64,000 nucleotides of DNA, taken from NCBI RefSeq assembly GCF_000372745.1, contig NZ_KB889673.1:17430-81429 (forward strand). The letters run 5' to 3'. Below, one piece after another: positions 1 to 64,000 of this stretch (positions within the stretch are counted from its first letter, which is position 1; every line of letters begins with the position of its first letter). The DNA comes from Embleya scabrispora DSM 41855. Lineage in GTDB: Bacteria > Actinomycetota > Actinomycetes > Streptomycetales > Streptomycetaceae. Under the pieces are notes generated by a model. The model worked only from the letters and a program-made list of their open reading frames with translations, ran no database searches and was not told the DNA's origin. A program made the translations under genes and the position numbers.

Positions 1-213
1 ACCGGCGAGGCCCCCGCGCTCACCCTGCCCCGACCCTCCGACCGCCACGGCACCTGGACCTGGGCCCAACGCGACGGCGACACCTGGACCACCACCCCCA
101 CCGACGCCGCAGACGACCGAGCCCAACACCCCCGCCCCACCCCGACGCTGCGCACCGGGCGTCTGCAGCTCCGTCCCGACCCCGCCGACGAGACCGAAGG
201 AACCCGCCGATGA
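1..213 (+). CDS. 3' end of an unidentified gene (partial)
   Basis: Codons read in frame from base 1 to a TGA at 211-213, giving about 70 C-terminal residues. The segment is rich in Trp and Thr around GTWTWAQRDGDTW and ends in DETEGTRR. The stop overlaps the ATG of the next gene as ATGA, so the two are probably translationally coupled and work together with the fibre-like protein that follows. No known domain could be recognised. Codon use is strongly G/C at third positions, as in real genes of this window. Confidence 0.6.
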   Translation, partial: TGEAPALTLPRPSDRHGTWTWAQRDGDTWTTTPTDAADDRAQHPRPTPTLRTGRLQLRPDPADETEGTRR

Positions 214-1877
214 CCACCGCCGTGCGCACCGCCCAGGACTGCAAGCTGAGCTACGCCCTGACGACGACTCCCAACCCGTTGACCGCCAGTCCGCCGAACA
301 TCGTCCCCGGCACCGAGGACGAACACGCTTTCGCCGACATCGACATCGTCGTCTCCAACAGCGGGAACACGCCTGTGCGGTGCTCCAGGATCGCCATCGT
401 GCTGCCCGTCGGCTCCCGCGCGCGTGACATCGCCGTCACCGGCGAGGGCATCGACGCCTACGTCAGCCCCGAGACGGAATGGACCGTCGTCGACATCCAG
501 TCCGACGTCCTGCTCGCGATCCCCACCGCCGAGACCGCCGTGTTCGCCCCGACAGGCGACGACGCCGAGCCGTCCGTGGCGCGTTTCGAGGTGATCCCGC
601 GCTCGGGCCGCGACATCAGCGTCGACGGCCTCTACATCCACCTCGCCGGCATCAAGGTCAGCACCAAGAGCGGCATCGCCCGGATCGACATCGAGGAATG
701 GGCCACCGACACCGAAGGCCCCCTTCCCGAAGTCCCCAACACCATGAAGCTCGACGTCGCGAAGTTCCCCTTCCGCAGCGGATCCGACCCCCACCCCGGC
801 ATCGGCCGCGCCCTGGTCGCCCTCGAGGGAACCGGCCGGCCCCCGGCGACGAAGATCGCCGCCGGCGCCCCCGTCGTCCTGGAATGGCACCACCAACGCG
901 GCGACAACCACGAGCTGTACGCCGACGGCAAACGCGTCGGCGCCTCCCAGGCCGAACTCGAAGCGATCGCCGGCGGCAGCCGCTGGCCGATCGACGCCGG
1001 CCTCACACGCGACACCGCCTTCGCCCTCAAGACCAGCACCCCCACCCCGACATCGGGCCATGTCGTCCGCTGGGACCACGTCACCGTCTGCGTCAGCAAT
1101 CCCACCCTGGACGCCCTCACGGTCTCCGACACCCTTCACGCTCAAGGCCCGACGAAGGCCCACACGACGCTTGCCGTCGGCGGCGAGCTGGTCCCCGGCT
1201 CGGTCCTCTCGGTGGCCGGCATGGCCGCCGCCACGACCGTGACCGCCACGGGGGAGGTCAAGGGCGCCACGGTCACCGGTACGACAGCGGTGAACGGCGC
1301 CGTGGTGACCGCCACCGGCGAGGTCAAGGGCGCCACGGTCACCGGCACGACAGCGGTGAACGGCGCCGTGGTGACCGCCACCGGCGAGGTCAAGGGCGCC
1401 ACGGTGACGGCAACCGGGCAGGTGCGCGGAGCCACGATCAGCGCCACCGAGAAGGGCGACTTCGCCAGCGCGACGATTGGCGGCACACTCACCGTCCAGG
1501 GCGCCGTCGCTCTGTCCGGCGCCATGAGCACGCTGTGGCCCCGCTTCCAGGTGCCCACCGGTAACGGCTTCCACGGAAGATCCTTCAAAGCCCAAACCGC
1601 GGGACTGGTCGTCGGCGTCGTCGACGTCGGCGACACCGGCACGAACGGCACCGTCCGGGTCCTCGACCAGGCCGGCACGACATTGGCGTACGCGGCCTGG
1701 GAGCACAGGGGATCGGCCACCGTCGTCGCCCGGATCAACAAGGACCAAACCTTCCAAGTCGGCTCCACCCGTCGCTGGGACCCCAAGGGCGACGCGTACT
1801 GCACGTTCTACTGGCTGCCGTTCGGCTCCGGCGCCGCCACCGCGCTCGCGCTGGACGACCCCGAACCCAACACCTGA
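210..1877 (+). CDS. Tail-fibre-like repeat protein, paralogue 1
   Basis: A 555-aa protein with no signal peptide and no membrane segment. Residues about 1-190 form an all-beta-looking region containing DIDIVVSNSGNTPVRC and IVLPVGSRARDI, shared with two other proteins in this window (60371-61603 and 61656-63059). A second region around residues 210-310 (VVLEWHHQRGDNHELYADG) is also shared. Residues about 340-430 form a stalk of Val/Thr/Gly repeats, including a 22-residue unit present twice and part of a third time. The C-terminal 120 residues end in a compact head with FYWLPFG. This order of base, repetitive stalk and head resembles phage tail fibres or trimeric beta-helix proteins, but that is inference from pattern. 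GAAGGA lies upstream of the ATG, which overlaps the previous stop. Function is unknown. Confidence 0.8.
   Translation: MTTAVRTAQDCKLSYALTTTPNPLTASPPNIVPGTEDEHAFADIDIVVSNSGNTPVRCSRIAIVLPVGSRARDIAVTGEGIDAYVSPETEWTVVDIQSDVLLAIPTAETAVFAPTGDDAEPSVARFEVIPRSGRDISVDGLYIHLAGIKVSTKSGIARIDIEEWATDTEGPLPEVPNTMKLDVAKFPFRSGSDPHPGIGRALVALEGTGRPPATKIAAGAPVVLEWHHQRGDNHELYADGKRVGASQAELEAIAGGSRWPIDAGLTRDTAFALKTSTPTPTSGHVVRWDHVTVCVSNPTLDALTVSDTLHAQGPTKAHTTLAVGGELVPGSVLSVAGMAAATTVTATGEVKGATVTGTTAVNGAVVTATGEVKGATVTGTTAVNGAVVTATGEVKGATVTATGQVRGATISATEKGDFASATIGGTLTVQGAVALSGAMSTLWPRFQVPTGNGFHGRSFKAQTAGLVVGVVDVGDTGTNGTVRVLDQAGTTLAYAAWEHRGSATVVARINKDQTFQVGSTRRWDPKGDAYCTFYWLPFGSGAATALALDDPEPNT
1239..1402 (+). repeat. 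66-bp in-frame tandem repeat in the fibre-like gene
   Basis: Unit 1 is 1239-1304, unit 2 is 1305-1370, and a third partial unit starts at 1371 and diverges after about 32 bases. Units 1 and 2 differ at only a few positions. Each encodes 22 residues beginning VTATGEVKGATV. Near-identity of the DNA, not only of the protein, points to recent duplication within the stalk region. Confidence 0.9.
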
Positions 1878-2494
1878 CCCCTTCCGCGCAGCAGCGCCGG
1901 CCTCGCCGTCGGAACTGCACCGGTCAACCCCGTCGCGGACCCGGGCAACGTCGAGCAGACGCGGCCGAGCGCCGTTCTCCCCGCCGACTCGTCCACGAGC
2001 AGGCGGGGCACCGGCGTGTTTCCCGACCAGTGCAGGCACGCGGCATTCGCCGGAATCACCACGGATGATGCCGCTGTACCTCCTCTCACAGCTGCGCCGT
2101 GCGTTGCCGCGAGCGACGTGCCGAGGGACGGAAGCGGACGGCACCTCCAGGGATCGGGAAGCCGGCGGCGTCGTCGGTACGACGCGCGCGGGTGTGGTGC
2201 CTGATTCAGCCGCCGGTGAGGTCGAGCACGTCCCACTACGACGCGCGCGGGTGTGGTGCCTGATTCAGCCGCCGGTGAGGTCGAGCACGTCCCACTTCGG
2301 GCCGTCCGGCCGAGTGCCACCAGGCGGTGGCCGTCTCCACGCGTGTCCCCGGACGCCGTCGCCCCCGCGCGCGGCCTCCCGACCGTCCATGAACAGGGGG
2401 GTCTCCTCGACGGCGCGGGCCGCCACCCCGTGTGGACGTACCGGCGATCGCCTTCGCAATGGCGCGCTGTGAGGTGACACCCGGACTGGGCCGG
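1878..2494. other. Intergenic stretch without a convincing gene
   Basis: No reading frame here looks like a conserved protein. It holds a 59-bp direct duplication at 2178-2295. Read on the minus strand, each copy ends in WDVLDLTGG followed by a stop, which looks like a duplicated 3' end of a lost gene. The minus-strand frame just upstream (about 2300-2420) has a few protein-like words such as EETPLFMDG but no recognisable start or family. Confidence 0.5.
2178..2295. repeat. 59-bp tandem direct duplication
   Basis: Copy 1 spans 2178-2236 and copy 2 spans 2237-2295. They are identical as read and directly adjacent. Each contains a TGATTCAGCC stretch, and the minus-strand reading gives the same stop-terminated peptide tail twice. 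This is a simple tandem duplication in non-coding or decayed sequence. Confidence 0.9.
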
Positions 2495-3070
2495 CTACTC
2501 CCGAGGTGTGACCGGGAGGGTTTCGTCGAGGAGGGCGTCGAGGATCGCTTCGAACTCGTCGCGGTGGCGCTCTCGTAGGGCGCACAGGGCTCGGACCTCC
2601 AGTTGCCGGAGCCCGTCCTTCGCGAGCATGAGGCTGTCGCCGAATCTGCGCAGCGCCGATTTCCAGGGCAGGTGCCAGAACACCGGGGCGCAGTCCGGCG
2701 GGGGTCGCACGCCCATCCGCCGCAGTTGCTCCCCGGTGGCCGACACGATGCGGCCTCTCGTGGCCAGGTCGTCGAGTCGGCGCTTGAGGTTCACGCTTGT
2801 GACGTGCGCGTACGCCTCGGGAGAGGATCGCTTCCTCATGGCCTGGACCTTGTAGGCCACCACGCTGGTGCTCACCGGCGCACTGCACTCGTCCAGAGCC
2901 GCGATCACCTCCTCGTCCGTGGGTCTTGTCCAGGCGCGGGTGTCGATCTCGTAGTCGTCGTGGACGACTTCGGCGCCTGAGGTCGCATCGTGGGCAGCCT
3001 CATATGGACTCTTGGAGTGCACGGAACTCTCCTGCCCGCTTCGAGCGAGTACGTTCCGCGATGCTTTCAT
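2495..3070 (-). CDS. Hypothetical protein, winged-helix-like core
   Basis: About 191 aa from the ATG at 3070 (a GTG at 3076 is an alternative start). Residues about 50-115 read like a winged-helix module: EEVIAALDECSAPVSTSVVA, then a basic VNLKRRLDDLATRGRIVSAT stretch ending before a FWHL motif. The C-terminal part (REVRAL-type helices, RHRDEFEAILDALLDE) is probably helical. There is no signal peptide or transmembrane segment. A DNA-binding or adaptor role is possible but is only inferred from secondary-structure appearance. The gene stands alone between decayed sequence on both sides. Confidence 0.6.
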   Translation of the reverse strand: MKASRNVLARSGQESSVHSKSPYEAAHDATSGAEVVHDDYEIDTRAWTRPTDEEVIAALDECSAPVSTSVVAYKVQAMRKRSSPEAYAHVTSVNLKRRLDDLATRGRIVSATGEQLRRMGVRPPPDCAPVFWHLPWKSALRRFGDSLMLAKDGLRQLEVRALCALRERHRDEFEAILDALLDETLPVTPRE

Positions 3071-3103
3071 CACCACGCCCGGGCGGGCCGGTGAACGCCT
3101 GAT

Positions 3104-3330
3104 TCAACCCCGAACGATTGACGCTGGGCTTCGTCGGCGGCAGGCGCCGCGCGGTGGGTGCGGAAATCCACGACGCGCTCGACCGGCGCCGGTGACCAGT
3201 CCCCGCTTGCGGACCGCCGCCAGAATGCCGTCCAGGATCTCCGTTCCGCCGTCCGCACCGATCAGCCGGTCCCTGAATCTCCGCCCGATCCCACCGCCGG
3301 TGGTCGTCCACGTCCGCCGACACCTCACCG
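3104..3330 (-). pseudogene. Possible transposase remnant within the 3071-3766 gap
   Basis: The minus-strand frame gives RRFRDRLIGADGGTEILDGI followed by LAAVRKRGLVTGAG, then a one-base shift leads to VERVVDFRTHRA. The pattern recalls the FRDRL...GLVKARGRQRTDSTH region of IS1182/IS5-type transposases. It is short, lacks start and catalytic residues and needs a frameshift. The rest of 3071-3766 shows no convincing gene. Confidence 0.25.
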
Positions 3331-3766
3331 GGCACGCACGTCCGGCGCGCGGGCCCGCCCTTCGCCACCGCCGGCAACCGGAATCTCGCGTAGCCGCTCC
3401 CGGCGGGCGTCGCCCGCAGCGCCTCGAACACGGTCGGCGCGCCCTGCTCGGCCGGCCTGGGCCCGGTACGGATCCTCACGTCACGAGACGCCGCGTCGCG
3501 TGCCGCCCACCGCCCGCGAAACCCCGACCGGGGCAACCGATCCGTTCCGGCGGTCGGCGGCGGGCCAACGAGACGATCCGGCCGAGCGTCGCGCGCGTAC
3601 CGGGACCGCTCCCGGTCGAGGCACGCAGATGCGCCGCCGCCGTCGTGTGGGCGTTTTCGGACAGTTCTCGACCGAATCCCGCGATTCCCACTCCCGTGTG
3701 GATACCGTGAGCGTGATTGGCATGACGGTCCGTCACGGCGTTGCGGGTGTGAAAGGTGCTGGGTTC

Positions 3767-5017
3767 ATGTCGCTGGGAAATGATGCGGTCGCGGTCGCCA
3801 CGTCGGGTTCGCTGGTCGCGGTCGGGGACGACCGTTTCCAGCAGGTGTCGGGACTCCTGGAGGCGGCGGAGGGCAAGGTGATCACGGCCGTGGCCGCGGG
3901 GAGTTCGTTCGCCCTGGCGGTGACCGCCCAGGGCACGGTCCTGGGTGCGGGGAAGGACACCGACCACCAGGTGTCGGGGCTGATCGAGGCCGCGAAGGGG
4001 CATCACGTCACGGCCGTGGCCGTGGACGGCAAGACCAGCGTCGCCCTGACCGACGACGGCACGCTCCTGGCCGCCGGAGCGGGCGCGGACCGGGTCCTGG
4101 AAGCCATCGGCGGCGAGAGGATCGCCGCCGTCTCCGGCGGCGCCGGGTTCTTTCTCGCCCTCACCCGGGCCGGCGCGATCCTGGGTGCCGGGAACGACGG
4201 TTCGCAGCAGATCTCCGGCATCCGGGCCGCAGCCCAAGGCAAGCGCGTCACGTCCGTGGCGGCCGGCGTCAACGAGAGCCTCGCGGTGACCGACGAGAAA
4301 ACCCTGCTGATCTCGTGGGACCTGCCCCCGATCCTGGCACAGATCGCCGCACTCACCGCCGGCAGGAGGGTCGCCGACGCGTGCTCCGGCGGGGACTTCG
4401 CCCTCGCCGCCCTCGACGACGGCACACTGATCGCCACCGGCCGAGACGACGGGGTGCGGGCGATCCTGACCGCGGCGGCCGGGGGCACGAAGATCACCCG
4501 ACTGGCCTCCAATACCGGCGCCACCTGGGCTCTCACGCCGGAAGGAACCCTCCTGGCCGCCGGCAGGGACGGCTACGAACACATCCCCGCACTCCTGGAC
4601 GCCACCGCGGGCAGGCAGGTGTCCACCGCCTCCGCGAGCGGATACCTCGCCCTGGCCGTGATCCGCGAACCCGACCGGGGCTGCGGCCCCCTGGAACCCG
4701 GCCAGATCTGCGCCTCGTTCACCGTCGCCCCCGACCCCCACGACGTTCACGTCCTGTCCTTCAAGGTCGGCGGCGACCACCGCGAACTCACCTCCGGCGC
4801 GCCCTGCGCGGCCCTGGACACCCGTGACACCGAGGCCACCCACCTCATCGTCCGCCGCGCGTCCACCTCCCAGGACGTCGCCACCGGATCCGCCTACTTC
4901 ACCCACGACAGCGCCACCGGCACCGTGGACATCGACCCCGACAAGAGCCAACTCCCCCACGGCCTCACCCACCGACGCACCGACGGCAACCGCTTCGCCT
5001 TCACGTGGACCACCTGA
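3767..5017 (+). CDS. RCC1-like repeat protein
   Basis: About 416 aa. Residues about 1-310 are a series of roughly 50-residue repeats of the RCC1/BLIP-II beta-propeller type, with recurring VTAVAAGSSFALAVTAQGTV and L-x-A-A-G-x-D motifs separated by LLEAA-G-like helices. About six to seven blades are visible. The last 100 residues (starting CGPLEPGQIC) form a separate C-terminal domain. No signal peptide or anchor is seen, so it is probably cytoplasmic or exported by a non-classical route. GAAAGG lies 10 bases before the ATG at 3767. An in-frame ATG at 3722 and GTG at 3707 are alternatives. RCC1 propellers usually bind proteins or nucleic acid; the partner here is unknown. Its closeness to the fibre-like gene may be functional. 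Confidence 0.75.
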   Translation: MSLGNDAVAVATSGSLVAVGDDRFQQVSGLLEAAEGKVITAVAAGSSFALAVTAQGTVLGAGKDTDHQVSGLIEAAKGHHVTAVAVDGKTSVALTDDGTLLAAGAGADRVLEAIGGERIAAVSGGAGFFLALTRAGAILGAGNDGSQQISGIRAAAQGKRVTSVAAGVNESLAVTDEKTLLISWDLPPILAQIAALTAGRRVADACSGGDFALAALDDGTLIATGRDDGVRAILTAAAGGTKITRLASNTGATWALTPEGTLLAAGRDGYEHIPALLDATAGRQVSTASASGYLALAVIREPDRGCGPLEPGQICASFTVAPDPHDVHVLSFKVGGDHRELTSGAPCAALDTRDTEATHLIVRRASTSQDVATGSAYFTHDSATGTVDIDPDKSQLPHGLTHRRTDGNRFAFTWTT

Positions 5018-5878
5018 CCCACACCCCACCCCACCCGGAGGGACGACGGCATCCGAGCCCCGTGAAGTCGTCGTGCTCGCTCGACGGCTCTCACGGTGTC
5101 CGGGGCGTCGGGGTTGTCCGGGCCGGGTCGGCGGGCTCCACGTCGTCGCCCCGGTGGGTGGCTCACCGCCGATCGACTCGCTCACCACCCACGGGCGGCA
5201 GCGAAATGATCGACGCGATCATCGCCGTGTTGCGGGCGGTTTGTTCGCGAGCCGTGACGACCCAGGTGGGCGCGAGCCCGATCGGGGCCGCGGGGGCGGC
5301 CGGGCGGCTGCCCCGGAAAAAGGGGGAACCGGTGTACGTACATCCTGCGACGCACCACGTCCGCGCACTACGCGGTGACCGCGCGCATGGACCTGCTCGC
5401 CGCCGACGCGATGGACCGGTTCGTCGCCGCGCACCCACCGACGACGAACGCTCCCCCTACTACCACCGCCACGGCCGCCGCCACGACATCGACCCCGTCG
5501 AGGCGGTGCGGCGCCGGAGCGCCCGTCCGGTGAATACCCTGTCCGGGCGTCGTGGCGACCCGGACCGCGGGCGGGGACGCCGGGCCGGGAGGTTCCGGGC
5601 GTGCCGGTGCCCCGGCCGGTGGGGGAACGTCTCCTCTCGCGGGTGCCGGGCGACGTGCTGGTCGCCGGGCTCCGGCGAGGGCGGGCACGCGTTCGTCGTA
5701 CCGACCGTCATGTCGCTGATTCGGGAGGCAGACTGCCGGGTTCCGGCAGCGAAGACGGCCCTGGCTGTATCCCTGTCTCCCTGTCGTGGCCGCGTCAAGA
5801 ACGTGTAAGTTCCTCCTCGGTGTGCCGGGAAGCCTGGTCGGCGTCGGGAGAACTCTCTTCGTCGATCGGGGGCTTGTC
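5018..5878. other. Long gap with no confident gene
   Basis: Several GC-rich frames stay open but none has a recognisable family or a good ribosome binding site. A plus-strand frame at about 5340-5530 gives the protein-like AHYAVTARMDLLAADAMDRF followed by a Thr/Ala-rich tail, possibly a gene fragment. The last 80 bases probably carry the promoter of the antiporter operon. Confidence 0.4.
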
Positions 5879-7174
5879 GTGGTGCTCATCGCCGTGTTCG
5901 GTGTCGCGCTGTTGGTGGCGGTGTTGTTGTCGGGGTTGGCGGCGCGGTCGGTGTTGTCCACGTCCTTGCTCTTTCTGTGCGGCGGCGCGTTGGTCGGCGA
6001 CGGCTTCCTGGGGCTGATCCACATCACCCCGGACAGCGGGATCGTGTCGGTCACCGCCGATCTGGCGTTGTTCGCGGTGTTGTTCACCGACGGCATGCAC
6101 GTCTCCTTCCCCAAACTGCGCACCACCTGGCGCAATCCCGCCCGCGCGCTCGGCCTGGGCATGCCGTTGGCGTTCGTCGGCATGGCGTTGGCCACGCACT
6201 ACCTGGTCGGGCTGGACTGGACGACGTCGTTCCTGGTCGGGGCCGTGCTCGCGCCGACGGACCCGGTGTTCGCGTCGGCGATCGTCGGACGCAAGGAGGT
6301 CCCGGCCCGGTTGCGGGAGTTGCTCAACGTCGAGAGCGGCGTCAACGACGGCCTCGCGCTGCCGGTCGTCCTGCTGCTGATCGCCGCCGCCGGACCGACC
6401 GCGCACTCCGCCGAGGCGTCCCCGGCGAAGATCGGCGCCGAACTGGTCGCCGGACTAGCCCTGGGCGTCGTGCTGCCGCTGCCGATCCACCTGCTCACCA
6501 AGTTCAGGCTGCTGGGCGCCGAACCCAAACTGCAGCCGCTGTTGGCGTTGGCGACCGGGGTGATCCTGTACGCGACCTGCCACCTCACCCACGCCAACCC
6601 CTACCTCGCGGCGTTCTCCGCCGGCGCCGTGCCGGCGTCGATCTCGCCGGAGTCCAAGGCGGTGTTCGAGCCGCTCGGGGAGGCGCTGTCGGAGTTGGCG
6701 AAGTTCGCCGCGCTGCTGGTGTTCGGGGCGCTGCTGACGCCGAGCCTGTTCGGGGACCTGCCGGTGGGCGGCTACGTCGCGGTGGTCTTGGCGATCGTGG
6801 TGATCCGTCCGGCGTCGCTGCTGGTGTCGCTGGTGGGCACCGACATCGACCGGCGCGAGCGGCTGGCGGCGGCGTGGTTCGGGCCCAAGGGATTCGCGTC
6901 GGTGGTGTACGGCCTGCTGGTGCTCCAGTCGGGCATCCCGCACGGCGAGCGGGCATACACGGTGATCGCGGTGTGCATAGCCTTCTCGATCGTCGCGCAC
7001 AGCAGCACGGACGTTCCCGTCGCCCGCGCGTTCGACGTCGAGGACCTGGTCGGCATCCCGGACGACGACGCCGCTCCGGTCCACGCCGTGGCCGTCAGGA
7101 AGCCGCACATGCACACACCGGGGACCGGATCCGCCGTCGGCGAGAACGAAGGAGTTCGTGATGCGCGCACGTGA
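5879..7174 (+). CDS. CPA1-type Na+/H+ antiporter
   Basis: About 431 aa, mostly hydrophobic with roughly 12 membrane segments. The CPA1/NhaP hallmark is present: LLNVESGVNDGLALPVV, in which the Asn-Asp pair binds the cation, and the earlier APTDPVFAS motif. Role by family: electroneutral exchange of Na+ or K+ for protons across the cytoplasmic membrane. The start is taken as GTG 5879 (or GTG 5882), six to nine bases after a GATCGGGGG sequence; longer upstream starts would add a non-membrane tail. The 3' end overlaps the CBS-domain gene by 14 bases, so this is the first gene of a coupled three-gene operon. The exact ion cannot be told. Confidence 0.9.
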   Translation: MVLIAVFGVALLVAVLLSGLAARSVLSTSLLFLCGGALVGDGFLGLIHITPDSGIVSVTADLALFAVLFTDGMHVSFPKLRTTWRNPARALGLGMPLAFVGMALATHYLVGLDWTTSFLVGAVLAPTDPVFASAIVGRKEVPARLRELLNVESGVNDGLALPVVLLLIAAAGPTAHSAEASPAKIGAELVAGLALGVVLPLPIHLLTKFRLLGAEPKLQPLLALATGVILYATCHLTHANPYLAAFSAGAVPASISPESKAVFEPLGEALSELAKFAALLVFGALLTPSLFGDLPVGGYVAVVLAIVVIRPASLLVSLVGTDIDRRERLAAAWFGPKGFASVVYGLLVLQSGIPHGERAYTVIAVCIAFSIVAHSSTDVPVARAFDVEDLVGIPDDDAAPVHAVAVRKPHMHTPGTGSAVGENEGVRDART

Positions 7175-7640
7175 CCTGGCGACCGAGTACCCGGTACTCC
7201 CCTTGGACAGCGACGCCCTGGACGCGGCGCGGCTGCTCGCCGAGCAACGCCTGCCCGGGGTGCTCGTGTTGGACGCGGCCGGGGAGCCGTACGCCATCCT
7301 GCCCGCCTCCCGCCTGGTGGGGCTGCTCGTCCCGGGCTATGTCATCGACGATCCGGCGCTGGCGGCGGTGATCGACGAGCCGCACGCGGACCGACTGTGC
7401 CGGGCACTGGCCGGCCGCACGGTCCGCGAGTGCCTGCCCCGGGAGAAGGCGGTGCCCTCGGTCGCCGACCCGGACGACACCGCGCTGGAGGTCGCCGCGC
7501 TGATGGCGCGCGAGCGCAGCCCGCTGGTGGCGGTGGTCGAACGACCCGGGGGGCGTTCGACCACCGCCACCGCAAGGCCCCGTCTTCTCGGTGTGATCAC
7601 GGCGTCCCATCTGCTCGAACAATTGCTCGGGGTGGCATGA
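7161..7640 (+). CDS. CBS-domain protein
   Basis: A 159-aa cytoplasmic protein made of two CBS motifs: RDLATEYPVLPLDSDALDAA...LPGVLVLDAAG (residues about 3-60) and VRECLPREKAVPSVADPDDT...RSPLVAVV...LLGVITASHLLE (about 95-155). CBS pairs bind adenine nucleotides and gate the activity of partner proteins. GAAGGAG sits six bases upstream of the ATG. The gene overlaps the antiporter upstream and shares ATGA with the permease downstream, so it is very likely a soluble regulatory subunit for one or both transporters (inference). Confidence 0.85.
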   Translation: MRARDLATEYPVLPLDSDALDAARLLAEQRLPGVLVLDAAGEPYAILPASRLVGLLVPGYVIDDPALAAVIDEPHADRLCRALAGRTVRECLPREKAVPSVADPDDTALEVAALMARERSPLVAVVERPGGRSTTATARPRLLGVITASHLLEQLLGVA

Positions 7641-8935
7641 ACGACTGGCACGGCTGGGCGGCGGTCGTCGTCTTCGTCGGCACCTACGCACTGATCATCA
7701 GCGAGAAGATCCACCGGGTCGCCGCCGCCATGGGCGGCGCCGGCCTGATGCTGGCGATCGGCGCGACCGACGACGTCTCCGCGTTCTACTCCCAGGACAG
7801 CGGGATCGACTGGAACGTGATCTTCCTGCTGCTGGGCATGATGATGATCGTCGGCGTGCTGAAGAAGACCGGCATGTTCGAATACCTGGCGATCTGGTCC
7901 GCGAAGAAGGCACGCGCGAAGCCGTTCCGGGTGATGGTGATGCTCATCGTCATCACCGCACTCGCCTCCGCGCTCCTCGACAACGTCACCACGGTGCTGC
8001 TGGTGGCGCCGGTGACACTGCTGATGTGCGAACGACTGGCCCTGCCCGCGGCGCCGTTCCTGATCGCCGAGGTCATGGCCGCCAACATCGGCGGCACCGC
8101 GACCCTGGTCGGCGACCCGCCCAACATCATCATCGCCAGCCGCGCCGGCCTGACCTTCAACGACTTCCTGGTCCACCTCGCCCCGCTCGCCGCAGTCCTG
8201 GTCCTGGTGCTGATCGGCCTGTGTCGGGTGATGTTCCGCAGCACCTTCGTCTACGACGAGGACCGCGCCGCCGAGATCATGGCCCTCAACGAACGCGAGG
8301 CCATCCGCGACCCGCGCCTGCTCGTCCAGGGCCTGGTCGTCCTCGCCTTGGTCGTCGCCGGATTCGTCCTGCACCCGATCCTGCACTACGAACCCAGCAT
8401 CGTCGCCCTGCTCGGCGCCGGCGTGCTCATCGCCGTCTCGACCGTGGAGACCAACGAGGTCCTGGGCGAGGTCGAATGGCCCACCCTCGCCTTCTTCGCC
8501 GGCCTGTTCGTGATGATCGGCGGCCTGATCGACACCGGCGTCATCGACCACGTCTCCACCGCCCTGTCGAACGTGATCGGCGACGACGAACAAGGCGGCG
8601 CCCAGATGATGCTCGGCGCCTCCGCCGTCCTGTCCGGCGTCGTCGACAACATCCCCTACGTCGCCACCATGGCCCCCATCACCGCCGACATCGTCCACGA
8701 CATGGGCGGCACCGGCACCCACGTCCTGTGGTGGGCACTGGCCCTCGGAGCGGACCTCGGCGGCAACGCCACCGCCATCGGCGCCAGCGCCAACGTCGTC
8801 GTCCTGGGCATCGCCGAACGCAACCGCCAACCCATCACCTTCTGGCAGTTCACCAAATACGGCCTCATCGTCACCACCGCGACCGTCGCCGTCTCCTCGC
8901 TCTACCTGTGCGCACTCTACGGACTCCTCACCTGA
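7637..8935 (+). CDS. ArsB/NhaD-superfamily ion permease
   Basis: A 432-aa integral membrane protein with about 11-13 hydrophobic segments. The superfamily signature GGTATLVGDPPNIIIAS is at residues about 150-166, with a second half-repeat containing VVDNIPYVATMAP and GADLGGNATAIGASANVV. This family includes the NhaD Na+/H+ antiporters, ArsB and CitM/SLC13-like permeases. The pairing with a CPA1 antiporter and a CBS protein suggests Na+ or anion handling linked to pH or osmotic balance, and there are no arsenic genes nearby. ATGA overlap with the CBS gene fixes the start. Confidence 0.85.
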   Translation: MNDWHGWAAVVVFVGTYALIISEKIHRVAAAMGGAGLMLAIGATDDVSAFYSQDSGIDWNVIFLLLGMMMIVGVLKKTGMFEYLAIWSAKKARAKPFRVMVMLIVITALASALLDNVTTVLLVAPVTLLMCERLALPAAPFLIAEVMAANIGGTATLVGDPPNIIIASRAGLTFNDFLVHLAPLAAVLVLVLIGLCRVMFRSTFVYDEDRAAEIMALNEREAIRDPRLLVQGLVVLALVVAGFVLHPILHYEPSIVALLGAGVLIAVSTVETNEVLGEVEWPTLAFFAGLFVMIGGLIDTGVIDHVSTALSNVIGDDEQGGAQMMLGASAVLSGVVDNIPYVATMAPITADIVHDMGGTGTHVLWWALALGADLGGNATAIGASANVVVLGIAERNRQPITFWQFTKYGLIVTTATVAVSSLYLCALYGLLT

Positions 8936-9070
8936 CAGCGACCCTCGAAGCACCACCCGCACCGAGCACCCGAGCACCCGATCACCCCGGTTCCACGCGC
9001 TTCGCGCACCACGACGATCCACCGAAATTCCTTCACCACACGCCCGGGAGGGTGCGCATGACCGTGGCGG

Positions 9071-9463
9071 TTGAGCGCCCGTGCCGAGCGGGAGAGGTAC
9101 GTTGCCGTCGTCGGTGACGGCAACGTGCGCATGGTCGTCGAGATCGAGCAGTGGGCGCAGCCGCCCGACGGGCGGCGCGCGTTCCGCGGCGGCGTGTTGT
9201 CCTCCGGTCACCGCGTCCACGACGCCCTGGTCGGCGGGCCCGACCCGGTACCGACCGACAGCCGCAACCCCGTCGCGTATTTCCGGCACCCGTCGGAGGC
9301 GGGCACCTGCCGCTGCGGCTGTGGCGAGGCCGTCCCGGGCGGCGAGTGGGCCCAGGGGCACGACCAGCGCCCGTTGCACGGTGTCGTCAACGATGACTTC
9401 GGCGGCTCCGTGGGCCGGTTCCTCGACTGGTACGAGACGAACAAGACCTCCGCCGAGGTCTGA
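9071..9463 (+). CDS. Small Cys-rich hypothetical protein
   Basis: About 130 aa. The C-terminal half carries CRCGCGEAVPGGEWAQGHDQ, a C-x-C-x-C cluster followed by a GHD motif, which looks like a small metal- or nucleic-acid-binding module, then a hydrophilic tail ending in FLDWYETNK. The start is uncertain: a TTG at 9071 follows GGCGG, and an ATG at 9131 would give a shorter form. A strong hairpin (9468-9511) begins five bases after the stop, which supports the reality and the 3' end of the gene. No function can be assigned. Confidence 0.6.
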   Translation: MSARAERERYVAVVGDGNVRMVVEIEQWAQPPDGRRAFRGGVLSSGHRVHDALVGGPDPVPTDSRNPVAYFRHPSEAGTCRCGCGEAVPGGEWAQGHDQRPLHGVVNDDFGGSVGRFLDWYETNKTSAEV

Positions 9464-9467
9464 TCCT

Positions 9468-9511
9468 CATCGGGTTCCTCGGGCTGCGCGGCCGGCCCGA
9501 GGAACCCGATG
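9468..9511. terminator. Strong bidirectional hairpin terminator
   Basis: Perfect 17-bp inverted repeat: arm 1 is 9468-9484, the loop is 9485-9494 and arm 2 is 9495-9511. It lies directly after the stop of the gene ending at 9463 and faces the 3' end of a minus-strand gene, so it probably ends transcription from both sides. There is no T-tract, as is common in actinobacteria. Confidence 0.85.
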
Positions 9512-9542
9512 CGCGGGGCAGTGCGGCCAGCGACGCCCCGGG

Positions 9543-10019
9543 CTACTTCCTGAACGCGGCCGGGAGGTGGTAGCGGGGGACGAGGATCCGCCGTGTTCGT
9601 TGTCGTGGTCGACCGCTCCGACCGCGACCAGGCGCCGCGCGGCATCGAGGACTTGGTCGACGTCTCCCGGTGCGGTGTCCTCGCCGGGCAGCGGGATCGG
9701 CCGCTGCTGAAGGCACAGCAACACGAGTGCGGCCATGGTGCGTTCCCCGCGAGCCGGGATCAGTCCGTGCCCGAGCGCCCACAGGGATTTGGCGGCGTCG
9801 ACCTCGACCGGCTGACCGTCGAGGTCGAACCGGTACGCCGCCGGGAACACCCGATCGCCGATCACCTCGACCCGCTCCCGGAACACCACGCCCCGCGTGA
9901 ACGACGGGACCTCGGCTCCCGACCGCGCCGCAGGGACACCACTTGCACGAACCCGACCTCGACGACCCAGGTCCCGTGAACTCCCCCTGCGGTGTGGCGG
10001 TCACGCCCACGCGGACCAC
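9543..10019 (-). pseudogene. Hypothetical gene, apparently frameshifted
   Basis: Coherent protein-like sequence continues on the minus strand only if the frame changes several times. It starts with MVRVGVTATPQG (from 10019), continues with GTWVVEVGFVQVVSLRRG, then GVVFRERVEVIGDRVFPAAY to GDVDQVLDAARRLVAVGAVD, and ends with RRILVPRYHLPAAFRK before a TAG at 9543-9545. The unshifted middle frame would run on through the terminator at 9468-9511, which argues that the shifted ending is the ancestral one. Either the gene is broken or the assembly has indels here. No family was recognised. Confidence 0.45.
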
Positions 10020-10353
10020 TCGTGCGTCGGCCTCGGCTCGTCCTTGTCGCGGGGCTGCTCCACGTTCCCGCGTTCCCGTGCCCGGATCGCGCGTTCCGGC
10101 CGGGCGTGGGCGGGGTGTTCACCGATGCGGGCCGGGTGGGTCGGGTTCCTCGGTGAGGGGTTCGGCGGCTGCGAGGAGTCGGTGGACGGCGTGGGAGAGC
10201 CCGGCTCGCCTACCGGGTCCGGTGCGTTCGGGCCGCGGCGGTGTCCTCGCGCGCTGTGCCCGCCGGACGCGCGAGCGGGTGGCACCGCCCAGGTCCCGGA
10301 CCGCGCACGCCGGCGTACCGGGGCACGGGCGGTCGCCGGTCGGCTCGGCGGTC
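10020..10353. other. Gap with possible decayed minus-strand coding
   Basis: Short minus-strand stretches look protein-like, for example AGLSHAVHRLLAAAEPLTEE ending in a stop near 10120 and AVRDLGGATRSRVRRA near 10280. They are in different frames and have no clear starts. No gene is called. Confidence 0.3.
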
Positions 10354-10599
10354 TCACCGTCCTTTTCGGCCGGTGATCAGCAGGACGAGCAGGACCACGA
10401 CCGCGCACGCGAGCACGACGACCAGGGCGGCGAGCGTGAGAACCGTCGCGTACAGGTCCGCGGCCGCGCGCCGCACGGCCTCGGCCGCGGCGTGGAGTTC
10501 GTGTATGCCCTCGCGGAACCGCTCCGCGGCCAGGCCGCCGGGACCGAAGGACCGTGGATCCATCAGCGTGATCCGGCCGTCGGTCTGCATCATCGGCAA
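10354..10599 (-). CDS. Small single-pass membrane protein
   Basis: An 81-aa protein from the ATG at 10599: a soluble N-terminal half with an amphipathic helix (RFREGIHELHAAAEAVRRAA) followed by one long hydrophobic segment made of Leu, Val and Ala and a basic end ITGRKGR. The topology suggests a tail-anchored inner-membrane protein. It may be the C-terminal part of a longer gene whose 5' portion is at 10600-10873 in another frame. No function is assigned. Confidence 0.5.
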   Translation of the reverse strand: MPMMQTDGRITLMDPRSFGPGGLAAERFREGIHELHAAAEAVRRAAADLYATVLTLAALVVVLACAVVVLLVLLITGRKGR

Positions 10600-10873
10600 C
10601 CGGCCGCTGTCGAGCGACTGCGGCCTGCGGGAACGACCCGCCGTACTGCGGGCCCGGCGTCCTCAACCGGCACCACAGATCAGGGACTTCCGCAGGCAGG
10701 TGCGGGTCGTCGGGGAGCGTGCCGTCCCAGTCGGCGTGCGGGACGTCGTACCAGTCCCGGTAGAGCCCGCCCGGCGGACGCAGACGGCTCAGGTCACAAC
10801 CCGCGGCCCGCTCCCGAACGGAGGATCGCGGGCGCGCGGAGGTCTTGCGGGCCTTGGGTTTCTTCTTGGGCAT
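10600..10873 (-). pseudogene. Possible 5' part of the preceding membrane-protein gene
   Basis: An ATG at 10873 after GGGGGC opens a frame with a Lys/Arg-rich start (MPKKKPKARKTSARPRS) and then GGLYRDWYDVPHADWDGTLP and AEVPDLWCRLRTPGPQYGG. Around 10620 the sense passes to the neighbouring frame that encodes the membrane protein. A single small indel would join both parts into one protein of about 170 aa. This is inference from reading quality only. Confidence 0.35.
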
Positions 10874-11080
10874 GCCGAGCCCCCGGCCTGGGAGCACGAC
10901 GATCTCCCGAACCCGCTTGGCGACCGGGACGAAACCGGGTCGCTGTGGATCACCGACCCCACCCTGCGAGGCCACCGACAACCCCACCCCCGTGGACGCG
11001 TAAAGCGCCTGCGCCTGGCTGAAGAGCTCCTGCGACTCGGCCCGGTCCGATGTGGATTGTGCTTGTGGCCGGCCGAGCGC

Positions 11081-12709
11081 CTACCCGAGCACGGTGATGT
11101 TGAGCGAGCCGGTGTGCAGGGTCTGGGTGCTGGGCTTGGGGGCCGTGGTCAGCCAGGGGTTTTCGTCGGTGCCGGAGTTGGGGACGTAGAGCGGGAAGTC
11201 GCTGCCGGCGACGATCAGGGCGAGCCGGTGGCCGGGGCGGACGCGATAGCCGGTGTGACCGAGGTCGATGCGCAGTTCGCCGCGCCCGGTGCCCTGCGCG
11301 TCGCCGCGCACGATCATGCGGGCGGTGCCGTCGGGGGCGACGTCGAGGAGCTTGGCGAGCACGTCGAAGGTCGGCGCGGTGCTCTCCGCGTCCAGCGTCA
11401 GTTCGACGGGGCCGGCCAGGTCCAGCGGTTCGGTGCGCACGGGGCCGGTGAACAGCAGTACGTCGTCGCGGTCGGCGACGGCCTGCTCGTCGGGGTGGAA
11501 GCGCAGTTGAATCCACGTCATCGGCAGGGTGGAGGGGACCAGTGCCTCGGGGTTGTACCGCCAGTCGACGCTGGAACCGGACGCGTCGGGCTGCTCACTC
11601 AGGCTGCCACCGGGGGCCGCGCTCGTTGCGGCCTGGGCATCGGCCAGGGAGAGCGAGACGGTCCGCGTGCCCTCGGGGGGCCACACGTCGGAGGTCTGCC
11701 AGCCGACGTGGCCGAGGTGCCAACGCACCTTGGGCAGGGTGTCCAGCGGCTTGGCGCCCTTGAGGAAGACGTCGAAGAAATCGAGCGCGGGACCGAGGTA
11801 GGAGTCCAGTGACTCCTCGCTCATGCTGTCGTCGGTGTGAGGTGCGTCGTGGAGCGGGTAACCGTTGTGGTCGCTGCTGCCCGCCGACAGGTACTGGACG
11901 GCGGCCCAGCCGGGGCGCTTGGCGAGCTGGGTGTAGTCGTACATCTGGGCGGCCCCGATGTTGTCGTACCAGCCCACGCACTGCAGTACGGGCACCGGGC
12001 GCGCGTCGTAGGGGTGGACCGTGCCGTAGGCGTCCACCGGGACGGGGCGTGGCACGGTCAGGTCGAATGCGGACGAGCGGGCGCCGATGGCCTCGAAGGC
12101 CGCCTCGAAGGCGTCGCGCAGCGGGCGGATCGAGTAGTCGGGCTCGTACTCGTAGGTGTCGCGGTCCACCCAGTGCGACGCGAGGTAGAGGGCGCCCTCC
12201 ATCCACGGGACGCGCCGGATCGCCGGATCGCCGGGGTTCATCACGTGCGGTGCCCAGCCGGTGGAGGTGACCCGGGGGACGATGGCGCGCAGCGCGGGGT
12301 GCTGGCCGGCCACCGCAGCCCACTGGGCGAACCCGTAGTAGGAGTCGCCGAACATGCCGACGGCGCCGTCAGACCACTCCTGGTTGACGATCCACTCGAT
12401 GGAGTCGTAGCCGTCGTTGACCTCGCCGCTCCACGCCGCAGTCTCGCCCTCGGAGCGGAACTTGCCGCGGACGTCCTGGACGACGAGCGCGTAGCCGCGG
12501 GCGTTGAAGCGCTCGGCGACCGTGTCCATGAAGACGAAGCTGCTGTTCTTGTCATAGGGCAGGCGAACCAGGACCGCCTGCACCGGCTCGTCGCCCTCGG
12601 GGAGGTAGACGTCGGTGGCCAGGCGTACGCCGTCGCGCATCCGCACCATGGACTGGCGGGCAGTCGACGGCACCGGCGCGGCGGTGATCCGGGTGAACTC
12701 CAAGGACAT
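11081..12709 (-). CDS. CocE/NonD-family hydrolase
   Basis: A 542-aa protein of the X-Pro dipeptidyl-peptidase (S15)/cocaine esterase family. The alpha/beta-hydrolase part covers residues about 20-290, with an oxyanion-region LVRLPYDKNS and the nucleophile motif GDSYYG (GxSxxG). The C-terminal jelly-roll domain (about 310-540) contains the family's RPGHRLALIVAGSDFP segment. No signal peptide is seen, so it is probably cytoplasmic. It would hydrolyse an ester or amide of a small substrate. GGGGAAGT precedes the ATG at 12709. It is the last gene of the minus arm of the catabolic island, 106 bases after the CoA-transferase. Confidence 0.85.
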   Translation of the reverse strand: MSLEFTRITAAPVPSTARQSMVRMRDGVRLATDVYLPEGDEPVQAVLVRLPYDKNSSFVFMDTVAERFNARGYALVVQDVRGKFRSEGETAAWSGEVNDGYDSIEWIVNQEWSDGAVGMFGDSYYGFAQWAAVAGQHPALRAIVPRVTSTGWAPHVMNPGDPAIRRVPWMEGALYLASHWVDRDTYEYEPDYSIRPLRDAFEAAFEAIGARSSAFDLTVPRPVPVDAYGTVHPYDARPVPVLQCVGWYDNIGAAQMYDYTQLAKRPGWAAVQYLSAGSSDHNGYPLHDAPHTDDSMSEESLDSYLGPALDFFDVFLKGAKPLDTLPKVRWHLGHVGWQTSDVWPPEGTRTVSLSLADAQAATSAAPGGSLSEQPDASGSSVDWRYNPEALVPSTLPMTWIQLRFHPDEQAVADRDDVLLFTGPVRTEPLDLAGPVELTLDAESTAPTFDVLAKLLDVAPDGTARMIVRGDAQGTGRGELRIDLGHTGYRVRPGHRLALIVAGSDFPLYVPNSGTDENPWLTTAPKPSTQTLHTGSLNITVLG

Positions 12710-12815
12710 GACTTCCCCTAACTGATGGGCGGCTTGGACGGGCGGGCATACTCGCGCCACCGGTCGCGATCAATAATGGCGAAATATCGTTGTATTCCGC
12801 AGTTTTCTGGTCGAC

Positions 12816-14042
12816 TCAACGCACCGCCCCCGCGGAGTGGAGGTCGGCCAGGTCCCTCGGGGTGCAGCCGAGGGCGGTGAGGACTTCGTCGGTGTGTTGG
12901 CCGAGTTCGGGAGGCGCGGTGCGGATGGTGGTGGCGGTGCGGGAGAGCTTGAGGGGGGATCCGACCATCGTGATGGTGCCTGCGGAGGGGTGGTCGATCT
13001 TGGCGATCATGTCCCGGGCCAGGACCTGGGGGTGGGCGAGGGCCTGGTCGACGGTGTTGATGGGGCCCGCGGGTACGCCGGCGTCGGAGAGGACCTTGCC
13101 CCAGTCGTGGGCTGAGCGTTCGGCGAGTGCGGCTTCTATCAGCGGCAGGAGTTCGTGGCGGTTGCGGACGCGGTCGGGGTTGGTGCCGAACCGGGGCTCT
13201 TCGGCGAGGTGGCCGAGGCCGACGGCGGGGGCGAAGCGGCGCCACAGGCCGTCGTTGCCGGCGGCAACCATGAGGTGGCCGTCGGCGGTCGGGAAGGCCT
13301 GGTACGGGACGATCGTCGGGTGGGCGGAGCCGTAGCGCGGCGGGGTGTCGCCGGTGACGAAGTAGCCGCCGGCGACGTAGGTGAGCCAGGAGATCTGGCC
13401 GTCGAGGAGCGAGACGTCCACCCACTGGCCTTCACCGGTGCGGTCCTTGGCGCGCAGGGCGGCGAGCATGCCGATGCAGGCCCACATCCCGGCGGCGAGG
13501 TCGGCGGCGGCGACGCCGACGCGTACCGGCGGGCCGTGCGATTCGCCGGTGACGCTCATCATGCCGGACAGCGCCTGGGCGATCGCGTCGTAGCCGGGCT
13601 CCTGGGACATGGGGCCGGTCTGCCCGTAGCCCGAGACCGAGACGTAGACGATGCCCGGGTTGATCTCGCGTATCTGCTCGTAGCCGAGCCCGAGGCGGGC
13701 GACCGCCCCGGGGCGGAAGTTCTCCACGACGACGTCGGCGGTGGCGGCCAACTCCTTGACCAGCTCACGGCATTGCGGGTTCTTCAGGTCGACGGCGATG
13801 CCGCGCTTGTTGCGGTTGACGGTGTGGAAGTACGCGGCGTCCGCGCCTTGGAAGGGCGGGCCCCAGGCGCGGGTGTCGTCGCCGCTTTCGACGTTCTCGA
13901 CCTTGATGACGTCCGCGCCGAGGTCGCCGAGGATCATCGTGCAGAACGGGCCGGACAGGATGCGGGACAGGTCGAGTACGCGCAGCCCGGCGAGTGCTCC
14001 GTCGTTCTCGAGCCAGGGGGAGGTCGTCTCGGGGACAGGCAT
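12816..14042 (-). CDS. CaiB/BaiF family III CoA-transferase
   Basis: A 408-aa protein. The family start is clear: LAGLRVLDLSRILSGPFCTM, then LGDLGADVIKVENVESGDDTR, NRNKRGIAVDLK and VVENFRPG, and the region with the catalytic Asp is PGYDAIAQALSGMMSVTG. It moves CoA between carboxylic acids, for example from succinyl-CoA or acetyl-CoA to a pathway intermediate. The start at 14042 follows the amidase gene by 143 bases on the same strand. In this island it probably activates a ring-cleavage or side-chain acid (inference). Confidence 0.9.
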   Translation of the reverse strand: MPVPETTSPWLENDGALAGLRVLDLSRILSGPFCTMILGDLGADVIKVENVESGDDTRAWGPPFQGADAAYFHTVNRNKRGIAVDLKNPQCRELVKELAATADVVVENFRPGAVARLGLGYEQIREINPGIVYVSVSGYGQTGPMSQEPGYDAIAQALSGMMSVTGESHGPPVRVGVAAADLAAGMWACIGMLAALRAKDRTGEGQWVDVSLLDGQISWLTYVAGGYFVTGDTPPRYGSAHPTIVPYQAFPTADGHLMVAAGNDGLWRRFAPAVGLGHLAEEPRFGTNPDRVRNRHELLPLIEAALAERSAHDWGKVLSDAGVPAGPINTVDQALAHPQVLARDMIAKIDHPSAGTITMVGSPLKLSRTATTIRTAPPELGQHTDEVLTALGCTPRDLADLHSAGAVR

Positions 14043-14185
14043 GTGTACTCCGTTCTGGGGGCGGCGGGGTGCGGGCATGAGTGCGCTCGCGTGGTCGCCA
14101 GGGTGCTCCACGCCGCTCGCCGGTCCGGTGAGCGTGTGCAGAGGCCGATCAGGTCCGCGAATGCGGAGGTCGCGAGGTCGTGGCG

Positions 14186-15559
14186 TCAGGACTTGGCGTT
14201 GGCCAGCTGGAAGGCATGGGCGATCCGCAGGAGTTCCAGGTCGCCGGCCGGTCGGCCGACGAGCTGGATGCCGACGGGCAGTCCGTTGTCGGTGTATCCG
14301 CACGGCACGGAGATCGCGGGCAGGCCGGTCGCGCTGATGTAGTACGCCGAGCGCATCCAGTCCAGGTAGCCGGTCTGGCGGACGCCCTCGATCTCGTCGG
14401 GCCACCGCGTTTCGACCGGGAAGGGCGGCACCTGCGCGACGGGCAGCGCGAGGACGTCGAAGTCGTCGAAGAATCGGGAGACTTCGGCGTACAGCCGGAT
14501 CCGGTGCCGCTCCGCCCGCGCGAGCTCCGGCCCCGACAAGCCGAGTCCGGCGTCGATGTTCCACAACGTGTCGGGGTTGAGCGCGGCGCGGTCCTCCTCG
14601 CCGAACCATTGCGCGTAGTACCAGGCGCGCCACGTGCGGAAGGCTTCGTCGGCACCGGTGAAGTCGGGTTCCCGGTCCTGGACGAAGCAGCCGAGTCCCT
14701 CGAAGACCGGGCGCCCGGCGGTGTCGAGGACGTCCGTGACGCGCTTGTCGACCGGGAGGCCGCCCAGGTCCTTGCCCCAGGCGACCCGCAGGCCCTTCAT
14801 CGGCTGCGGCACCAAGTCGCGGAACCGCGCTCCGTCGCCGGGCCAGGACAGCGGACTCGCCGGGTCGTGGCCCGCGATGACGCTGAGCATGAGCGCGACG
14901 TCCTCGACCGTGCGGGCCATCGGTCCGTCGACGGCGAGTGTGCACCAGTCGCCGGACGCGGGTACCAGGCCCGCGCTGGGCCGCAGACCGACGACGCCGC
15001 AGAAGCTCGCCGGGTTGCGCAGCGAGCCGCCCATGTCGGTGCCGCTCGCCAGTGGTGCCATGTGTGCGGCGAGCGCCGCGGCGGAGCCGCCGCTGCTTCC
15101 GCCCGCGCTCCGGTCCGGGGCGTACGGGTTGCGGGTGACGCCGAAGACGGCGTTGTAGGTGTGCGAACCGGTGCCGAATTCGGGGGTGTTGGTCTTGCCG
15201 AGGGTGATCGCGCCGGCCTGCTTCATTCGGGCCACGATCCGCGCGTCCCGCGTGGGGACGTGGCCGGCGTAGATCGTGGATCCGTACGTCGTGCGCACGC
15301 CCGCCGTGTCGTGCAGGTCCTTGTAGACGACGGGGACGCCGTGCAGCGGACCGGGCGTGACGCCATGGGCGAGTGCCCGGTCCGCCCGGTCCGCGTCGGC
15401 CAGGGCGTGGTCGGCGGTGAGCGTGACGATGGCGTTGATCTCGGGGTTGACCCGTTCGATCCGGTCGAGATGGTCCTGCACGGCCTCCCGGCTCGACACG
15501 TCGCGGCGGCGGATTCGCGCGGCCAGTTCGGTCGCGGTCAGCCGGTGGAGACTGGACAC
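14186..15559 (-). CDS. Amidase-signature hydrolase
   Basis: A 457-aa amidase-signature enzyme. The Ser-cisSer-Lys triad is visible: the Lys in VVYKDLHD (about residue 82), the Gly/Ser loop SAGGSSGGSAAALAA and the SGTDMGGSLRNPASFCG segment with the nucleophile. Cytoplasmic. It hydrolyses amides, possibly a ring-opened lactam or carbamoyl intermediate. AAGGAG lies just before the GTG at 15559, and the start overlaps the end of the ferredoxin reductase gene by 22 bases, so the two are coupled. The substrate cannot be told from sequence. Confidence 0.9.
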   Translation of the reverse strand: MSSLHRLTATELAARIRRRDVSSREAVQDHLDRIERVNPEINAIVTLTADHALADADRADRALAHGVTPGPLHGVPVVYKDLHDTAGVRTTYGSTIYAGHVPTRDARIVARMKQAGAITLGKTNTPEFGTGSHTYNAVFGVTRNPYAPDRSAGGSSGGSAAALAAHMAPLASGTDMGGSLRNPASFCGVVGLRPSAGLVPASGDWCTLAVDGPMARTVEDVALMLSVIAGHDPASPLSWPGDGARFRDLVPQPMKGLRVAWGKDLGGLPVDKRVTDVLDTAGRPVFEGLGCFVQDREPDFTGADEAFRTWRAWYYAQWFGEEDRAALNPDTLWNIDAGLGLSGPELARAERHRIRLYAEVSRFFDDFDVLALPVAQVPPFPVETRWPDEIEGVRQTGYLDWMRSAYYISATGLPAISVPCGYTDNGLPVGIQLVGRPAGDLELLRIAHAFQLANAKS

Positions 15560-16698
15560 GGTTCTCCTTGTTCGATCACCTTGCGCAGGCGCATCACTTC
15601 CCGACGGGCGTCGATGCCGGCCGCCCCCACGACCTGCCCCTCGCGCACGAAGCACGCGAGCGAGGGGCCGATCATGCGGGTCTCGGCACCGGGCTGCCAG
15701 GACCCGAGCGCGTGGATCTTGTGCTCGTACTGGTCGGACCAGACGTAGCCCACCGGTGCGTACGGCGCGGCCTGGCCCAGCAGCGTCCGCGCGGCGGCCA
15801 TACCCTGCTCCACCGCGTTGGAGTGGTGCTCCGAACGGGTGACCCCCAGGCGGGGGTGTCGCCAGCGGGCCACGTCGCCGGCGGCGACGACGCCGGCGAC
15901 GCCGGTGGCGCAGGTCTCGTCGCACACCACGCCGTCGTCCAGCTCCAGACCCGAGGACGCGAGCCAGCCGGTGACCGGCGCGTTCCCCACGCCGACGACG
16001 ACCACGTCGGCGTCGACGCGGGTGCCGTCCGCGAGCATCAGGCCGTCGACGCGGATGTCGCCGGTGACGTCGACGACGGCGGCGCCGCATCGGACGTCGA
16101 CTCCGTGGTCGCGATGGATCCGGACCAGCAGGTCGCCGAAGGACGGGCCCAGCGCCCTGCTCATGAGGGTGGGGGCCGCCTCGACGATCGTGACGTCCAG
16201 GCCGAGGCCGCGGGCGGTCGCCGCGACCTCGGCGCCGATGAATCCGCCGCCGAGCACGGCGACGCGCGGGGATCCCGCGAACTCGTCGGCCAGGCGACGG
16301 GCATCGGCGGCGGTGCGCAGGGTGTGCATGCCCGCGAGGCGGGGCAGCGCCGCGGGCCAGCGTGGCCGCGACCCGGTGGCGATGACGAGGCCGTCGAAGG
16401 GGTGGACGGTCCCGTCCACCGTGTGCACCTCGCGCCGGCCGAGGTCGAGTCCGGTGGCGGTCGCCCCGAGGTGCAGCTTGATCCCGAGCGCGGCGTAGGA
16501 GTCCACCGGCCGCAGGCTCAGCTCCTCCTCGCCACAGTGTCCGGCGAGGAACCGCTTGGACAGCGGCGGCCGGTCGTAGGGCGGCTCGGTTTCGGCCGAC
16601 AGCATGGTGAGTTCGCCCTCGAAGCCGGCCGCGCGGAGCTCCTCGGCGGCGTGCACGCCGGCAAGTGACGCCCCCACGATGAGGATTCGCTCAATCAT
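15538..16698 (-). CDS. Rieske-system ferredoxin reductase (FAD/NADH)
   Basis: A 386-aa two-dinucleotide-binding flavoprotein. The FAD-binding GASLAGVHAAEELR is at the N-terminus, the NAD(P)H-binding VAVLGGGFIGAEVA at about 145, and the second FAD motif GVVAAGDVARW at about 270. This type (BphA4/AlkT-like) passes electrons from NADH to a 2Fe-2S ferredoxin feeding a ring-hydroxylating oxygenase. It overlaps the ferredoxin gene by 8 bases and the amidase by 22. Its natural partners are the ferredoxin at 16691-17008 and the oxygenase at 18672-20485. Confidence 0.92.
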   Translation of the reverse strand: MIERILIVGASLAGVHAAEELRAAGFEGELTMLSAETEPPYDRPPLSKRFLAGHCGEEELSLRPVDSYAALGIKLHLGATATGLDLGRREVHTVDGTVHPFDGLVIATGSRPRWPAALPRLAGMHTLRTAADARRLADEFAGSPRVAVLGGGFIGAEVAATARGLGLDVTIVEAAPTLMSRALGPSFGDLLVRIHRDHGVDVRCGAAVVDVTGDIRVDGLMLADGTRVDADVVVVGVGNAPVTGWLASSGLELDDGVVCDETCATGVAGVVAAGDVARWRHPRLGVTRSEHHSNAVEQGMAAARTLLGQAAPYAPVGYVWSDQYEHKIHALGSWQPGAETRMIGPSLACFVREGQVVGAAGIDARREVMRLRKVIEQGEPCPVSTG

Positions 16699-17008
16699 GG
16701 GGTGCCACGGCCAGTTCTATCCCGTCAAGTTCGGGGCCGAAGGCGATCTGGCAGGCCAGCCGGGACTGTGGGCTGCGCGACTCCAACTCGTCGAGCATGT
16801 CCGCCTCGTCGGTGCCCGGCGCCTTGAGGGCGCCGAGCCACGATGGGCTCACGTAGACGTGGCAGGTGCCGCAGGCGGCGTTGCCGCCGCACATCCCGAC
16901 GACTCCGACGCGTGCGGAGCGCAGCTCGGGCATGAGCTTGACCCCGTAGCGGACCGGCACGGTTCGGGTGTTGCCGTCGGCGGCGGTCACGTGGGCCTGT
17001 CCGGTCAT
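16691..17008 (-). CDS. 2Fe-2S ferredoxin
   Basis: A 105-aa ferredoxin. Cluster ligands are C-x5-C-x2-C in MCGGNAACGTC plus the distal Cys in SRLACQIAFG, the adrenodoxin-like spacing. It carries electrons from the reductase encoded next to it to the Rieske oxygenase. The start ATG overlaps the stop of the deacetylase-fold gene (ATGA). Using an adrenodoxin-type rather than a Rieske-type ferredoxin is a known variant of three-component dioxygenases. Confidence 0.92.
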   Translation of the reverse strand: MTGQAHVTAADGNTRTVPVRYGVKLMPELRSARVGVVGMCGGNAACGTCHVYVSPSWLGALKAPGTDEADMLDELESRSPQSRLACQIAFGPELDGIELAVAPHD

Positions 17009-17856
17009 GCCTCGACCACACGCAGGTTCCGCGCCACCTCCACGTGGTTGCTCGACACGTCGTAGCCCGTCTTGGTCAGATGCGCGGTCATCTCGTCGAG
17101 CGAGGCGATCCACGTGTCGGGCTGCGCGGTGAGGAATTCCAGGTACTTGTCGAGGAAGCGCAGCCGCATCGGGCGTCCGATGATCTGCGGGTGGGTCGTG
17201 TAGATGCAGACGCCGCCGAGGTCCTTGATGCCGTAGTACTCCTCGCTCCATATGGAGCGGACCTCTTCCGAGGTGCTGATCTTCTTGTTCCACGACTCGG
17301 TGTCGAACCACCAGTGCACGGAGTCGTTGGTGGGCCACGAGGTCGGCAGTTCCAGGACGCGGGTGCCCTCGTGCCAGTACGGCCGCACGTCGGCCATCAT
17401 GTTGGTGCTGTAGTTGTAGCCGTGCTTCTCCAGCAACTCCAGGGTGTGCACGGTCAGTTCGAGCGAGGGGGCGCGGTAGCCGGTGACCTCCGCGCCGAAC
17501 GAGGTGAGGATCTCGTGGCCGCGTACCAGCTCGCGCTCCTCCTGTTCGCGGGTGAGCTTGGTGGGCGAGACATGGCTGTAGCCGTGGTTGGCGAGCTCGT
17601 GGCCGGCGGCGACGATGTCGCGGACCCGGTCCGGCCACACCTCGGCGACGCGGCCGGGCACGAAGAACGTGGCCCGCAGGCGGTGCTTGTCGAGCAGCTT
17701 GAGCAGCTCCGGAACGGCCACCCGGCCGCCGTAGGTGCCTTGCGACAGGACGCCGGGCTTGCCGACGTTGACGCCGCCGGACTCGTGGAGCCACAGCTCC
17801 TCGGCGTCGAAGTCGATGGTCAGACCGACGGCTACCTGGGCGTTGTCAGGCCACAT
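17005..17856 (-). CDS. NodB-fold deacetylase / cyclic amidohydrolase
   Basis: A 283-aa protein of the polysaccharide-deacetylase (NodB homology) family. The metal-binding set is visible: DFDAEE near residue 18 and HGYSH near residue 90, with RAPS and THPQIIGRP further on. There is no signal peptide, which fits the cytoplasmic subgroup that includes PuuE-type allantoinases and imidases better than wall-modifying deacetylases. In a catabolic operon it may open a cyclic imide or ureide (inference). AAGGAG precedes the ATG at 17856. It lies 54 bases after GntR and is coupled to the ferredoxin by ATGA. Confidence 0.85.
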   Translation of the reverse strand: MWPDNAQVAVGLTIDFDAEELWLHESGGVNVGKPGVLSQGTYGGRVAVPELLKLLDKHRLRATFFVPGRVAEVWPDRVRDIVAAGHELANHGYSHVSPTKLTREQEERELVRGHEILTSFGAEVTGYRAPSLELTVHTLELLEKHGYNYSTNMMADVRPYWHEGTRVLELPTSWPTNDSVHWWFDTESWNKKISTSEEVRSIWSEEYYGIKDLGGVCIYTTHPQIIGRPMRLRFLDKYLEFLTAQPDTWIASLDEMTAHLTKTGYDVSSNHVEVARNLRVVEA

Positions 17857-17910
17857 GGGGACTCCTTGAAGAGACACGGTTTGTGCTGAGGGACGTCTGA
17901 GGGCGCCGTT

Positions 17911-18564
17911 TCAGATGGCGCGGAGAAGGCTCTGCATGGCGTGGTCGAGGTGGGCTTCGACCGCCGCGCGGGCGGCGGCGGGGTCGCGGTCGGCGATGGC
18001 CTGCGCGATGGCCCGGTGTTCGGCGATGACCTGCTCGGCACGCCCGGGGTCGTTCCGCAGGTTGCTGTTGCCGACCCGCAGGGGGACGTCTCGGGCCAGG
18101 GCGTATGCCTTGGTCAGAAGGCTGTTGCCGGTGGCCACCACGATCCGGCGGTGGAAGTCGTCGTCGGCGGCGGAGAACTTGTCGTCCTCGCCTTCCGCGA
18201 GCAACGCGGCCTGCGCGTCGACCATCTCCAGTAGTCCGGGGCCCAGGGCTCCCGACGCGCCGGCCTGCTCGACGGCATAGACCTCGATCAGCCCCCTGGT
18301 GACCAGGACTTCCTGGATCTCCTTGGCGCTGACCGGGAGGACGAGGGCGCCCCGTTTGGGGTAGAGGCGGACATGGCCTTCGAACTCGCAGCGCAGAAGG
18401 GCTTCGTGGACCGGTGTCCGGCTCATGGCCAGCGACTCGGCGATCTCACCCTCGCTGAGCATCATGCCACCGGCGTAGGTGCCGTCGAACAGACGCTCGC
18501 GAATGTGTGCGTAGGCCCGCTCGGGGGCGGACAAGCCCCCGCTTCCAGTTCTTGTTGACGACAT
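17911..18564 (-). CDS. GntR-family regulator (FCD type)
   Basis: A 217-aa transcription factor. The N-terminal winged helix (residues about 12-75) contains AYAHIRERLFDGTYAGG, LSEGEIAESLAMSRTPVHEA and GHVRLYPKRGALV. The C-terminal FCD effector domain contains DDDFHRRIVVATGN and EHRAIAQAIADRDPAAARAA, with the metal/ligand-binding His positions. The gene is divergent from the Rieske operon and leads the minus arm, so it probably controls both arms through the repeats in the shared promoter region and responds to a carboxylate intermediate (inference). Confidence 0.9.
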   Translation of the reverse strand: MSSTRTGSGGLSAPERAYAHIRERLFDGTYAGGMMLSEGEIAESLAMSRTPVHEALLRCEFEGHVRLYPKRGALVLPVSAKEIQEVLVTRGLIEVYAVEQAGASGALGPGLLEMVDAQAALLAEGEDDKFSAADDDFHRRIVVATGNSLLTKAYALARDVPLRVGNSNLRNDPGRAEQVIAEHRAIAQAIADRDPAAARAAVEAHLDHAMQSLLRAI

Positions 18565-18641
18565 GCATGGAAGATATATGCATGCCGTCGCCAAAACAAT
18601 ACAACATGAGTATTGCCTTGCGGACAACTTGCATGGAAGAT
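18557..18641. promoter_or_regulatory. Repeated putative GntR operator sites
   Basis: Two 19-bp near-copies lie in the divergent promoter region: 18557-18575 and 18623-18641, sharing TTGCATGGAAGAT or ATGCATGGAAGAT cores and starting GAC[GA]AC. The first copy is also part of an ATGCAT...ATGCAT inverted repeat (about 18563-18583). The second lies 31 bases before the Rieske ATG. The spacing and duplication fit operators for the adjacent FCD-GntR protein. Confidence 0.6.
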
Positions 18642-18671
18642 GAGCGGAACTTGCAGACAAGAGAGGTGTTC

Positions 18672-19997
18672 ATGACTCTCACCGAGATCTTCGACCGGTT
18701 CGCGCCGGATTGCAGTTCGGTGCCCCAATCGGTCTTCGGCGACGCAGCGGTCCTGGACGCGGAGCTGACCCGGATCTTCACCAAGACGTGGCTCTTCGTC
18801 GCGCACGAGTCGGAGGTCGCCGAAGCCGGCGACTACGTGACCCGCCGCATGGGCCGCGACCAGGTCATCGTCGCCCGCGGCGAGGACGGGCAGGTCCGGG
18901 TGATGCGCAACGCCTGCACGCACCGGGGCACGCTCCTGTGCAAGGCGACACTGGGCAACACCTCGCACTTCATGTGCCCGTACCACGCCTGGACGTTCGA
19001 CAACTCGGGACGCCTGCGCGGCGTCCCGGAGGCCCGACCCTCCTACGGTGGCTTCGACAAGCCCTCGCGCGACCTGCGCCGCGCCCGGACCGAGGTCTAC
19101 CAGGGCCTGGTCTTCGCGACCTGGGCCGAGGACGGGCCGTCGCTCGCCGAGTCGCTCGGTGACATCGCGTGGTACCTCGACGCGCTCCTGGGCACCGCGA
19201 CCGGCGGCTGGGAGGTGGCAGGCCCGCCGCAGCGGTACACGATCAAGGCGAACTGGAAGCTGAGCTGCGAGAACTTCGGCGGCGACGGCTACCACCTGCC
19301 CTACACCCACCGGGTGCCGATCGAGTCGGGCCTGTTCGGCGAGGACGAGGAAGGGGGCGAGGTCGGCAAGCCCACCGGGCGCGTCGTCTGGACCCCGCAA
19401 GGCCACACCGCGCGGGTCGGCTACCTGCCGCCGGAGTACGCCGAGCCGCCCTACCCCGGATACCCCGAGAACCTGCGGGACGACTTGGCGGCGAACGCCG
19501 GGCCCGAGACGCTGAGCGTGCTCGCCAACTCCGACGTGGTGCACGGCAACGTCTTCCCGAACCTGTCGTTCATCCAGACGGCCATCACCTACACGGGTGA
19601 CGAAGCCGAACCCGTCTCCTTCACGGTGCTCCGCCTCGCCCAGCCCGTCACCCCCGACACGACCGAGCTGTACAACTTCGCCCTGGTGCCGCGCGGCGCC
19701 GACGAGGAGTGGAAGCAGAAGTCGGTCGTGGCCTGCGTGCGTACCCACGGTGCCGCCGCGGTGCTCTTCGAGGGGGACGACGTCGACAACTTCACCTGCG
19801 TCAGCGTCACGGCGGACGGGGCGCTCGCCCACGACACCGACCTGGACTACTCCCTGGGCACCAACCTGCCCAGGCCGGAACCCGACGACTGGGCCGGGCC
19901 GGGGGAATCGGTACCGCACGACCACAGCGAGTACACCCACCGGGCCTTCTACGGCACCTGGCTGCGGTACATGAAGGACACGAAGGAGGGGGCGTGA
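18672..19997 (+). CDS. Rieske ring-hydroxylating oxygenase, alpha subunit
   Basis: A 441-aa catalytic subunit. The Rieske 2Fe-2S ligands are CTHRG at about residue 80 and CPYHAW about 18 residues later. The mononuclear iron site is DGYHLPYTHR (D-x2-H-x4-H), with a distal acidic ligand region EGDDVDNFT. Family role: NADH-driven cis-dihydroxylation of an aromatic or heteroaromatic ring. GAGAGGTG precedes the ATG. It is the first gene of the plus arm, GTGA-coupled to the beta subunit. The DDVDN region and length fit the biphenyl/benzoate-type alpha3beta3 oxygenases. Confidence 0.95.
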   Translation: MTLTEIFDRFAPDCSSVPQSVFGDAAVLDAELTRIFTKTWLFVAHESEVAEAGDYVTRRMGRDQVIVARGEDGQVRVMRNACTHRGTLLCKATLGNTSHFMCPYHAWTFDNSGRLRGVPEARPSYGGFDKPSRDLRRARTEVYQGLVFATWAEDGPSLAESLGDIAWYLDALLGTATGGWEVAGPPQRYTIKANWKLSCENFGGDGYHLPYTHRVPIESGLFGEDEEGGEVGKPTGRVVWTPQGHTARVGYLPPEYAEPPYPGYPENLRDDLAANAGPETLSVLANSDVVHGNVFPNLSFIQTAITYTGDEAEPVSFTVLRLAQPVTPDTTELYNFALVPRGADEEWKQKSVVACVRTHGAAAVLFEGDDVDNFTCVSVTADGALAHDTDLDYSLGTNLPRPEPDDWAGPGESVPHDHSEYTHRAFYGTWLRYMKDTKEGA

Positions 19998-20485
19998 CGC
20001 TCACCGAAGCGATCGGGCAGTTCCTCTACGAGGAGTCGGCGGCGCTCGACGAGGCCCGGTACTCCGACTGGCTCGCGCTGCTCGCCGACGACTTCCGGTA
20101 CGAAGTACCGCAGCCGATCACCCCGCAGAGCCCGGACGAGGAGCAGTACTCCAGCCGGATGCCCATCTCGCGCGAGTCCAAGGGCTCACTGCGGATGCGC
20201 TTCGACCGGGTCTCTTCCGAGTACGCCTGGAGCGACCGGCCGCGGCACTTCCTGCGCCACTTCGTCTCCAACATCCGGGTGCGCCCGCTCGGCCCGGACG
20301 AGTGGGAGGTGCGCAGCAACGTGCTCGTCGCCAGGTCGCGCTCCAGCGAGGAGAGCACGCTGGCCACCGCCGGGCGGGTCGACGTCCTGCGCGGCGACCC
20401 GGAGCGCGGATTCCTGCTGGCGGCCCGCACGGTCCACCTCGATGTGGAGGTGCCCAGTGCCGGCCAGCTCATCCCCGTCTACTGA
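19994..20485 (+). CDS. Rieske oxygenase, beta subunit
   Basis: A 163-aa SnoaL-like small subunit of ring-hydroxylating oxygenases. Typical features are an N-terminal helix FLYEESAALDEARYSDWLAL, LLADDFRYEVP, then RHFLRHFVSNIRV and a C-terminal strand RTVHLDVEVP. The beta subunit is structural and helps shape the alpha3beta3 hexamer. The GTG start overlaps the alpha stop (GTGA), and GGAGG lies upstream. The 3' end overlaps the next small gene by 29 bases. Confidence 0.92.
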   Translation: MTLTEAIGQFLYEESAALDEARYSDWLALLADDFRYEVPQPITPQSPDEEQYSSRMPISRESKGSLRMRFDRVSSEYAWSDRPRHFLRHFVSNIRVRPLGPDEWEVRSNVLVARSRSSEESTLATAGRVDVLRGDPERGFLLAARTVHLDVEVPSAGQLIPVY

Positions 20486-20711
20486 CGCGTCGAGCCCGGG
20501 CCCGGACGGACCCGAGCTGCGTCTCGCCAACGAGTTCGCGAGCATCCGACTGCGCAAGGTCCGCTTCGGCAACGCTTCCCGCATCGAGGTGCGCTCCGAA
20601 CGCCAGGACCGCACGGTCCTGCTCGATCCCATGGCCCTGGACGCCATCACCCGGCTGACGCCCGACCAGATCTCCCGCATCCTCACCCTCGTGACGGAGA
20701 ACGACCAATGA
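20457..20711 (+). CDS. Small protein of dioxygenase operons, function unknown
   Basis: An 84-aa protein. After a disordered Ser/Pro-rich start, the folded part contains ELRLANEFASIRLRKVRFGN, RIEVRSERQDRTVLLDP and ALDAITRLTPDQISRIL, which suggests a few beta strands followed by two helices. GGAGGTG lies four bases before the GTG at 20457, and the gene overlaps its neighbours on both sides. Similar short proteins beside Rieske oxygenases are sometimes named dihydrodiol dehydrogenase in automated annotation, but this one is far too short and has no Rossmann motif. A regulatory or assembly role in the oxygenase is possible. Confidence 0.75.
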   Translation: MPASSSPSTDASSPGPDGPELRLANEFASIRLRKVRFGNASRIEVRSERQDRTVLLDPMALDAITRLTPDQISRILTLVTENDQ

Positions 20712-21589
20712 CCGTCCGCTCCGTGCGCCATGTCGCACTGCGCGTGCCGCGCCCCGACGCCTCCAGCGCGTTCCTCGGCGACGCGTTCGGGCTCGTCCCC
20801 ACCGACGCCGGCCTCCGGGGCACGGCCGACGCCCACCCTTTGGTGAGGCTGAGCGAAGGCCCGGCGCTCGGCATCGACCACATCTCCCTCGGCGCTGCGA
20901 GCCACCGCGACGTGGACGACGTCGCCGCCCGCGTCCAAAGGCTCGGGCTGCGGCTCGTCGAGGAGCCCGGCGTCGACGACGAAGGGGCCTACCGCACCCG
21001 CCTGCGCGACGGCAGCGGGCTGCTGCTCGAAGTGGCACACGCCGACAAGGCCCGGCCCGACCCGGTTTCCCACGTGCCCTTCCTCGACCGGCCGATGCTG
21101 ATCAGCCACGTCGTGCTCAACACGCCGGACCTGGAGGCGACCGCGGAGCTGTACTGCGAGCTGTTCGACTTCACCGTCTCCGACCGCTACGGCGACTACA
21201 TGGTCTTCCTGCGCTGCAACCGCTACCACCACTCGGTCGCGCTGGGCCAAGCCGAGCACACCTCGCTCAACCACATCGCGTTCGAGGTCGGCAGCATCGA
21301 CGGCGTCATGCGCGACTCGGCCCGGCTGCAGGGCCTGGGCAGCGATCCCGTGTGGGGCCCGGGCCGACACGGCCCCGGCGACAACGTCTTCTCGTACTTC
21401 GGCGACCCCAACGGCGTGGTCGTGGAGTACACCTCCGCCCTCGAGGTCTTCGACGAGGCCGATCCCCGTGAAGCCAAGGTCTGGCCGATGGACGACCCCG
21501 AGCAGGACAACGTCTGGGGCACCGGCGACCCGTCCGACGAGGGCATCGCGCTGATGACCGGCGCGCCCGACCCCTACCTCCAGCCGTAA
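20708..21589 (+). CDS. Extradiol ring-cleavage dioxygenase (VOC fold)
   Basis: A 293-aa two-domain vicinal-oxygen-chelate protein. The C-terminal domain keeps the type I extradiol metal set: His in LISHVVLNTPDL (about residue 136), His in TSLNHIAFEV (about 183) and Glu in GVVVEYTSAL (about 242). YRYGDYMVFLRCNRYHHSV-type residues line the active site. Family role: Fe(II)-dependent cleavage of a catechol next to its hydroxyls. ATGA overlap with the small gene fixes the start. It would open the catechol made by the Rieske enzyme and the SDR. Confidence 0.88.
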   Translation: MTVRSVRHVALRVPRPDASSAFLGDAFGLVPTDAGLRGTADAHPLVRLSEGPALGIDHISLGAASHRDVDDVAARVQRLGLRLVEEPGVDDEGAYRTRLRDGSGLLLEVAHADKARPDPVSHVPFLDRPMLISHVVLNTPDLEATAELYCELFDFTVSDRYGDYMVFLRCNRYHHSVALGQAEHTSLNHIAFEVGSIDGVMRDSARLQGLGSDPVWGPGRHGPGDNVFSYFGDPNGVVVEYTSALEVFDEADPREAKVWPMDDPEQDNVWGTGDPSDEGIALMTGAPDPYLQP

Positions 21590-21658
21590 CGGTGCCCGGC
21601 ACCAAGCCGTGACGGTCCCATCCCCGGGCCGTGCGCGGCCCCTAGCAAGGAGTACTTG

Positions 21659-22678
21659 ATGAAGTTCGAACCCGGTCAGGCACGGGCGTGGGCCCAGTCC
21701 GAGCTGCGGGGGGTGGCCGGCTGCCTCATGCCGACGTTCACCGGCGATCTGAACAACCTCAACGAGGCGGCCATCCGGCACGACGCCGCCCTCGAACGCG
21801 AGCTCGGTTTCACCGGCGCGCTGCTGGTCTCCGAGTGCGGCACCACGCCGACGGAGTTCCGCCGCTTCATCGACATCGTCGTCGACGAGGTCGGCGACGA
21901 CATGGTCACCATCCTCCAGGCCTCCGAGCCGACACTCGCCGACACCCTCTCCCTGGTCCGCGACGCCGAGGCCGCGGGCGTGGACCTGGTCCTGATGTCC
22001 TACCCGCTGACCTTCTACCCGCAGAGCCCGGACGAGGTCGTGGAGTTCACCAAGACCGTGGCCGACGCCACGAACATGGGCATGGTGGTCTTCGCCCTCG
22101 ACATGTGGAACTTCGAGCGGCTGCACCCCTCCGGGTTCGCCCCCGCGTGGCTCGAGGAAATGGTCGACACCATCCCCAACGTCGTGGCGATCAAGAACGA
22201 GATCGGCTACCCGGGCATCTCCGGCAACGCGCAGGTGTTCAAGCAGTTCCGCGACCGCGTGCTGGTGGCCGACCCGATGGAGATGAACTGCGCGGCGTGG
22301 ATCCCGACCTTCGGGATGCCGTGGATGGGGACCTCCAACTACGAGTACTACGGCCCCGAGATCCCCCGGATGTTCGAACTGCTCCAGAACCCGGAGACGT
22401 TCGAGGCGGGCATGGACATCTACTGGCGGCTGCACCCGGCCCGAGGGGTCGTCTCGTCGGTCGGCAGCACGGCCGTCGCGGGCGCGAACCTGGTTCACCG
22501 CATGCAGTGGAAGTACCAGGGTTGGCTGAACGGGTTCAACGGCGGCCCGGTCCGCTTCCCCCAGATGCGCATAGACGACGGCCAGATGCGCGCTCTGCGC
22601 CGTGGGCTGGTCAACGCCGGTCTGCCGGTCACCTCCGACGACGACGCCGAGTTCTTCGTCGGGAGGCACCCGAAGTGA
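21659..22678 (+). CDS. DHDPS/NAL-family lyase
   Basis: A 339-aa TIM-barrel protein of the dihydrodipicolinate synthase/N-acetylneuraminate lyase family. The Schiff-base Lys is in VVAIKNEIGYPG (about residue 180) and the proton-relay Tyr is in LMSYPLTFYPQ (about 120). The GTTPTEF segment takes the place of the usual GTTGE motif. In aromatic catabolism this family acts as hydratase-aldolases on ring-cleavage products, releasing pyruvate or forming an aldehyde. CAAGGAG precedes the ATG. A 69-base gap separates it from the dioxygenase gene. Confidence 0.88.
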   Translation: MKFEPGQARAWAQSELRGVAGCLMPTFTGDLNNLNEAAIRHDAALERELGFTGALLVSECGTTPTEFRRFIDIVVDEVGDDMVTILQASEPTLADTLSLVRDAEAAGVDLVLMSYPLTFYPQSPDEVVEFTKTVADATNMGMVVFALDMWNFERLHPSGFAPAWLEEMVDTIPNVVAIKNEIGYPGISGNAQVFKQFRDRVLVADPMEMNCAAWIPTFGMPWMGTSNYEYYGPEIPRMFELLQNPETFEAGMDIYWRLHPARGVVSSVGSTAVAGANLVHRMQWKYQGWLNGFNGGPVRFPQMRIDDGQMRALRRGLVNAGLPVTSDDDAEFFVGRHPK

Positions 22679-23637
22679 TGCGTCTGATCGACGCCGCGGA
22701 CCTGGCCGCCCTCGTGTCGCTGGACGACACGCTCGCCGCCGCGCGCGAAGCCGCGATTGCCCGAGCCGAAGGCCAGGTCGTCAGTGGACGACTGCAGTTC
22801 GCGTGGGCCGGCGGCGAGTCCGGCACCCGCTTCCTCGCTGCGGCGCTGCCCTCCCTGGACCTGTTCGGATACAAGCAGTTCCACTGGATCGGCAGCGGTG
22901 TCCGGTACGCGTGCCACCTGTTCCGCGCCTCCGACGGCGCGCCGATCGGCGTGGTCGACGCGGCCTCGATCACGACGCTCCGGACGGCGGCGACCGCGGC
23001 CGTCGGGGTCGAGTGTCTGTACGGTCCGGGTCGTGCGGGCGTGGTCGGCGTCATCGGCTCCGGCGCCGAGGCCCAGGCCGGTCTGCGGGCTCTCACCCGG
23101 GTCACCGACATCCCCGAGGCCCGGGTGTTCAGCCGCCGCGCCGCCAACCGTGAGGCGTTCGCCACGCGGATGACCGAGGAACTGGGCGTCCCGGTACGCC
23201 CGGTGGCCTCCATCCGGGAGGCGACCGACGGCGCGGACCTCGTCTACTCCGCCACCGCCTCGCCCGCCGGCGCGGTCTACGGACGCGACGACGTGGGCAG
23301 CGCCCACGTCGTCGCCACCATCGGCTCCACGGCGCCCGACCAGCGCGAAGCCAGGGGCGACCTGTTCGCGCGGGCCGGCCGCATCGTCATCGACACCGAG
23401 GACGCCATCGAGGAGTCCGGCGACCTCATCGAGGCCGCACTCGACCCCAAGGCGTACGAACTGCTCGGCGCCGCGCTGGCCGCACCGGCCCGTCCGGCCG
23501 AGCCGTACAGCGTCTTCAAGTCCATCGGCAGCCCCGAACAGGACCTCGTGCTGGCCGCGCACATCCTGCGCCGCGCCGAGGAGCGCGGCGTCGGTCGGCT
23601 CGTCGCGCCCGCGATGAGCCGCAAGCAGAACCTCTGA
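22678..23637 (+). CDS. Ornithine cyclodeaminase / mu-crystallin family protein
   Basis: A 319-aa protein. The Rossmann motif GVVGVIGSGAEAQAGLRAL is at about residues 120-138, followed by ARVFSRRAANREAF, and DLVYSATASPAG and STAPDQREA are at the expected places. The family covers ornithine cyclodeaminase, ketimine reductases and alanine/opine-type dehydrogenases. Here it may reduce or cyclise an imine formed from a nitrogen ring (inference). The start is the ATG at 22678, or a GTG at 22675 overlapping the lyase stop; GGGAGG fits both. Confidence 0.85.
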   Translation: MRLIDAADLAALVSLDDTLAAAREAAIARAEGQVVSGRLQFAWAGGESGTRFLAAALPSLDLFGYKQFHWIGSGVRYACHLFRASDGAPIGVVDAASITTLRTAATAAVGVECLYGPGRAGVVGVIGSGAEAQAGLRALTRVTDIPEARVFSRRAANREAFATRMTEELGVPVRPVASIREATDGADLVYSATASPAGAVYGRDDVGSAHVVATIGSTAPDQREARGDLFARAGRIVIDTEDAIEESGDLIEAALDPKAYELLGAALAAPARPAEPYSVFKSIGSPEQDLVLAAHILRRAEERGVGRLVAPAMSRKQNL

Positions 23638-23720
23638 TCCCCGGTCGGCCCGGAGCCCCGGCGATCGGTCGCACCCACGATCTCTGACTCTCCACACCTT
23701 CTCTTTACGGAGTTCCGTAC

Positions 23721-25106
23721 GTGACACCCATCGACCTGTTCATCGGAGGCCGCTGGCTCCCCGCCGCCTCCGGGCAGCGCATCGAGGTGATCAACCCCGC
23801 CACCGGCGACACCATCGCCTCGGTCGCCGCCGGCAACGTCGACGAAGGGCTCGCGGCCGTCGCCGCCGCGCACGAGGCCGGGCCCGGTTGGGCCGCGACG
23901 CCGCCTCGGGCCCGCGCCGAGATCCTGCGCCGCGCGTTCGACCTGATGACCGCGCGTGCCGACGAGATCGCCGATCTCATCGTGGCCGAGAACGGCAAGT
24001 CCAAGGCCGACGCGCTCAGCGAAGTCGGCTACGCCGCGGAGTTCTTCCGCTGGTATTCCGAGGAAGCCGTCCGCATCGACGGCGACCTGCGCACCGCCCC
24101 GGCGGGCGGCAACAAGATCCTCGTGTTGCGGCAGCCGATCGGCGTCGCCGTCCTGGTCACCCCGTGGAACTTCCCCGCCGCGATGGCGACCCGCAAGATC
24201 GGTCCGGCGCTCGCCGCGGGCTGCACGGTGGTGCTCAAGCCGGCGTCCGAGACGCCGCTCACCGCGCTGCTCGTCGCCGAGATCCTGGCCGAGGCGGGCG
24301 TGCCGGCCGGTGTGGTCAACGTCGTGGTCGCGGAACGCAGCGGCCCGGTCGTGGCGGCCATGCTGCACGACCGCCGGGTCGCCAAGCTGTCGTTCACCGG
24401 CTCGACCGAGGTCGGCAGCGTCCTGCTCCGCGAGGCCGCCGACACCATCGTCAGCTGCTCCATGGAGCTGGGCGGGAACGCCCCGTTCATCGTGTTCGCC
24501 GACGCCGACCTGGACGCGGCGATCGAGGGCGCGCTGATCGCCAAAATGCGCGGCGGCGGCCAGGCCTGCACCGCGGCCAACCGCTTCTACGTCGAGGCCT
24601 CGATCGCGGACGAGTTCGCCGCGCGCTTGGCCGCCGAACTCGGCGACCAGGAAGCCGTGCTGATCAGCGCGAAGGCCCGCGAACGAGTGGACGCCCTGGT
24701 CGTCGACTCCGGCACGGTCCTCACCGGCGGGGCGGTGCCGGCGGGCAGCGGCTTCTTCTATCCGGCGACGGTTCTGGCCGACGTGCCTGCCGACGCGCCG
24801 ATTCTGCGCCAGGAGATCTTCGGCCCGGTCGCCCCCATCGTGCGGTTCGACTCCGAAGCCGAGGTCGTCGCGGCGGCCAACGACACCGAGTACGGCCTCG
24901 CGGCCTACGTCTACACCGGCGACCTGGCTCGCGGCCTGCGGGTCGGCGAGCGACTCGACTTCGGCATGGTCGCGCTCAACCGCGGCCTGGTCTCCGACCC
25001 CGCGGCGCCGTTCGGCGGGGTCAAGCAGAGCGGAATCGGCCGCGAGGGCGGCCACGACGGGCTTCTCGAGTTCTTGGAGACCAAGTACATAGCCACGTGT
25101 TGGTGA
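23721..25106 (+). CDS. NAD(P)+-dependent aldehyde dehydrogenase
   Basis: A 461-aa ALDH. Motifs: VTPWNFPAAMATRKIGPALA (cofactor and fold), STEVGS, the general base in MELGGNAPFIVF (Glu about 245), the catalytic Cys in GGGQACTAANRF (about 280) and EIFGPVAPI. It is closest in pattern to succinate-semialdehyde dehydrogenases. It would oxidise the semialdehyde released by the lyase next to it. ACGGAG precedes the GTG at 23721. Confidence 0.92.
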   Translation: MTPIDLFIGGRWLPAASGQRIEVINPATGDTIASVAAGNVDEGLAAVAAAHEAGPGWAATPPRARAEILRRAFDLMTARADEIADLIVAENGKSKADALSEVGYAAEFFRWYSEEAVRIDGDLRTAPAGGNKILVLRQPIGVAVLVTPWNFPAAMATRKIGPALAAGCTVVLKPASETPLTALLVAEILAEAGVPAGVVNVVVAERSGPVVAAMLHDRRVAKLSFTGSTEVGSVLLREAADTIVSCSMELGGNAPFIVFADADLDAAIEGALIAKMRGGGQACTAANRFYVEASIADEFAARLAAELGDQEAVLISAKARERVDALVVDSGTVLTGGAVPAGSGFFYPATVLADVPADAPILRQEIFGPVAPIVRFDSEAEVVAAANDTEYGLAAYVYTGDLARGLRVGERLDFGMVALNRGLVSDPAAPFGGVKQSGIGREGGHDGLLEFLETKYIATCW

Positions 25107-25119
25107 ACAGGGAGATCAG

Positions 25120-26751
25120 ATGAGACGTGTCCCCACGTATGCGGCACTCGTGGCCGCCTGCATGATCGTCACCGCCGGATGTTCCGGCAACGCCACGAAC
25201 AACTCGGGAACCGGCGGTTCGGGTTCCGACAACAACGCCGTCCTGACCCCCAAGCCCTCGGGCGACGTGGACAAGGTCGTCTGGAACCTCCCCTACGGCG
25301 AACCTTCGTCGGTCGACTGGACCAAGGCGTACAGCTATTCGGAGAACACGGTCGGGGCCAACCTGTGCGAGGGCCTCTACCGCCTGACGCCCGACTTCAA
25401 GGTCGTTCCCGCGCTCGCGGAGTCCACGAGCAACCCCGACCCGACGACGTACGTGTACAAGATCCGACAGGGCGTCACTTTCTGGGACGGCTCCCCGCTG
25501 ACCGCCGACGACGTGGTCTACAGCCTGAATCGACACCTGGACCCCGCGGTGTCCTCCCTGTGGGGGACGTACTACGACAAGGTCGAGTCGATCGCCAAGA
25601 CCGCTCCCGACCAGGTCACGGTGAAGCTCAAAGAGCCCGATGTGATGTTCGATCGATGGTTGGCGACCCCGGCGGGAACGATCGGCAGAGCCGACTTCAT
25701 CAAGGCGGCCGGCGAGAAATTCGGCACCGCCGACGGCGGCCTGATGTGCACCGGACCGTTCAAGCTCCAGTCGTGGGTCGGCGGCAAGTCCATCACCATG
25801 ACTCGCAATGACGCGTACTGGGACCAGGCGCACCGGGCCAAGGCCAAGACCTTCGAGTTCTCCTTCGTCGTCGACGAGGCCGCCGCCACCAACGCGCTCC
25901 AGGCCGGCGAGATCGACGGTACCTACGACGTGCCGCTGTCCGGCCTCCCGCAACTGCGCACCGGCGGCGCGGGATCGTTGTGGTACGGCAAGACGCAGGC
26001 AACTCTGTCACTCCTCCCCACCGAGAAGAAGTCACCGCTCCAGGACCCGAAGATCCGGCAGGCCCTGCGCCTGGCGATCGACTACAAGGGCATCGTCCAG
26101 CAGATCTACAAGGGCACCGCCTCCCCGCTGCGCGCCTACGTCGGTCCGGGCACCTGGGGATACGCCCCCGACGTGTACACCGCCGCGTACAAGGCGCTGA
26201 CCGAGCCGCACACCGACCTCGACGCCGCTCGGAAGCTCGTCCAGGATGCCGGTGCACCCAAGGACGAGATTGTCATCGCGGCGGTCTCCGACTTCCCGCT
26301 TTACGCCCAGTTGGCGACTGTCGTCCAGGACGCGGGCAAGAAGATCGGGCTCAACGTCCGACTCCAGGGTTTCCCGACGTCGACGTACACCACGTTCTTC
26401 TTCGAGAAGGACGCGCGCAACCAGGTCGACGCCTTCTTCACCACCAACTACACCGACATTCCCGAGCCGTTGCAGATGTATCGCGGCTTCCGGCCCGGCG
26501 ACTTCTACAACTACGACGGCTACGACAACCCCGAGGTCACCAAGAAGCTGGACGAGGCCCTGCGGACCACCGACGACACCGCCCGAGCCAGGCTGGTGAC
26601 CGAGGCTCAGGCGCGGATCACCACCGACTCGGCCGTCCTGCCGATCGTCGAACCCGCCAACCGCCTCTTCATGAGCAAGCGGATCACCGGGGCTCCCGCA
26701 TCGTTCGTGTACCTCTACTACCCGTGGGCAGCCGATGTCGGAGCTCGGTAA
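25120..26751 (+). CDS. Peptide/nickel-type ABC substrate-binding lipoprotein
   Basis: A 543-aa family 5 extracellular binding protein. The N-terminus is a lipoprotein signal with lipobox VTAGC (Cys about residue 22), followed by a Ser/Gly/Asn-rich linker. Family stretches include YVYKIRQGVTFWDGSPLTADDVVYSL and KIRQALRLAIDYKGIV. It captures the substrate outside the membrane for the Dpp/Opp-type transporter encoded next. GGGAG precedes the ATG. The 3' end overlaps the first permease gene by 17 bases. In this cluster the ligand is more likely the catabolic substrate than a peptide. Confidence 0.92.
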   Translation: MRRVPTYAALVAACMIVTAGCSGNATNNSGTGGSGSDNNAVLTPKPSGDVDKVVWNLPYGEPSSVDWTKAYSYSENTVGANLCEGLYRLTPDFKVVPALAESTSNPDPTTYVYKIRQGVTFWDGSPLTADDVVYSLNRHLDPAVSSLWGTYYDKVESIAKTAPDQVTVKLKEPDVMFDRWLATPAGTIGRADFIKAAGEKFGTADGGLMCTGPFKLQSWVGGKSITMTRNDAYWDQAHRAKAKTFEFSFVVDEAAATNALQAGEIDGTYDVPLSGLPQLRTGGAGSLWYGKTQATLSLLPTEKKSPLQDPKIRQALRLAIDYKGIVQQIYKGTASPLRAYVGPGTWGYAPDVYTAAYKALTEPHTDLDAARKLVQDAGAPKDEIVIAAVSDFPLYAQLATVVQDAGKKIGLNVRLQGFPTSTYTTFFFEKDARNQVDAFFTTNYTDIPEPLQMYRGFRPGDFYNYDGYDNPEVTKKLDEALRTTDDTARARLVTEAQARITTDSAVLPIVEPANRLFMSKRITGAPASFVYLYYPWAADVGAR

Positions 26752-27688
26752 ATTCCTGATCCGCAAGCTGTTCGGGCTTGTGGCGACACTGCTGGCGGCG
26801 AGCTTCGTGGTGTTCGGCGCCACGGCGCTCGCGCCCGGAGACCCGATCGCCGTCCTCACCGGAGGGCGGTCGGTCGACCCGGAGACCATTGCCTCACTCC
26901 GGGCGCACTACCACCTGGACGACCCGTTCCTCAGCAGGTACTGGCAGTGGTTGACCGGCATTCTGCACGGCGATCTCGGGCAGTCGATCATCGCTCGGCG
27001 CGACGTCTCCGACCTGCTCGCCTCCCGGACGGAGACGACGGTGCTGCTCGTGGTCTACGCCGCCGTACTCATCCTCGCCGCCGGGATCACCCTGGGCATC
27101 GTCGCGGCCCTGCGCAAGGGTGCGGTCGACAACGTGATCATGCTGGGCACGACAGCCGGCATGGCCATCCCCAGCTTTCTCACCGCGATCGTGCTGATCG
27201 TCGTCTTCGCGACCGGGCTCGGCTGGTTCCCCGTGTTCGGGCCGGGCGACGGATTCACGGACCGACTGTGGCACCTGACCCTGCCCGCGATCGCGCTCGC
27301 GGTGTCCTCCACCGCGCTGGTCGCCCGGCTGACCCGCGCGGCGATCCGCGAGGAGTTGGGCAAGGAGCATGTGGAGACGGCGATCAGCCGGGGCATTCCG
27401 CGCCGGCTCGTCGTGCGCCGGCACGTGCTGCGCAACGCCATGGTCCCGATCACGACGGTCTCCGGCCTGACCGTGGCCGGCCTCGTCGTCGGCTCACTGG
27501 TGGTGGAACGCGCCTTCAGCCTCAACGGAATCGGCGCCTTCCTGATCGACTCGGTCACCAAGTCCGACTACCCCGTGGTCCAGGCGATCGTCCTGCTGCT
27601 CGTGGCGACCTTCGTCGTCCTCAACACCCTCGTCGACGTGCTCTACAGGCTCATCGACTCCCGGATCGAACCAGGGGGCCGCGGATGA
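26735..27688 (+). CDS. ABC permease, DppB type
   Basis: A 317-aa membrane protein with about six transmembrane segments and the permease EAA-like loop (REELGKEHVETAISRGIPRR). The N-terminal KFLIRKLFGLVATLLAASFV segment and ALAPGDPI motif are typical of DppB/OppB. It forms half of the transmembrane channel with the next gene product. ATGA links it to that gene. Confidence 0.92.
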   Translation: MSELGKFLIRKLFGLVATLLAASFVVFGATALAPGDPIAVLTGGRSVDPETIASLRAHYHLDDPFLSRYWQWLTGILHGDLGQSIIARRDVSDLLASRTETTVLLVVYAAVLILAAGITLGIVAALRKGAVDNVIMLGTTAGMAIPSFLTAIVLIVVFATGLGWFPVFGPGDGFTDRLWHLTLPAIALAVSSTALVARLTRAAIREELGKEHVETAISRGIPRRLVVRRHVLRNAMVPITTVSGLTVAGLVVGSLVVERAFSLNGIGAFLIDSVTKSDYPVVQAIVLLLVATFVVLNTLVDVLYRLIDSRIEPGGRG

Positions 27689-28506
27689 CCGCGATCGCAC
27701 TACCCCGGACGGCAGCCGGACGCACCGGAATCGTGGCGCTGGGCGTCGTCCTGCTCCTCGCCCTGGTCGGGCTGCTCGCGCCATGGCTGGCCCCGCACGA
27801 CCCGAACGAGATCAACCTGATGGACGCGTTCCAGGGAAACTCGGCCACGCATCCGCTCGGTACCGACGCCTCGGGCCGCGACCTCCTGTCCCGTCTCATA
27901 TGGGGAGCCCGGTCGAGCCTGGCCGGACCGCTCCTGGTCGTCGTGCTGGCCACCGTGCTCGGCGTCGCGATCGCGGTGGCGTCGGCCTGGCGAGGCGGCT
28001 GGCTGGACGCGGTGGTCTCCCGCTGCGTCGACGTACTGTTCGCGTTCCCCGGCGTACTGCTGGCGATCCTGGTCGTCGCGCTGTTCGGCGCCGGCCTGAC
28101 CGTCGCCGTCGTCGCGCTCGCGATCTCCTACGTGCCGTACATCGCCCGACTCGTGCGCAGCGCGGCGCTGCGGGAGCAGGCCCAGCCGTACATCACGGCC
28201 CTGACGATCCAGGGAGTCGGCGGGTTCGCCATCTGCCGGCGCCACCTGATCCCCAACCTGCTGCCGCTGATCCTCGCGCAGTCCACGCTGACCTTCGGGT
28301 ACGCGATGGTCGACCTGGCCGCGATCTCCTTCCTCGGTCTGGGCGTACAGCCGCCGACCGCGGACTGGGGCGTGATGGTGTCCTCCGGTCAGCCGTCCAT
28401 CCTCCAAGGCTTCCCCCAGGAGTCGCTGTACGCCGGCGCGCTGATCGTGGTCGTGGTGGCCGCCTTCAACCTGCTCGGCGACCGCCTGGACGAATGGACG
28501 CGATGA
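27685..28506 (+). CDS. ABC permease, DppC type
   Basis: A 273-aa membrane protein. The DppC/OppC features are the N-terminal helix, LAPHDPNEIN, HPLGTDASGRDLLSRLIWGA, and the coupling loop EQAQPYITALTIQGVGG. It pairs with the DppB-type permease. The start shares ATGA with the upstream stop, and the end overlaps the ATP-binding gene. Confidence 0.92.
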   Translation: MTAIALPRTAAGRTGIVALGVVLLLALVGLLAPWLAPHDPNEINLMDAFQGNSATHPLGTDASGRDLLSRLIWGARSSLAGPLLVVVLATVLGVAIAVASAWRGGWLDAVVSRCVDVLFAFPGVLLAILVVALFGAGLTVAVVALAISYVPYIARLVRSAALREQAQPYITALTIQGVGGFAICRRHLIPNLLPLILAQSTLTFGYAMVDLAAISFLGLGVQPPTADWGVMVSSGQPSILQGFPQESLYAGALIVVVVAAFNLLGDRLDEWTR

Positions 28507-29450
28507 TGCTGGAGATCAAGAATCTGCGGGTGCGCCTGCGGGTCGAGGGCGAACCTCGGACCGTCATCCACGACACGTCGTTCACGATCGGCGCCGGCGA
28601 GGCATTCGGTCTGATCGGCGAGTCCGGGTCGGGCAAGTCGATGACGGCGCGGGCGGTGGCCCGGCTGCTGCCGGAGGGCGCCGAGTGCACCGGGGAGATC
28701 GCCTTCGCCGGGAAGCCGGTGCTCGCTCTGAAACCGGACGAACTGCGCCGCTATCGGGTCGACGACGTCGCGATGATCTTCCAGGACCCCCGAGCGTCCA
28801 TCAATCCGGTACGGACCGTGGGCGACTTCCTCACCGAGGCCGCCCGCACCAACTTCGGCATGCGCAGGCGCGAGGCCGAGGACAAGGCCGTGGCGCTGCT
28901 CGCGGAGGTGGGCATCGCCGACGGCGGTCGACGACTCAAGCAACACCCGCACCAGTTGTCCGGCGGCCTGCTGCAACGCGTCATGATCGCGTCGGCACTG
29001 ATGGGTGATCCGAAGCTGTTGCTGGCCGACGAACCCACCACCGCCCTCGACGTGACGACCCAGTCCGAGGTGATGGGCATCCTCAATCGACTGCGTGCCG
29101 AGCACGGTGTGGCGATGTTGTTCATCACCCACGACCTGGAGCTCGCGGGCGCGGTCTGCGACCGGATCGGCGTGATGTACGCCGGGTCGATCGTCGAGAC
29201 GTTGTCCTCGGACGCGCTGCACGAGGCCGCACGTCACCCGTACACCCAGGGCCTGTTGACCTCGCGGCCCAGTCTGACCGCGACCACGCGGCGGCTGCCG
29301 GTGATCCCGGGCAAGCCGCTGTCCGCGTTCGAGGCGCCGGGCGGGTGCGCGTTCGCTCCGCGCTGCGCCCACGTAATCGCGCAGTGTCGGGAGAGCGGGC
29401 CCGAGTTCGTCGATGGCGTGCGATGCCATCGGGTGGGAGAGTTGTCATGA
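28503..29450 (+). CDS. ABC ATP-binding protein, DppD type
   Basis: A 315-aa nucleotide-binding subunit. Walker A GESGSGKSMT, signature LSGGLLQRVMIASAL (a variant of the usual LSGGMRQR), Walker B KLLLADEPTTALDV and switch ITHDLEL are present. The C-terminal Cys-rich oligopeptide region is CAFAPRCAHVIAQCR plus a later Cys, a common iron-sulphur-like extension of DppD. The start is ATG 28503 (28506 and 28494 are alternatives), overlapping the DppC stop. Confidence 0.92.
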   Translation: MMLEIKNLRVRLRVEGEPRTVIHDTSFTIGAGEAFGLIGESGSGKSMTARAVARLLPEGAECTGEIAFAGKPVLALKPDELRRYRVDDVAMIFQDPRASINPVRTVGDFLTEAARTNFGMRRREAEDKAVALLAEVGIADGGRRLKQHPHQLSGGLLQRVMIASALMGDPKLLLADEPTTALDVTTQSEVMGILNRLRAEHGVAMLFITHDLELAGAVCDRIGVMYAGSIVETLSSDALHEAARHPYTQGLLTSRPSLTATTRRLPVIPGKPLSAFEAPGGCAFAPRCAHVIAQCRESGPEFVDGVRCHRVGELS

Positions 29451-30244
29451 CACCGATTCTCGAAGCGCAGGGCCTGCGCAAGACGTTCGGCGGGAACGTC
29501 GCCGTCGCGGACGTCTCGTTCGCCTTGGCCCGCGGCGGCTCGCTGGGCATCGTCGGCGAGTCCGGCTCCGGAAAGACCACGACGGCGCGCATGCTGGTCG
29601 GACTGGAGGTACCCACCCAGGGGCGGATCCTCTTCGACGGAGAGCCGCTGGAGCGAGCACGTTCCACCGCGCGGCGGCGAGAGCGGGCCCGCGGGATCCA
29701 GATGGTGTTCCAAGACCCGTACAGCTCACTCGATCGGCGTCAGACCATCGCGTCCTGCCTGGACGAGGTCCTCAGGGTGCACTTCCCGATGTCGGCGGAG
29801 CAGCGGGCCGCCCGGGTGAGCGAACTCGCCGACCTGGTGGGCCTGGACGACCGCATGCTCCGGGGTCGCCCCGGTGCGCTGTCGGGCGGGCAACGACAGC
29901 GCGTGGCCATCGCGCGAGCCTTGGCCGCCGAGCCGGAGGTACTCATCCTCGACGAGGCCGTCGCGGCTCTCGACGTCTCCATCCAGGCCCAGGTGCTGAA
30001 CCTGCTCGCCGACATCCGCGAACGCACGTCCATCAGCTACATCCTCATTTCGCACGACCTGGCGGTCGTCCGCCAGATCACCGAGGAGGCCGTCGTCATG
30101 TACCAGGGTGCCGTTGTGGAAAGCGGCCCGACGGCCAAGATCCTCGACGAGCCGCAGCACGAATACACGCGGCGGCTGCGCGCCAGTGTCCCGGGACCGG
30201 GCTGGGTGCCGGGCAAGGCCCTCGCATCGGGAGGCGCCGCGTGA
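29447..30244 (+). CDS. ABC ATP-binding protein, DppF type
   Basis: A 265-aa nucleotide-binding subunit. Walker A GESGSGKTTT, signature LSGGQRQRVAIARAL, Walker B EVLILDEAVAALDVS and HDLAVV switch are all intact. It lacks the C-terminal Cys extension seen in its partner, as is usual when the two ATPases form a heterodimer. ATGA with the upstream gene and GTGA with the molybdenum hydroxylase downstream show the transporter and the enzyme are cotranslated. Confidence 0.92.
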   Translation: MTPILEAQGLRKTFGGNVAVADVSFALARGGSLGIVGESGSGKTTTARMLVGLEVPTQGRILFDGEPLERARSTARRRERARGIQMVFQDPYSSLDRRQTIASCLDEVLRVHFPMSAEQRAARVSELADLVGLDDRMLRGRPGALSGGQRQRVAIARALAAEPEVLILDEAVAALDVSIQAQVLNLLADIRERTSISYILISHDLAVVRQITEEAVVMYQGAVVESGPTAKILDEPQHEYTRRLRASVPGPGWVPGKALASGGAA

Positions 30245-33200
30245 TCGGGCACCCCGTACCACCGGTGGACTGGCAGGCTCGTACCGGCGGCAGTGCGATC
30301 TACGCGGGAGACCTCGCGCTGCCCGGCATGCTGATCGGCGGCGTGCTGCGCAGTCCGCACCCGCACGCCCGGATCACGTCGATCGACGTCTCGGCGGCCG
30401 TCGCGCTGTCGGGCGTGGCGTGCGTGCTGACCGCCGACGACCTGCCGGACCGCCGCTACCTGGACTACGGCGGACCGTACGCGGACCGGTACCCGTTGGC
30501 CCGGGACGTCGTGCGACACGTGGGCGAGCCCGTCGCGATCGTCGCGGCCCAGACGCGCGAACAGGTGGACCGGGCACTGGCCTTGATCAAGGTCGGGTAC
30601 CGGCGGCTGCGGGCGGCGCCGACGGTGGCCGACGCGCTCGCCTCCGGCGCGCCGTCGATCCACCCGGGCGGCAACCTCGCCTCCGAGACCCGGCAGAGCC
30701 ACGGCGACATCACCGCCGGCCGTCGCGCGGCCGTGCATGTCGTCAAGGGCCGATACGTCTCGCCGAAACAGGCCCACGCGATCATGGAGCCGCACACCGT
30801 CGTCGCGCACTGGACCGGCGAGCGCCTGGAGATGTGGGCGCCGTCCCAGGGCCCGCGTGCCATCCATGCAGACCTGGCGCAGGTGCTCGGACTCGACCCC
30901 GAGCAGGTGCACCTCAACGAGGTGGCGGTCGGCGGCGACTTCGGATCGCGCGTCGACATCTCGCACCTGGAGTCGTTGGCCGCGTTCCTGAGCATGAAGA
31001 CCGGGCGACCCGTGCGCCTGGGCCACGACCGCGAGGACGAGTTCGCCTTCACCAAGTCCCGCCAATCCTGGGACATGGAACTGGAGTTCGGCGCGGATGC
31101 CGACGGCGCGGTCACCCACCTGGCCGCGGACTTCGTCAGCGACAACGGCGCCTACAACATGGCCGGGCCCAGCGAGATCTACTACGGGGCAAGCGCGCTC
31201 GGGTCCGCGTACCGCGTACGCGGCTACGCGGCGCACGGGCGTTGCGTGTACACCAACAAGCAGCCCCCGTCGTCATTCCGCGGCGCGGGCGGCTACCCGC
31301 CGAATTTCGGCCTGGAGATCATCGCCGACGAACTCGCCGACGCGGTGGGCATGGACCCCATCGACTTCCGGATCAAGAACGCGGTCGGCGCGCCCGGTGA
31401 GACCGCGGTCACCGGATGGCACGTCAAATCCTCCCGGCTCGTGGACTGCCTGGCGACCGTGCGCCGGGAGATCGATTGGGACGCCAAGCGCGCGCTGGGC
31501 GGTTCCGGCCGCGGGGTCGGTGTCGCGGCGACCATCCACGTCACCGGGCTGCGCCGGGAGGGCATGGTCGAGTCCGGTGCCGCCGTGGACATCCTCCGGG
31601 ACGGCCGGATCCGGCTGCGGACCGGCGCCGGTGACCCCGGGACCGGGCAGAAGACCATGTTGGCCCAGGTCGTCGCCCACGAACTTCGCGTCGGGCTCGA
31701 CCGGATCGACCTGGTGACCACCGACACGGAGCGCACGCCGCACGACACCGGGGCGGGTGCCTCACGGGGCACGTTCGTGTCGGCGCACGCCGTCGGGAAG
31801 GCCGCGCGCACCGCGGCCGAGGCGCTGCGTGACCTGGCCGCCGCCAAGTTCGCGTGCGACCCCGGCGACGTCACCCTCGCCGATGGGCAGGTGACGGGAC
31901 CGGGGGGAAGCCTGCCCATCGGCGAGCTGGTCGACGTCCTGGAAGGCGAGCTGAGAGTCGAGACCGAGTACATCGGCGACTTCGAGGACGACGACGGCAC
32001 AGGCGCCGGCGACATCTCCGCCACCTACTCGTTCGCCGCCCACGCGGTCGAGGTCGACGTGGACCGGACCACCGGCGCGGTCAAGGTCGTGAAGGTCGTC
32101 GCCGCACACGACTCCGGCCGCATCCTCAACCCGCTGACCGCACGCGGCCAGGTCGAAGGCGGGGTCGTGATCGGGGTCGGCGCCGTGCTCGGCGAGGAAC
32201 TGATCTTCGAGGGCGGGCGGGTGGTCAACGCCGGCTACGCCGACTACGCGATGCCCAGGGCCGCCGACATCCCCGAGATCAGCGTGCACTTCCTGGGCGC
32301 GGATGATCCGGAAGGCCCGTACGGAGCCAAGGGCCTCGCCGAGATCACGCTGCTGCCCACGGGCGCCGCCGTCGTCAACGCGGTCAGCCACGCGCTCGGC
32401 ACCCGGGTCCGCGAAACACCGATGACGCCCGACCGGATTCTGAAGGCGCTCGGACGAAGCACCCCGGTACGACCGCTGTGGCGCAGGCCCAACCGCTGGT
32501 GGGTCGGCGCGATCCGGTGGGCGTACCCCAAGGGCCTGCACGCGGTGCTGAGCCGACTCGGTGCCCGGTGGGGGCGTGCTCCGCGGACCGGTTCGATCGA
32601 CGCCGTGCACCAGCCGACCACCGTCGCCGAAGCCGCCACGTTGCTGGCCGGCAACAAGCAGGCGAAGGTCATCGCCGGCGGCACGGACCTGCTGGTCGCG
32701 CGGAAGCAGCAACTCGTCGCCCCCGAGATCCTGGTCGACCTCACCGGCTGCTCCGGTCTCGCCCGGGTCTCGGACGACGAGGACGGCGGCCTGCATGTCG
32801 GGGCGGCCGTCACGCTGGCCGAGCTGGAAGCGGCCGGCACGGTCGGTGCGGCGCTGCGCGACACGGCCCGGCAGATCGCCTCGACGCAGATCCGCAGCAT
32901 GGCGACCGTGGCGGGCAACCTCTTGCAGGACAAGCGCTGTTGGTTCTACCGGCACGGGTTCGACTGCTACAAGCGCAGCGGACCCGCGTCGCCCTGCTAC
33001 GCGGTCCTGGGCGACCACCGGTTCTACCACTCGGTCATCGACGGCCACCGCTGCCAGGCGGTGACTCCGTCCGACCTCGCGACCACGTTCACGGCGCTGG
33101 ACGCCGTGGTGCGTACCCAGATCCGTGACCTGCCCATCGCCGACCTGTACAAGGGCCCGGGCGAGACCGTGATCGACCGGGACGAGATCGTCACCGCGGT

Positions 33201-33513
33201 CCTGGTGCCGGCCGCGGCGCGGCAGCGTACGACGGTCTTCGCGAAGTCCCGGCTGTGGGACGGCGGATTCGCGACCGTCTCGGCGGCGGTGTCGATTGCC
33301 GCGGATCGCTCGCAATGCCGGGTCGTGCTCGGTGGCGTGGCCCCGGTGCCGTATCGCGCCCACGAGGTCGAACGCCTCGTCCTGGCCGGCGCGGTGCCCG
33401 AGCACGCGGCCGGCGCGTGGACGCGCGATGCGCACCCGTTGCGCGACAACGCCTGGAAACTCGACGCCGGGACGGGCCTGTTGACCCGTCTCCTGGAGGA
33501 AGCATGCGCCTGA
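30241..33513 (+). CDS. Molybdenum hydroxylase, fused MoCo (L) and FAD (M) subunits
   Basis: A 1090-aa fusion. Residues about 1-770 form the xanthine-dehydrogenase/CoxL-type molybdopterin subunit: PSQGPRAIHADLAQVLG, PPSSFRGAGGYPP, GAGDPGTGQKT and, near its end, YGAKGLAEITLLP with the expected catalytic Glu. Residues about 795-1090 form the FAD subunit: AKVIAGGTDLLVARK and STQIRSMATVAGN. The FAD part carries four Cys (C-x7-C-x8-C-x18-C, from DKRCWFY through GHRCQAV), the spacing of the extra 4Fe-4S site in PaoB/YagS-type subunits. The family hydroxylates aldehydes or N-heterocycles using water. The separate 2Fe-2S subunit follows with a 10-base overlap. L-M fusion in this order is unusual; the usual arrangement is three separate chains. 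Confidence 0.92.
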   Translation: MIGHPVPPVDWQARTGGSAIYAGDLALPGMLIGGVLRSPHPHARITSIDVSAAVALSGVACVLTADDLPDRRYLDYGGPYADRYPLARDVVRHVGEPVAIVAAQTREQVDRALALIKVGYRRLRAAPTVADALASGAPSIHPGGNLASETRQSHGDITAGRRAAVHVVKGRYVSPKQAHAIMEPHTVVAHWTGERLEMWAPSQGPRAIHADLAQVLGLDPEQVHLNEVAVGGDFGSRVDISHLESLAAFLSMKTGRPVRLGHDREDEFAFTKSRQSWDMELEFGADADGAVTHLAADFVSDNGAYNMAGPSEIYYGASALGSAYRVRGYAAHGRCVYTNKQPPSSFRGAGGYPPNFGLEIIADELADAVGMDPIDFRIKNAVGAPGETAVTGWHVKSSRLVDCLATVRREIDWDAKRALGGSGRGVGVAATIHVTGLRREGMVESGAAVDILRDGRIRLRTGAGDPGTGQKTMLAQVVAHELRVGLDRIDLVTTDTERTPHDTGAGASRGTFVSAHAVGKAARTAAEALRDLAAAKFACDPGDVTLADGQVTGPGGSLPIGELVDVLEGELRVETEYIGDFEDDDGTGAGDISATYSFAAHAVEVDVDRTTGAVKVVKVVAAHDSGRILNPLTARGQVEGGVVIGVGAVLGEELIFEGGRVVNAGYADYAMPRAADIPEISVHFLGADDPEGPYGAKGLAEITLLPTGAAVVNAVSHALGTRVRETPMTPDRILKALGRSTPVRPLWRRPNRWWVGAIRWAYPKGLHAVLSRLGARWGRAPRTGSIDAVHQPTTVAEAATLLAGNKQAKVIAGGTDLLVARKQQLVAPEILVDLTGCSGLARVSDDEDGGLHVGAAVTLAELEAAGTVGAALRDTARQIASTQIRSMATVAGNLLQDKRCWFYRHGFDCYKRSGPASPCYAVLGDHRFYHSVIDGHRCQAVTPSDLATTFTALDAVVRTQIRDLPIADLYKGPGETVIDRDEIVTAVLVPAAARQRTTVFAKSRLWDGGFATVSAAVSIAADRSQCRVVLGGVAPVPYRAHEVERLVLAGAVPEHAAGAWTRDAHPLRDNAWKLDAGTGLLTRLLEEACA

Positions 33514-33902
33514 TGGTCAACGGCACCCCGCACGAGGTAGACGCCTCGCCCGGGGACCGCCTGCTCGACGTGATCCGCGGGCCGCTCGGCCTGACCGGCA
33601 CCAAGGAGGCCTGCGGCGTCGGGGAATGCGGGGCGTGCACGGTGCTGGTGGACGGCCGAGCCGTCGTGTCCTGCCTGACCCTGGCCGTCCGCGTCTCGGG
33701 CGAGGTGACCACGGTCGAGGGCGTGGCCGAGTCCGCCCCGGGGCTGTGCCGCGCGTTCGCCGAAGAAGGCGGGTTCCAGTGCGGGTTCTGCACGCCCGGC
33801 CAAGTGGTCGCCGCGTACGGCGGGGCGGACCCGTCCGGCAACATCTGCCGCTGCACCGGCTACGTCGGCATCCTGCGCGCCAGGGAGTCGGCATGCTCCT
33901 GA
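33504..33902 (+). CDS. Molybdenum hydroxylase 2Fe-2S subunit (short form)
   Basis: A 132-aa small subunit. The N-terminal plant-type cluster has C-GVGE-C-GA-C (in EACGVGECGACTV) and a distal Cys in VVSCLTLAV. The C-terminal cluster ligands are CGFC and ICRC. The stretch between CGFCTPGQVVAA and NICRCTGY is only about seven residues, where this family normally has about 25-30, so a helix of the four-helix domain appears to be missing. GGAGGA precedes the ATG. It overlaps the L-M fusion upstream and the urease-like gene downstream by 10 bases each. Confidence 0.9.
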   Translation: MRLMVNGTPHEVDASPGDRLLDVIRGPLGLTGTKEACGVGECGACTVLVDGRAVVSCLTLAVRVSGEVTTVEGVAESAPGLCRAFAEEGGFQCGFCTPGQVVAAYGGADPSGNICRCTGYVGILRARESACS

Positions 33903-34564
33903 ACCCCACGGAACGCGATCGGCTCCTGCTGTTCACCGCCGCCGAACTCGCCCGCGCCCGCCGCGCGCGCGGGCTGCGCCTCAACGTCCCGGAGGCAACG
34001 GCGCTCATTGCCGACACCGTGGCGGAAGCCGCCCGCGACGGACTGCGGCTCGCGGAAGCGATCGCGGCGGGCAGGACGCTGCTGGGGCCCGACGACGTGC
34101 TGCCCGGTGTCGTGGACGTCGTCTTCGAGGTCCAGGTCGAGGCCGTGTTCGACGACGGAACCCGGCTCGCCGTCGTCACCGATCCGTTCGGCGTCGAGGG
34201 CGGATCCTGGGTCGAGGAGGCCGAGCAGGACCCGGTCGTGTACGACGGCGTCGTGTCCGTCTCGGTGACGAACTCCGCGACGGTGCCCATCAGCGTGACG
34301 TCGCATTTCCACTTCTTCGAGGTCAACCCGAGGCTGCGGTTCGACCGGGCTGCGGCGTACGGCAGACGCCTGGCGATACCCGCCGGCGCCACCGTCCGCT
34401 TCGATCCCGGCACGAGCCGGACGGTCGACCTGGTCCCGATCAGCGGGGAGCGCGTGGTGATCGGCTTCGCCGGCCTCGTGGACGGGCCGCTGGACGCGCC
34501 CGGCGCGTTCGAACAGGCCCTGGCGAAGGCACTGGCCTGCGGATACATGGAGGAGGAACAGTGA
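33893..34564 (+). CDS. Urease gamma-beta fusion homologue
   Basis: A 223-aa protein. Residues about 1-100 match the urease gamma subunit (LNPTERDRLLLFTAAELARA, LNVPEATALIAD, LLGPDDVLPGV). Residues about 115-215 match the beta subunit (VSVTNSATVPISVTSHFHFF, EVNPRLRFDRAAAYGRRL, DLVPISGERVVIGFAGLV). In ureases these subunits frame the catalytic alpha chain. It shares GTGA with the alpha-like gene. No ureDEFG accessory genes are in this window. Because it is co-operonic with a molybdenum hydroxylase, it may serve a catabolic urease-like enzyme rather than general urea use. Confidence 0.88.
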   Translation: MLLNPTERDRLLLFTAAELARARRARGLRLNVPEATALIADTVAEAARDGLRLAEAIAAGRTLLGPDDVLPGVVDVVFEVQVEAVFDDGTRLAVVTDPFGVEGGSWVEEAEQDPVVYDGVVSVSVTNSATVPISVTSHFHFFEVNPRLRFDRAAAYGRRLAIPAGATVRFDPGTSRTVDLVPISGERVVIGFAGLVDGPLDAPGAFEQALAKALACGYMEEEQ

Positions 34565-36192
34565 TCCACGGCCCCCGCAAAGGCGACCGCGTCCGGCTGG
34601 GCGACTCCGGGCTCGTCGTGGAGGTGGAACACGACTCGCAGCGGCCCGGCGACGAATTCCTCGCGGGCTTCGGCAAGACCGCCCGCGACGGCCTGCACCT
34701 GAGGGCCAGGGGTACCTCGTGCGACCTGGTCATCAGCAACGTCCTGATCCTCGACCCGGTGGCCGGGATACGCACCGCCTCGATCGGGATCACCGACGGG
34801 CGGATCAGCGCGATCGGCCGCGCCGGCAACCCGGACACCCTCGACGGCGTGGACGTCGTCACCGGGACCGGCACGACGATCATCTCCGGAGAGGGATTGA
34901 TCGCCACCGCCGGAGCGATCGACACCCACGTCCACCTGATGTCGCCACGGATCATGGAAGCGTCGCTGGCATCCGGCGTCACCACCATCATCGGGCAGGA
35001 GTTCGGCCCGGTGTGGGGCGTCGGGGTGAACTCACCCTGGGCTCTGCGGCACGCCTTCAGCGCCTTCGACGCGTGGCCGGTCAACATCGGATTCCTGGCC
35101 CGCGGATCCGCCTCCGACCCGGAGTCCCTGGTCCGCGCACTGCGGGAGGGCGGCGCGTGCGGGTTCAAGGTGCACGAGGACATGGGCGCGCACTCGCGCG
35201 CCCTGGACACGGCGCTGACCGTCGCCGAGGAATACGACGTCCAGGTGGCCCTGCACACCGACGGCCTCAACGAGAGCCTGTCGGTCGCGGACACCCTGGC
35301 CGTTCTCGACGGACGCACGATCCACGCCTTCCACATCGAGGGCTGCGGCGGCGGCCACGTCCCGGACGTGTTGCGCCTGGCCGGCGAGCCCAACGTGATC
35401 GGCTCGTCGACCAATCCGACGCTGCCGTTCGGGCGGGACGCGCTCGCCGAGCACTTCGACATGATCGTGTCCTGCCACGGACTCAAAACCGAACTGCCGT
35501 CCGACGTGGTCATCGCGCGCGACCGCATCCGGGCCGGGACCATGGGCGCCGAGGACATGCTGCACGAACTCGGCGTCATCCCGATCACGTCGTCGGACGC
35601 GCAGGGCATGGGGCGCGCGGGCGAGACCGTGCGCCGCACGCTGCAACTCGCCGCCAAGATGCGCGGCGGCGAGACCGACGGCCACGACAACGACCGGGTA
35701 CTGCGCTACCTCGCCAAGCTCACCATCAACCCGGCCATCGCGCACGGCCTCGCACACGAGATCGGGTCGATCGAGACGGGGAAACTGGCCGACATCGTGC
35801 TGTGGGAGCCCGCCTACTTCGGCGCGAAGCCGCAGCTCATCCTCAAGTCGGGCTTCCCCGCGTACGGCGTCACCGGCGACCCGAACGCGGCCGTGGAGAG
35901 CGCCGAACCGCGGGTGCTCGGGCCGCAGTTCGGTGCACACGGTGCCACGCCCGCGGAAATCTCCGTCGCGTTCGTCAATCAGGGGTTCATCGGCTCCGAT
36001 CTCCTGCCCACGCGGCGGCGAAGGGTTGCGGTGCAAGGAACACGCGGTATCGGACTTCCCGACATGGTGCTGAACCGGCGTACCGGCGCGGTCCGCGTCG
36101 AGTCCACCACCGGACGGGTCACCCTGGACGGCATGCGGATCCACAGCGACGCCGTCGACTCGGTCCCCCTCAACCGCCTCTACTTCCTGTGA
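34561..36192 (+). CDS. Urease alpha-like binuclear metallohydrolase
   Basis: A 543-aa homologue of UreC, slightly shorter than the usual about 570. The metal ligands look intact: His-His in DTHVHLM, the carbamylated Lys in CGFKVHEDMGA, His in VALHTDGLNES, His in HAFHIEGCGGGH and Asp in SSDAQGMG. The mobile flap normally VCHHLD is SCHGLK here: Cys and the first His remain, the second His is Gly. The loop that in ureases reads GGTGPATGTNATTCTPGPW is replaced by QEFGPVWGVGVNSPW. These changes around the active site suggest a different or wider substrate than urea. GTG start after GGAGGAG, coupled to the gamma-beta fusion. Confidence 0.85.
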   Translation: MIHGPRKGDRVRLGDSGLVVEVEHDSQRPGDEFLAGFGKTARDGLHLRARGTSCDLVISNVLILDPVAGIRTASIGITDGRISAIGRAGNPDTLDGVDVVTGTGTTIISGEGLIATAGAIDTHVHLMSPRIMEASLASGVTTIIGQEFGPVWGVGVNSPWALRHAFSAFDAWPVNIGFLARGSASDPESLVRALREGGACGFKVHEDMGAHSRALDTALTVAEEYDVQVALHTDGLNESLSVADTLAVLDGRTIHAFHIEGCGGGHVPDVLRLAGEPNVIGSSTNPTLPFGRDALAEHFDMIVSCHGLKTELPSDVVIARDRIRAGTMGAEDMLHELGVIPITSSDAQGMGRAGETVRRTLQLAAKMRGGETDGHDNDRVLRYLAKLTINPAIAHGLAHEIGSIETGKLADIVLWEPAYFGAKPQLILKSGFPAYGVTGDPNAAVESAEPRVLGPQFGAHGATPAEISVAFVNQGFIGSDLLPTRRRRVAVQGTRGIGLPDMVLNRRTGAVRVESTTGRVTLDGMRIHSDAVDSVPLNRLYFL

Positions 36193-36200
36193 GTGCAAGC

Positions 36201-36953
36201 ATGAGCAAGCGTGTGGCCTTGGTGACCGGCGGCTCGTCCGGCATCGGCCGGGCGATCGTGGCGGATCTGACCGCCCACGACTACGACACGGTGGTGCTGG
36301 ATCGGGAGCAGCCGGACGGCGACATCGGCGGGGCCACCTTCGTCCTCGGCGACGTCACCAGCCCGGACGACAACCAGCGCGCCGTCGATACCGCGCTCGA
36401 CCGGTACGGCGCGCTGCACCTGCTGGTCGGCAACGCCGGGATCCACGACGGCGAGGTGCGGCTGCGCGACCGGTCCGGGGCCGAACTGGCCGCGCTGGCC
36501 CGGCGGGTGCTCGACGTGGACGTCGTCGGCTACCTGTTGGCTGCCCGAGCCGCCGCCGAGGCGCTGACCACGTCACGCGGCACGATGGTGTTCACCCTGT
36601 CCGACGCGTCGTTCATGGTCGCTCCGGACCTGGGGGCCGGCATCGCCTACACCGCCGCCAAGCATGCCGCCCTCGGCGTGGTGCGGCACCTCGCCGCGGA
36701 CCTGGCACCACATGTCCGCGTGAACGCCGTTGCTCCCAGCGGCATTGTGACCGGACTGCGGGAGGCGGACGGTGCGGAGCTGTTCGCCGAAAACCCCGAC
36801 GCCATGCGGGAGGAGATTCGCAGCCAAAATCCCCTGGGCGTGGTCCTCAGCGCGGCTCAACTCGCCCCGCTGTACCGCTTCCTCGCATCGGACGAGGCCT
36901 GCGGCATGACGGGCGAAGTCCTGCGCCCCGACGGAGGGCTGTCGGTCCGCTGA
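36201..36953 (+). CDS. SDR, cis-dihydrodiol dehydrogenase-like
   Basis: A 250-aa short-chain dehydrogenase. The cofactor motif is TGGSSGIG, NAG is in LLVGNAGIHDG, and the Ser-Tyr-Lys triad is in FTLSDASF and YTAAK. The central part (TSRGTMVFTLSDASF, AYTAAKHAALGVVRHLAADL, APHVRVNAVAPSGI) resembles BphB-type dehydrogenases that re-aromatise cis-dihydrodiols with NAD+. That fits the Rieske oxygenase of the same operon. The start is ATG 36201; a GTG at 36189 overlaps the urease-like stop and is an alternative. Confidence 0.85.
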   Translation: MSKRVALVTGGSSGIGRAIVADLTAHDYDTVVLDREQPDGDIGGATFVLGDVTSPDDNQRAVDTALDRYGALHLLVGNAGIHDGEVRLRDRSGAELAALARRVLDVDVVGYLLAARAAAEALTTSRGTMVFTLSDASFMVAPDLGAGIAYTAAKHAALGVVRHLAADLAPHVRVNAVAPSGIVTGLREADGAELFAENPDAMREEIRSQNPLGVVLSAAQLAPLYRFLASDEACGMTGEVLRPDGGLSVR

Positions 36954-37086
36954 CTTCCTCGAGGCGCCGTGGAGCCTGCGCTTCGCCGCCGTGACCCCGA
37001 CGGCGCGCCGTCTGTGGGTCGGCCGCCGGACGCCCCGGAGCCCTCGAATCCGAACCTCGTGATCTACCCGGATCCATCTGAGACGT

Positions 37087-37147
37087 CCCCGAACAACCCC
37101 GAACAACCGCGAACAACCCTGAACCACCCTGAAAGCCCTGAACCAGT
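37087..37147. repeat. 10-bp tandem repeat before the carboxyltransferase gene
   Basis: Six successive 10-base units related to CCCCGAACAA, the first three almost identical and the later ones drifting to CCCTGAACCA. The period is close to one helical turn. The block ends 12 bases before the ATG at 37160 and replaces a normal ribosome binding site region, so it may bind a protein or affect translation. Confidence 0.75.
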
Positions 37148-37159
37148 CAAGGACCGCAC

Positions 37160-38665
37160 ATGCCCAAGCGGCAGACCGCACGCGACCTCATAGCGTCGAT
37201 ACTCGACCCCGACTCCTGGGTGTCCTGGGACACGCCGATCGTCCCCGCCGGGCGGGACGCGGCGTACGACTCCGAACTGACGGAAGCACGTCTCAAGACC
37301 GGTGTCGACGGCGCGGTGCTGACCGGCGAGGGTCGCATCCACGGGCGGCGAATCGCCCTGCTGGTCAGCGAGTTCCGCTTCCTGGGAGGGTCCATCGGCG
37401 TGCGCGAAGCCGAACGCATCGTCGACGCGCTCGAGCGCGCGACACGTGCGGGGCTCCCCGTTCTGGCCCTACCGGCCTCGGGAGGAACGCGGATGCAGGA
37501 GGGGACGCCCGCCTTCGTCCACATGGCCGACATCTGCGCGGCCGTGGTCCGCCACAAGCGCGTCGGCCTGCCGTACCTGGTCCACCTGCGCCACCCCACC
37601 ACCGGCGGCGTGATGGCCTCGTGGGGCGCACTCGGCCACATCACGACCGCCGAACCCGGCGCCCTCCTCGGCTTCCTCGGCCCCCGCGTCTTCGAAACGC
37701 TCACCGGGACCACCTTCCCGGCCGACGTGCAGACCGCGGAGAACCTCTTCGCCCACGGACTGGTCGACGCCGTCGTACCGGCGACCCAACTGGCCGACCT
37801 GGTCGCGCGGATCGTCCGCCTCAACGACATCACCCCCGCCTGCCCGCGCCCACCCGGCGATCACCCCGCCCCTGCGGTCGATGCCTGGGACGCGATCCGA
37901 CGCACCCGGCGGCGCGGACGCCCGGGACTGCGTCAACTCGTCGACCGTGCCGAGGACGTCGTCCCGCTCAACGGCACCGGCCACGGCGAACGCGAACCGT
38001 CGATGTACCTCGGGCTCATGCGCTTCGGCAACGCGTCGTGCGTGGTTGTCGGGCACGACCGCACGGCCGAAGCGGAGTCCGGCCCGGCCGGCCCCGCCGG
38101 ACTCCGCACCGCGCGCCGCGGGATGCACCTGGCCGAGGAACTGGGCCTGCCGCTGCTCACCGTGATCGACACCGCCGGAGCGACCTTGTCGGTTGCGGCG
38201 GAAGAAGGCGGCCTCGCCAAGGAGATCGCGGCCTGCCTTGCCGAACTGACCACCCTGCGAACCCCCACGGTGTCCCTCCTCCTCGGCCGAGGCACCGGCG
38301 GCGGCGCGCTGGCACTCCTCCCGGCGGACCGCGTCCTCGCCGCACAGAACGCCTGGGTCGCACCGCTCCCTCCCGAAGGAGCCAGCGCCATCGTGCACGG
38401 GCACCCGCTGTACGCGGCCGACATGAGCCGCGCCCAGAGGGTCGGTGCGGAACACCTCCTCGCGTCCGGGACGGTCGACCGGATCATCCCCGAGAGCCCC
38501 GACGCGTGCGATGCCCCGCACACCTTCATGGCGAACCTCCGCGTGGTCGTGGAGGCAGAACTGTCCGCCGCGGTCCAGGCGGGATACGACACCGAGCGCC
38601 GCACCGCCCGTTCTCGCGGCACGGGAGCGACACACGCAGCCGCCGGTGGTCGAGCACCCCGCTGA
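37160..38665 (+). CDS. Carboxyltransferase (AccDA/PccB-like), biotin-dependent type
   Basis: A 501-aa protein with two crotonase-like halves. The N-half has ALLVSEFRFLGGSIGVREAE and PVLALPASGGTRMQEGTPAF; the C-half has LPLLTVIDTAGATLSVAAEE and TVSLLLGRGTGGGALAL. This is the arrangement of acyl-CoA carboxylase carboxyltransferases, without the N-terminal zinc finger of AccD. Family role: carboxyl transfer between biotin and an acyl-CoA. No biotin carboxylase or biotin carrier is in this window, so it needs partners from elsewhere or does a decarboxylase-type reaction. It lies 206 bases after the SDR, behind a 10-bp repeat block. Confidence 0.85.
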   Translation: MPKRQTARDLIASILDPDSWVSWDTPIVPAGRDAAYDSELTEARLKTGVDGAVLTGEGRIHGRRIALLVSEFRFLGGSIGVREAERIVDALERATRAGLPVLALPASGGTRMQEGTPAFVHMADICAAVVRHKRVGLPYLVHLRHPTTGGVMASWGALGHITTAEPGALLGFLGPRVFETLTGTTFPADVQTAENLFAHGLVDAVVPATQLADLVARIVRLNDITPACPRPPGDHPAPAVDAWDAIRRTRRRGRPGLRQLVDRAEDVVPLNGTGHGEREPSMYLGLMRFGNASCVVVGHDRTAEAESGPAGPAGLRTARRGMHLAEELGLPLLTVIDTAGATLSVAAEEGGLAKEIAACLAELTTLRTPTVSLLLGRGTGGGALALLPADRVLAAQNAWVAPLPPEGASAIVHGHPLYAADMSRAQRVGAEHLLASGTVDRIIPESPDACDAPHTFMANLRVVVEAELSAAVQAGYDTERRTARSRGTGATHAAAGGRAPR

Positions 38666-38714
38666 GCAGGACCGCCGCTGTCGTCGTCCGACATCCGGGA
38701 AGGGCCGATGAAAC

Positions 38715-39782
38715 ATGCGTCACCTGAGCAGCGAACTCGAAGCGTGGTACCGCACCGGAGCGACTTTCGCGCTCGCCACCGTCGTGTCGACGCTGCGCAG
38801 CGCACCTCGCGAAGTCGGTGCTGTCATGGCCGTGTCGTCGGACGGCACAGCCCTCGGCAGCGTGTCCGGCGGCTGCGTCGAGGGCGCGGTCTACGAACTC
38901 GCCCGCGAGGTGACCGAGACCGGCCGTGCGCGGACAGCGAGCTACGGCGTGAGCGACGAGGACGCGCTCATGGCCGGACTGACCTGCGGGGGCACGCTCG
39001 AGGTGTTCGTCGAACCGGTGGACACCCGGCGCTACCGGGAGTTCCCTGCCGTACTCGCCGCCCTGCGCGACGACGGCGACCCGGTCGCGGTCGCCACCGT
39101 CATCGCAAGCCCCGACAGCCGCCGCATCGGCCACCACGTACTCTCCGGCGCCGCAGGCCCGTTGGCCGCCCACGCCGACCGCATGCTCGCCGCCGGCAAG
39201 ACCGGCGTCGTGGACACAATCGACGGACACGAGACCGTCTTCGTCCGCAGCCACCTGCCGCGCCCCCGCCTGCTGGTCTTCGGCTCGAACGACTACGCCA
39301 CCGCCGTCGCCGCCGTCGGGTCCTTCACCGGCTACCGGGTCACGGTCTGCGACGCCCGCGCCGTCTTCGCGACGCGGGACCGCTTCCCGCACGTCGACGA
39401 ACTCGTCGTCGACTGGCCGGACCGCTACCTCGCGCGTACGCACACCGACCGCCGAACCGCCGTCTGTGTCCTGACCCACGACCCCAAATTCGACGTACCC
39501 GTGCTCGCCCGCGCCCTGCGCCTGCCGGTCGCCTATATCGGAGCCATGGGCAGCCGCCAGGCACACCGAGACCGCCTCGACCGTCTTCGCCAGGCAGGCG
39601 TGACACCCGCGGAGCTCACCCGCCTCCACTCACCCATCGGCCTCGACCTCGGCGCCCGCACCCCGCAGCAGACCGCCATCGCGATCCTCGCCGAAATCAT
39701 CAGCGCGACCCAAGGAGGCACCGGCGCTCATCTGTCCCACACCACCGGTCGAATCCGCCGAGACGGAGCCACGGCGAGCTGA
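38715..39782 (+). CDS. XdhC/CoxI-family molybdenum-cofactor maturation factor
   Basis: A 355-aa protein. The N-terminal XdhC domain contains VVSTLRSAPREVGAVMAVSS and GSVSGGCVEGAVYE. The C-terminal Rossmann part has LLVFGSNDYATAVAAVG and PVAYIGAMGSRQAHRDR. XdhC proteins bind and sulphurate the molybdenum cofactor and insert it into xanthine-dehydrogenase-type enzymes. Its obvious client is the L-M fusion at 30241-33513. The ATG lies in AAACATGCG, with AGGG 10 bases before. It is the last plus-strand gene of the island. Confidence 0.92.
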   Translation: MRHLSSELEAWYRTGATFALATVVSTLRSAPREVGAVMAVSSDGTALGSVSGGCVEGAVYELAREVTETGRARTASYGVSDEDALMAGLTCGGTLEVFVEPVDTRRYREFPAVLAALRDDGDPVAVATVIASPDSRRIGHHVLSGAAGPLAAHADRMLAAGKTGVVDTIDGHETVFVRSHLPRPRLLVFGSNDYATAVAAVGSFTGYRVTVCDARAVFATRDRFPHVDELVVDWPDRYLARTHTDRRTAVCVLTHDPKFDVPVLARALRLPVAYIGAMGSRQAHRDRLDRLRQAGVTPAELTRLHSPIGLDLGARTPQQTAIAILAEIISATQGGTGAHLSHTTGRIRRDGATAS

Positions 39783-39940
39783 TTTCCGGGGCCGCATCGT
39801 GGGCCGAGGACGCACAGCGGAACACGGTTTCCTTATGACGGGCGCGGACAGCTGGCGACATGGAGATCCGCGCGGCGTGTGATTCGGGCGGATATCCTGC
39901 GGGGTCATCCCGGGAGGGAACGGGAGGGCGGGAGCCCGGC

Positions 39941-40894
39941 TTACGTGCCGACGGTAGGGGTGCCCGCGTCGATGCCGAGCATTTTGGCGGAGAGGACCAC
40001 TTCGTCCATGGCGCTGGTCGCCACGATGTGGTCCTCGGTCGCGAGGATCCGGTCGAAGTTGGCCAGGTATTCGCCCGGCGTCGCGCTGCCGGGATCGGGG
40101 GAGAGGTAGCCGGGCGCCACTCCCAGGAAGACTCGCGCGGCGCGCCCCGCGCCCACGGTGAACGTCTCGCCGGTGCACGGGGCGTTCTCGTCCGCGAGCA
40201 CCGCGACGAACGGCGCGACGTATTCGGCTTTGAAGAAGTGTGCGAGGAGGCCCCGCAGTTCGTCGTCGGGGATCTCGGCGGTCAGCCGGGTGTACGCGGT
40301 CGGCATGATCGCGTTGACCTTGATGTCGTGGGCCGCGCCGTCCTGTGCGAGGGCTCGGGTCAGACCGAGGACGCCGGCCTTGGCCGAGATGTAGTGGCTG
40401 GTGTGGGGGATGCCCAGGACCGATGTCGACGACGAGTTGACGACGCGTCCGTATCCCTGCGCTCGCATGATCGGCCATGCGGCGCGGATCATCTCGACGG
40501 TGCCCCAGTAGTGCACGTCGACCATGCGGCGGAACTCGGCGTCGGGGATGGCGTCGATCTCCCCGCCGCCGGAGATGCCCGCGTTGTTGACGAGGATGTC
40601 GACGCGGCCCCAGGTCTCGACCGCGGCGCCGATGACGCCCGCCGCGTCGACGGTGATGTCGCGGGTGTCCGCTTGCGCGGTGCCGCCCGCCGCGCGGATC
40701 TCGGCGGCCACCTGCTCGGCCGCGCCCGGGCCGTTCGCCCCGGCCGAGTCGTCGGCCGGCGGTTCGCCGTGGCTGCCGCCGCCGAGGTCGTTGACCAGGA
40801 CGCGGGCGCCGAGCCGGGCGAGTTCGAGGGCGTAGCCGCGGCCGAGCCCGCCTCCGGCGCCGGTGACCACGGCGACGCGATTCTCGAAGTCCAT
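39941..40894 (-). CDS. SDR, hydroxyacyl-CoA dehydrogenase-like
   Basis: A 317-aa short-chain dehydrogenase resembling the N-terminal part of peroxisomal multifunctional enzyme 2. TGAGGGLG cofactor motif, VLVNDLGGGSHGE, NNAG, Ser in NSSSTS and YISAK are present. The extra C-terminal 60 residues (VAPGYLSPD...) are typical of that subgroup. It probably oxidises a hydroxyacyl-CoA. It faces the XdhC gene across a 158-base gap in which no clear terminator was seen. Part of a three-gene minus unit with the next SDR and MarR. Confidence 0.88.
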   Translation of the reverse strand: MDFENRVAVVTGAGGGLGRGYALELARLGARVLVNDLGGGSHGEPPADDSAGANGPGAAEQVAAEIRAAGGTAQADTRDITVDAAGVIGAAVETWGRVDILVNNAGISGGGEIDAIPDAEFRRMVDVHYWGTVEMIRAAWPIMRAQGYGRVVNSSSTSVLGIPHTSHYISAKAGVLGLTRALAQDGAAHDIKVNAIMPTAYTRLTAEIPDDELRGLLAHFFKAEYVAPFVAVLADENAPCTGETFTVGAGRAARVFLGVAPGYLSPDPGSATPGEYLANFDRILATEDHIVATSAMDEVVLSAKMLGIDAGTPTVGT

Positions 40895-40972
40895 ATCTGA
40901 CTCTCCCTGTGTCGACGGGCCTGTCGGTGGGTCGGTGGGTCGGTGTGCCGTCGCGCCGAGTGGCGCGGTGGC

Positions 40973-41728
40973 TCAGTGGACCGTGAGGCCGCCGTCGATG
41001 CTGACGATCTGGCCGGTCATGAAGCTGCCCGCGTTGGAGGCGAGCAGCAGGGCGAGACCGGTCATCTCCTCGGGGTCGGCCATGCGCTTGAGCGGGGCCG
41101 CTTTGGTCATGCGTTCCTGCATGTCGGGTGTCGTTTTGAGGACCATGTCAGTCTTGACGGTGCCAGGCGCCATCGCGTTGACGCGGATGTTGTGGACGGC
41201 GAGTTCGCCGGCCATCGTGCGGGTGAAGGCCACCAGCGCGGACTTGCCCGCCGCGTACAGGCCCTTGCCTTCGGCGCGCGTGAACACGGCGGCGCTCACC
41301 ACGTTGACGACCGACGCGCGACCACTGGCGATCAGGTGCGGGAGCGCGTACTGGACCAGAAAGACCGGGCCGCGCAGGTTGACCGCGAACGACTTGTCCC
41401 AGGCTTCGGGGGTGATGTGCCCGACGGGCTGGGCGAGTTCGTTGGCGGCGTTATTGACGATGATGTCCAGGCGCCCGAAGCGCGCCACGGTGGCATCGAC
41501 GAGGGCCTCGAGCTGGTCGAGTTCGCCGAGGTGGGTGGCGACGGCCAGGGCCTGCCCGCCGGCCGCCTCGATCTCCTCGGCCACGGCCTTGCAGGCGTCG
41601 GCCTTGCGGCTGGCGATCACGACCGCGGCACCGGCGCGGGCGTAGGCATGGGCGATGGCGCGGCCGATGCCGCGGCTGCCGCCGGTCACGATGGCCACGC
41701 GGCCGGTGAGGTCGAATCGGTCGGTCAC
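40973..41728 (-). CDS. SDR oxidoreductase (FabG-like)
   Basis: A 251-aa short-chain dehydrogenase. TGGSRGIG cofactor motif, VIASRKAD, IIVNNAANE (NNA variant), VVSAAVF with the catalytic Ser, YAAGK with Tyr and Lys, and SIDGGLTV at the end. The substrate is unknown; neighbours suggest a beta-hydroxyacyl or alcohol intermediate of the same catabolic pathway. The GTG start shares GTGA with the MarR gene stop. Confidence 0.9.
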   Translation of the reverse strand: MTDRFDLTGRVAIVTGGSRGIGRAIAHAYARAGAAVVIASRKADACKAVAEEIEAAGGQALAVATHLGELDQLEALVDATVARFGRLDIIVNNAANELAQPVGHITPEAWDKSFAVNLRGPVFLVQYALPHLIASGRASVVNVVSAAVFTRAEGKGLYAAGKSALVAFTRTMAGELAVHNIRVNAMAPGTVKTDMVLKTTPDMQERMTKAAPLKRMADPEEMTGLALLLASNAGSFMTGQIVSIDGGLTVH

Positions 41729-42240
41729 GAGGTCACCTGTTCGTCGGTTGGTCCGGGGTCGGTGCGGGGTGCGGCGTCGAGGCCGGCCCCGGCAGCGGCG
41801 TCGCGCCAGCGTGCGGCGAACCGCTCCAGGAGCTCACCCAATTGCTCGCGTTCGGCGGGGTCCCAGTCGCGGACCGCCCAGGCGATGTCGGCGAGCCATG
41901 TGTCGCGCACCCGGGCGCGCAGACGCAGGCCGGCCTCGGTGACGCGGAGCAGGCTGGCCCTGCGGTCGGCGGGGTCCGGACCGCGCGCGACCAGCCCGGC
42001 GACCTCGAGCGGCCGGACCTGGCGGCTGGCCGTGGACTGGTCGACGCCGAGGCGCACCGCCAGTTCGCTGACGCCGAGGGAGCCTTCGCGTTCGAGGACG
42101 GACAGGATCGACAGTCCGGACTGGTGCAACTCGACGCCGGCGACCGCCAGCAGCCGGTTGCGGTAGCCGGGCAGCCGCGTCATGTCGGCCACTTGGCCGA
42201 CGAATGCTTCGATCCGGCGCACGGCTCGTTCGTCTGACAT
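41725..42240 (-). CDS. MarR-family regulator
   Basis: A 171-aa winged-helix regulator. The helix-turn-helix is in LGVSELAVRLGVDQSTASRQ, followed by the wing GLVARGPDPADRRASLL (the DxRxxxL signature of MarR). It is the first gene of the minus unit that holds two SDRs and is coupled to the second one by GTGA. A palindrome at 42251-42276 just upstream is a likely autoregulatory site. The effector is probably an aromatic or acyl compound (inference). Confidence 0.92.
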   Translation of the reverse strand: MSDERAVRRIEAFVGQVADMTRLPGYRNRLLAVAGVELHQSGLSILSVLEREGSLGVSELAVRLGVDQSTASRQVRPLEVAGLVARGPDPADRRASLLRVTEAGLRLRARVRDTWLADIAWAVRDWDPAEREQLGELLERFAARWRDAAAGAGLDAAPRTDPGPTDEQVTS

Positions 42241-42250
42241 GGCGTCAGTT

Positions 42251-42276
42251 TTGCATGCATCAGTACATGGATACAA
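42251..42276. promoter_or_regulatory. Putative MarR operator
   Basis: A 26-bp imperfect palindrome with half-sites TTGCATGCATC and, on the other strand, TTGTATCCATG (8 of 11 matches) around a short spacer. It begins 11 bases upstream of the MarR start codon. The position and symmetry fit autoregulation. The rest of 42277-42560 holds no gene, only a short GC-rich inverted repeat near 42453-42474. Confidence 0.5.
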
Positions 42277-42560
42277 GGCATTCGGGATGATCGGATCCGA
42301 CTTGCGGGCTCGGTCGCGGAGGTGCGGAGGGTAAATCGCGCCGGCGGGTGAGTCGCCTGAGGGGCGCGTGGGCGGTGTGCAACATATCCCGGGAATCCGG
42401 CTCCGGACGGGAACCGGAAATCCGATACCCGAAATCCGGTGCGCGACAAGTTCCGCGGCCGGAGATCTTCGGCCGAGGAACCCGTGTTCGCCTCCGTGCC
42501 GCGACGGTAATTCAAACCGCTTTCATGATGCCGCTTCGAGCGCCGCGGAATTCAGGTCGG

Positions 42561-43472
42561 CTAGTGGCTCAGTACGGCGAGCACCGCCTTGGCCATGGCG
42601 CTTTCACCGACCGCGTTCGGGTGGAAGGGAAGTGCGGGTGAACCCGGTATCAGGCCTTCGACCCACCGTTGGTCGGAGCACACGTCGTGGCCCTTGCTCG
42701 GAGTGGCCGTGTCGACGTACGTCGTGCCGTTCGCGGCTGCGGTGGTGGCCAGCATGCCGTTCAATTGGGTGATGATGCCGCGCAGGTACGCGACGTCGCC
42801 GATTGCCAGCGGCTGGCGTCCGAAGCACGTCCACTCGTTGTCCGGAAGGACCGACGGGTAGCCGACGAGGACGATCTTCGCCCCCGGCGCCTTGGTGTGG
42901 ATCGCCTGGAGGGCCGAGGCGAGTCGCGGTGCGGTCGCCGTGATGGCGGCGGCGAGGGTGTCGTTCTCGTACACCCATGACGCTGTGCCGAAGTCGAAGT
43001 GCCGGTCGGCGTATTGGTTGTGGCACGGAGCACCGAGCGGGTCCGACCCCGATACCAGGATGCACTTGAGAATGACTTCGACGACACCGAGCGGGGAGTC
43101 GCTGAGGTCGTTGCCGCCGATGCCGAGCGTCAGCAGGTCGGTGTCACTGTCGACGGCATCCAGCTGTGGCACCGGGGATACCTGGGATGCCGTCAGATCG
43201 AGGACCTTCGCACCCGCGCAGGTCACGTCACTGTAGTCGGCCACGCCGAGCGAGGCCGCGACGACACTTCCGAAGTCGTGGTTCGACCGCAGGCACGCAC
43301 CGGCGGACACATCCGGTATGCCCGCGCCCGCGGCGTACGAGTCGCCGAGCGCGGTGTACTTCGAATAGGACGGCGCACCCTGCGCGGTGGCCGGCCCGGT
43401 CAGGACCGTTGCGGCGAGTAGTGCGGCAGTACCGAGTAGAACGGGGGATCTTTTCAGGATCGTGCGGAGCAC
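42561..43472 (-). CDS. Secreted SGNH-hydrolase (lipase/esterase)
   Basis: A 303-aa exported esterase. A signal peptide is clear: basic start RTILKR, hydrophobic LLGTAALLAATVLTG, cleavage near ATAQGA. SGNH blocks: GDSYAAG with the Ser nucleophile, GIGGND with Gly and Asn, and HPNAVG with the catalytic His. Paired Cys residues suggest disulphides, as in Streptomyces SGNH lipases. GGGAGGAATT directly before the GTG at 43472 decides the start. It is the last gene after the GH3 gene but probably has its own promoter. Confidence 0.9.
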   Translation of the reverse strand: MLRTILKRSPVLLGTAALLAATVLTGPATAQGAPSYSKYTALGDSYAAGAGIPDVSAGACLRSNHDFGSVVAASLGVADYSDVTCAGAKVLDLTASQVSPVPQLDAVDSDTDLLTLGIGGNDLSDSPLGVVEVILKCILVSGSDPLGAPCHNQYADRHFDFGTASWVYENDTLAAAITATAPRLASALQAIHTKAPGAKIVLVGYPSVLPDNEWTCFGRQPLAIGDVAYLRGIITQLNGMLATTAAANGTTYVDTATPSKGHDVCSDQRWVEGLIPGSPALPFHPNAVGESAMAKAVLAVLSH

Positions 43473-43828
43473 AATTCCTCCCGGATGACCTTCATGGGAA
43501 TCTGTTTGTAGTACCGGCCGGTAAGCTACTGCCGAGTCACCAACATGTCCAGAGATACGGAAAGTAGATCTCCGGTTGATTCCCATGGTTACTGCGGTCC
43601 TTTTCCCGCATGCCGATCCGTGTGAATAATTCAATTTACGGGCATGCCGAAATCGATATTGCCGCACTCTGTCGCGCATTCGATCCCCACCGTCGCGGCA
43701 CGGCCCCCAGGTCCCGTGCCGCGACGGCTGCCGCGACGGCGGCCCCCACGGCATCTACACCGGCGTGCGGTTGCCCGGCTCGCGCACGAGCCCCGGCTCG
43801 GTGCCGGTGGCGGTGCACCACCGGAGCA
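43473..43828. other. Promoter-bearing gap upstream of the SGNH gene
   Basis: It holds no gene. It is less GC-rich than its surroundings at about 43615-43670. A perfect 12-bp palindrome TACCGGCCGGTA lies at 43512-43523, 40 bases upstream of the SGNH start, and may be a regulator site. Confidence 0.45.
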
Positions 43829-46291
43829 TCAGAGGGTGAGTGTGGTAGTGATGTGCGGGTCGGCGGCGTGCCTGCCGATGGCCAGTCGGTAGGTGCCGGG
43901 CACCGTGGTCCAGGCGTTCGCCTCGGTGTCCCAGCGCTCGAGGGTCCGCGGTGTGACATGGACGCGGACGGCCTCGGTGGCACCGGCGGGGACGTCCACG
44001 GCGGTGAAGCCGATCAGCCGGATTGGTTCGGGTGCGCCGAACAGCGTGCCGTCCGCGGGTTCCAGGTACACCTGCACCACTTCGCGGCCGTCCCGCGTGC
44101 CGGCGTTGGTGAGTGTGACGTCGATGGTCAGGCCCTGGTCGGCATCGCCCTCGACCTCGGCGTCGTCGTAGCGCCAGTCGGTGTAGCCGAGCCCGTAGCC
44201 GAAGGGATAGGCGGGCTTGGTGCCGTGCCGTGCCCACAGGCGGTAGCCGATGGTGTGGCCTTCGGTGTAGTCGATTCCGCCGTCGACGACCTTCGTCGAC
44301 AGCAGCGGGACGTGCTCCTCCTCGGCCGGGAACGTCGAGGGCAGCCGGCCGCCGGGTTCGACCTCGCCGGTCAGGACGTCGGCAAGTGACGCACCGCCTT
44401 CCTGGCCGGGCAGCCATGCCCACAACACCGCGGCCACCTGGTCGCGCCACGGCATGAGAACCGGTGCACCCGCGTTGACGACGACGATGGTGTTCGGGTT
44501 CGCCTCGGCGATCCGGGCCACCAGTTCGTCGGTACGGCCGGGCAGTGCCAGGTTCTTGCGATCGAAGGATTCGGATTCGATGTCATCGGTGGTGCCCACG
44601 ACGACGATGGCGACATCGGCCGCGGCGGCGTCGGCGATCGCCTCGATGAGTTCCTCGTCGTCGGACAGCTGCGGGGCGCCCCAGCCCATGCCGATCTTGC
44701 CGAACAGGGTCTCGACCACACTGTGGAAGACCAGCTCGATGTCGACGGGCACGCCGGCCCGCGCGTCGACTTCCAGGCGCCGCACCGGCGGGCGCAGCAG
44801 CATCGCGCCCATGTCGGCGCTCTCGGCGGCCGAATGGATCTCGTGGGACACACCGTCGACCGTGAGCGTGAACGCGCCGGCGCCGACGACGTCGATCAGG
44901 TGGGTGCCGTCCACGACCGGGGTGAGTCCGGTGCGCATCGCCACGGCGGTGGTGCCCTCGGCCAAGGTGCCCGGCCAGAAGATCATGGCGGGATCGAGGC
45001 GCACGGCGGTGTCCAGCACGGTGCCGTCTGCGGCCCGGTATTCCAGGCCCACGCCCGGCTCGCCGGTGGCCGGGTCCACGACGGCGTCGCGAGGCAGCAC
45101 GGGCAGGTACCGGTGGGTGAACGCGCCGGACCGTACCGTCAATTCGACGTCGGGACCGAGGGCGGCCCGCAGTCCCTCGGGGACCCCGACGATGTGCTCG
45201 GGGTTGACGTGCGCGGAGCCGCCGCCCTGGGCGGACAGGCGTACCGCGTTCGGGCCGATCAACGCGACCCGGCGCAGCGCCGAGGCATCCAGTGGGAGCG
45301 CCCGGGCACGGTTCTCCAGCAGCACCATGGCGCGGGCCGCAACCGCGCGGAGCTGCGCCGTGGCGTCCACCGGAGTGCTCGTGTGGCTCCGCGTGACTTC
45401 CTCGTCGAGCACACCGACGCGGGCGGCGAGTCGCAGGATGCGCAGCACCTTGTCGTCCAGGACGGCCTCGTCGACCCGGCCGGCACGGACCGCCTCGACG
45501 AGCGGTTCGAGCCACTGCGTGGTGGGGCCCGGCATGGCGACGTCGGTGCCTCCGACGGCGGCGGGCTCGGTGGAGCGGACCGCCGTCCAGTCGGAGACCA
45601 CGACACCGTCGAAGCCCCACTCGTCCTTGAGGACGTCGTTCTGCAACCGGGAGTTCTCGGTCATCGACGCGCCGTTGACCGAGTTGTACGCCGACATCAC
45701 GAGCCACACCCGGGCCTCGCGTACCGCCGCCTCGAACGGCGCGAGGTAGATCTCGCGCAGCGCGCGCTCGTCCACGCGGCTGTCATAGGACATGCGTTCG
45801 TCCTCGGAGTCGTTCGCGACGAAGTGCTTGATCGTCGCGGCGACTCCGGTCGACTGGACGCCCTCGATGAACGCGACGGCGGTCCGCGAGGTGAGCAGCG
45901 GGTCCTCGGAGTAGCACTCGAAGTGGCGCCCGCCCAGCGGGGTGCGGTGCATGTTCACGGTCGGTGCCAGCAGGATGTGGACGTCCCTGTCCAGGGCCTG
46001 CGTGCCCATCAGGTGGCCCACTCGGCGGGCCGTCTCCGGATCCCAGGTCGCCGCGGTCGCGGTGGGGCAGGGGAATAGCAGCGAGGTCTCGCGCTCGCCC
46101 ATGTTGACGCCGCGCACTCCCGCCGGGCCGTCGGACATGCGCAGCGCGCGCAGGCCGATCTGCGGCAGTTCGGCCAGCGACCACATGTCGTGGCCGGCGA
46201 CCAGGCGCACCTTGTCTTCGAGGGTGAGTCGGCCCAGCAGGGCGGTCGGGTCGTGGGCGTCGGCCGGGTCCGGCGGGATGAGGCGGTTCAT
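43829..46291 (-). CDS. GH3 beta-glucosidase with PA14-like insert
   Basis: An 820-aa glycoside hydrolase family 3 protein. The N-terminal barrel contains RMSDGPAGVRG, GGRHFECYSEDP, TIKHFVANDSEDER and the nucleophile Asp in VVVSDWTA. The C-terminal domain starts near ARAMVLLENRARALPL, with a PA14-type beta insert in the middle (ADGTVLDTAVRLDP region) and a fibronectin-III-like end. No signal peptide, so it acts inside the cell on an imported glycoside. The ATG at 46291 has GGAG six bases upstream; an ATG at 46303 has none. It is 88 bases after the Liv-type binding-protein gene. Confidence 0.92.
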   Translation of the reverse strand: MNRLIPPDPADAHDPTALLGRLTLEDKVRLVAGHDMWSLAELPQIGLRALRMSDGPAGVRGVNMGERETSLLFPCPTATAATWDPETARRVGHLMGTQALDRDVHILLAPTVNMHRTPLGGRHFECYSEDPLLTSRTAVAFIEGVQSTGVAATIKHFVANDSEDERMSYDSRVDERALREIYLAPFEAAVREARVWLVMSAYNSVNGASMTENSRLQNDVLKDEWGFDGVVVSDWTAVRSTEPAAVGGTDVAMPGPTTQWLEPLVEAVRAGRVDEAVLDDKVLRILRLAARVGVLDEEVTRSHTSTPVDATAQLRAVAARAMVLLENRARALPLDASALRRVALIGPNAVRLSAQGGGSAHVNPEHIVGVPEGLRAALGPDVELTVRSGAFTHRYLPVLPRDAVVDPATGEPGVGLEYRAADGTVLDTAVRLDPAMIFWPGTLAEGTTAVAMRTGLTPVVDGTHLIDVVGAGAFTLTVDGVSHEIHSAAESADMGAMLLRPPVRRLEVDARAGVPVDIELVFHSVVETLFGKIGMGWGAPQLSDDEELIEAIADAAAADVAIVVVGTTDDIESESFDRKNLALPGRTDELVARIAEANPNTIVVVNAGAPVLMPWRDQVAAVLWAWLPGQEGGASLADVLTGEVEPGGRLPSTFPAEEEHVPLLSTKVVDGGIDYTEGHTIGYRLWARHGTKPAYPFGYGLGYTDWRYDDAEVEGDADQGLTIDVTLTNAGTRDGREVVQVYLEPADGTLFGAPEPIRLIGFTAVDVPAGATEAVRVHVTPRTLERWDTEANAWTTVPGTYRLAIGRHAADPHITTTLTL

Positions 46292-46334
46292 GTTCGACTC
46301 CATGGCTTGCGTGTGTGTGCTTTGCCCGGCTGCC

Positions 46335-46382
46335 GCGGAACAATCAGCAGAGCAATCGGCGGAGCAATCAGCTGAGCAGTCA
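46335..46382. repeat. 12-bp tandem repeat, four units
   Basis: Units 46335-46346, 46347-46358, 46359-46370 and 46371-46382, consensus GCGGAGCAATCA with one to three changes each. The block covers the stop codon of the binding-protein gene (46380-46382) and the spacer before the GH3 gene. Confidence 0.85.
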
Positions 46383-47687
46383 GGACGGCACCGCGATGAA
46401 GCGGTTGGTGCCCGGCTCGTACGCCTGGACCCGGAAGGGGAGCGCGCCGCTCGGCGTCCGCTGCGCGTACATCGCGTCTTCCCGGTAGTTGGGCAGGCGG
46501 TACTTCCCAAGGCCGAACCCGGCCTGCTGGAAGGTGTTGTAGTTCAGGTCCTTGCCGGTCTTCCCGGCGATCGCCTTGAACAGGGAGAGGTTGATGCAGG
46601 CCGTCTGGACGGATCCACCCAGGGTCGGCAGGCCGGGGGCAACGGTGGTGGGGTCGACGAGCTTGCCGGTGAGCGAGGGGTCGGCCTGCTCGACGGTGTG
46701 CACGCAGTCCACGATCTGCGGTTCCGTCCAGTCCAGAACGGGGTTGACCACCACCGAGCCGGTGAGCGTGCCGAAGTCGTGCCGGCCCTTGTCCTGCGTG
46801 TAGCCCGAGGGGTTGAGGCTGAACAGCAGGCGCGGGCGCCAGTCCGACTTCTCCAGGATCACCGGTATCTGCGAGGCCGCGCCGCCGGTCAGCAGGATCG
46901 CGTCGGCCCCCGCGGTCCGGGCCTTCTGCAGGAGGACGGTGCCCTGCTGCAGGGTCGCGGCCGGGTCGCCGGCGGTCGACGCGAGGTAGCCGGTGGCGAC
47001 GGGCGCGGCGCCGTTGCGCTCGAGCGCGGGCAGGAGGATGTTCTCGGCGTCCGTCCGCCCCTGGGTATCGGCGACGACGGCGACCTTCTTGCCCGTCAGG
47101 TCGCCGTGCGCCGCGAGCGCGTCGACGGCCTTGGCGGAGGCGTCGCCGTCGATGTCGGTGAACCAGGGGGCCTGGGCCTGCGCGTACAGCGCGGCCGGCA
47201 TGGCCCCGCCGATCAGTGCGGTCTTGTGGGTCTGGACGTAGCACGAGGTCTGGTCCGCGATGGGCAGCATGCCCAGGACGGCGAAGACCTTCTCGTCCTC
47301 GGTGAGCTTCACACAGGTCTCCTGGGCGGAGGCCGGAGCAAGCAGGTTGATCTTCGCGAACACGGGGACGATCTTGCGGCCGTTGATCCCACCTGCGGCG
47401 TTGATCTTGGCGATCAGCGCCTTGTAGGCGACCTCGAAGTCACCCGCGTCGAGGTTGACGAACGGCTTGAGCGCGGCGAAGTCGGGGTAGACGACGCCGA
47501 TCCTGATGCTGTCCGCGGTGACCCCCGGCGCCGCCGCCGGCACGGCCGAAGCGTTCGAACCGGAGGAGGTGGTGGGCGACTTCTTGTCCTCGACGGTGCA
47601 GCCCGCCGCGGCTGCCGCCACGCACAGCGCGGCCAGTATCGAGGTGGCACGCCGGGCGGTCGGACGGATACGTCTGGTGGTGGTCAT
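46380..47687 (-). CDS. Branched-chain-amino-acid-type ABC binding lipoprotein
   Basis: A 435-aa type 1 periplasmic-binding-fold protein. The lipoprotein signal is basic TTTRRIRPTARRATS, hydrophobic ILAALCVAAAA and lipobox AAAGC. The mature part shows the Leu/Ile/Val-binding layout: IRIGVVYPDFAALKP, ALIAKINAAGGINGRKIVPV and KVAVVADTQGRTDAENI. It delivers its ligand to the fused Liv permeases encoded just upstream on the same strand. The start is the ATG at 47687; an in-frame extension upstream would be translated 18-bp repeats. Confidence 0.9.
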   Translation of the reverse strand: MTTTRRIRPTARRATSILAALCVAAAAAGCTVEDKKSPTTSSGSNASAVPAAAPGVTADSIRIGVVYPDFAALKPFVNLDAGDFEVAYKALIAKINAAGGINGRKIVPVFAKINLLAPASAQETCVKLTEDEKVFAVLGMLPIADQTSCYVQTHKTALIGGAMPAALYAQAQAPWFTDIDGDASAKAVDALAAHGDLTGKKVAVVADTQGRTDAENILLPALERNGAAPVATGYLASTAGDPAATLQQGTVLLQKARTAGADAILLTGGAASQIPVILEKSDWRPRLLFSLNPSGYTQDKGRHDFGTLTGSVVVNPVLDWTEPQIVDCVHTVEQADPSLTGKLVDPTTVAPGLPTLGGSVQTACINLSLFKAIAGKTGKDLNYNTFQQAGFGLGKYRLPNYREDAMYAQRTPSGALPFRVQAYEPGTNRFIAVPS

Positions 47688-47705
47688 GCCGGTGGAGTCC
47701 TTTCG

Positions 47706-47777
47706 GAGGGCGGAGCGCAACTGGAGGGCTGGGTACAACTGAAGGGCGGGGCGCAACTGGAGGGTGGGGCGCAACCG
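47706..47777. repeat. 18-bp tandem repeat, four units
   Basis: Units 47706-47723, 47724-47741, 47742-47759 and 47760-47777, consensus GAGGGCGGGGCGCAACTG. They fill most of the spacer between the LivHMG fusion stop and the binding-protein start. The unit is unrelated to the 12-bp repeat on the other side of the binding-protein gene. Confidence 0.85.
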
Positions 47778-47807
47778 AGTGGGGGTGTGACAGGCGACGG
47801 GACCGGC

Positions 47808-50621
47808 TCAGGTGGGCACCGCGTCGCTGCGTTCGATGGCGCGTTCGTCGGTGCCGAGGTAACTCGCGACGACCTTCGGGTCGTTGCGTACGGCGGACGG
47901 TGCGCCGGTGGCGATGACGCGGCCGGTCTCCAGGCAGTACACGCGGTCGCTGATGCCCATGATCAGCGGCATGTCGTGCTCGATGATCAGCATGGACGCG
48001 CCGAGTTCGCGGCGGATCTCGCGAATGAGCGGGCCGAATGCCTCCGTCTCGCGCTGTGCGACACCGGCGGTCGGCTCGTCCAGACACAGGACGCGGGCGT
48101 CCAGCGCGAGCAGACCGGCGAGCTCGACGATCCGCCGGGTGCCGGTGGACAGGTCGCCGATGAACGCGTTGGCGTATCGGCCGAGGCCCAGGAAGTCGAT
48201 GAGGTCGTGTGCCTCGGCCTTCTTGGCGCGCTCCCCCTTCAGGGATTTGGGCAGCCACAGCGCGGACGACAGCAGTCCGGTACGTCCGCGCGCCTCCAGG
48301 GCGATCTGCACGGTCTCGGTGACCGTGAGCTCGGGGAAGAGCGTCGCGGCCTGGAAGGTGCGGCCCAAGCCGACGGACGCGCGGCGCGCGGGCGCCAGTG
48401 TGGACACGTCCCGGCCGAGGAGTTCGATGGTGCCGGTGGCCGGGACGAACCCGCCGATGGCGTTCATCAGGGTGGACTTGCCCGCGCCGTTGGTGCCGAT
48501 CAGGCCGACGATCTCGTTCGGCATGACCTCGATCGCCACGCCGTCGACGGCGGCGACGCCGCCGAACCTGACGCGGATGTTCGAGGTCGCCAGCACCGGC
48601 TTCCCGGCGGGCAGCGGTGCGCGCTCCGTGGGGGTGAGCGACGTGGGGACGGCACCGACGGTCTTCGCGGGTGCCGGGCCCAGACGTTGTTCCGCCCAGG
48701 AGAGCACGTCATCGCGCATCGCGTAGCCGATCTGGACCAGACCGCCGGGGAAGTACAGCAGCAGCATCAGCAGGCCGAGGCTGGAGGCGAGCAGCGGCAC
48801 GATGGAGTTGCCGGGGAACACGGCGGGCAGGCCGATCACCCACAACGATCCCCATACCGGCCCCGAGGTGGTGCCGAGTCCGCCGATGACGACGACGGAT
48901 ACCAGCATGAGGGAGTCCGCGCTGCGGAAGTAGGCGTCGCTGTAGGGCACCGTCTGGAGCGCGCCCGCGAGCAGCGCTCCGCCGAGTCCGGCGACGCCTC
49001 CTGCCAGGGCGAACGCCCGCAGCTTCACGCGGGCCGCGGGGACGGTGTACGCGGATGCGGTCGCCGGGTTGTCGCGTACCCCGATCGTGGTCCGGCCCAC
49101 GCCCGTGCGGCGCAGCCTGCCGGTCACCGCGAGCACGGCCACGAGCACGACCAACACCACGTAGTAGTAGGGGCGTTGCGCGGTGATGTCGATCCCGAAG
49201 ACGTCGGTGCGCGGGAAGGACGCGGCGGTCTGCGTCGGACTGTCGTGGAACATGTCCTGGGTGTAGACCCACTGCTCGCAGGCGACCGCGAACGCGAGGG
49301 TGCTGACCGCGAGCAGCAGTCCCCGCACGCGCAGTGCGCCGGCGCCGATCACGGCGGCGAGCGCCGCGGTCAGCAGCGCCGCGACGCACACGGCGGTGGG
49401 GAACGTCAGGCGCTGGACCACGAGGACGTTGCCGCCGCCGATGTCCAGCCGCAGTCCGCGCGAGAGCGATGCCGCGGTGAGCGCGCCGATCCCGGCGAAC
49501 GCCATCTGCCCGAGCGAGAGTTGCCCGGCCCAGCCGGTGAGCACGGTGACCGAGGCGGCGCAGATCGCGTACGCCAGGATGGTCGTGTAGAGCAGCTGCT
49601 TGGACGGCTGCGTGACGAGCAGCGGCATGACGACCGCGATCAGCCCGAGGAACACCAGGCCGAACCGCTCCAGGTTGCGCACCCACCACAGTTCTTGGAG
49701 GCGTACCGGGATCGGCCGGACCTTGGGCGCGAAGGAGAACGTCGACGCCTCGGTGTCCCGGCCGCGCCCCACGACGAACACCGCGACCAGGACGAGCGCG
49801 AAGACGATCATGTCGGTCAGGCCGGGCCGGTCGATCCAGTTGAACTGGACGACGGATTCGAGGAACCCGAGGAGTACTCCGGCGACCAGGGCGACCCGGA
49901 AGGAGACCATGCGGGCGATCACCGCGGCCGCCAGCGCCCTCATCAGGGTGGTCATGCCCAGTACCGCGGGGGAACCGACCGATCCGGTGCGGCCGGAGAT
50001 GAGGATCAGGCAGATCGTCGCGACGAGCCCGGCGATCGCCCATACCGCGGTGGAGACGGCCTTGGGGCTGATGCCGTTGAGCCTGGCCAGGTCCGGGTTG
50101 TCCGCCGACGCCTTGACCGTCTTGCCGAGCACGGTACGGGCGAGGAACCAGCCCAGCGCGACGGCGACGAGCGGGACGACGACGAGCACGGCGAGCTGGG
50201 TCGCGGTGACCTCTACGCCGGCGGGACTCCACTTCGCCGCGGACCACACCGGATACGAGTTGGCGGCGTCGACCTCCGGATAGGCCATGACGATCACCAG
50301 CGCCAGCTGGGCGACGCCGATCGTGGCGACCAACAGGATCACCCGGGGTGCGGCGAACAGGCGTCGGACCACGACGAGGTCGACGACCGCGCCGAATACG
50401 GTGCCGACGACGAGGGAGACGGCCAGCGCGATACAGAACGGTACGCCGTAGCGGAGGTTCAGCAGGGCGAACAGCGCTGAGCCGACCAGACCCATGTTGG
50501 CGACGGCGAAGCTGACGATGCGGGTGGAGCGGTGGACGAGGACGATGCCCATCGCGAGCAGGCCGATGACCATGCCGTTGACGACGCCGTCGAAGGCGAG
50601 CTGCCGGGTGAGTTCGATCAT
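47808..50621 (-). CDS. Fused LivH-LivM-LivG transporter
   Basis: A 937-aa triple fusion of a branched-chain-amino-acid-type ABC importer. Residues about 1-290 are the LivH permease (GVVNGMVIGLLAMGIVLVHR). Residues about 325-645 are LivM (ILAYAICAASVTVLTGWAGQ, LSLGQMAFAGIG). Residues about 690-930 are the LivG ATPase with Walker A GTNGAGKST, signature LSTGTRRIVELAG, Walker B VLCLDEPTAGV and switch EHDM. The usual system uses three genes. The missing LivF ATPase is fused to an MFS protein in the adjacent gene. The ATG at 50621 is two bases after the upstream stop. Confidence 0.92.
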   Translation of the reverse strand: MIELTRQLAFDGVVNGMVIGLLAMGIVLVHRSTRIVSFAVANMGLVGSALFALLNLRYGVPFCIALAVSLVVGTVFGAVVDLVVVRRLFAAPRVILLVATIGVAQLALVIVMAYPEVDAANSYPVWSAAKWSPAGVEVTATQLAVLVVVPLVAVALGWFLARTVLGKTVKASADNPDLARLNGISPKAVSTAVWAIAGLVATICLILISGRTGSVGSPAVLGMTTLMRALAAAVIARMVSFRVALVAGVLLGFLESVVQFNWIDRPGLTDMIVFALVLVAVFVVGRGRDTEASTFSFAPKVRPIPVRLQELWWVRNLERFGLVFLGLIAVVMPLLVTQPSKQLLYTTILAYAICAASVTVLTGWAGQLSLGQMAFAGIGALTAASLSRGLRLDIGGGNVLVVQRLTFPTAVCVAALLTAALAAVIGAGALRVRGLLLAVSTLAFAVACEQWVYTQDMFHDSPTQTAASFPRTDVFGIDITAQRPYYYVVLVVLVAVLAVTGRLRRTGVGRTTIGVRDNPATASAYTVPAARVKLRAFALAGGVAGLGGALLAGALQTVPYSDAYFRSADSLMLVSVVVIGGLGTTSGPVWGSLWVIGLPAVFPGNSIVPLLASSLGLLMLLLYFPGGLVQIGYAMRDDVLSWAEQRLGPAPAKTVGAVPTSLTPTERAPLPAGKPVLATSNIRVRFGGVAAVDGVAIEVMPNEIVGLIGTNGAGKSTLMNAIGGFVPATGTIELLGRDVSTLAPARRASVGLGRTFQAATLFPELTVTETVQIALEARGRTGLLSSALWLPKSLKGERAKKAEAHDLIDFLGLGRYANAFIGDLSTGTRRIVELAGLLALDARVLCLDEPTAGVAQRETEAFGPLIREIRRELGASMLIIEHDMPLIMGISDRVYCLETGRVIATGAPSAVRNDPKVVASYLGTDERAIERSDAVPT

Positions 50622-50623
50622 GG

Positions 50624-52885
50624 TCAGCCACCGTCCTTGCCGAGGAACACCGCACGGGCGAGGTCGTCGCGTTCGGCGAGCTCGCGGGCGTCGCCGGTGA
50701 ACCGGACCTGCCCCTTCTCCAGGAAGACCGCCCGGTCGGCGATCGCCAGCGCCACATTCAGGGACTGCTCGACGATGATCATCGTCATGCCGTCCGCCTT
50801 GAGGCGCTCGACCACCGCGAGCAGGTCCTGGACCACGACGGGGGCGAGGCCGAGCGAGAGTTCGTCGATGAGCAGCACCTCGGGGTCGTGCATCAGCACC
50901 ATGGCGAGGGCGAGTTGTTGCTGCTGGCCGCCGGACATGCTGCCCGCCCGCTGGGCGAGGCGGGCGTTCAGGTCGGGGAACACGTCCAGCACATAGGCGA
51001 GTCGGGCGTCGCGGTGTGCCCGGTCCCGGTCGCGGAGCCCGAACGCGGCCATCTCCAGGTTCTCCGCCACGGTCATGCCGGGGAAGGTGCCCTTGCCGCC
51101 GGGCAGCAGGCGGATGCCGTACCGGCCGCGCTGCTCGGGCGAGACGTACGTGATGGTCTTCCCGTTGAGCCGGACCACGCCGCGAGAGGGGGTCCCCAGG
51201 CCGCAGATCGCCTTCAGGATCGTGGACTTGCCGGCGCCGTTCGTCCCCAGGAGGGCGAGGACTTCGCCGCGCCGGACTTCGAACCCGACGCCGAACAGCA
51301 CCTGCACGTTGCCGTATTCGAAGTCGATGTTGTTGACCTGGAGCACCGGGACCTGCTCGGGGTCCCGGGCCTGGCGATCCCTCTCGGCGAGCTCCTCCTG
51401 GAGCTCACGGACGACCAAGGCCAGGTCGTGCTTGATGAACGAGGAACTGCGGATCAGCATCAGGCTGCCCACCAGCGTCGCCGGGACGCCGATGACCAGT
51501 GCCGCCGCGCGCGCGTCGTAGGAGTCCAGGATGAGCGCGGACAGCAGCGAACCGCCGGTCGCGCCGATGAAGAAGATGTAGATCGCCGCGAGCGCCGTGC
51601 CCAATCCGCGCAGTCGGTACGGGGATACGGACTGCATGACCGGGCCGATCATCGCGAACGCCGCGGACAGGAGGACGAGCGGCAACATCTGTGCGATGAC
51701 GAATGCGGGCGCGGTCGGCATGAACCACTGCACCGGCGTCAGCGCCGCCACCGGCAGGATCAGGTAGCCGACCAGCTTCAGGGCGCGCGCCGGGTCGGTG
51801 CGGTAGAGCCGGTCGTAACGGGGGCCGACGAACGGCAGGACGGCCAGCACGCCCAGTCCGCCCAGGGTGCCGTACACCCCGCGTTCGAAGGTGCCGAGCC
51901 CGAAGTGGTCCTCCATCCACAGGTTGGTCAGCACCGGTCCGGTGAACAGGCCGAAACCCATCGCCGCGAACGCCAGGATGACCGTCTTGGTGGTGCGGAT
52001 GCGCATCAGCCGGGCGAACGCCGCCTCGACCGAGATCGGCATCGGCTTGTCGTGGGTGATGACCTCGCCGAGCACCGCCTTCATCTCGTGCTGTCCGCGC
52101 GGGGGTTCGGGCAGCCGGAAGGCGTACAGCGCCACAAGCGCGGTGGGGACGCCCAGGACGAAGAACGCCCAGCGCCAGCCGTCGTCGCCGCCGGCCACGG
52201 CGGCGATCGCGCCGACCACCAGCGGGCTCAGCACCCCCGCGAGGCGGCCCGCCATACCGGTTGCCGCGGCGATGCGGCCCCGTACCCCGATGGGGTAGGC
52301 GTCCGCGTTCAGCGAGCCGTGCACCGGCAGTGTGCTGGCCTTGGCCACCCCGACGCCCAGCCGGGCGAGGAACATCAGGAATACGTTCGCCGCCATACCG
52401 CATGCGAACACGAAGGCGGCGAAGGCCAGTCCGGCCCATCCCGCGACCCTGCCGCGCCGGTACCGGTCCGCCAGCCAGCCCATCGGCAGCGCACCGAGCA
52501 CCAGGAACGCGCCCGACGCCGCCGACAGGAACACGATCGCTCCGTCGCTCATCCCGAACGAGTCTCGGATGTCCGGGGCGAGCACGCCCAGCGTCGCGGT
52601 CTCCAACTCGTCGAACGCGGACAGCGCCATCAGCGTCAGGAACGTCGCCGACCCGCCTGCGGCAAGACCCCGTCGGAGCGTCAACTGCTCGCCGCCCACC
52701 CCGGGCAACAGATCGTCGGCGAAGAGCACCCCACGTTCGGCCTCGGCCGCCCGGGCACGTGTCGCCTCGGCATCGACGAGTTCGGCGGCCAGGCCCGCGG
52801 CGGAGCGGCGCTGCTCGTCCCGAGGCGCGACCACCTCGATGGCATCGTCCCTGGTGGCATCGTCCACCGCGCCGCTCACCGGCAA
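50624..52885 (-). CDS. MFS permease fused to LivF-type ABC ATPase
   Basis: A 753-aa hybrid. Residues about 1-65 are a charged cytoplasmic start; about 70-490 form an MFS permease with about 12 membrane segments and the MFS loop motif GWLADRYRRGR. Residues about 505-750 form a LivF ATPase: Walker A GTNGAGKST, signature MSGGQQQQLALAM, Walker B VLLIDELSLGL. Joined with the LivHMG chain it completes a Liv-type importer, with an extra secondary carrier attached. The start is uncertain: TTG 52885 or GTG 52879, with no clear ribosome binding site. Confidence 0.9.
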   Translation of the reverse strand: MPVSGAVDDATRDDAIEVVAPRDEQRRSAAGLAAELVDAEATRARAAEAERGVLFADDLLPGVGGEQLTLRRGLAAGGSATFLTLMALSAFDELETATLGVLAPDIRDSFGMSDGAIVFLSAASGAFLVLGALPMGWLADRYRRGRVAGWAGLAFAAFVFACGMAANVFLMFLARLGVGVAKASTLPVHGSLNADAYPIGVRGRIAAATGMAGRLAGVLSPLVVGAIAAVAGGDDGWRWAFFVLGVPTALVALYAFRLPEPPRGQHEMKAVLGEVITHDKPMPISVEAAFARLMRIRTTKTVILAFAAMGFGLFTGPVLTNLWMEDHFGLGTFERGVYGTLGGLGVLAVLPFVGPRYDRLYRTDPARALKLVGYLILPVAALTPVQWFMPTAPAFVIAQMLPLVLLSAAFAMIGPVMQSVSPYRLRGLGTALAAIYIFFIGATGGSLLSALILDSYDARAAALVIGVPATLVGSLMLIRSSSFIKHDLALVVRELQEELAERDRQARDPEQVPVLQVNNIDFEYGNVQVLFGVGFEVRRGEVLALLGTNGAGKSTILKAICGLGTPSRGVVRLNGKTITYVSPEQRGRYGIRLLPGGKGTFPGMTVAENLEMAAFGLRDRDRAHRDARLAYVLDVFPDLNARLAQRAGSMSGGQQQQLALAMVLMHDPEVLLIDELSLGLAPVVVQDLLAVVERLKADGMTMIIVEQSLNVALAIADRAVFLEKGQVRFTGDARELAERDDLARAVFLGKDGG

Positions 52886-53371
52886 CGCCCGTACCGCGTG
52901 GGCCGGTTGCGCCCAACTGCCACCTGCGGCCGTGCCGGAGGGTGCGATCGCCGGCCCTGTCGCCCGTGGGACGGATCAGGCGCAGGGGGAAGGAAGGTCG
53001 TACACATCGGGCATCCTCGCGGCTCGGAACGGTCACCACACAGACGAACCCGCAGGCGTGACACCCCGACCGCGCGTATGCGGCCGGGACGTCTCCCGGT
53101 GCGGAGCCCAATTGTTTATTCCAGATTAAATAAATGTCCAGACCCTGAAGGGGAGGACTTCTCGGGGCCGTTCAGGCACGGCGCCGCGTCGGGGTGTGCC
53201 GACCACCATCGCGGCCGAGAACGCCACACGCCCTGCAGGCATCGGGCCTGCAGGGCGTGTGGTCGACTCCCCCCGGGGGAGCAGCCAGGCGGGTCGGCGG
53301 GTCGGCGTCCGGAGGATCACCGCGTGGGCGGGGTACGGGGATCCGCCGCCGTGGTCGGCCGAGTGGGTCGC
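52886..53371. other. Promoter and terminator region upstream of the Liv operon
   Basis: No gene is seen. It should hold the promoter of the Liv-type operon; an AT-richer patch with TTGTTTATTCCAGATTAAAT is at about 53111-53131. The hairpin at 53224-53262 separates it from the hydrolase gene that ends at 53372. Confidence 0.5.
53224..53262. terminator. Hairpin terminator
   Basis: Perfect 17-bp inverted repeat: arms 53224-53240 and 53246-53262 with a five-base loop. It lies about 110 bases after the stop of the minus-strand alpha/beta hydrolase gene and probably ends that transcript. No T-tract follows. Confidence 0.8.
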
Positions 53372-54247
53372 TCAGCTCTCCGCGTCCACCGAAACCCAGA
53401 AGTCCGCCAGCGCCTTCGCGGTCTCCTCCGGTTGTTCCTCGTTCGGCGTGTGCCCCGCGTTGGCGATCACCACGTGCCGCGCGTTCAGGTTCCGGGCCAT
53501 CTTCGCCTGCGTCGCGGGTGTCCACGGCATGTCGTTCTCCCCGTACATCACCAGGAAGCGCACATCCGTTTGTGCCAACACCTCCACCCGCGACGGCTCT
53601 CCCAGCATCGTGCGGATGATCCCGATCAGGTTCGCCTTGCGCGTGTGGACGAGCCGGTGCTTCAGCCATACCTGCGAGCCGTGCGCGAGTCCGGCCTTCC
53701 TCAGTTGGCCGCGCATGAGCATCCACAGCAGCGACGTCCCACCGATCCGCAGGATCCACACCAGCGGCCCGACCATCTTCGCGCCCGCGAACTCGGTGTT
53801 GCCCGGGCCTGTGCCGAGCAGCGTCAGGCTCCGCACGCTCGACGGCGCGTCCGCCACCGCACGCTGCGCCACGATCCCGCCGAAGCTGTGTCCCAGCAGG
53901 TGCACCGGCGCGGTGTCGACGGCCGCGATGACCTCGGCCAGTTCGGCCGCGAAGGCGGTCACGTCGTACTCCCGCCACCGGGTCGGGCCGGGTGACTGGA
54001 ACTGGCCGCGCTGGTCGTACGACACGACGCGATACCCCTCGGCGGCCAACGGCTCCAGCATCGGCAGGAAGTCTTCCTTCGAACCGCTGAACCCGGGCAC
54101 CAGTACTGCGGTGCCCCTCGTCTCGACGCCTTCCGGCGGCGTGATCTCCAAGGCCGCGAGCGGCCCGCCGGTCGTGCGCAGTTCGATCCGCCGGGCGGAC
54201 TCGGGCAGCTGGGTCGGGTAGAGCGATGGGTCGGCAGCGGTGGCCAT
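53372..54247 (-). CDS. Alpha/beta hydrolase
   Basis: A 291-aa alpha/beta-fold hydrolase. Oxyanion region VLVPGFSGSKEDF, RVVSYDQRGQFQSPGP, nucleophile elbow GHSFGG, acid Asp in YGENDMPW and His in NAGHTPNEEQPEE. It is most like lipase/esterase or haloperoxidase-type family members. GAGGAG precedes the ATG at 54247. It lies 152 bases after the TetR gene on the same strand, so TetR probably controls it. The substrate is unknown. Confidence 0.88.
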   Translation of the reverse strand: MATAADPSLYPTQLPESARRIELRTTGGPLAALEITPPEGVETRGTAVLVPGFSGSKEDFLPMLEPLAAEGYRVVSYDQRGQFQSPGPTRWREYDVTAFAAELAEVIAAVDTAPVHLLGHSFGGIVAQRAVADAPSSVRSLTLLGTGPGNTEFAGAKMVGPLVWILRIGGTSLLWMLMRGQLRKAGLAHGSQVWLKHRLVHTRKANLIGIIRTMLGEPSRVEVLAQTDVRFLVMYGENDMPWTPATQAKMARNLNARHVVIANAGHTPNEEQPEETAKALADFWVSVDAES

Positions 54248-54399
54248 GGGCACTCCTCGATCTGACACATGCGGCTCCGGAAACGGCGCTGAAACGAGTC
54301 AGCGGCCGGGAGGCGTCGAGTGTAGGACCACCAAAAGTGCAAGGGAAGACTCGGCCCGCACGTCGAAGAGGCTCGGGCCGCTCGGCGGGGCCGCTCGGT

Positions 54400-55068
54400 T
54401 CAGCCCCGGCCGGGGTCGACAGGCGAAGGCGCCAGACCGGCGAGTGCCGCGTCCAAGTCGAAGGCGAACTGCGCGTCCGGGTCGTAGCCGCCATGACCCG
54501 CGGCGCGCATCAGCGGCAGTGCGTCCGGCTCATCGCGCAGAATCTCGCTGATCGTTGCCCGATGCGGCTCCTGCCCTTGGGCGCGCAGCATGAAGACCGA
54601 GCGAACGTTGATGTGCACCAACTCGCCGATCAGCGTCACGCACCGCCCCGCGACGACCGGGTCGAAGCCCGCGTCCACCAAGACCTCGTGCAGCCGCTCG
54701 ATCTGGTCCAACTGCCGCCGCCCGGCCGGTCCGCTGAACGCGAAGTACTCCGCATGCCCCGGCAAGGTCAACGACGCGTCGCGGGTCGCGTAGGCGAACG
54801 CCCGCAGCCAGGTGCGCCAGTCCGCGTCCGGCGCAGGCATCCACGACTCGTCCAGTACACGCTCGATCCGCGCCGCGGCCACCAGCGCCGCCAGCGAATC
54901 GCGGTCGCCCACGTGGTGGTAGAGATTCGGCGCGTGCACCCCCAGACGGTCGGCCACGGCCTTCATGCTCAAGGGCTCGCCGGCCGCGTCCAACTCCAAG
55001 GCAGCCTGCACGATGCGGTCGCGGTCGATACGTGCCGGCCGTCCACGTCCACGTCGGCCGCCGCTCAT
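54400..55068 (-). CDS. TetR-family regulator
   Basis: A 222-aa regulator. The N-terminal DNA-binding domain contains GRPARIDRDRIVQAALELDA and the helix-turn-helix MKAVADRLGVHAPNLYHHVG. The C-terminal ligand-binding part (TRDASLTLPGHAEYFAFSGP, VTLIGELVHINV) has the TetR_C layout. GGAGG lies 10 bases before the ATG at 55068. Likely targets are its own promoter and the downstream alpha/beta hydrolase gene. Confidence 0.9.
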   Translation of the reverse strand: MSGGRRGRGRPARIDRDRIVQAALELDAAGEPLSMKAVADRLGVHAPNLYHHVGDRDSLAALVAAARIERVLDESWMPAPDADWRTWLRAFAYATRDASLTLPGHAEYFAFSGPAGRRQLDQIERLHEVLVDAGFDPVVAGRCVTLIGELVHINVRSVFMLRAQGQEPHRATISEILRDEPDALPLMRAAGHGGYDPDAQFAFDLDAALAGLAPSPVDPGRG

Positions 55069-55526
55069 GCTCCGACCTCCCGCAATGTGTTCTCCCGCAA
55101 ATCTCCGGGGCAGCCGCCACCGGCGCACCGCGAGTGGGAATCTTCGGCGAGATTCTTTCACGGGCGTGCGATCGGGCGCCGCGCGGCCGGGCGACCGCCG
55201 CGGATCGTCGTGGCCGGTGGACCCGCCGGTCGGAGCGCCTCCGAGTGATTCCCCGCGGCCGTCCGCGAGTTCGGCCCCGGCTCCGCACGCCCCGCCGGCG
55301 GCGCGCGGGTATCGACGAGCGGTCGCCGCCGACGTGCATGGCTCCACCCGATCGGTTTCGCTTGCAACCTTTGTTACCCGGTGGTACAAAATCCGAGCTG
55401 ACGCGATTCAGCGGCGTGGCTGCGGTGCCGCGACGTATCGATGCCCCCCGTGCGGGGGCGCTGGATTGCCGGCTTCCGGCACACCGGCGTGCGCCGGTTC
55501 GTTCGGCGCCATACCGAAGGGCCCCC
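55069..55526. other. Divergent promoter region, TetR / cutinase
   Basis: No gene is seen. It must carry promoters for the TetR gene (minus) and the cutinase gene (plus). A possible inverted repeat TTTGTTACC-CGGT-GGTACAAA-like element at 55370-55390 lies upstream of the cutinase start, but one arm has a bulged base. Confidence 0.4.
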
Positions 55527-56216
55527 ATGTCACGAACCCGTACCGCCGCCAGACTCGCCGCCATGGCAACTGCCGCGGTGACGGCGGCAAGCACCCTCAC
55601 TGTCACGTCCGGCACTGCCTCGGCTGCCACCGGCTCGTGCGCCGACATCGACGTAACCTACGCCATGGGCACGCAGTTCGGCCCGTCCGGACCATCCGAC
55701 CCCGACCCCGTCTACGACGCCCTCGTCGCCGCAATCGACACCCGCCTCGGCGGCGCCAAGACGGTCTCATACCACCGCGTGAACTACCCTGCCAGTCTTG
55801 AGCCTTGGTCCGCGTCCGTCGGCAATTGGGACCTCGTCCGGCACATCGAAGCCCAGGCCGCTGCCTGTCCGAACCAGAAATTCGCCGCGGTCGGCTACTC
55901 ACAGGGCGCCAACGTCGTGTCCAACTCCGTCGGCGTCGGCAGCCTCGGCTCCCTCACCGGCGCGCCCATCGTCGCCGTGATCCCGGCAAACATCGAACCC
56001 CGGGTCGCAGCGCTCGTGCTCTACGGCAGCCCGCAGCGCGGAATACCGCTGTACAAGCCCACCACGATCACCGGCACCTACCGGGCCCGCACTCTCGACG
56101 ACTGCGCCACTGGCGACCCCGCCTGCGGAGGAGGCGTCGACCCGGCTGCCCACCTGTCCTACTCCCGACCCGAACACAGCGTCCCCGCCGCGGACTTCAT
56201 CGCGGTACGCATCTGA
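55527..56216 (+). CDS. Secreted cutinase-family hydrolase
   Basis: A 229-aa exported protein. The signal peptide has a basic RTRTAARLAA start, a hydrophobic Ala/Val stretch and cleavage near GTASAA. Cutinase-family features are CADIDVTYAMGT, the nucleophile GYSQGA, the Asp in the Cys-flanked DDCATGDPAC, and a following His in AAHLSY. Such enzymes cleave cutin, polyesters or lipids outside the cell. The start is the ATG at 55527, with GAAGG 12 bases upstream. Confidence 0.9.
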   Translation: MSRTRTAARLAAMATAAVTAASTLTVTSGTASAATGSCADIDVTYAMGTQFGPSGPSDPDPVYDALVAAIDTRLGGAKTVSYHRVNYPASLEPWSASVGNWDLVRHIEAQAAACPNQKFAAVGYSQGANVVSNSVGVGSLGSLTGAPIVAVIPANIEPRVAALVLYGSPQRGIPLYKPTTITGTYRARTLDDCATGDPACGGGVDPAAHLSYSRPEHSVPAADFIAVRI

Positions 56217-56699
56217 CCGACGCCAAGCGTGCCATCCGCCGGGTCTCCGCACCGCCGGGGACCCGGTCACCAGGTCGGGATCACCACGCGTTCGGCCGAC
56301 GCCGAACGCGACCTCGGGCCCCACCCGGCCCCAAACCCCCGTTCTCATGTCCATTGCATGTCGAGTGTGGTCGGGTCGCCACGCGGGCACCTGCTACCGC
56401 GCCACGTCCCGACACGGCGACCCGATGGCGTGAGGTGCTTGCCATCGGGTGGTGCCGCGACGACCGCGCTCGCTCCCGTAAGGGACGGATTTCGGTAAAG
56501 CGGCCCGTGTGGTGGGCCGATGGTGCACGTTGGCCATCGTGGCGGGCGAGCCCTGCGGCGCGGGGCGTGTCGGTTGCCGCCGCCTGCCGCAACCGACACG
56601 ATCCCGATGCCCAAGCCCCGGGCAACGACACCACCACCTCGCTCGCCCCAGCCCCTGAACGCACCACCCCGGCACCCCCGTCGCACCGTCCGACCCGGC

Positions 56700-57180
56700 G
56701 GACGGCGCCGGCAGTGATACCGGCACTGCGCCCGCGGCTGCCGGATTCGTTCGGCCTCGACGTCGACGACAGGCCGTCGCCCTGGGCGCCACCTCGAGGA
56801 CGGTGTGCACGCATGCCTCGGACTTCTTGCCGCGCATCCCAACGGGGTGCGCGGCAAGAAGATCGCCTACCACCCGAACCCGCTCGCCGCCCCGAGGGCA
56901 CCACGCGCAAAATGGCGAACCCGTTCCCATCCACCCACCTACTCCTGAACGAATCAAGGCAACAACGGCGTGGTTCTTCGCCCGTTCCGGCGACCGCCAC
57001 CACCTGCGCTCCCGGGAAATCACCAGCGGCCCGGCGGAATCCACGACACTCCTGCGCGATGTGGTCGACGCGAAGGACTCCGATGCCCGGGCCGCGCTGC
57101 GCGAGCGCGCACTCGACACCTACCGCGGCCCCTTCCTCGAGGGCTCGACCTTCCCCTTCGCCGACACACCGCGAAGAGCC
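56700..57180 (+). pseudogene. Remnant of a BTAD (SARP-type) regulator
   Basis: Protein-like pieces in different plus-strand frames follow the order of BTAD regulators. First GVHACLGLLAAHPNGVRGKK (about 56798-56860), like the winged-helix part. Then HHLRSREI at about 57000, and finally DAKDSDARAALRERALDTYR, then GPFLEGSTFPFAD (about 57067-57163), the typical BTAD ALxxYRGPFLEG stretch. There is no start and at least one frameshift. The rest of 56217-57655 shows no convincing gene. Confidence 0.45.
56823..56861. repeat. 18-bp inverted repeat with 3-base loop
   Basis: Arms 56823-56840 and 56844-56861 pair along their full length with one T-G wobble. It lies inside the regulator remnant. It would form a very stable hairpin, either a terminator or a feature of decayed mobile DNA. 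Confidence 0.7.
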
Positions 57181-57655
57181 GGCCCATCGGGCCATCGACA
57201 CCCGCCACCCTCCTCCTGCAGAGCGACCCTGCGGTGGGGGAGTATCAGGCCTCGCCTCCGGGCCGTTTCCGCAGGTCCCGCAGGAGTCGGCCTCGACCGA
57301 CGACGTCGCCGTGTGCCGTCGGTCTTCCGAACTCCCGTGCGAGCGTGAGTGCTTGGGTGGTTGACTGATGTGGAACGGTCGTGACGGCGCGGGCGGGGAA
57401 AGGCACCGGCAGCATGAGGTTTCGCCGGTCCGCCTCGGGCGCCGTTGGTGTGATGTCCTTGCCGCCGCGTCGATCGATGCGTGTCCACGCGTTCGCGGCC
57501 GTCTCTCACGAGCGACTGCTCCTGCCGCTCGCCGGGCGCGCGTCGTCGGTCCGGGGCGGTCGCGTTCGACCCTGCACGGCGCGTGATGCGTTGCCCGCCC
57601 GCCTGACGATCGCCGCTCGGCCGATGTCGAATCGTCCCCATGGGAGGAGAGCAGA

Positions 57656-57730
57656 GTGATCCATTGCCCGCGTTGCCGTCAGGTCGATCAGGTCGTCAAG
57701 GTCCGGGCGTTGTCGAGCGGGCGCGCGTGA
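57656..57730 (+). pseudogene. Zinc-ribbon protein gene, cut short
   Basis: A strong GGAGGAG sits before the GTG at 57656, and the first residues are IHCPRCRQVDQVVKVRALSS, a CxxC zinc-ribbon start known from many small actinobacterial proteins. The frame stops after 24 codons at 57728-57730. At the same place the homology of the oppositely oriented IS4 transposase begins, so the rest of the gene was lost at the insertion or a later deletion. Confidence 0.55.
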
Positions 57731-58361
57731 GTTCCCCGCTCCGGGAGGAACCGATGGCCGCAGCGAGCAGTCCGCGGGTGCCGGTTTCCACCAGTGCGAC
57801 CAGCCGCAGCGTGGGATAGCCCGCCCAGCCGTTGGGATTCCTGCGCAGCCCGAGCCACGTGCGATTGGCCTCGGTCTCGGGGACCTTCAGCGAGTTGCAG
57901 CCGTCGATCGCGACCGTGCGCAGCCCGCGATAGGTCACGCCGGGCGTTCGGGGGCCGGCGATCGGCCCGGCCAGCGCGTCGAACAGGGCCTTCATCGGCG
58001 CCGGCCCCAGTCGGCGCCGTAGGTCGCGCAGGGCCTTCTCCGACGCTCGGGGCACGGCCAGGTCGTCCAGTCCGGCGACCAGTTTCGCCCACACCCGCAG
58101 GTATCCGATGCCGGAGAACAGTCCCAGGCCGAGCAGGAAGTACACGCCCACGCGCGAGGGCAGGTCCCGCAGTCGGCGTTCGCGGGTCCTGGTCTCCTCC
58201 AGGACCGCGTCCACCAACTCGAAGGGCACGTAGCGCGTCAACGCTCCGAGGTGGCCGGGCGCGAACACCCCGGCCGCGACCCGGACGGTTCGTGACACGC
58301 CCACCATGGCGGTGCGATCAACGGACTGCAGAGGCAACGAGACTCCCAAAACCGGCGACAT
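57696..58361 (-). pseudogene. IS4-family transposase, 3'-truncated
   Basis: The N-terminal half of an IS4-family transposase: FAPGHLGALTRYVPFELVDA, VLEETRTRERRLRDLPSRVG, YFLLGLGLFSGIGYLRVW and the first catalytic region TVAIDGCNSLKVPET with the DDE Asp. Homology ends near GSSRSGELT (about 57727), and the remaining codons read into the zinc-ribbon gene remnant. About half of the usual length is missing, including the other catalytic residues, so it is inactive. The start is probably at 58361. Confidence 0.75.
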
Positions 58362-58566
58362 CGACACGCCTGTCCTACGGCCGTCTCGTCGACGTTGTCC
58401 CTGGCATCTACCGAATCCCACCCCAACCAGCGATGGACACGGACCCATGATCCGTAACTTCGCGGCATTGCTGACGCGATGGCTACGCCACCCTGGACAG
58501 TCCGACCCGACCCCTGAAAGCGCGGGTTATCGGGCGGCTCCCACGGGCCTGGCGTCCGACCCCAGG

Positions 58567-59511
58567 TCAGCAGCCTGTGGGTTCACGGTCTTGGCCCGGT
58601 GTCAGGGCAGGCGCGCGGCGAGGGGCGCGTCCGGCCGCGGCGGCTCGGCGTTGGTAGGCGCGCAGGCCCGGGGCGCGGGCGGGGTCGCCTTGGCGGCTGC
58701 CGCGTTCCCAGTGGCCGGTGAGGGCGGCGAGGAACGCGTCGACGCCGTCGGGGGCGTTGCCCGTGAGCGGGTGGCCGGTCAGGAGGTCGGCAACGTCGAC
58801 GGGTCGGTGTCCGGCGAGGACGAGTTGCGGGGCCAGTGACGCGAGGTCGACCCAGCCGGGGCCCAGGGTGGCGTGGGCCCAGTCGACGAAGACGGGTCCG
58901 TGGATGCGGTCGCGGACCATGTTGTCCGCGCGCAGGTCGCCGTGGACGACGCGGTCGCCGAACGCGTGTGCGGGCCATGCCTGTTCGAGGTCGCGCAGTC
59001 GGTCGAGCCGGCCGCTCGCCCAGGGGTCGAGGTCGGTGAGGTGGGGATCGCTCCAGCCGTGGAGGCGGATGCTCTCGGCGGCGGTGGTGCCCACCGCGGT
59101 GCGGTAGCGGTCGTCGGCGGGGTCGGCGGCGAGTTTGTCGAGGCGCTCCGGCACGGCGGCCGTGTCGGGTGAGCCGGGCCCGAGGTCGGGATGGGGTCCG
59201 TCGAGGTGTTCGATGACGACCACCGTCCAGCCGTGGGTTCGTTCCAGCGTGATCGGGTCCGGCGCCGGCGCGCGGTGCGGCAGTGCGTGCAGGACGGCGG
59301 CCTCCGCGACGTTGGAGGCCGTCAGGGGGTCGTCGTCGGGGGCGGCCTTGACGAATACGCGGCGCCCGCTCGCGAGGGTGAGGACGGCGGCGAGTTGGTG
59401 GCCGAATCCGCCGGCGGGTCCGGTGGCGTCGACGATGCGGCCGCCGAGGGCGTGTTCGAGGTGGGTGCGGACCGGACCGGGCAGGTCGGACCATTGGATG
59501 CGGTGCGGCAT
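58567..59511 (-). CDS. Aminoglycoside phosphotransferase-family kinase
   Basis: A 314-aa protein of the APH/choline-kinase fold. The catalytic loop is VVHGDLRADNMV (His-Gly-Asp and Asn), the metal-binding Asp is in PVFVDWAHATLG, and the nucleotide-binding region is near GRRVFVKAAPDDD. Members phosphorylate antibiotics, choline or other small alcohols. No resistance context is present, so a general metabolic role is as likely. It lies between a truncated transposase and the HAD gene. The start at 59511 gives the usual family length. Confidence 0.8.
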   Translation of the reverse strand: MPHRIQWSDLPGPVRTHLEHALGGRIVDATGPAGGFGHQLAAVLTLASGRRVFVKAAPDDDPLTASNVAEAAVLHALPHRAPAPDPITLERTHGWTVVVIEHLDGPHPDLGPGSPDTAAVPERLDKLAADPADDRYRTAVGTTAAESIRLHGWSDPHLTDLDPWASGRLDRLRDLEQAWPAHAFGDRVVHGDLRADNMVRDRIHGPVFVDWAHATLGPGWVDLASLAPQLVLAGHRPVDVADLLTGHPLTGNAPDGVDAFLAALTGHWERGSRQGDPARAPGLRAYQRRAAAAGRAPRRAPALTPGQDREPTGC

Positions 59512-59728
59512 GAGTGCGGGAACCTTCGCGCGGGGTGTCGGCCGGGTGGGGTGTGTCCGCCGGGCCGGGCCGAGCCTGTCGAGGGTTGGCTCAGTTCTCC
59601 GGCACGGCGCGGGGTGCTCGCGCGTCGGCGCGGACAGAGGCCATCTCGCGTGTTCCTCACGGGTTCGTGGGGCGGTACGTCACCGTGTGGTGCGTACCGC
59701 CCCACAGTAGCGGTCGAAGGGGACGGGT

Positions 59729-60361
59729 TCAGGCGGGTTTCACCGTGCCGGTGCCGGCGAGGAGTTCGCGGGGGTCGCGGAGCACCCGGGCGGCGCCGGC
59801 CGCGCGAAGCGCGCGCGTCGGTGCCCATCCCCAGGCGACGCCGACGGCCGTGACGCCGGCGGCGTGCGCGGCGGCCATGTCACCGGGGGTGTCCCCGACG
59901 AACGAGACCGACGACGAGGCCGGGAAGCCGAGGCGGTCCAGTGCCAAGTGGAGGCCGTCGGGTGCGGGTTTGGGTGCGGCGTCGTGGCGGGTGACGATCA
60001 CCGGCAGCACCGCGGCCACCTCCGGGGGCAACAGCCAGGCCAGGCGGTCGCGGTCCTGAAGGGTGACCACGGCGAGGGGTGTTCCGCGCAGGTGGAGGGC
60101 GCGCAGGCTCTCCACGACGCCGGGAAACGCGTGGACGTTTCCGGCGGCGGCCAGGGCCGGATCCCACCACCGCGCGCACGCGCCGTCCGGGTCGATCACC
60201 CCCAGGTCGGCCAGGACGTCGCAGCGGGGCCGGAGCAGGGCGTCCGGGGGCAGACCGAGGATCGGCACGCGGCGGCCGAGCGCGCAGGTGGCAACCGCGG
60301 CGAGGGTGGCGCGCACCGCGTGGGCGGTGTCGAGGACGACGCCGTCGAGGTCGAACAACAT
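59729..60361 (-). CDS. HAD-superfamily phosphatase
   Basis: A 210-aa HAD hydrolase of the phosphoglycolate-phosphatase type: motif I FDLDGVVLDT, motif II LAVVTLQD, motif III Lys in AAPKPAPDG and motif IV SVSFVGDTPGDM. It removes phosphate from a small metabolite. The ATG at 60361 starts the protein directly at motif I, two residues earlier than most relatives allow. The start codon lies at the junction with a truncated plus-strand gene, so a few N-terminal residues may have been lost. Confidence 0.85.
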   Translation of the reverse strand: MLFDLDGVVLDTAHAVRATLAAVATCALGRRVPILGLPPDALLRPRCDVLADLGVIDPDGACARWWDPALAAAGNVHAFPGVVESLRALHLRGTPLAVVTLQDRDRLAWLLPPEVAAVLPVIVTRHDAAPKPAPDGLHLALDRLGFPASSSVSFVGDTPGDMAAAHAAGVTAVGVAWGWAPTRALRAAGAARVLRDPRELLAGTGTVKPA

Positions 60362-60370
60362 TGGATCCGG

Positions 60371-61603
60371 GTGACCGTCTCCAACGGCGGTCACACCGCT
60401 GTGCGGTGCACCTCCCTCGCCGTCGAGCTCCCCATCGGCACCCGGCCCCGCGACCTCGTCACCACGGCGCAGGGCATCGAGGCGACGACCACCACCCCGG
60501 GATGGTCCCGGCCCACACGAGAGGTCGACGCGAACCGCGTGCGCTTCGAATTCGTTCCTTCCACGCCCGAGGACGGGATCATCACCGAGGACCCGGTGGA
60601 GTTCGTCCTCACCGGCGTGCCCGTCAACAACACGGTCGGCGTGGCCTACCCGCGGATCGTGGAGACCTCCGCCAAGGGCCAGGACGCCCCCGTCGCCCGC
60701 ACGCGCTTCGCCCGGCTGCCGAAGTTCCCCGCCGGCACCACGACCACCCTCCCGGTCGGCACCAACCTGCGCGTCTACGCCGGCGAGGCGCCGATCGACG
60801 GCCGCCCACCCGCGGTCAGCGTCCGACCGGGAAGCAAGGTCACCGTGGCGTGGAACCCCGCACACGGCGTCGTACGCCGACTGCACCACCGCGACCAGCA
60901 GGACGGCGAGATCATCCCCGACGGGGTGACCCAGATGGTGTGCGGGCCCCTGCTGCGCGAGACGACGTTCACCGTGCAGACCGTCTCCCAGGTCGACGGC
61001 ACCGTCAACCGCTACGACTCGATCACCGTCCAGGTGGACGTACCCCAGTACCCGAAGGTCACCATCGCCAACGCAGTCCTCGCCGGCCCGCTCCCGAACA
61101 GCGTCATCCGCATCGAATCCCCCGCCACCGTGGCCGGGACCCTCTCCGTCAAGGAGGCGATCACGGCCGCAAGCACCCTGGCGATCACCGGAACCGTGAC
61201 CGCACCCGCGATCACGGCCGCCACCACCCAGTTCGCGGGCACCCTCGCGATCACCGGCGCCCTGACCGCGAACAACCTCACCGCGGCCAGGGTGACCACG
61301 ACCAGGGGCCTGACCGCGAGCGGACGCGTCGACATTCTCAAAGCCGGAAGGCAGGAGCTGTCCGCCGCCGCCGGCGGCGGCTCCGCGACGTTCACCACCG
61401 ACGGCCTCATCCTGGCCAACGCCCACCAGAACGGCAATCTCACCCTGTGGGTACGCATCACCGGGGGCGCGGAGTTCCGCACGGGCACCGGGGCCGGGCT
61501 CGGCACCCTGATCGCACCCGTGCGAGCCGGGGACACCGCCACCTGGGGCGTCACCGGCACCGGCGGAACCCACACCTTCCACTGGTACGCCTTCGGCGTC
61601 TGA
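60371..61603 (+). pseudogene. Tail-fibre-like protein, paralogue 2, 5'-truncated
   Basis: The sequence matches paralogue 1 from VTVSNGGHTAVRC onward and continues through VELPIGTRPRDL, the second domain (VTVAWNPAHGV), a stalk of TAITGTVTAPAIT-like repeats and a head ending FHWYAFGV. About 45 residues present at the start of paralogues 1 and 3 are missing because the oppositely oriented HAD gene begins 10 bases upstream. A GTG at 60371 could still start a shortened protein, but no normal ribosome binding site is visible. The body is free of stops, so the truncation is recent or the short form works. Confidence 0.7.
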
Positions 61604-61655
61604 CCCACCGCCACCCGCCACCGGCCACCCTCTCGACGCGCAGGAGGCCCCCGCC

Positions 61656-63059
61656 ATGACCGGCACGCCGACCACACCCACCACGACCACCGAACCGCCA
61701 CCCCTGCTCACCTACACCTGCGAAACCACCCCGCAGGACCTGATTCCCAGCGACCCCGTCGGCGAACTCTCCCTGGCCCGCCTGCGGTTGCTCGTGTCCA
61801 ACCCGCTGCCCGACCCCGTGCGCTGCGACCGGATCACGATCGTGCTGCCGGTGGGCACCATCGCCGCCGACCTCGCCGAGACCGGGGTCGGCATCGTCGC
61901 CACCGCCACCCCGCACACCTGGTCGGTGGTCGCGATCCAGGAAGACGTCCTGATCGCCGTACCCCAGGACGGTACAGCCGAGTTCACCCGCTCCGACCAC
62001 GACCGCCAGGACCAGGTCACCGCGAGCCTGGCCATCCAACTCGACGGCATCAAACTCAGCCGCAAAGCCGGAACCGCCCGGCTGCGCATCATCGAGAGCA
62101 GCACCACCGGCCCCGGCGAGCCCGACACCGAACGCCTCCTGCAGATCCCGCTCACCAAGTCCCGGCCCCCCAGGCGCCGACGCGACCTGCCCGCCGAGAG
62201 CGCGTCGACCACCACGACGGGCGACGACACGCACAACGAGCCGACGGACACGGCCAACCTCTCCGCCCGTCTGACGACCGCGCCCGGCGCCCCACCCGCG
62301 ACCCTCCTCCCCGGGACCACCCCGTTCCACCTGACCTGGCAAGGACCGACGGGAGAGCACGTCCTGTACGCCCGGGCAACCCCGAACGGGACCCCGATCA
62401 CCTTCCCCCACCGCGTCGCCGCGCTCGAACGCGACGAGACGTTCCTCGTCAAGACCACCTCGAACGGCATCGACCGCTACGACTCGGTCACCGTGACCGT
62501 CGACAAGCCCCTCCTGCCGGGCCTGCGCGTCGACTCGCTGCACGGAGCCCCCGCGCTGACCATCGCCGGCCCCGCGACCACCTGCACCGCAACCCTGAAC
62601 GTGGCCCAGGCGACGACGACCGACAAGACCTGCACCGTCACCCGGGGCGTGAGCGTCACCACCGCGATCACCACAACCGCCCTGACCACGACCGGAGCGA
62701 TCACCGCCACCGGCACGAACCCGAAGGTCACCGCCGGCACCCTGACGGTGACCGGAGCCCTCCAAAGCGACGACACCCTCGACGCCACCAAAGGCCCGGT
62801 CTCCATCCTCGGCAACCCCGTCGTCGCGAACGGGTCCCAGACAACCGCATCGGCTTCCACCGACGGCTTCCTGGTCGGGTTCCACACCCTCGATCAGATC
62901 GAACTCCGAGACGGGACACAGGCCTGGGCCTTCGACAAGGGATACTCGCCCACCACGGCGGCACTGCCCGTCCACCGCGGCGACCAGTACTCGGGCCTCT
63001 GCCCGAACCCCGGCGGCACCCCGGCCCACTTCGCGTTCTACCCGATCGGGAAACCCTGA
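61656..63059 (+). CDS. Tail-fibre-like repeat protein, paralogue 3
   Basis: A 467-aa intact paralogue. A Thr/Pro-rich start is followed by the shared beta domain ([30 protein letters not shown], about residues 40-150). A variable basic linker comes next ([12 protein letters not shown]), then the second shared domain ([18 protein letters not shown]), a [15 protein letters not shown]-type stalk and a head ending [10 protein letters not shown]. No signal peptide is seen. AGGAGG lies nine bases before the ATG. The gene follows paralogue 2 by 52 bases on the same strand. Its function is unknown; the fold and stalk suggest a fibrous trimer. Confidence 0.78.
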
Positions 63060-63115
63060 GCCGCGATCGAGGTGCCGGCCCCGGCGACGCCCGCTGCTGG
63101 CGGGCCTTGAGCACC

Positions 63116-64000
63116 GTGGTCAATCCATCCGAACTCAAGTGCCTACTGCCGCACTTGGCCGATCTGACGTTCGAATCAATCGACGCCGGTGGGGCGGTGA
63201 TCCGAATACGGGCGTGTGCTCGATCGGACGCATCGTCTTGTCCGGACTGCGGAACCTCCTCGGTATCGGTCCACAGTCGCTACGAGCGCCGGTTCGCCGA
63301 CCTGCCCGTGGGCGGTCGTCCGACTCGTATCACCCTGCGGGTTCGTCGGTTCTTCTGTCGCACCGAGGGGTGTTCGCGGCGAACGTTCGTCGAGTGTTCC
63401 GATCGTGTGGTGCTGCGCCGAAGGCGTCGTAGCGTGCGGCTGTGCCGGGAGCTCACCTCGATCGGTCTGGCCCTGGCCGGGCGGGCCGGGGCCAGATTGG
63501 CGGCGACTATGGGGATCCAAGCGAGTCGTTGCACGATGTTGCGCTTGGTCCGAGCGGTACCCGAACGGGCTCCCGCGGCGACGCCGCAGGTGATCGGAGT
63601 GGACGATTTCGCCCTGCGCAAGGGCTCCGTCTACGCGACCGTGATCATCGACATGGAATCGCATCGGCCGATCGACGTGTTCGCCGGGCGGGATGCGGCC
63701 ACCCTCGCGGCCTGGCTCCGGGACCGGCCCGGCATCCGCATCATCTGCCGCGACCGAGCGGGCTCATACGCGGAAGGCTGCCGTATCGGCGCCCCGCACG
63801 CCATCGAGGTCGCGGACCGCTGGCATCTGTGGAGGAACCTCGCCGAGGTCGTCGAGAAGACCGTCGTCACGCACCGCGCCTGCCTGCGCGAACCGTCCCC
63901 GACACCACCCGTCGGCGCGGAGGAGCCCACCGGCCTCGAAGCGTTCGAGAGGCGTCTTTCGGACGACGAGAGGTCACGAGCCGAACAGGCCGGACCCAGG
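63116..64000 (+). CDS. ISL3-family transposase (partial, runs off window)
   Basis: An open frame from GTG 63116 to the window end without a stop. An N-terminal zinc-finger region ([20 protein letters not shown], then [13 protein letters not shown]) is followed by a DDE domain: [19 protein letters not shown] with the first Asp, [13 protein letters not shown] with the second, and [12 protein letters not shown]. This is the layout of ISL3 transposases, which cut and paste their element as DNA. It is intact as far as visible. The IS ends could not be recognised. Confidence 0.85.

Follow-up and report, generated by a model that had tools for sequence, protein, structure and literature searches.

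Transporters are classed by their energy source: ABC systems use ATP and MFS carriers use gradients. The gene at 50624-52885 on the minus strand of the window, by which we mean the whole 64,000-nucleotide stretch of DNA that was analysed, raises the question of whether both principles can be combined within one machine. A preliminary description had read it as a 12-segment MFS permease carrying the sequence GWLADRYRRGR, followed by a LivF-type ATPase, and had placed it beside a gene that fuses LivH, LivM and LivG.

Architecture of the fusion gene and its operon

ORF reading indicated that 50624-52885 is a single frame of 753 aa with zero internal stops. Whether the TTG at 52885 is the true start is uncertain; conservation among relatives sets in at about residue 28. 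Pfam matched MFS_1 at residues 90-438 of this frame (E 1.4e-32) and ABC_tran at residues 532-675 (E 9.4e-28), and GWLADRYRRGR, at residues 136-146, is MFS motif A. The chain begins with an extension at residues 28-71 (52673-52804), recognised from the alignment and a structure model, that carries a conserved LLPGVG motif and a helix at residues 29-50 predicted with low confidence. This is followed by a Spinster-like MFS domain at residues 72-485 (51431-52672; Pfam, profile and model) with 12 predicted membrane helices, by a linker helix at residues 484-507 (51365-51436; alignment and model), and by a LivF ATPase domain at residues 513-753 (50627-51349), in which Pfam and motif reading located Walker A (GTNGAGKST), the signature MSGGQ and Walker B (LLIDE), all on the minus strand. 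The AlphaFold2 model of the fusion (31-sequence alignment, mean pLDDT 81.7, pTM 0.74) contains 12 membrane-length helical segments within residues 79-480, the separate helix at 484-507 and an ATPase fold. Frame, Pfam and model thus agree on the permease and ATPase that had been claimed, and the MFS_1 profile match, the 12 helices and motif A, by which the MFS superfamily is recognised, are all present.

Five residues of the linker (D487, V492, E494, E497 and E501) are invariant across the 31 aligned sequences; of the 16 standalone MFS relatives, 15 share D487, which is therefore no marker of fusion. Conservation of this helix, and the invariance of V492, E494, E497 and E501, would suit a sensor or gate (a transceptor), in which the MFS domain binds ligand and controls the ATPase via the linker. 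Precedents are found in the available text of two papers, on SLC5/STAC histidine kinases (PMC9100948) and on the sensor kinase-MFS fusions of family 2.A.1.34 (PMC3924187), in which an MFS domain likewise has a functional partner but the partner is a kinase. Nothing specific speaks against a sensor, as the intact gating relay described below suits carrier and sensor alike, and we regard this role as conceivable but rather unlikely.

Two nucleotides past the MFS-LivF stop, an ATG opens a second fusion of 937 aa (47808-50621, minus strand; ORF, Pfam and profile). As had been claimed, this neighbour holds LivH, LivM and LivG: Pfam and profiles placed a LivH permease domain at residues 1-300 (49722-50621) and a LivM permease domain at residues 316-655 (48657-49676), and Pfam and motif reading placed a LivG ATPase domain, with the H-loop His present, at residues 670-937 (47811-48614). 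The statement that two chains hold every Liv component stood for LivH, LivM, LivG and LivF but not for LivK, which is a separate gene on the same strand (47774-46380; 464 aa, Peripla_BP_6 by Pfam) with a lipobox-like AAGC seen by eye. The locus therefore has the parts expected of HAAT/Liv importers (LivKHMGF): two BPD_transp_2-type permease domains found by Pfam, a Peripla_BP_6 binding protein inside the operon, and LivG and LivF ATPases with Walker A, Walker B and signature motifs. It differs from these importers in that H, M and G are fused, in that an MFS domain is joined to LivF, in a Glu-to-Gly change in the LivF Q-loop and in the signature of LivG, which reads LSTGT. When the LivHMG profile was compared with solved structures, the best stretch among the 60 matches listed was the ATPase end (residues 659-930), so that no solved LivH or LivM relative was among the matches listed.

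Upstream of the operon, a promoter-like site at 53111-53140 (minus strand) rests on a consensus match, with 1 found against 0.2 expected. A 16-bp inverted repeat with no T-run (53224-53262, minus strand) was seen by eye between the upstream alpha/beta hydrolase gene and the operon. At the other end, a GH3 glycosidase gene (43829-46510) lies directly downstream of LivK.

Persistence of the MFS-LivF link among relatives

Fusion relatives share 44-85% identity and the same architecture, which argues against both chance and assembly error; a fusion made in either way was ruled out by the 98 fused chains described below. The best match in a plasmid collection, from Embleya sp. NBC_00888, is 95.9% identical over the protein and lies in a stretch that has no gene annotation there. 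The window's genome itself carries a second copy of the fusion that is 62% identical and has its own LivHMG and LivK.

The architecture search that had been suggested for MFS-ABC fusions gave 125 MFS-bearing rows after deduplication on identical or contained MFS sequence, and in 98 of these MFS and LivF share one frame, always with MFS before LivF. The 27 rows without LivF in frame include a frame break (L209) and rows that end at the locus end (L049, L050, two rows of L051, and L241). In 93 of the 98 fused chains, Liv partners lie no more than 4 kb away on the same strand, and one chain contains all parts; three of the remaining four sit at locus ends. The partition of the genes is variable. 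Most often, MFS-F is accompanied by a downstream H-M-G (59 rows) or MFS-F-G by H-M (23 rows), more rarely MFS-F occurs beside H-M with G as a gene of its own (L140, L152 and L229), and in one row a Pfam-confirmed frame of 1728 aa (L246:5374-10560) reads LivH-LivM-MFS-LivF-LivG.

These arrangements bear on the possibility that the operon encodes two independent transporters on one mRNA, with the chain cleaved or LivF also produced from an internal start. MFS and LivF are contiguous in all 98 chains and stay so as their partners are rearranged, including in the MFS-F-G and H-M-MFS-F-G forms, and the linker between them is conserved. Neither frame contiguity nor linker conservation gave any sign of cleavage or of separate proteins, and we consider two independent transporters highly improbable.

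Related systems without an MFS domain were also found. H, M, F and G form one chain at L156, L157, L162 and L254 and are separate genes at L154, L158 and L161, while at L155 (7648-9867) the place of the MFS in a LivF-LivG chain is taken by another hydrophobic domain of about 200 aa, seen by eye and unmatched in Pfam. The ABC core can thus do without the MFS, which speaks to some degree for an anchor or sensor role and against a working carrier. On the LivF tree, MFS-less systems are interspersed among MFS-bearing ones with modest support, a pattern that fits either an early gain followed by losses or several gains.

We compared tree distances for the parts of the complex in 87 of the 96 length-filtered fused chains. 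Correlations were 0.896 for MFS and LivF, 0.891 for MFS and LivHM, and 0.924 for LivF and LivHM, and 0 of 1000 permutations reached the observed values in a test that ignores shared descent. Such agreement is as expected if the parts are inherited together. In the same 87 chains, long-range mean pairwise identity was 0.34 for MFS, against 0.577 for LivF and 0.405 for LivHM, so that MFS has diverged further than LivF over such distances. Together, the survival of the MFS-LivF link through rearrangements of the Liv parts and the agreement of the MFS, LivF and LivHM trees argue that the gene products form a hybrid machine, as had been proposed from the single locus; on these sequence comparisons, we regard that reading as well supported.

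Of 150 genomes sampled from the window's family, 7 contained full-length matches, and MFS and LivF were verified in one frame in 19 of 396 sampled from its phylum, the window's genome being included in both counts; 24 of the 396 had a match, 5 of them without MFS. At least 35 of 148 genomes of one class have the fusion, and 48 matched the MFS profile, some of these through standalone MFS proteins. A scan of a one-genome-per-species collection used short peptide patterns, which distant forms can escape; among the best 80 of its 104 loci, full-length relatives came from Yinghuangia, Streptomyces nymphaeiformis, Nocardioides marmoriginsengisoli and many Acidimicrobiia MAGs, the named relatives being mostly Acidimicrobiia, while the lower loci were MFS-only or ATPase-only. 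In the phylum of L052, a record named Rhodospirillales, 0 of 249 genomes matched at E 1e-60 in a search run without a positive control. One Acidimicrobiales chromosome (OX638344.1) carries 7 copies, and on it two divergent MFS-LivF/LivHMG operons lie within 20 kb (L251:1663-17486). Recurrence in many actinobacteria suggests joint operation of two transport machines that normally occur apart.

Selection, gating residues and ATP sites

Nei-Gojobori dN/dS values, which are rough in these high-GC genomes, were 0.081 for MFS, 0.160 for LivF, 0.163 for LivH and 0.323 for LivM against Embleya NBC_00888; 0.156, 0.167, 0.296 and 0.291, respectively, against L010; 0.170, 0.216, 0.286 and 0.205 against L011; and 0.279, 0.182, 0.309 and 0.276 against L013, the most distant. 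Constraint on the MFS domain is stronger than that on LivH and LivM in three of the four comparisons and about equal in the fourth. These values ruled out an unconstrained passenger domain.

By sequence, the closest solved relatives are Spns carriers: the family profile matched PDB entry 6e8j at 1.6e-20 and SPNS1 (9boi) at 2e-19, both mainly over the N-terminal half, followed by a D-galactonate transporter and SPNS2. Fold comparison was tied (Spns2 Z 38.1, OxlT 38.6, SV2A 38.5, SotB 38.5), and the Foldseek matches listed, the best 50 of each list, were ABC proteins. Entry 6e8j, titled only 'Major facilitator family transporter' in the PDB, we take to be HnSpns, a bacterial Spinster. This assignment is consistent with the residue numbers in PMC9440201, whose available text describes two salt bridges in HnSpns, Glu129:Arg42 and Asp41:Arg122, and a relay of Asp87-Arg91-Asp142. 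In the profile alignment, Glu129:Arg42 becomes Lys182:Thr96 in the window's protein, Asp41:Arg122 becomes Glu95:Arg175, and the relay becomes Asp140-Arg144-Asp195. The domain therefore shares the equivalents of the Asp41:Arg122 pair and of the motif-A relay with HnSpns, SPNS1 and SPNS2, but differs from them in having Lys in place of Glu129, a C-terminal ATPase and a Liv operon.

Residues were counted in 112 of the 125 rows, leaving out L209, L049, L050, L051, L241 and MFS matches shorter than 340 residues, with members called close when their MFS profile score exceeded 300. The motif-A charge relay is intact in all 58 close members, in 22 of 24 LivG-bearing chains and in 7 of 14 distant MFS-F chains. 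Of 96 fused chains, 72 retain the pair formed by an acid at 95 and Arg175, 23 have lost both partners and 1 has lost a single partner; among the 14 distant MFS-F chains, 6 retain it. On the tree, either side changes 7 times and both together require 8 changes, so that most changes coincide. At positions 96 and 182, the equivalents of HnSpns Arg42 and Glu129, exactly one residue is positive in 56 of the 58 close members, a pattern produced within these members by only 3-4 parsimony steps.

The Glu129 proton switch of Spns is itself missing. Of the 58 close members, 56 have Lys or Gln at its position and none has an acidic residue there, which makes a Spns-type proton drive unlikely in the window's branch; an acidic residue is found in 4 of 14 distant MFS-F chains and 3 of 24 LivG-bearing fused chains. 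The standalone MFS relatives (such as L208, L211 and L216) match the same MFS profile but are unfused and have no same-strand Liv genes within 4 kb; the position is non-acidic in 16 of 16 of these as well, and its loss is therefore not tied to fusion.

The same residues weigh on whether the MFS domain is an anchor or scaffold, a non-transporting part whose sole role is to keep LivF membrane-bound or to shape assembly. Such a role would fit L255 (7317-9320), where a degenerate membrane part, Pfam-negative for MFS, precedes LivF and adjoins a LivHMG fusion, and also the different hydrophobic domain of L155, the loss of the motif-A relay from half of the distant MFS-F chains and the non-acidic Glu129 equivalent in the window's branch. 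That branch, however, is under strong purifying selection, with covarying cavity charges and intact gating motifs, and the gating motifs are also intact in the MFS-F-G branch. The dN/dS values and the covariation of charged cavity residues make a pure scaffold unlikely for the window's branch, and the scaffold suggested in the preliminary description is weakened there, but this does not extend to every paralogue, L255 being degenerate. Purifying selection and cavity covariation instead favour an integral, working MFS carrier domain within the ABC complex over a passive anchor, and we put the prospects of that reading at about even.

UrtE and LivF were the top-scoring models for the fusion's ATPase, yet it fell under their curated cut-offs, and neither it nor the LivG ATPase reaches the NCBIfam equivalog cut-offs set for LivG, LivF and UrtD/E; its best solved match is 1ji0. 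Walker motifs are kept in both domains and the signature is kept in LivF. The LivF Q-loop has Gly where Glu is found in 1ji0 and in five of five own-genome LivF-like copies, and its H-loop has Gln (VEQ), as in four of those five, in counts that were not deduplicated. LivG, for its part, combines a retained H-loop His with LSTGT. This distribution of motifs would leave one of the two ATP sites canonical and weaken the other. Five of five MFS-less sisters (L155, L156, L157, L162 and L254) share the loss of the Q-loop Glu and the LSTGT signature, indicating that the changes mark this Liv branch rather than the fusion.

Proposed mechanism, known systems and neighbouring genes

We propose that MFS-LivF, LivH-LivM-LivG and LivK form one HAAT/Liv-type ABC importer with a permanently attached Spinster-like MFS domain, probably one per complex. 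LivK would hand an extracellular ligand to LivHM, and ATP hydrolysis by LivGF would take place mainly at the site of the LivG Walker motifs and the LivF signature. Beside LivHM and LivGF, the MFS domain would act as a true alternating-access carrier in the same membrane, moving without the classical Spns proton switch. Its cargo would probably be a related anionic, amphipathic compound, whether a product, a co-substrate or a deconjugated part. In the available text of PMC13192786, different substrates shift a mycobacterial Spns towards opposite states. More tentatively, and at well below even odds, the complex could be a primary-secondary hybrid, in which the MFS path carries an anionic partner (a product, a lipid or sulfate) in step with ABC import of a conjugated compound, and the LivF changes gate or drive the switch-less carrier. 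The coupling of ABC uptake to MFS exchange raised in the preliminary description is likewise a conjecture.

The preliminary description had left room for a routine architecture with known function. A full-text search of non-subscription literature returned no title or abstract describing an MFS-ABC ATPase fusion; public databases may well display such an architecture already. LplT-Aas also pairs an MFS with a functional partner, but in the available text of PMC11416262 that partner is an enzyme and not the ATPase of a primary transporter. A conserved family with an ABC system and an MFS in one chain and operon would offer a natural test of ATPase-driven or ATPase-gated MFS transport, and it would bear on the annotation of actinobacterial genes as 'MFS transporter' or 'LivF'.

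Neighbouring genes offer a lead to the substrate. Within the window, Pfam identified GH3 glycosidase and alpha/beta hydrolase genes on either side of the operon, and GH3-like genes resembling the window's lie near L164, L172, L175, L176, L009, L013/L168 and L144, with Embleya and Yinghuangia copies among them. Of 89 fetched loci, 19 contain a member of a sulfatase-like BLAST cluster close to the fused operon, and 17 of the 89 match its L029 member directly. No deduplication was applied to this set, in which L012 and L169 represent one site and many loci are orthologous to each other. The one cluster member checked by Pfam (L029:8951-10633) has sulfatase and choline-sulfatase C-terminal matches. 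Sulfatases were counted genome-wide in 10 genomes, 7 of them picked for a known sulfatase near the locus; the other 3 (G000, G018 and G404) had no listed sulfatase near the fused gene, and given this biased choice we claim no enrichment. As a lead only, the GH3, alpha/beta hydrolase and sulfatase-like neighbours hint at conjugated substrates. Among the loci with such sulfatase-like genes are L012 (6031-7944) and L127.
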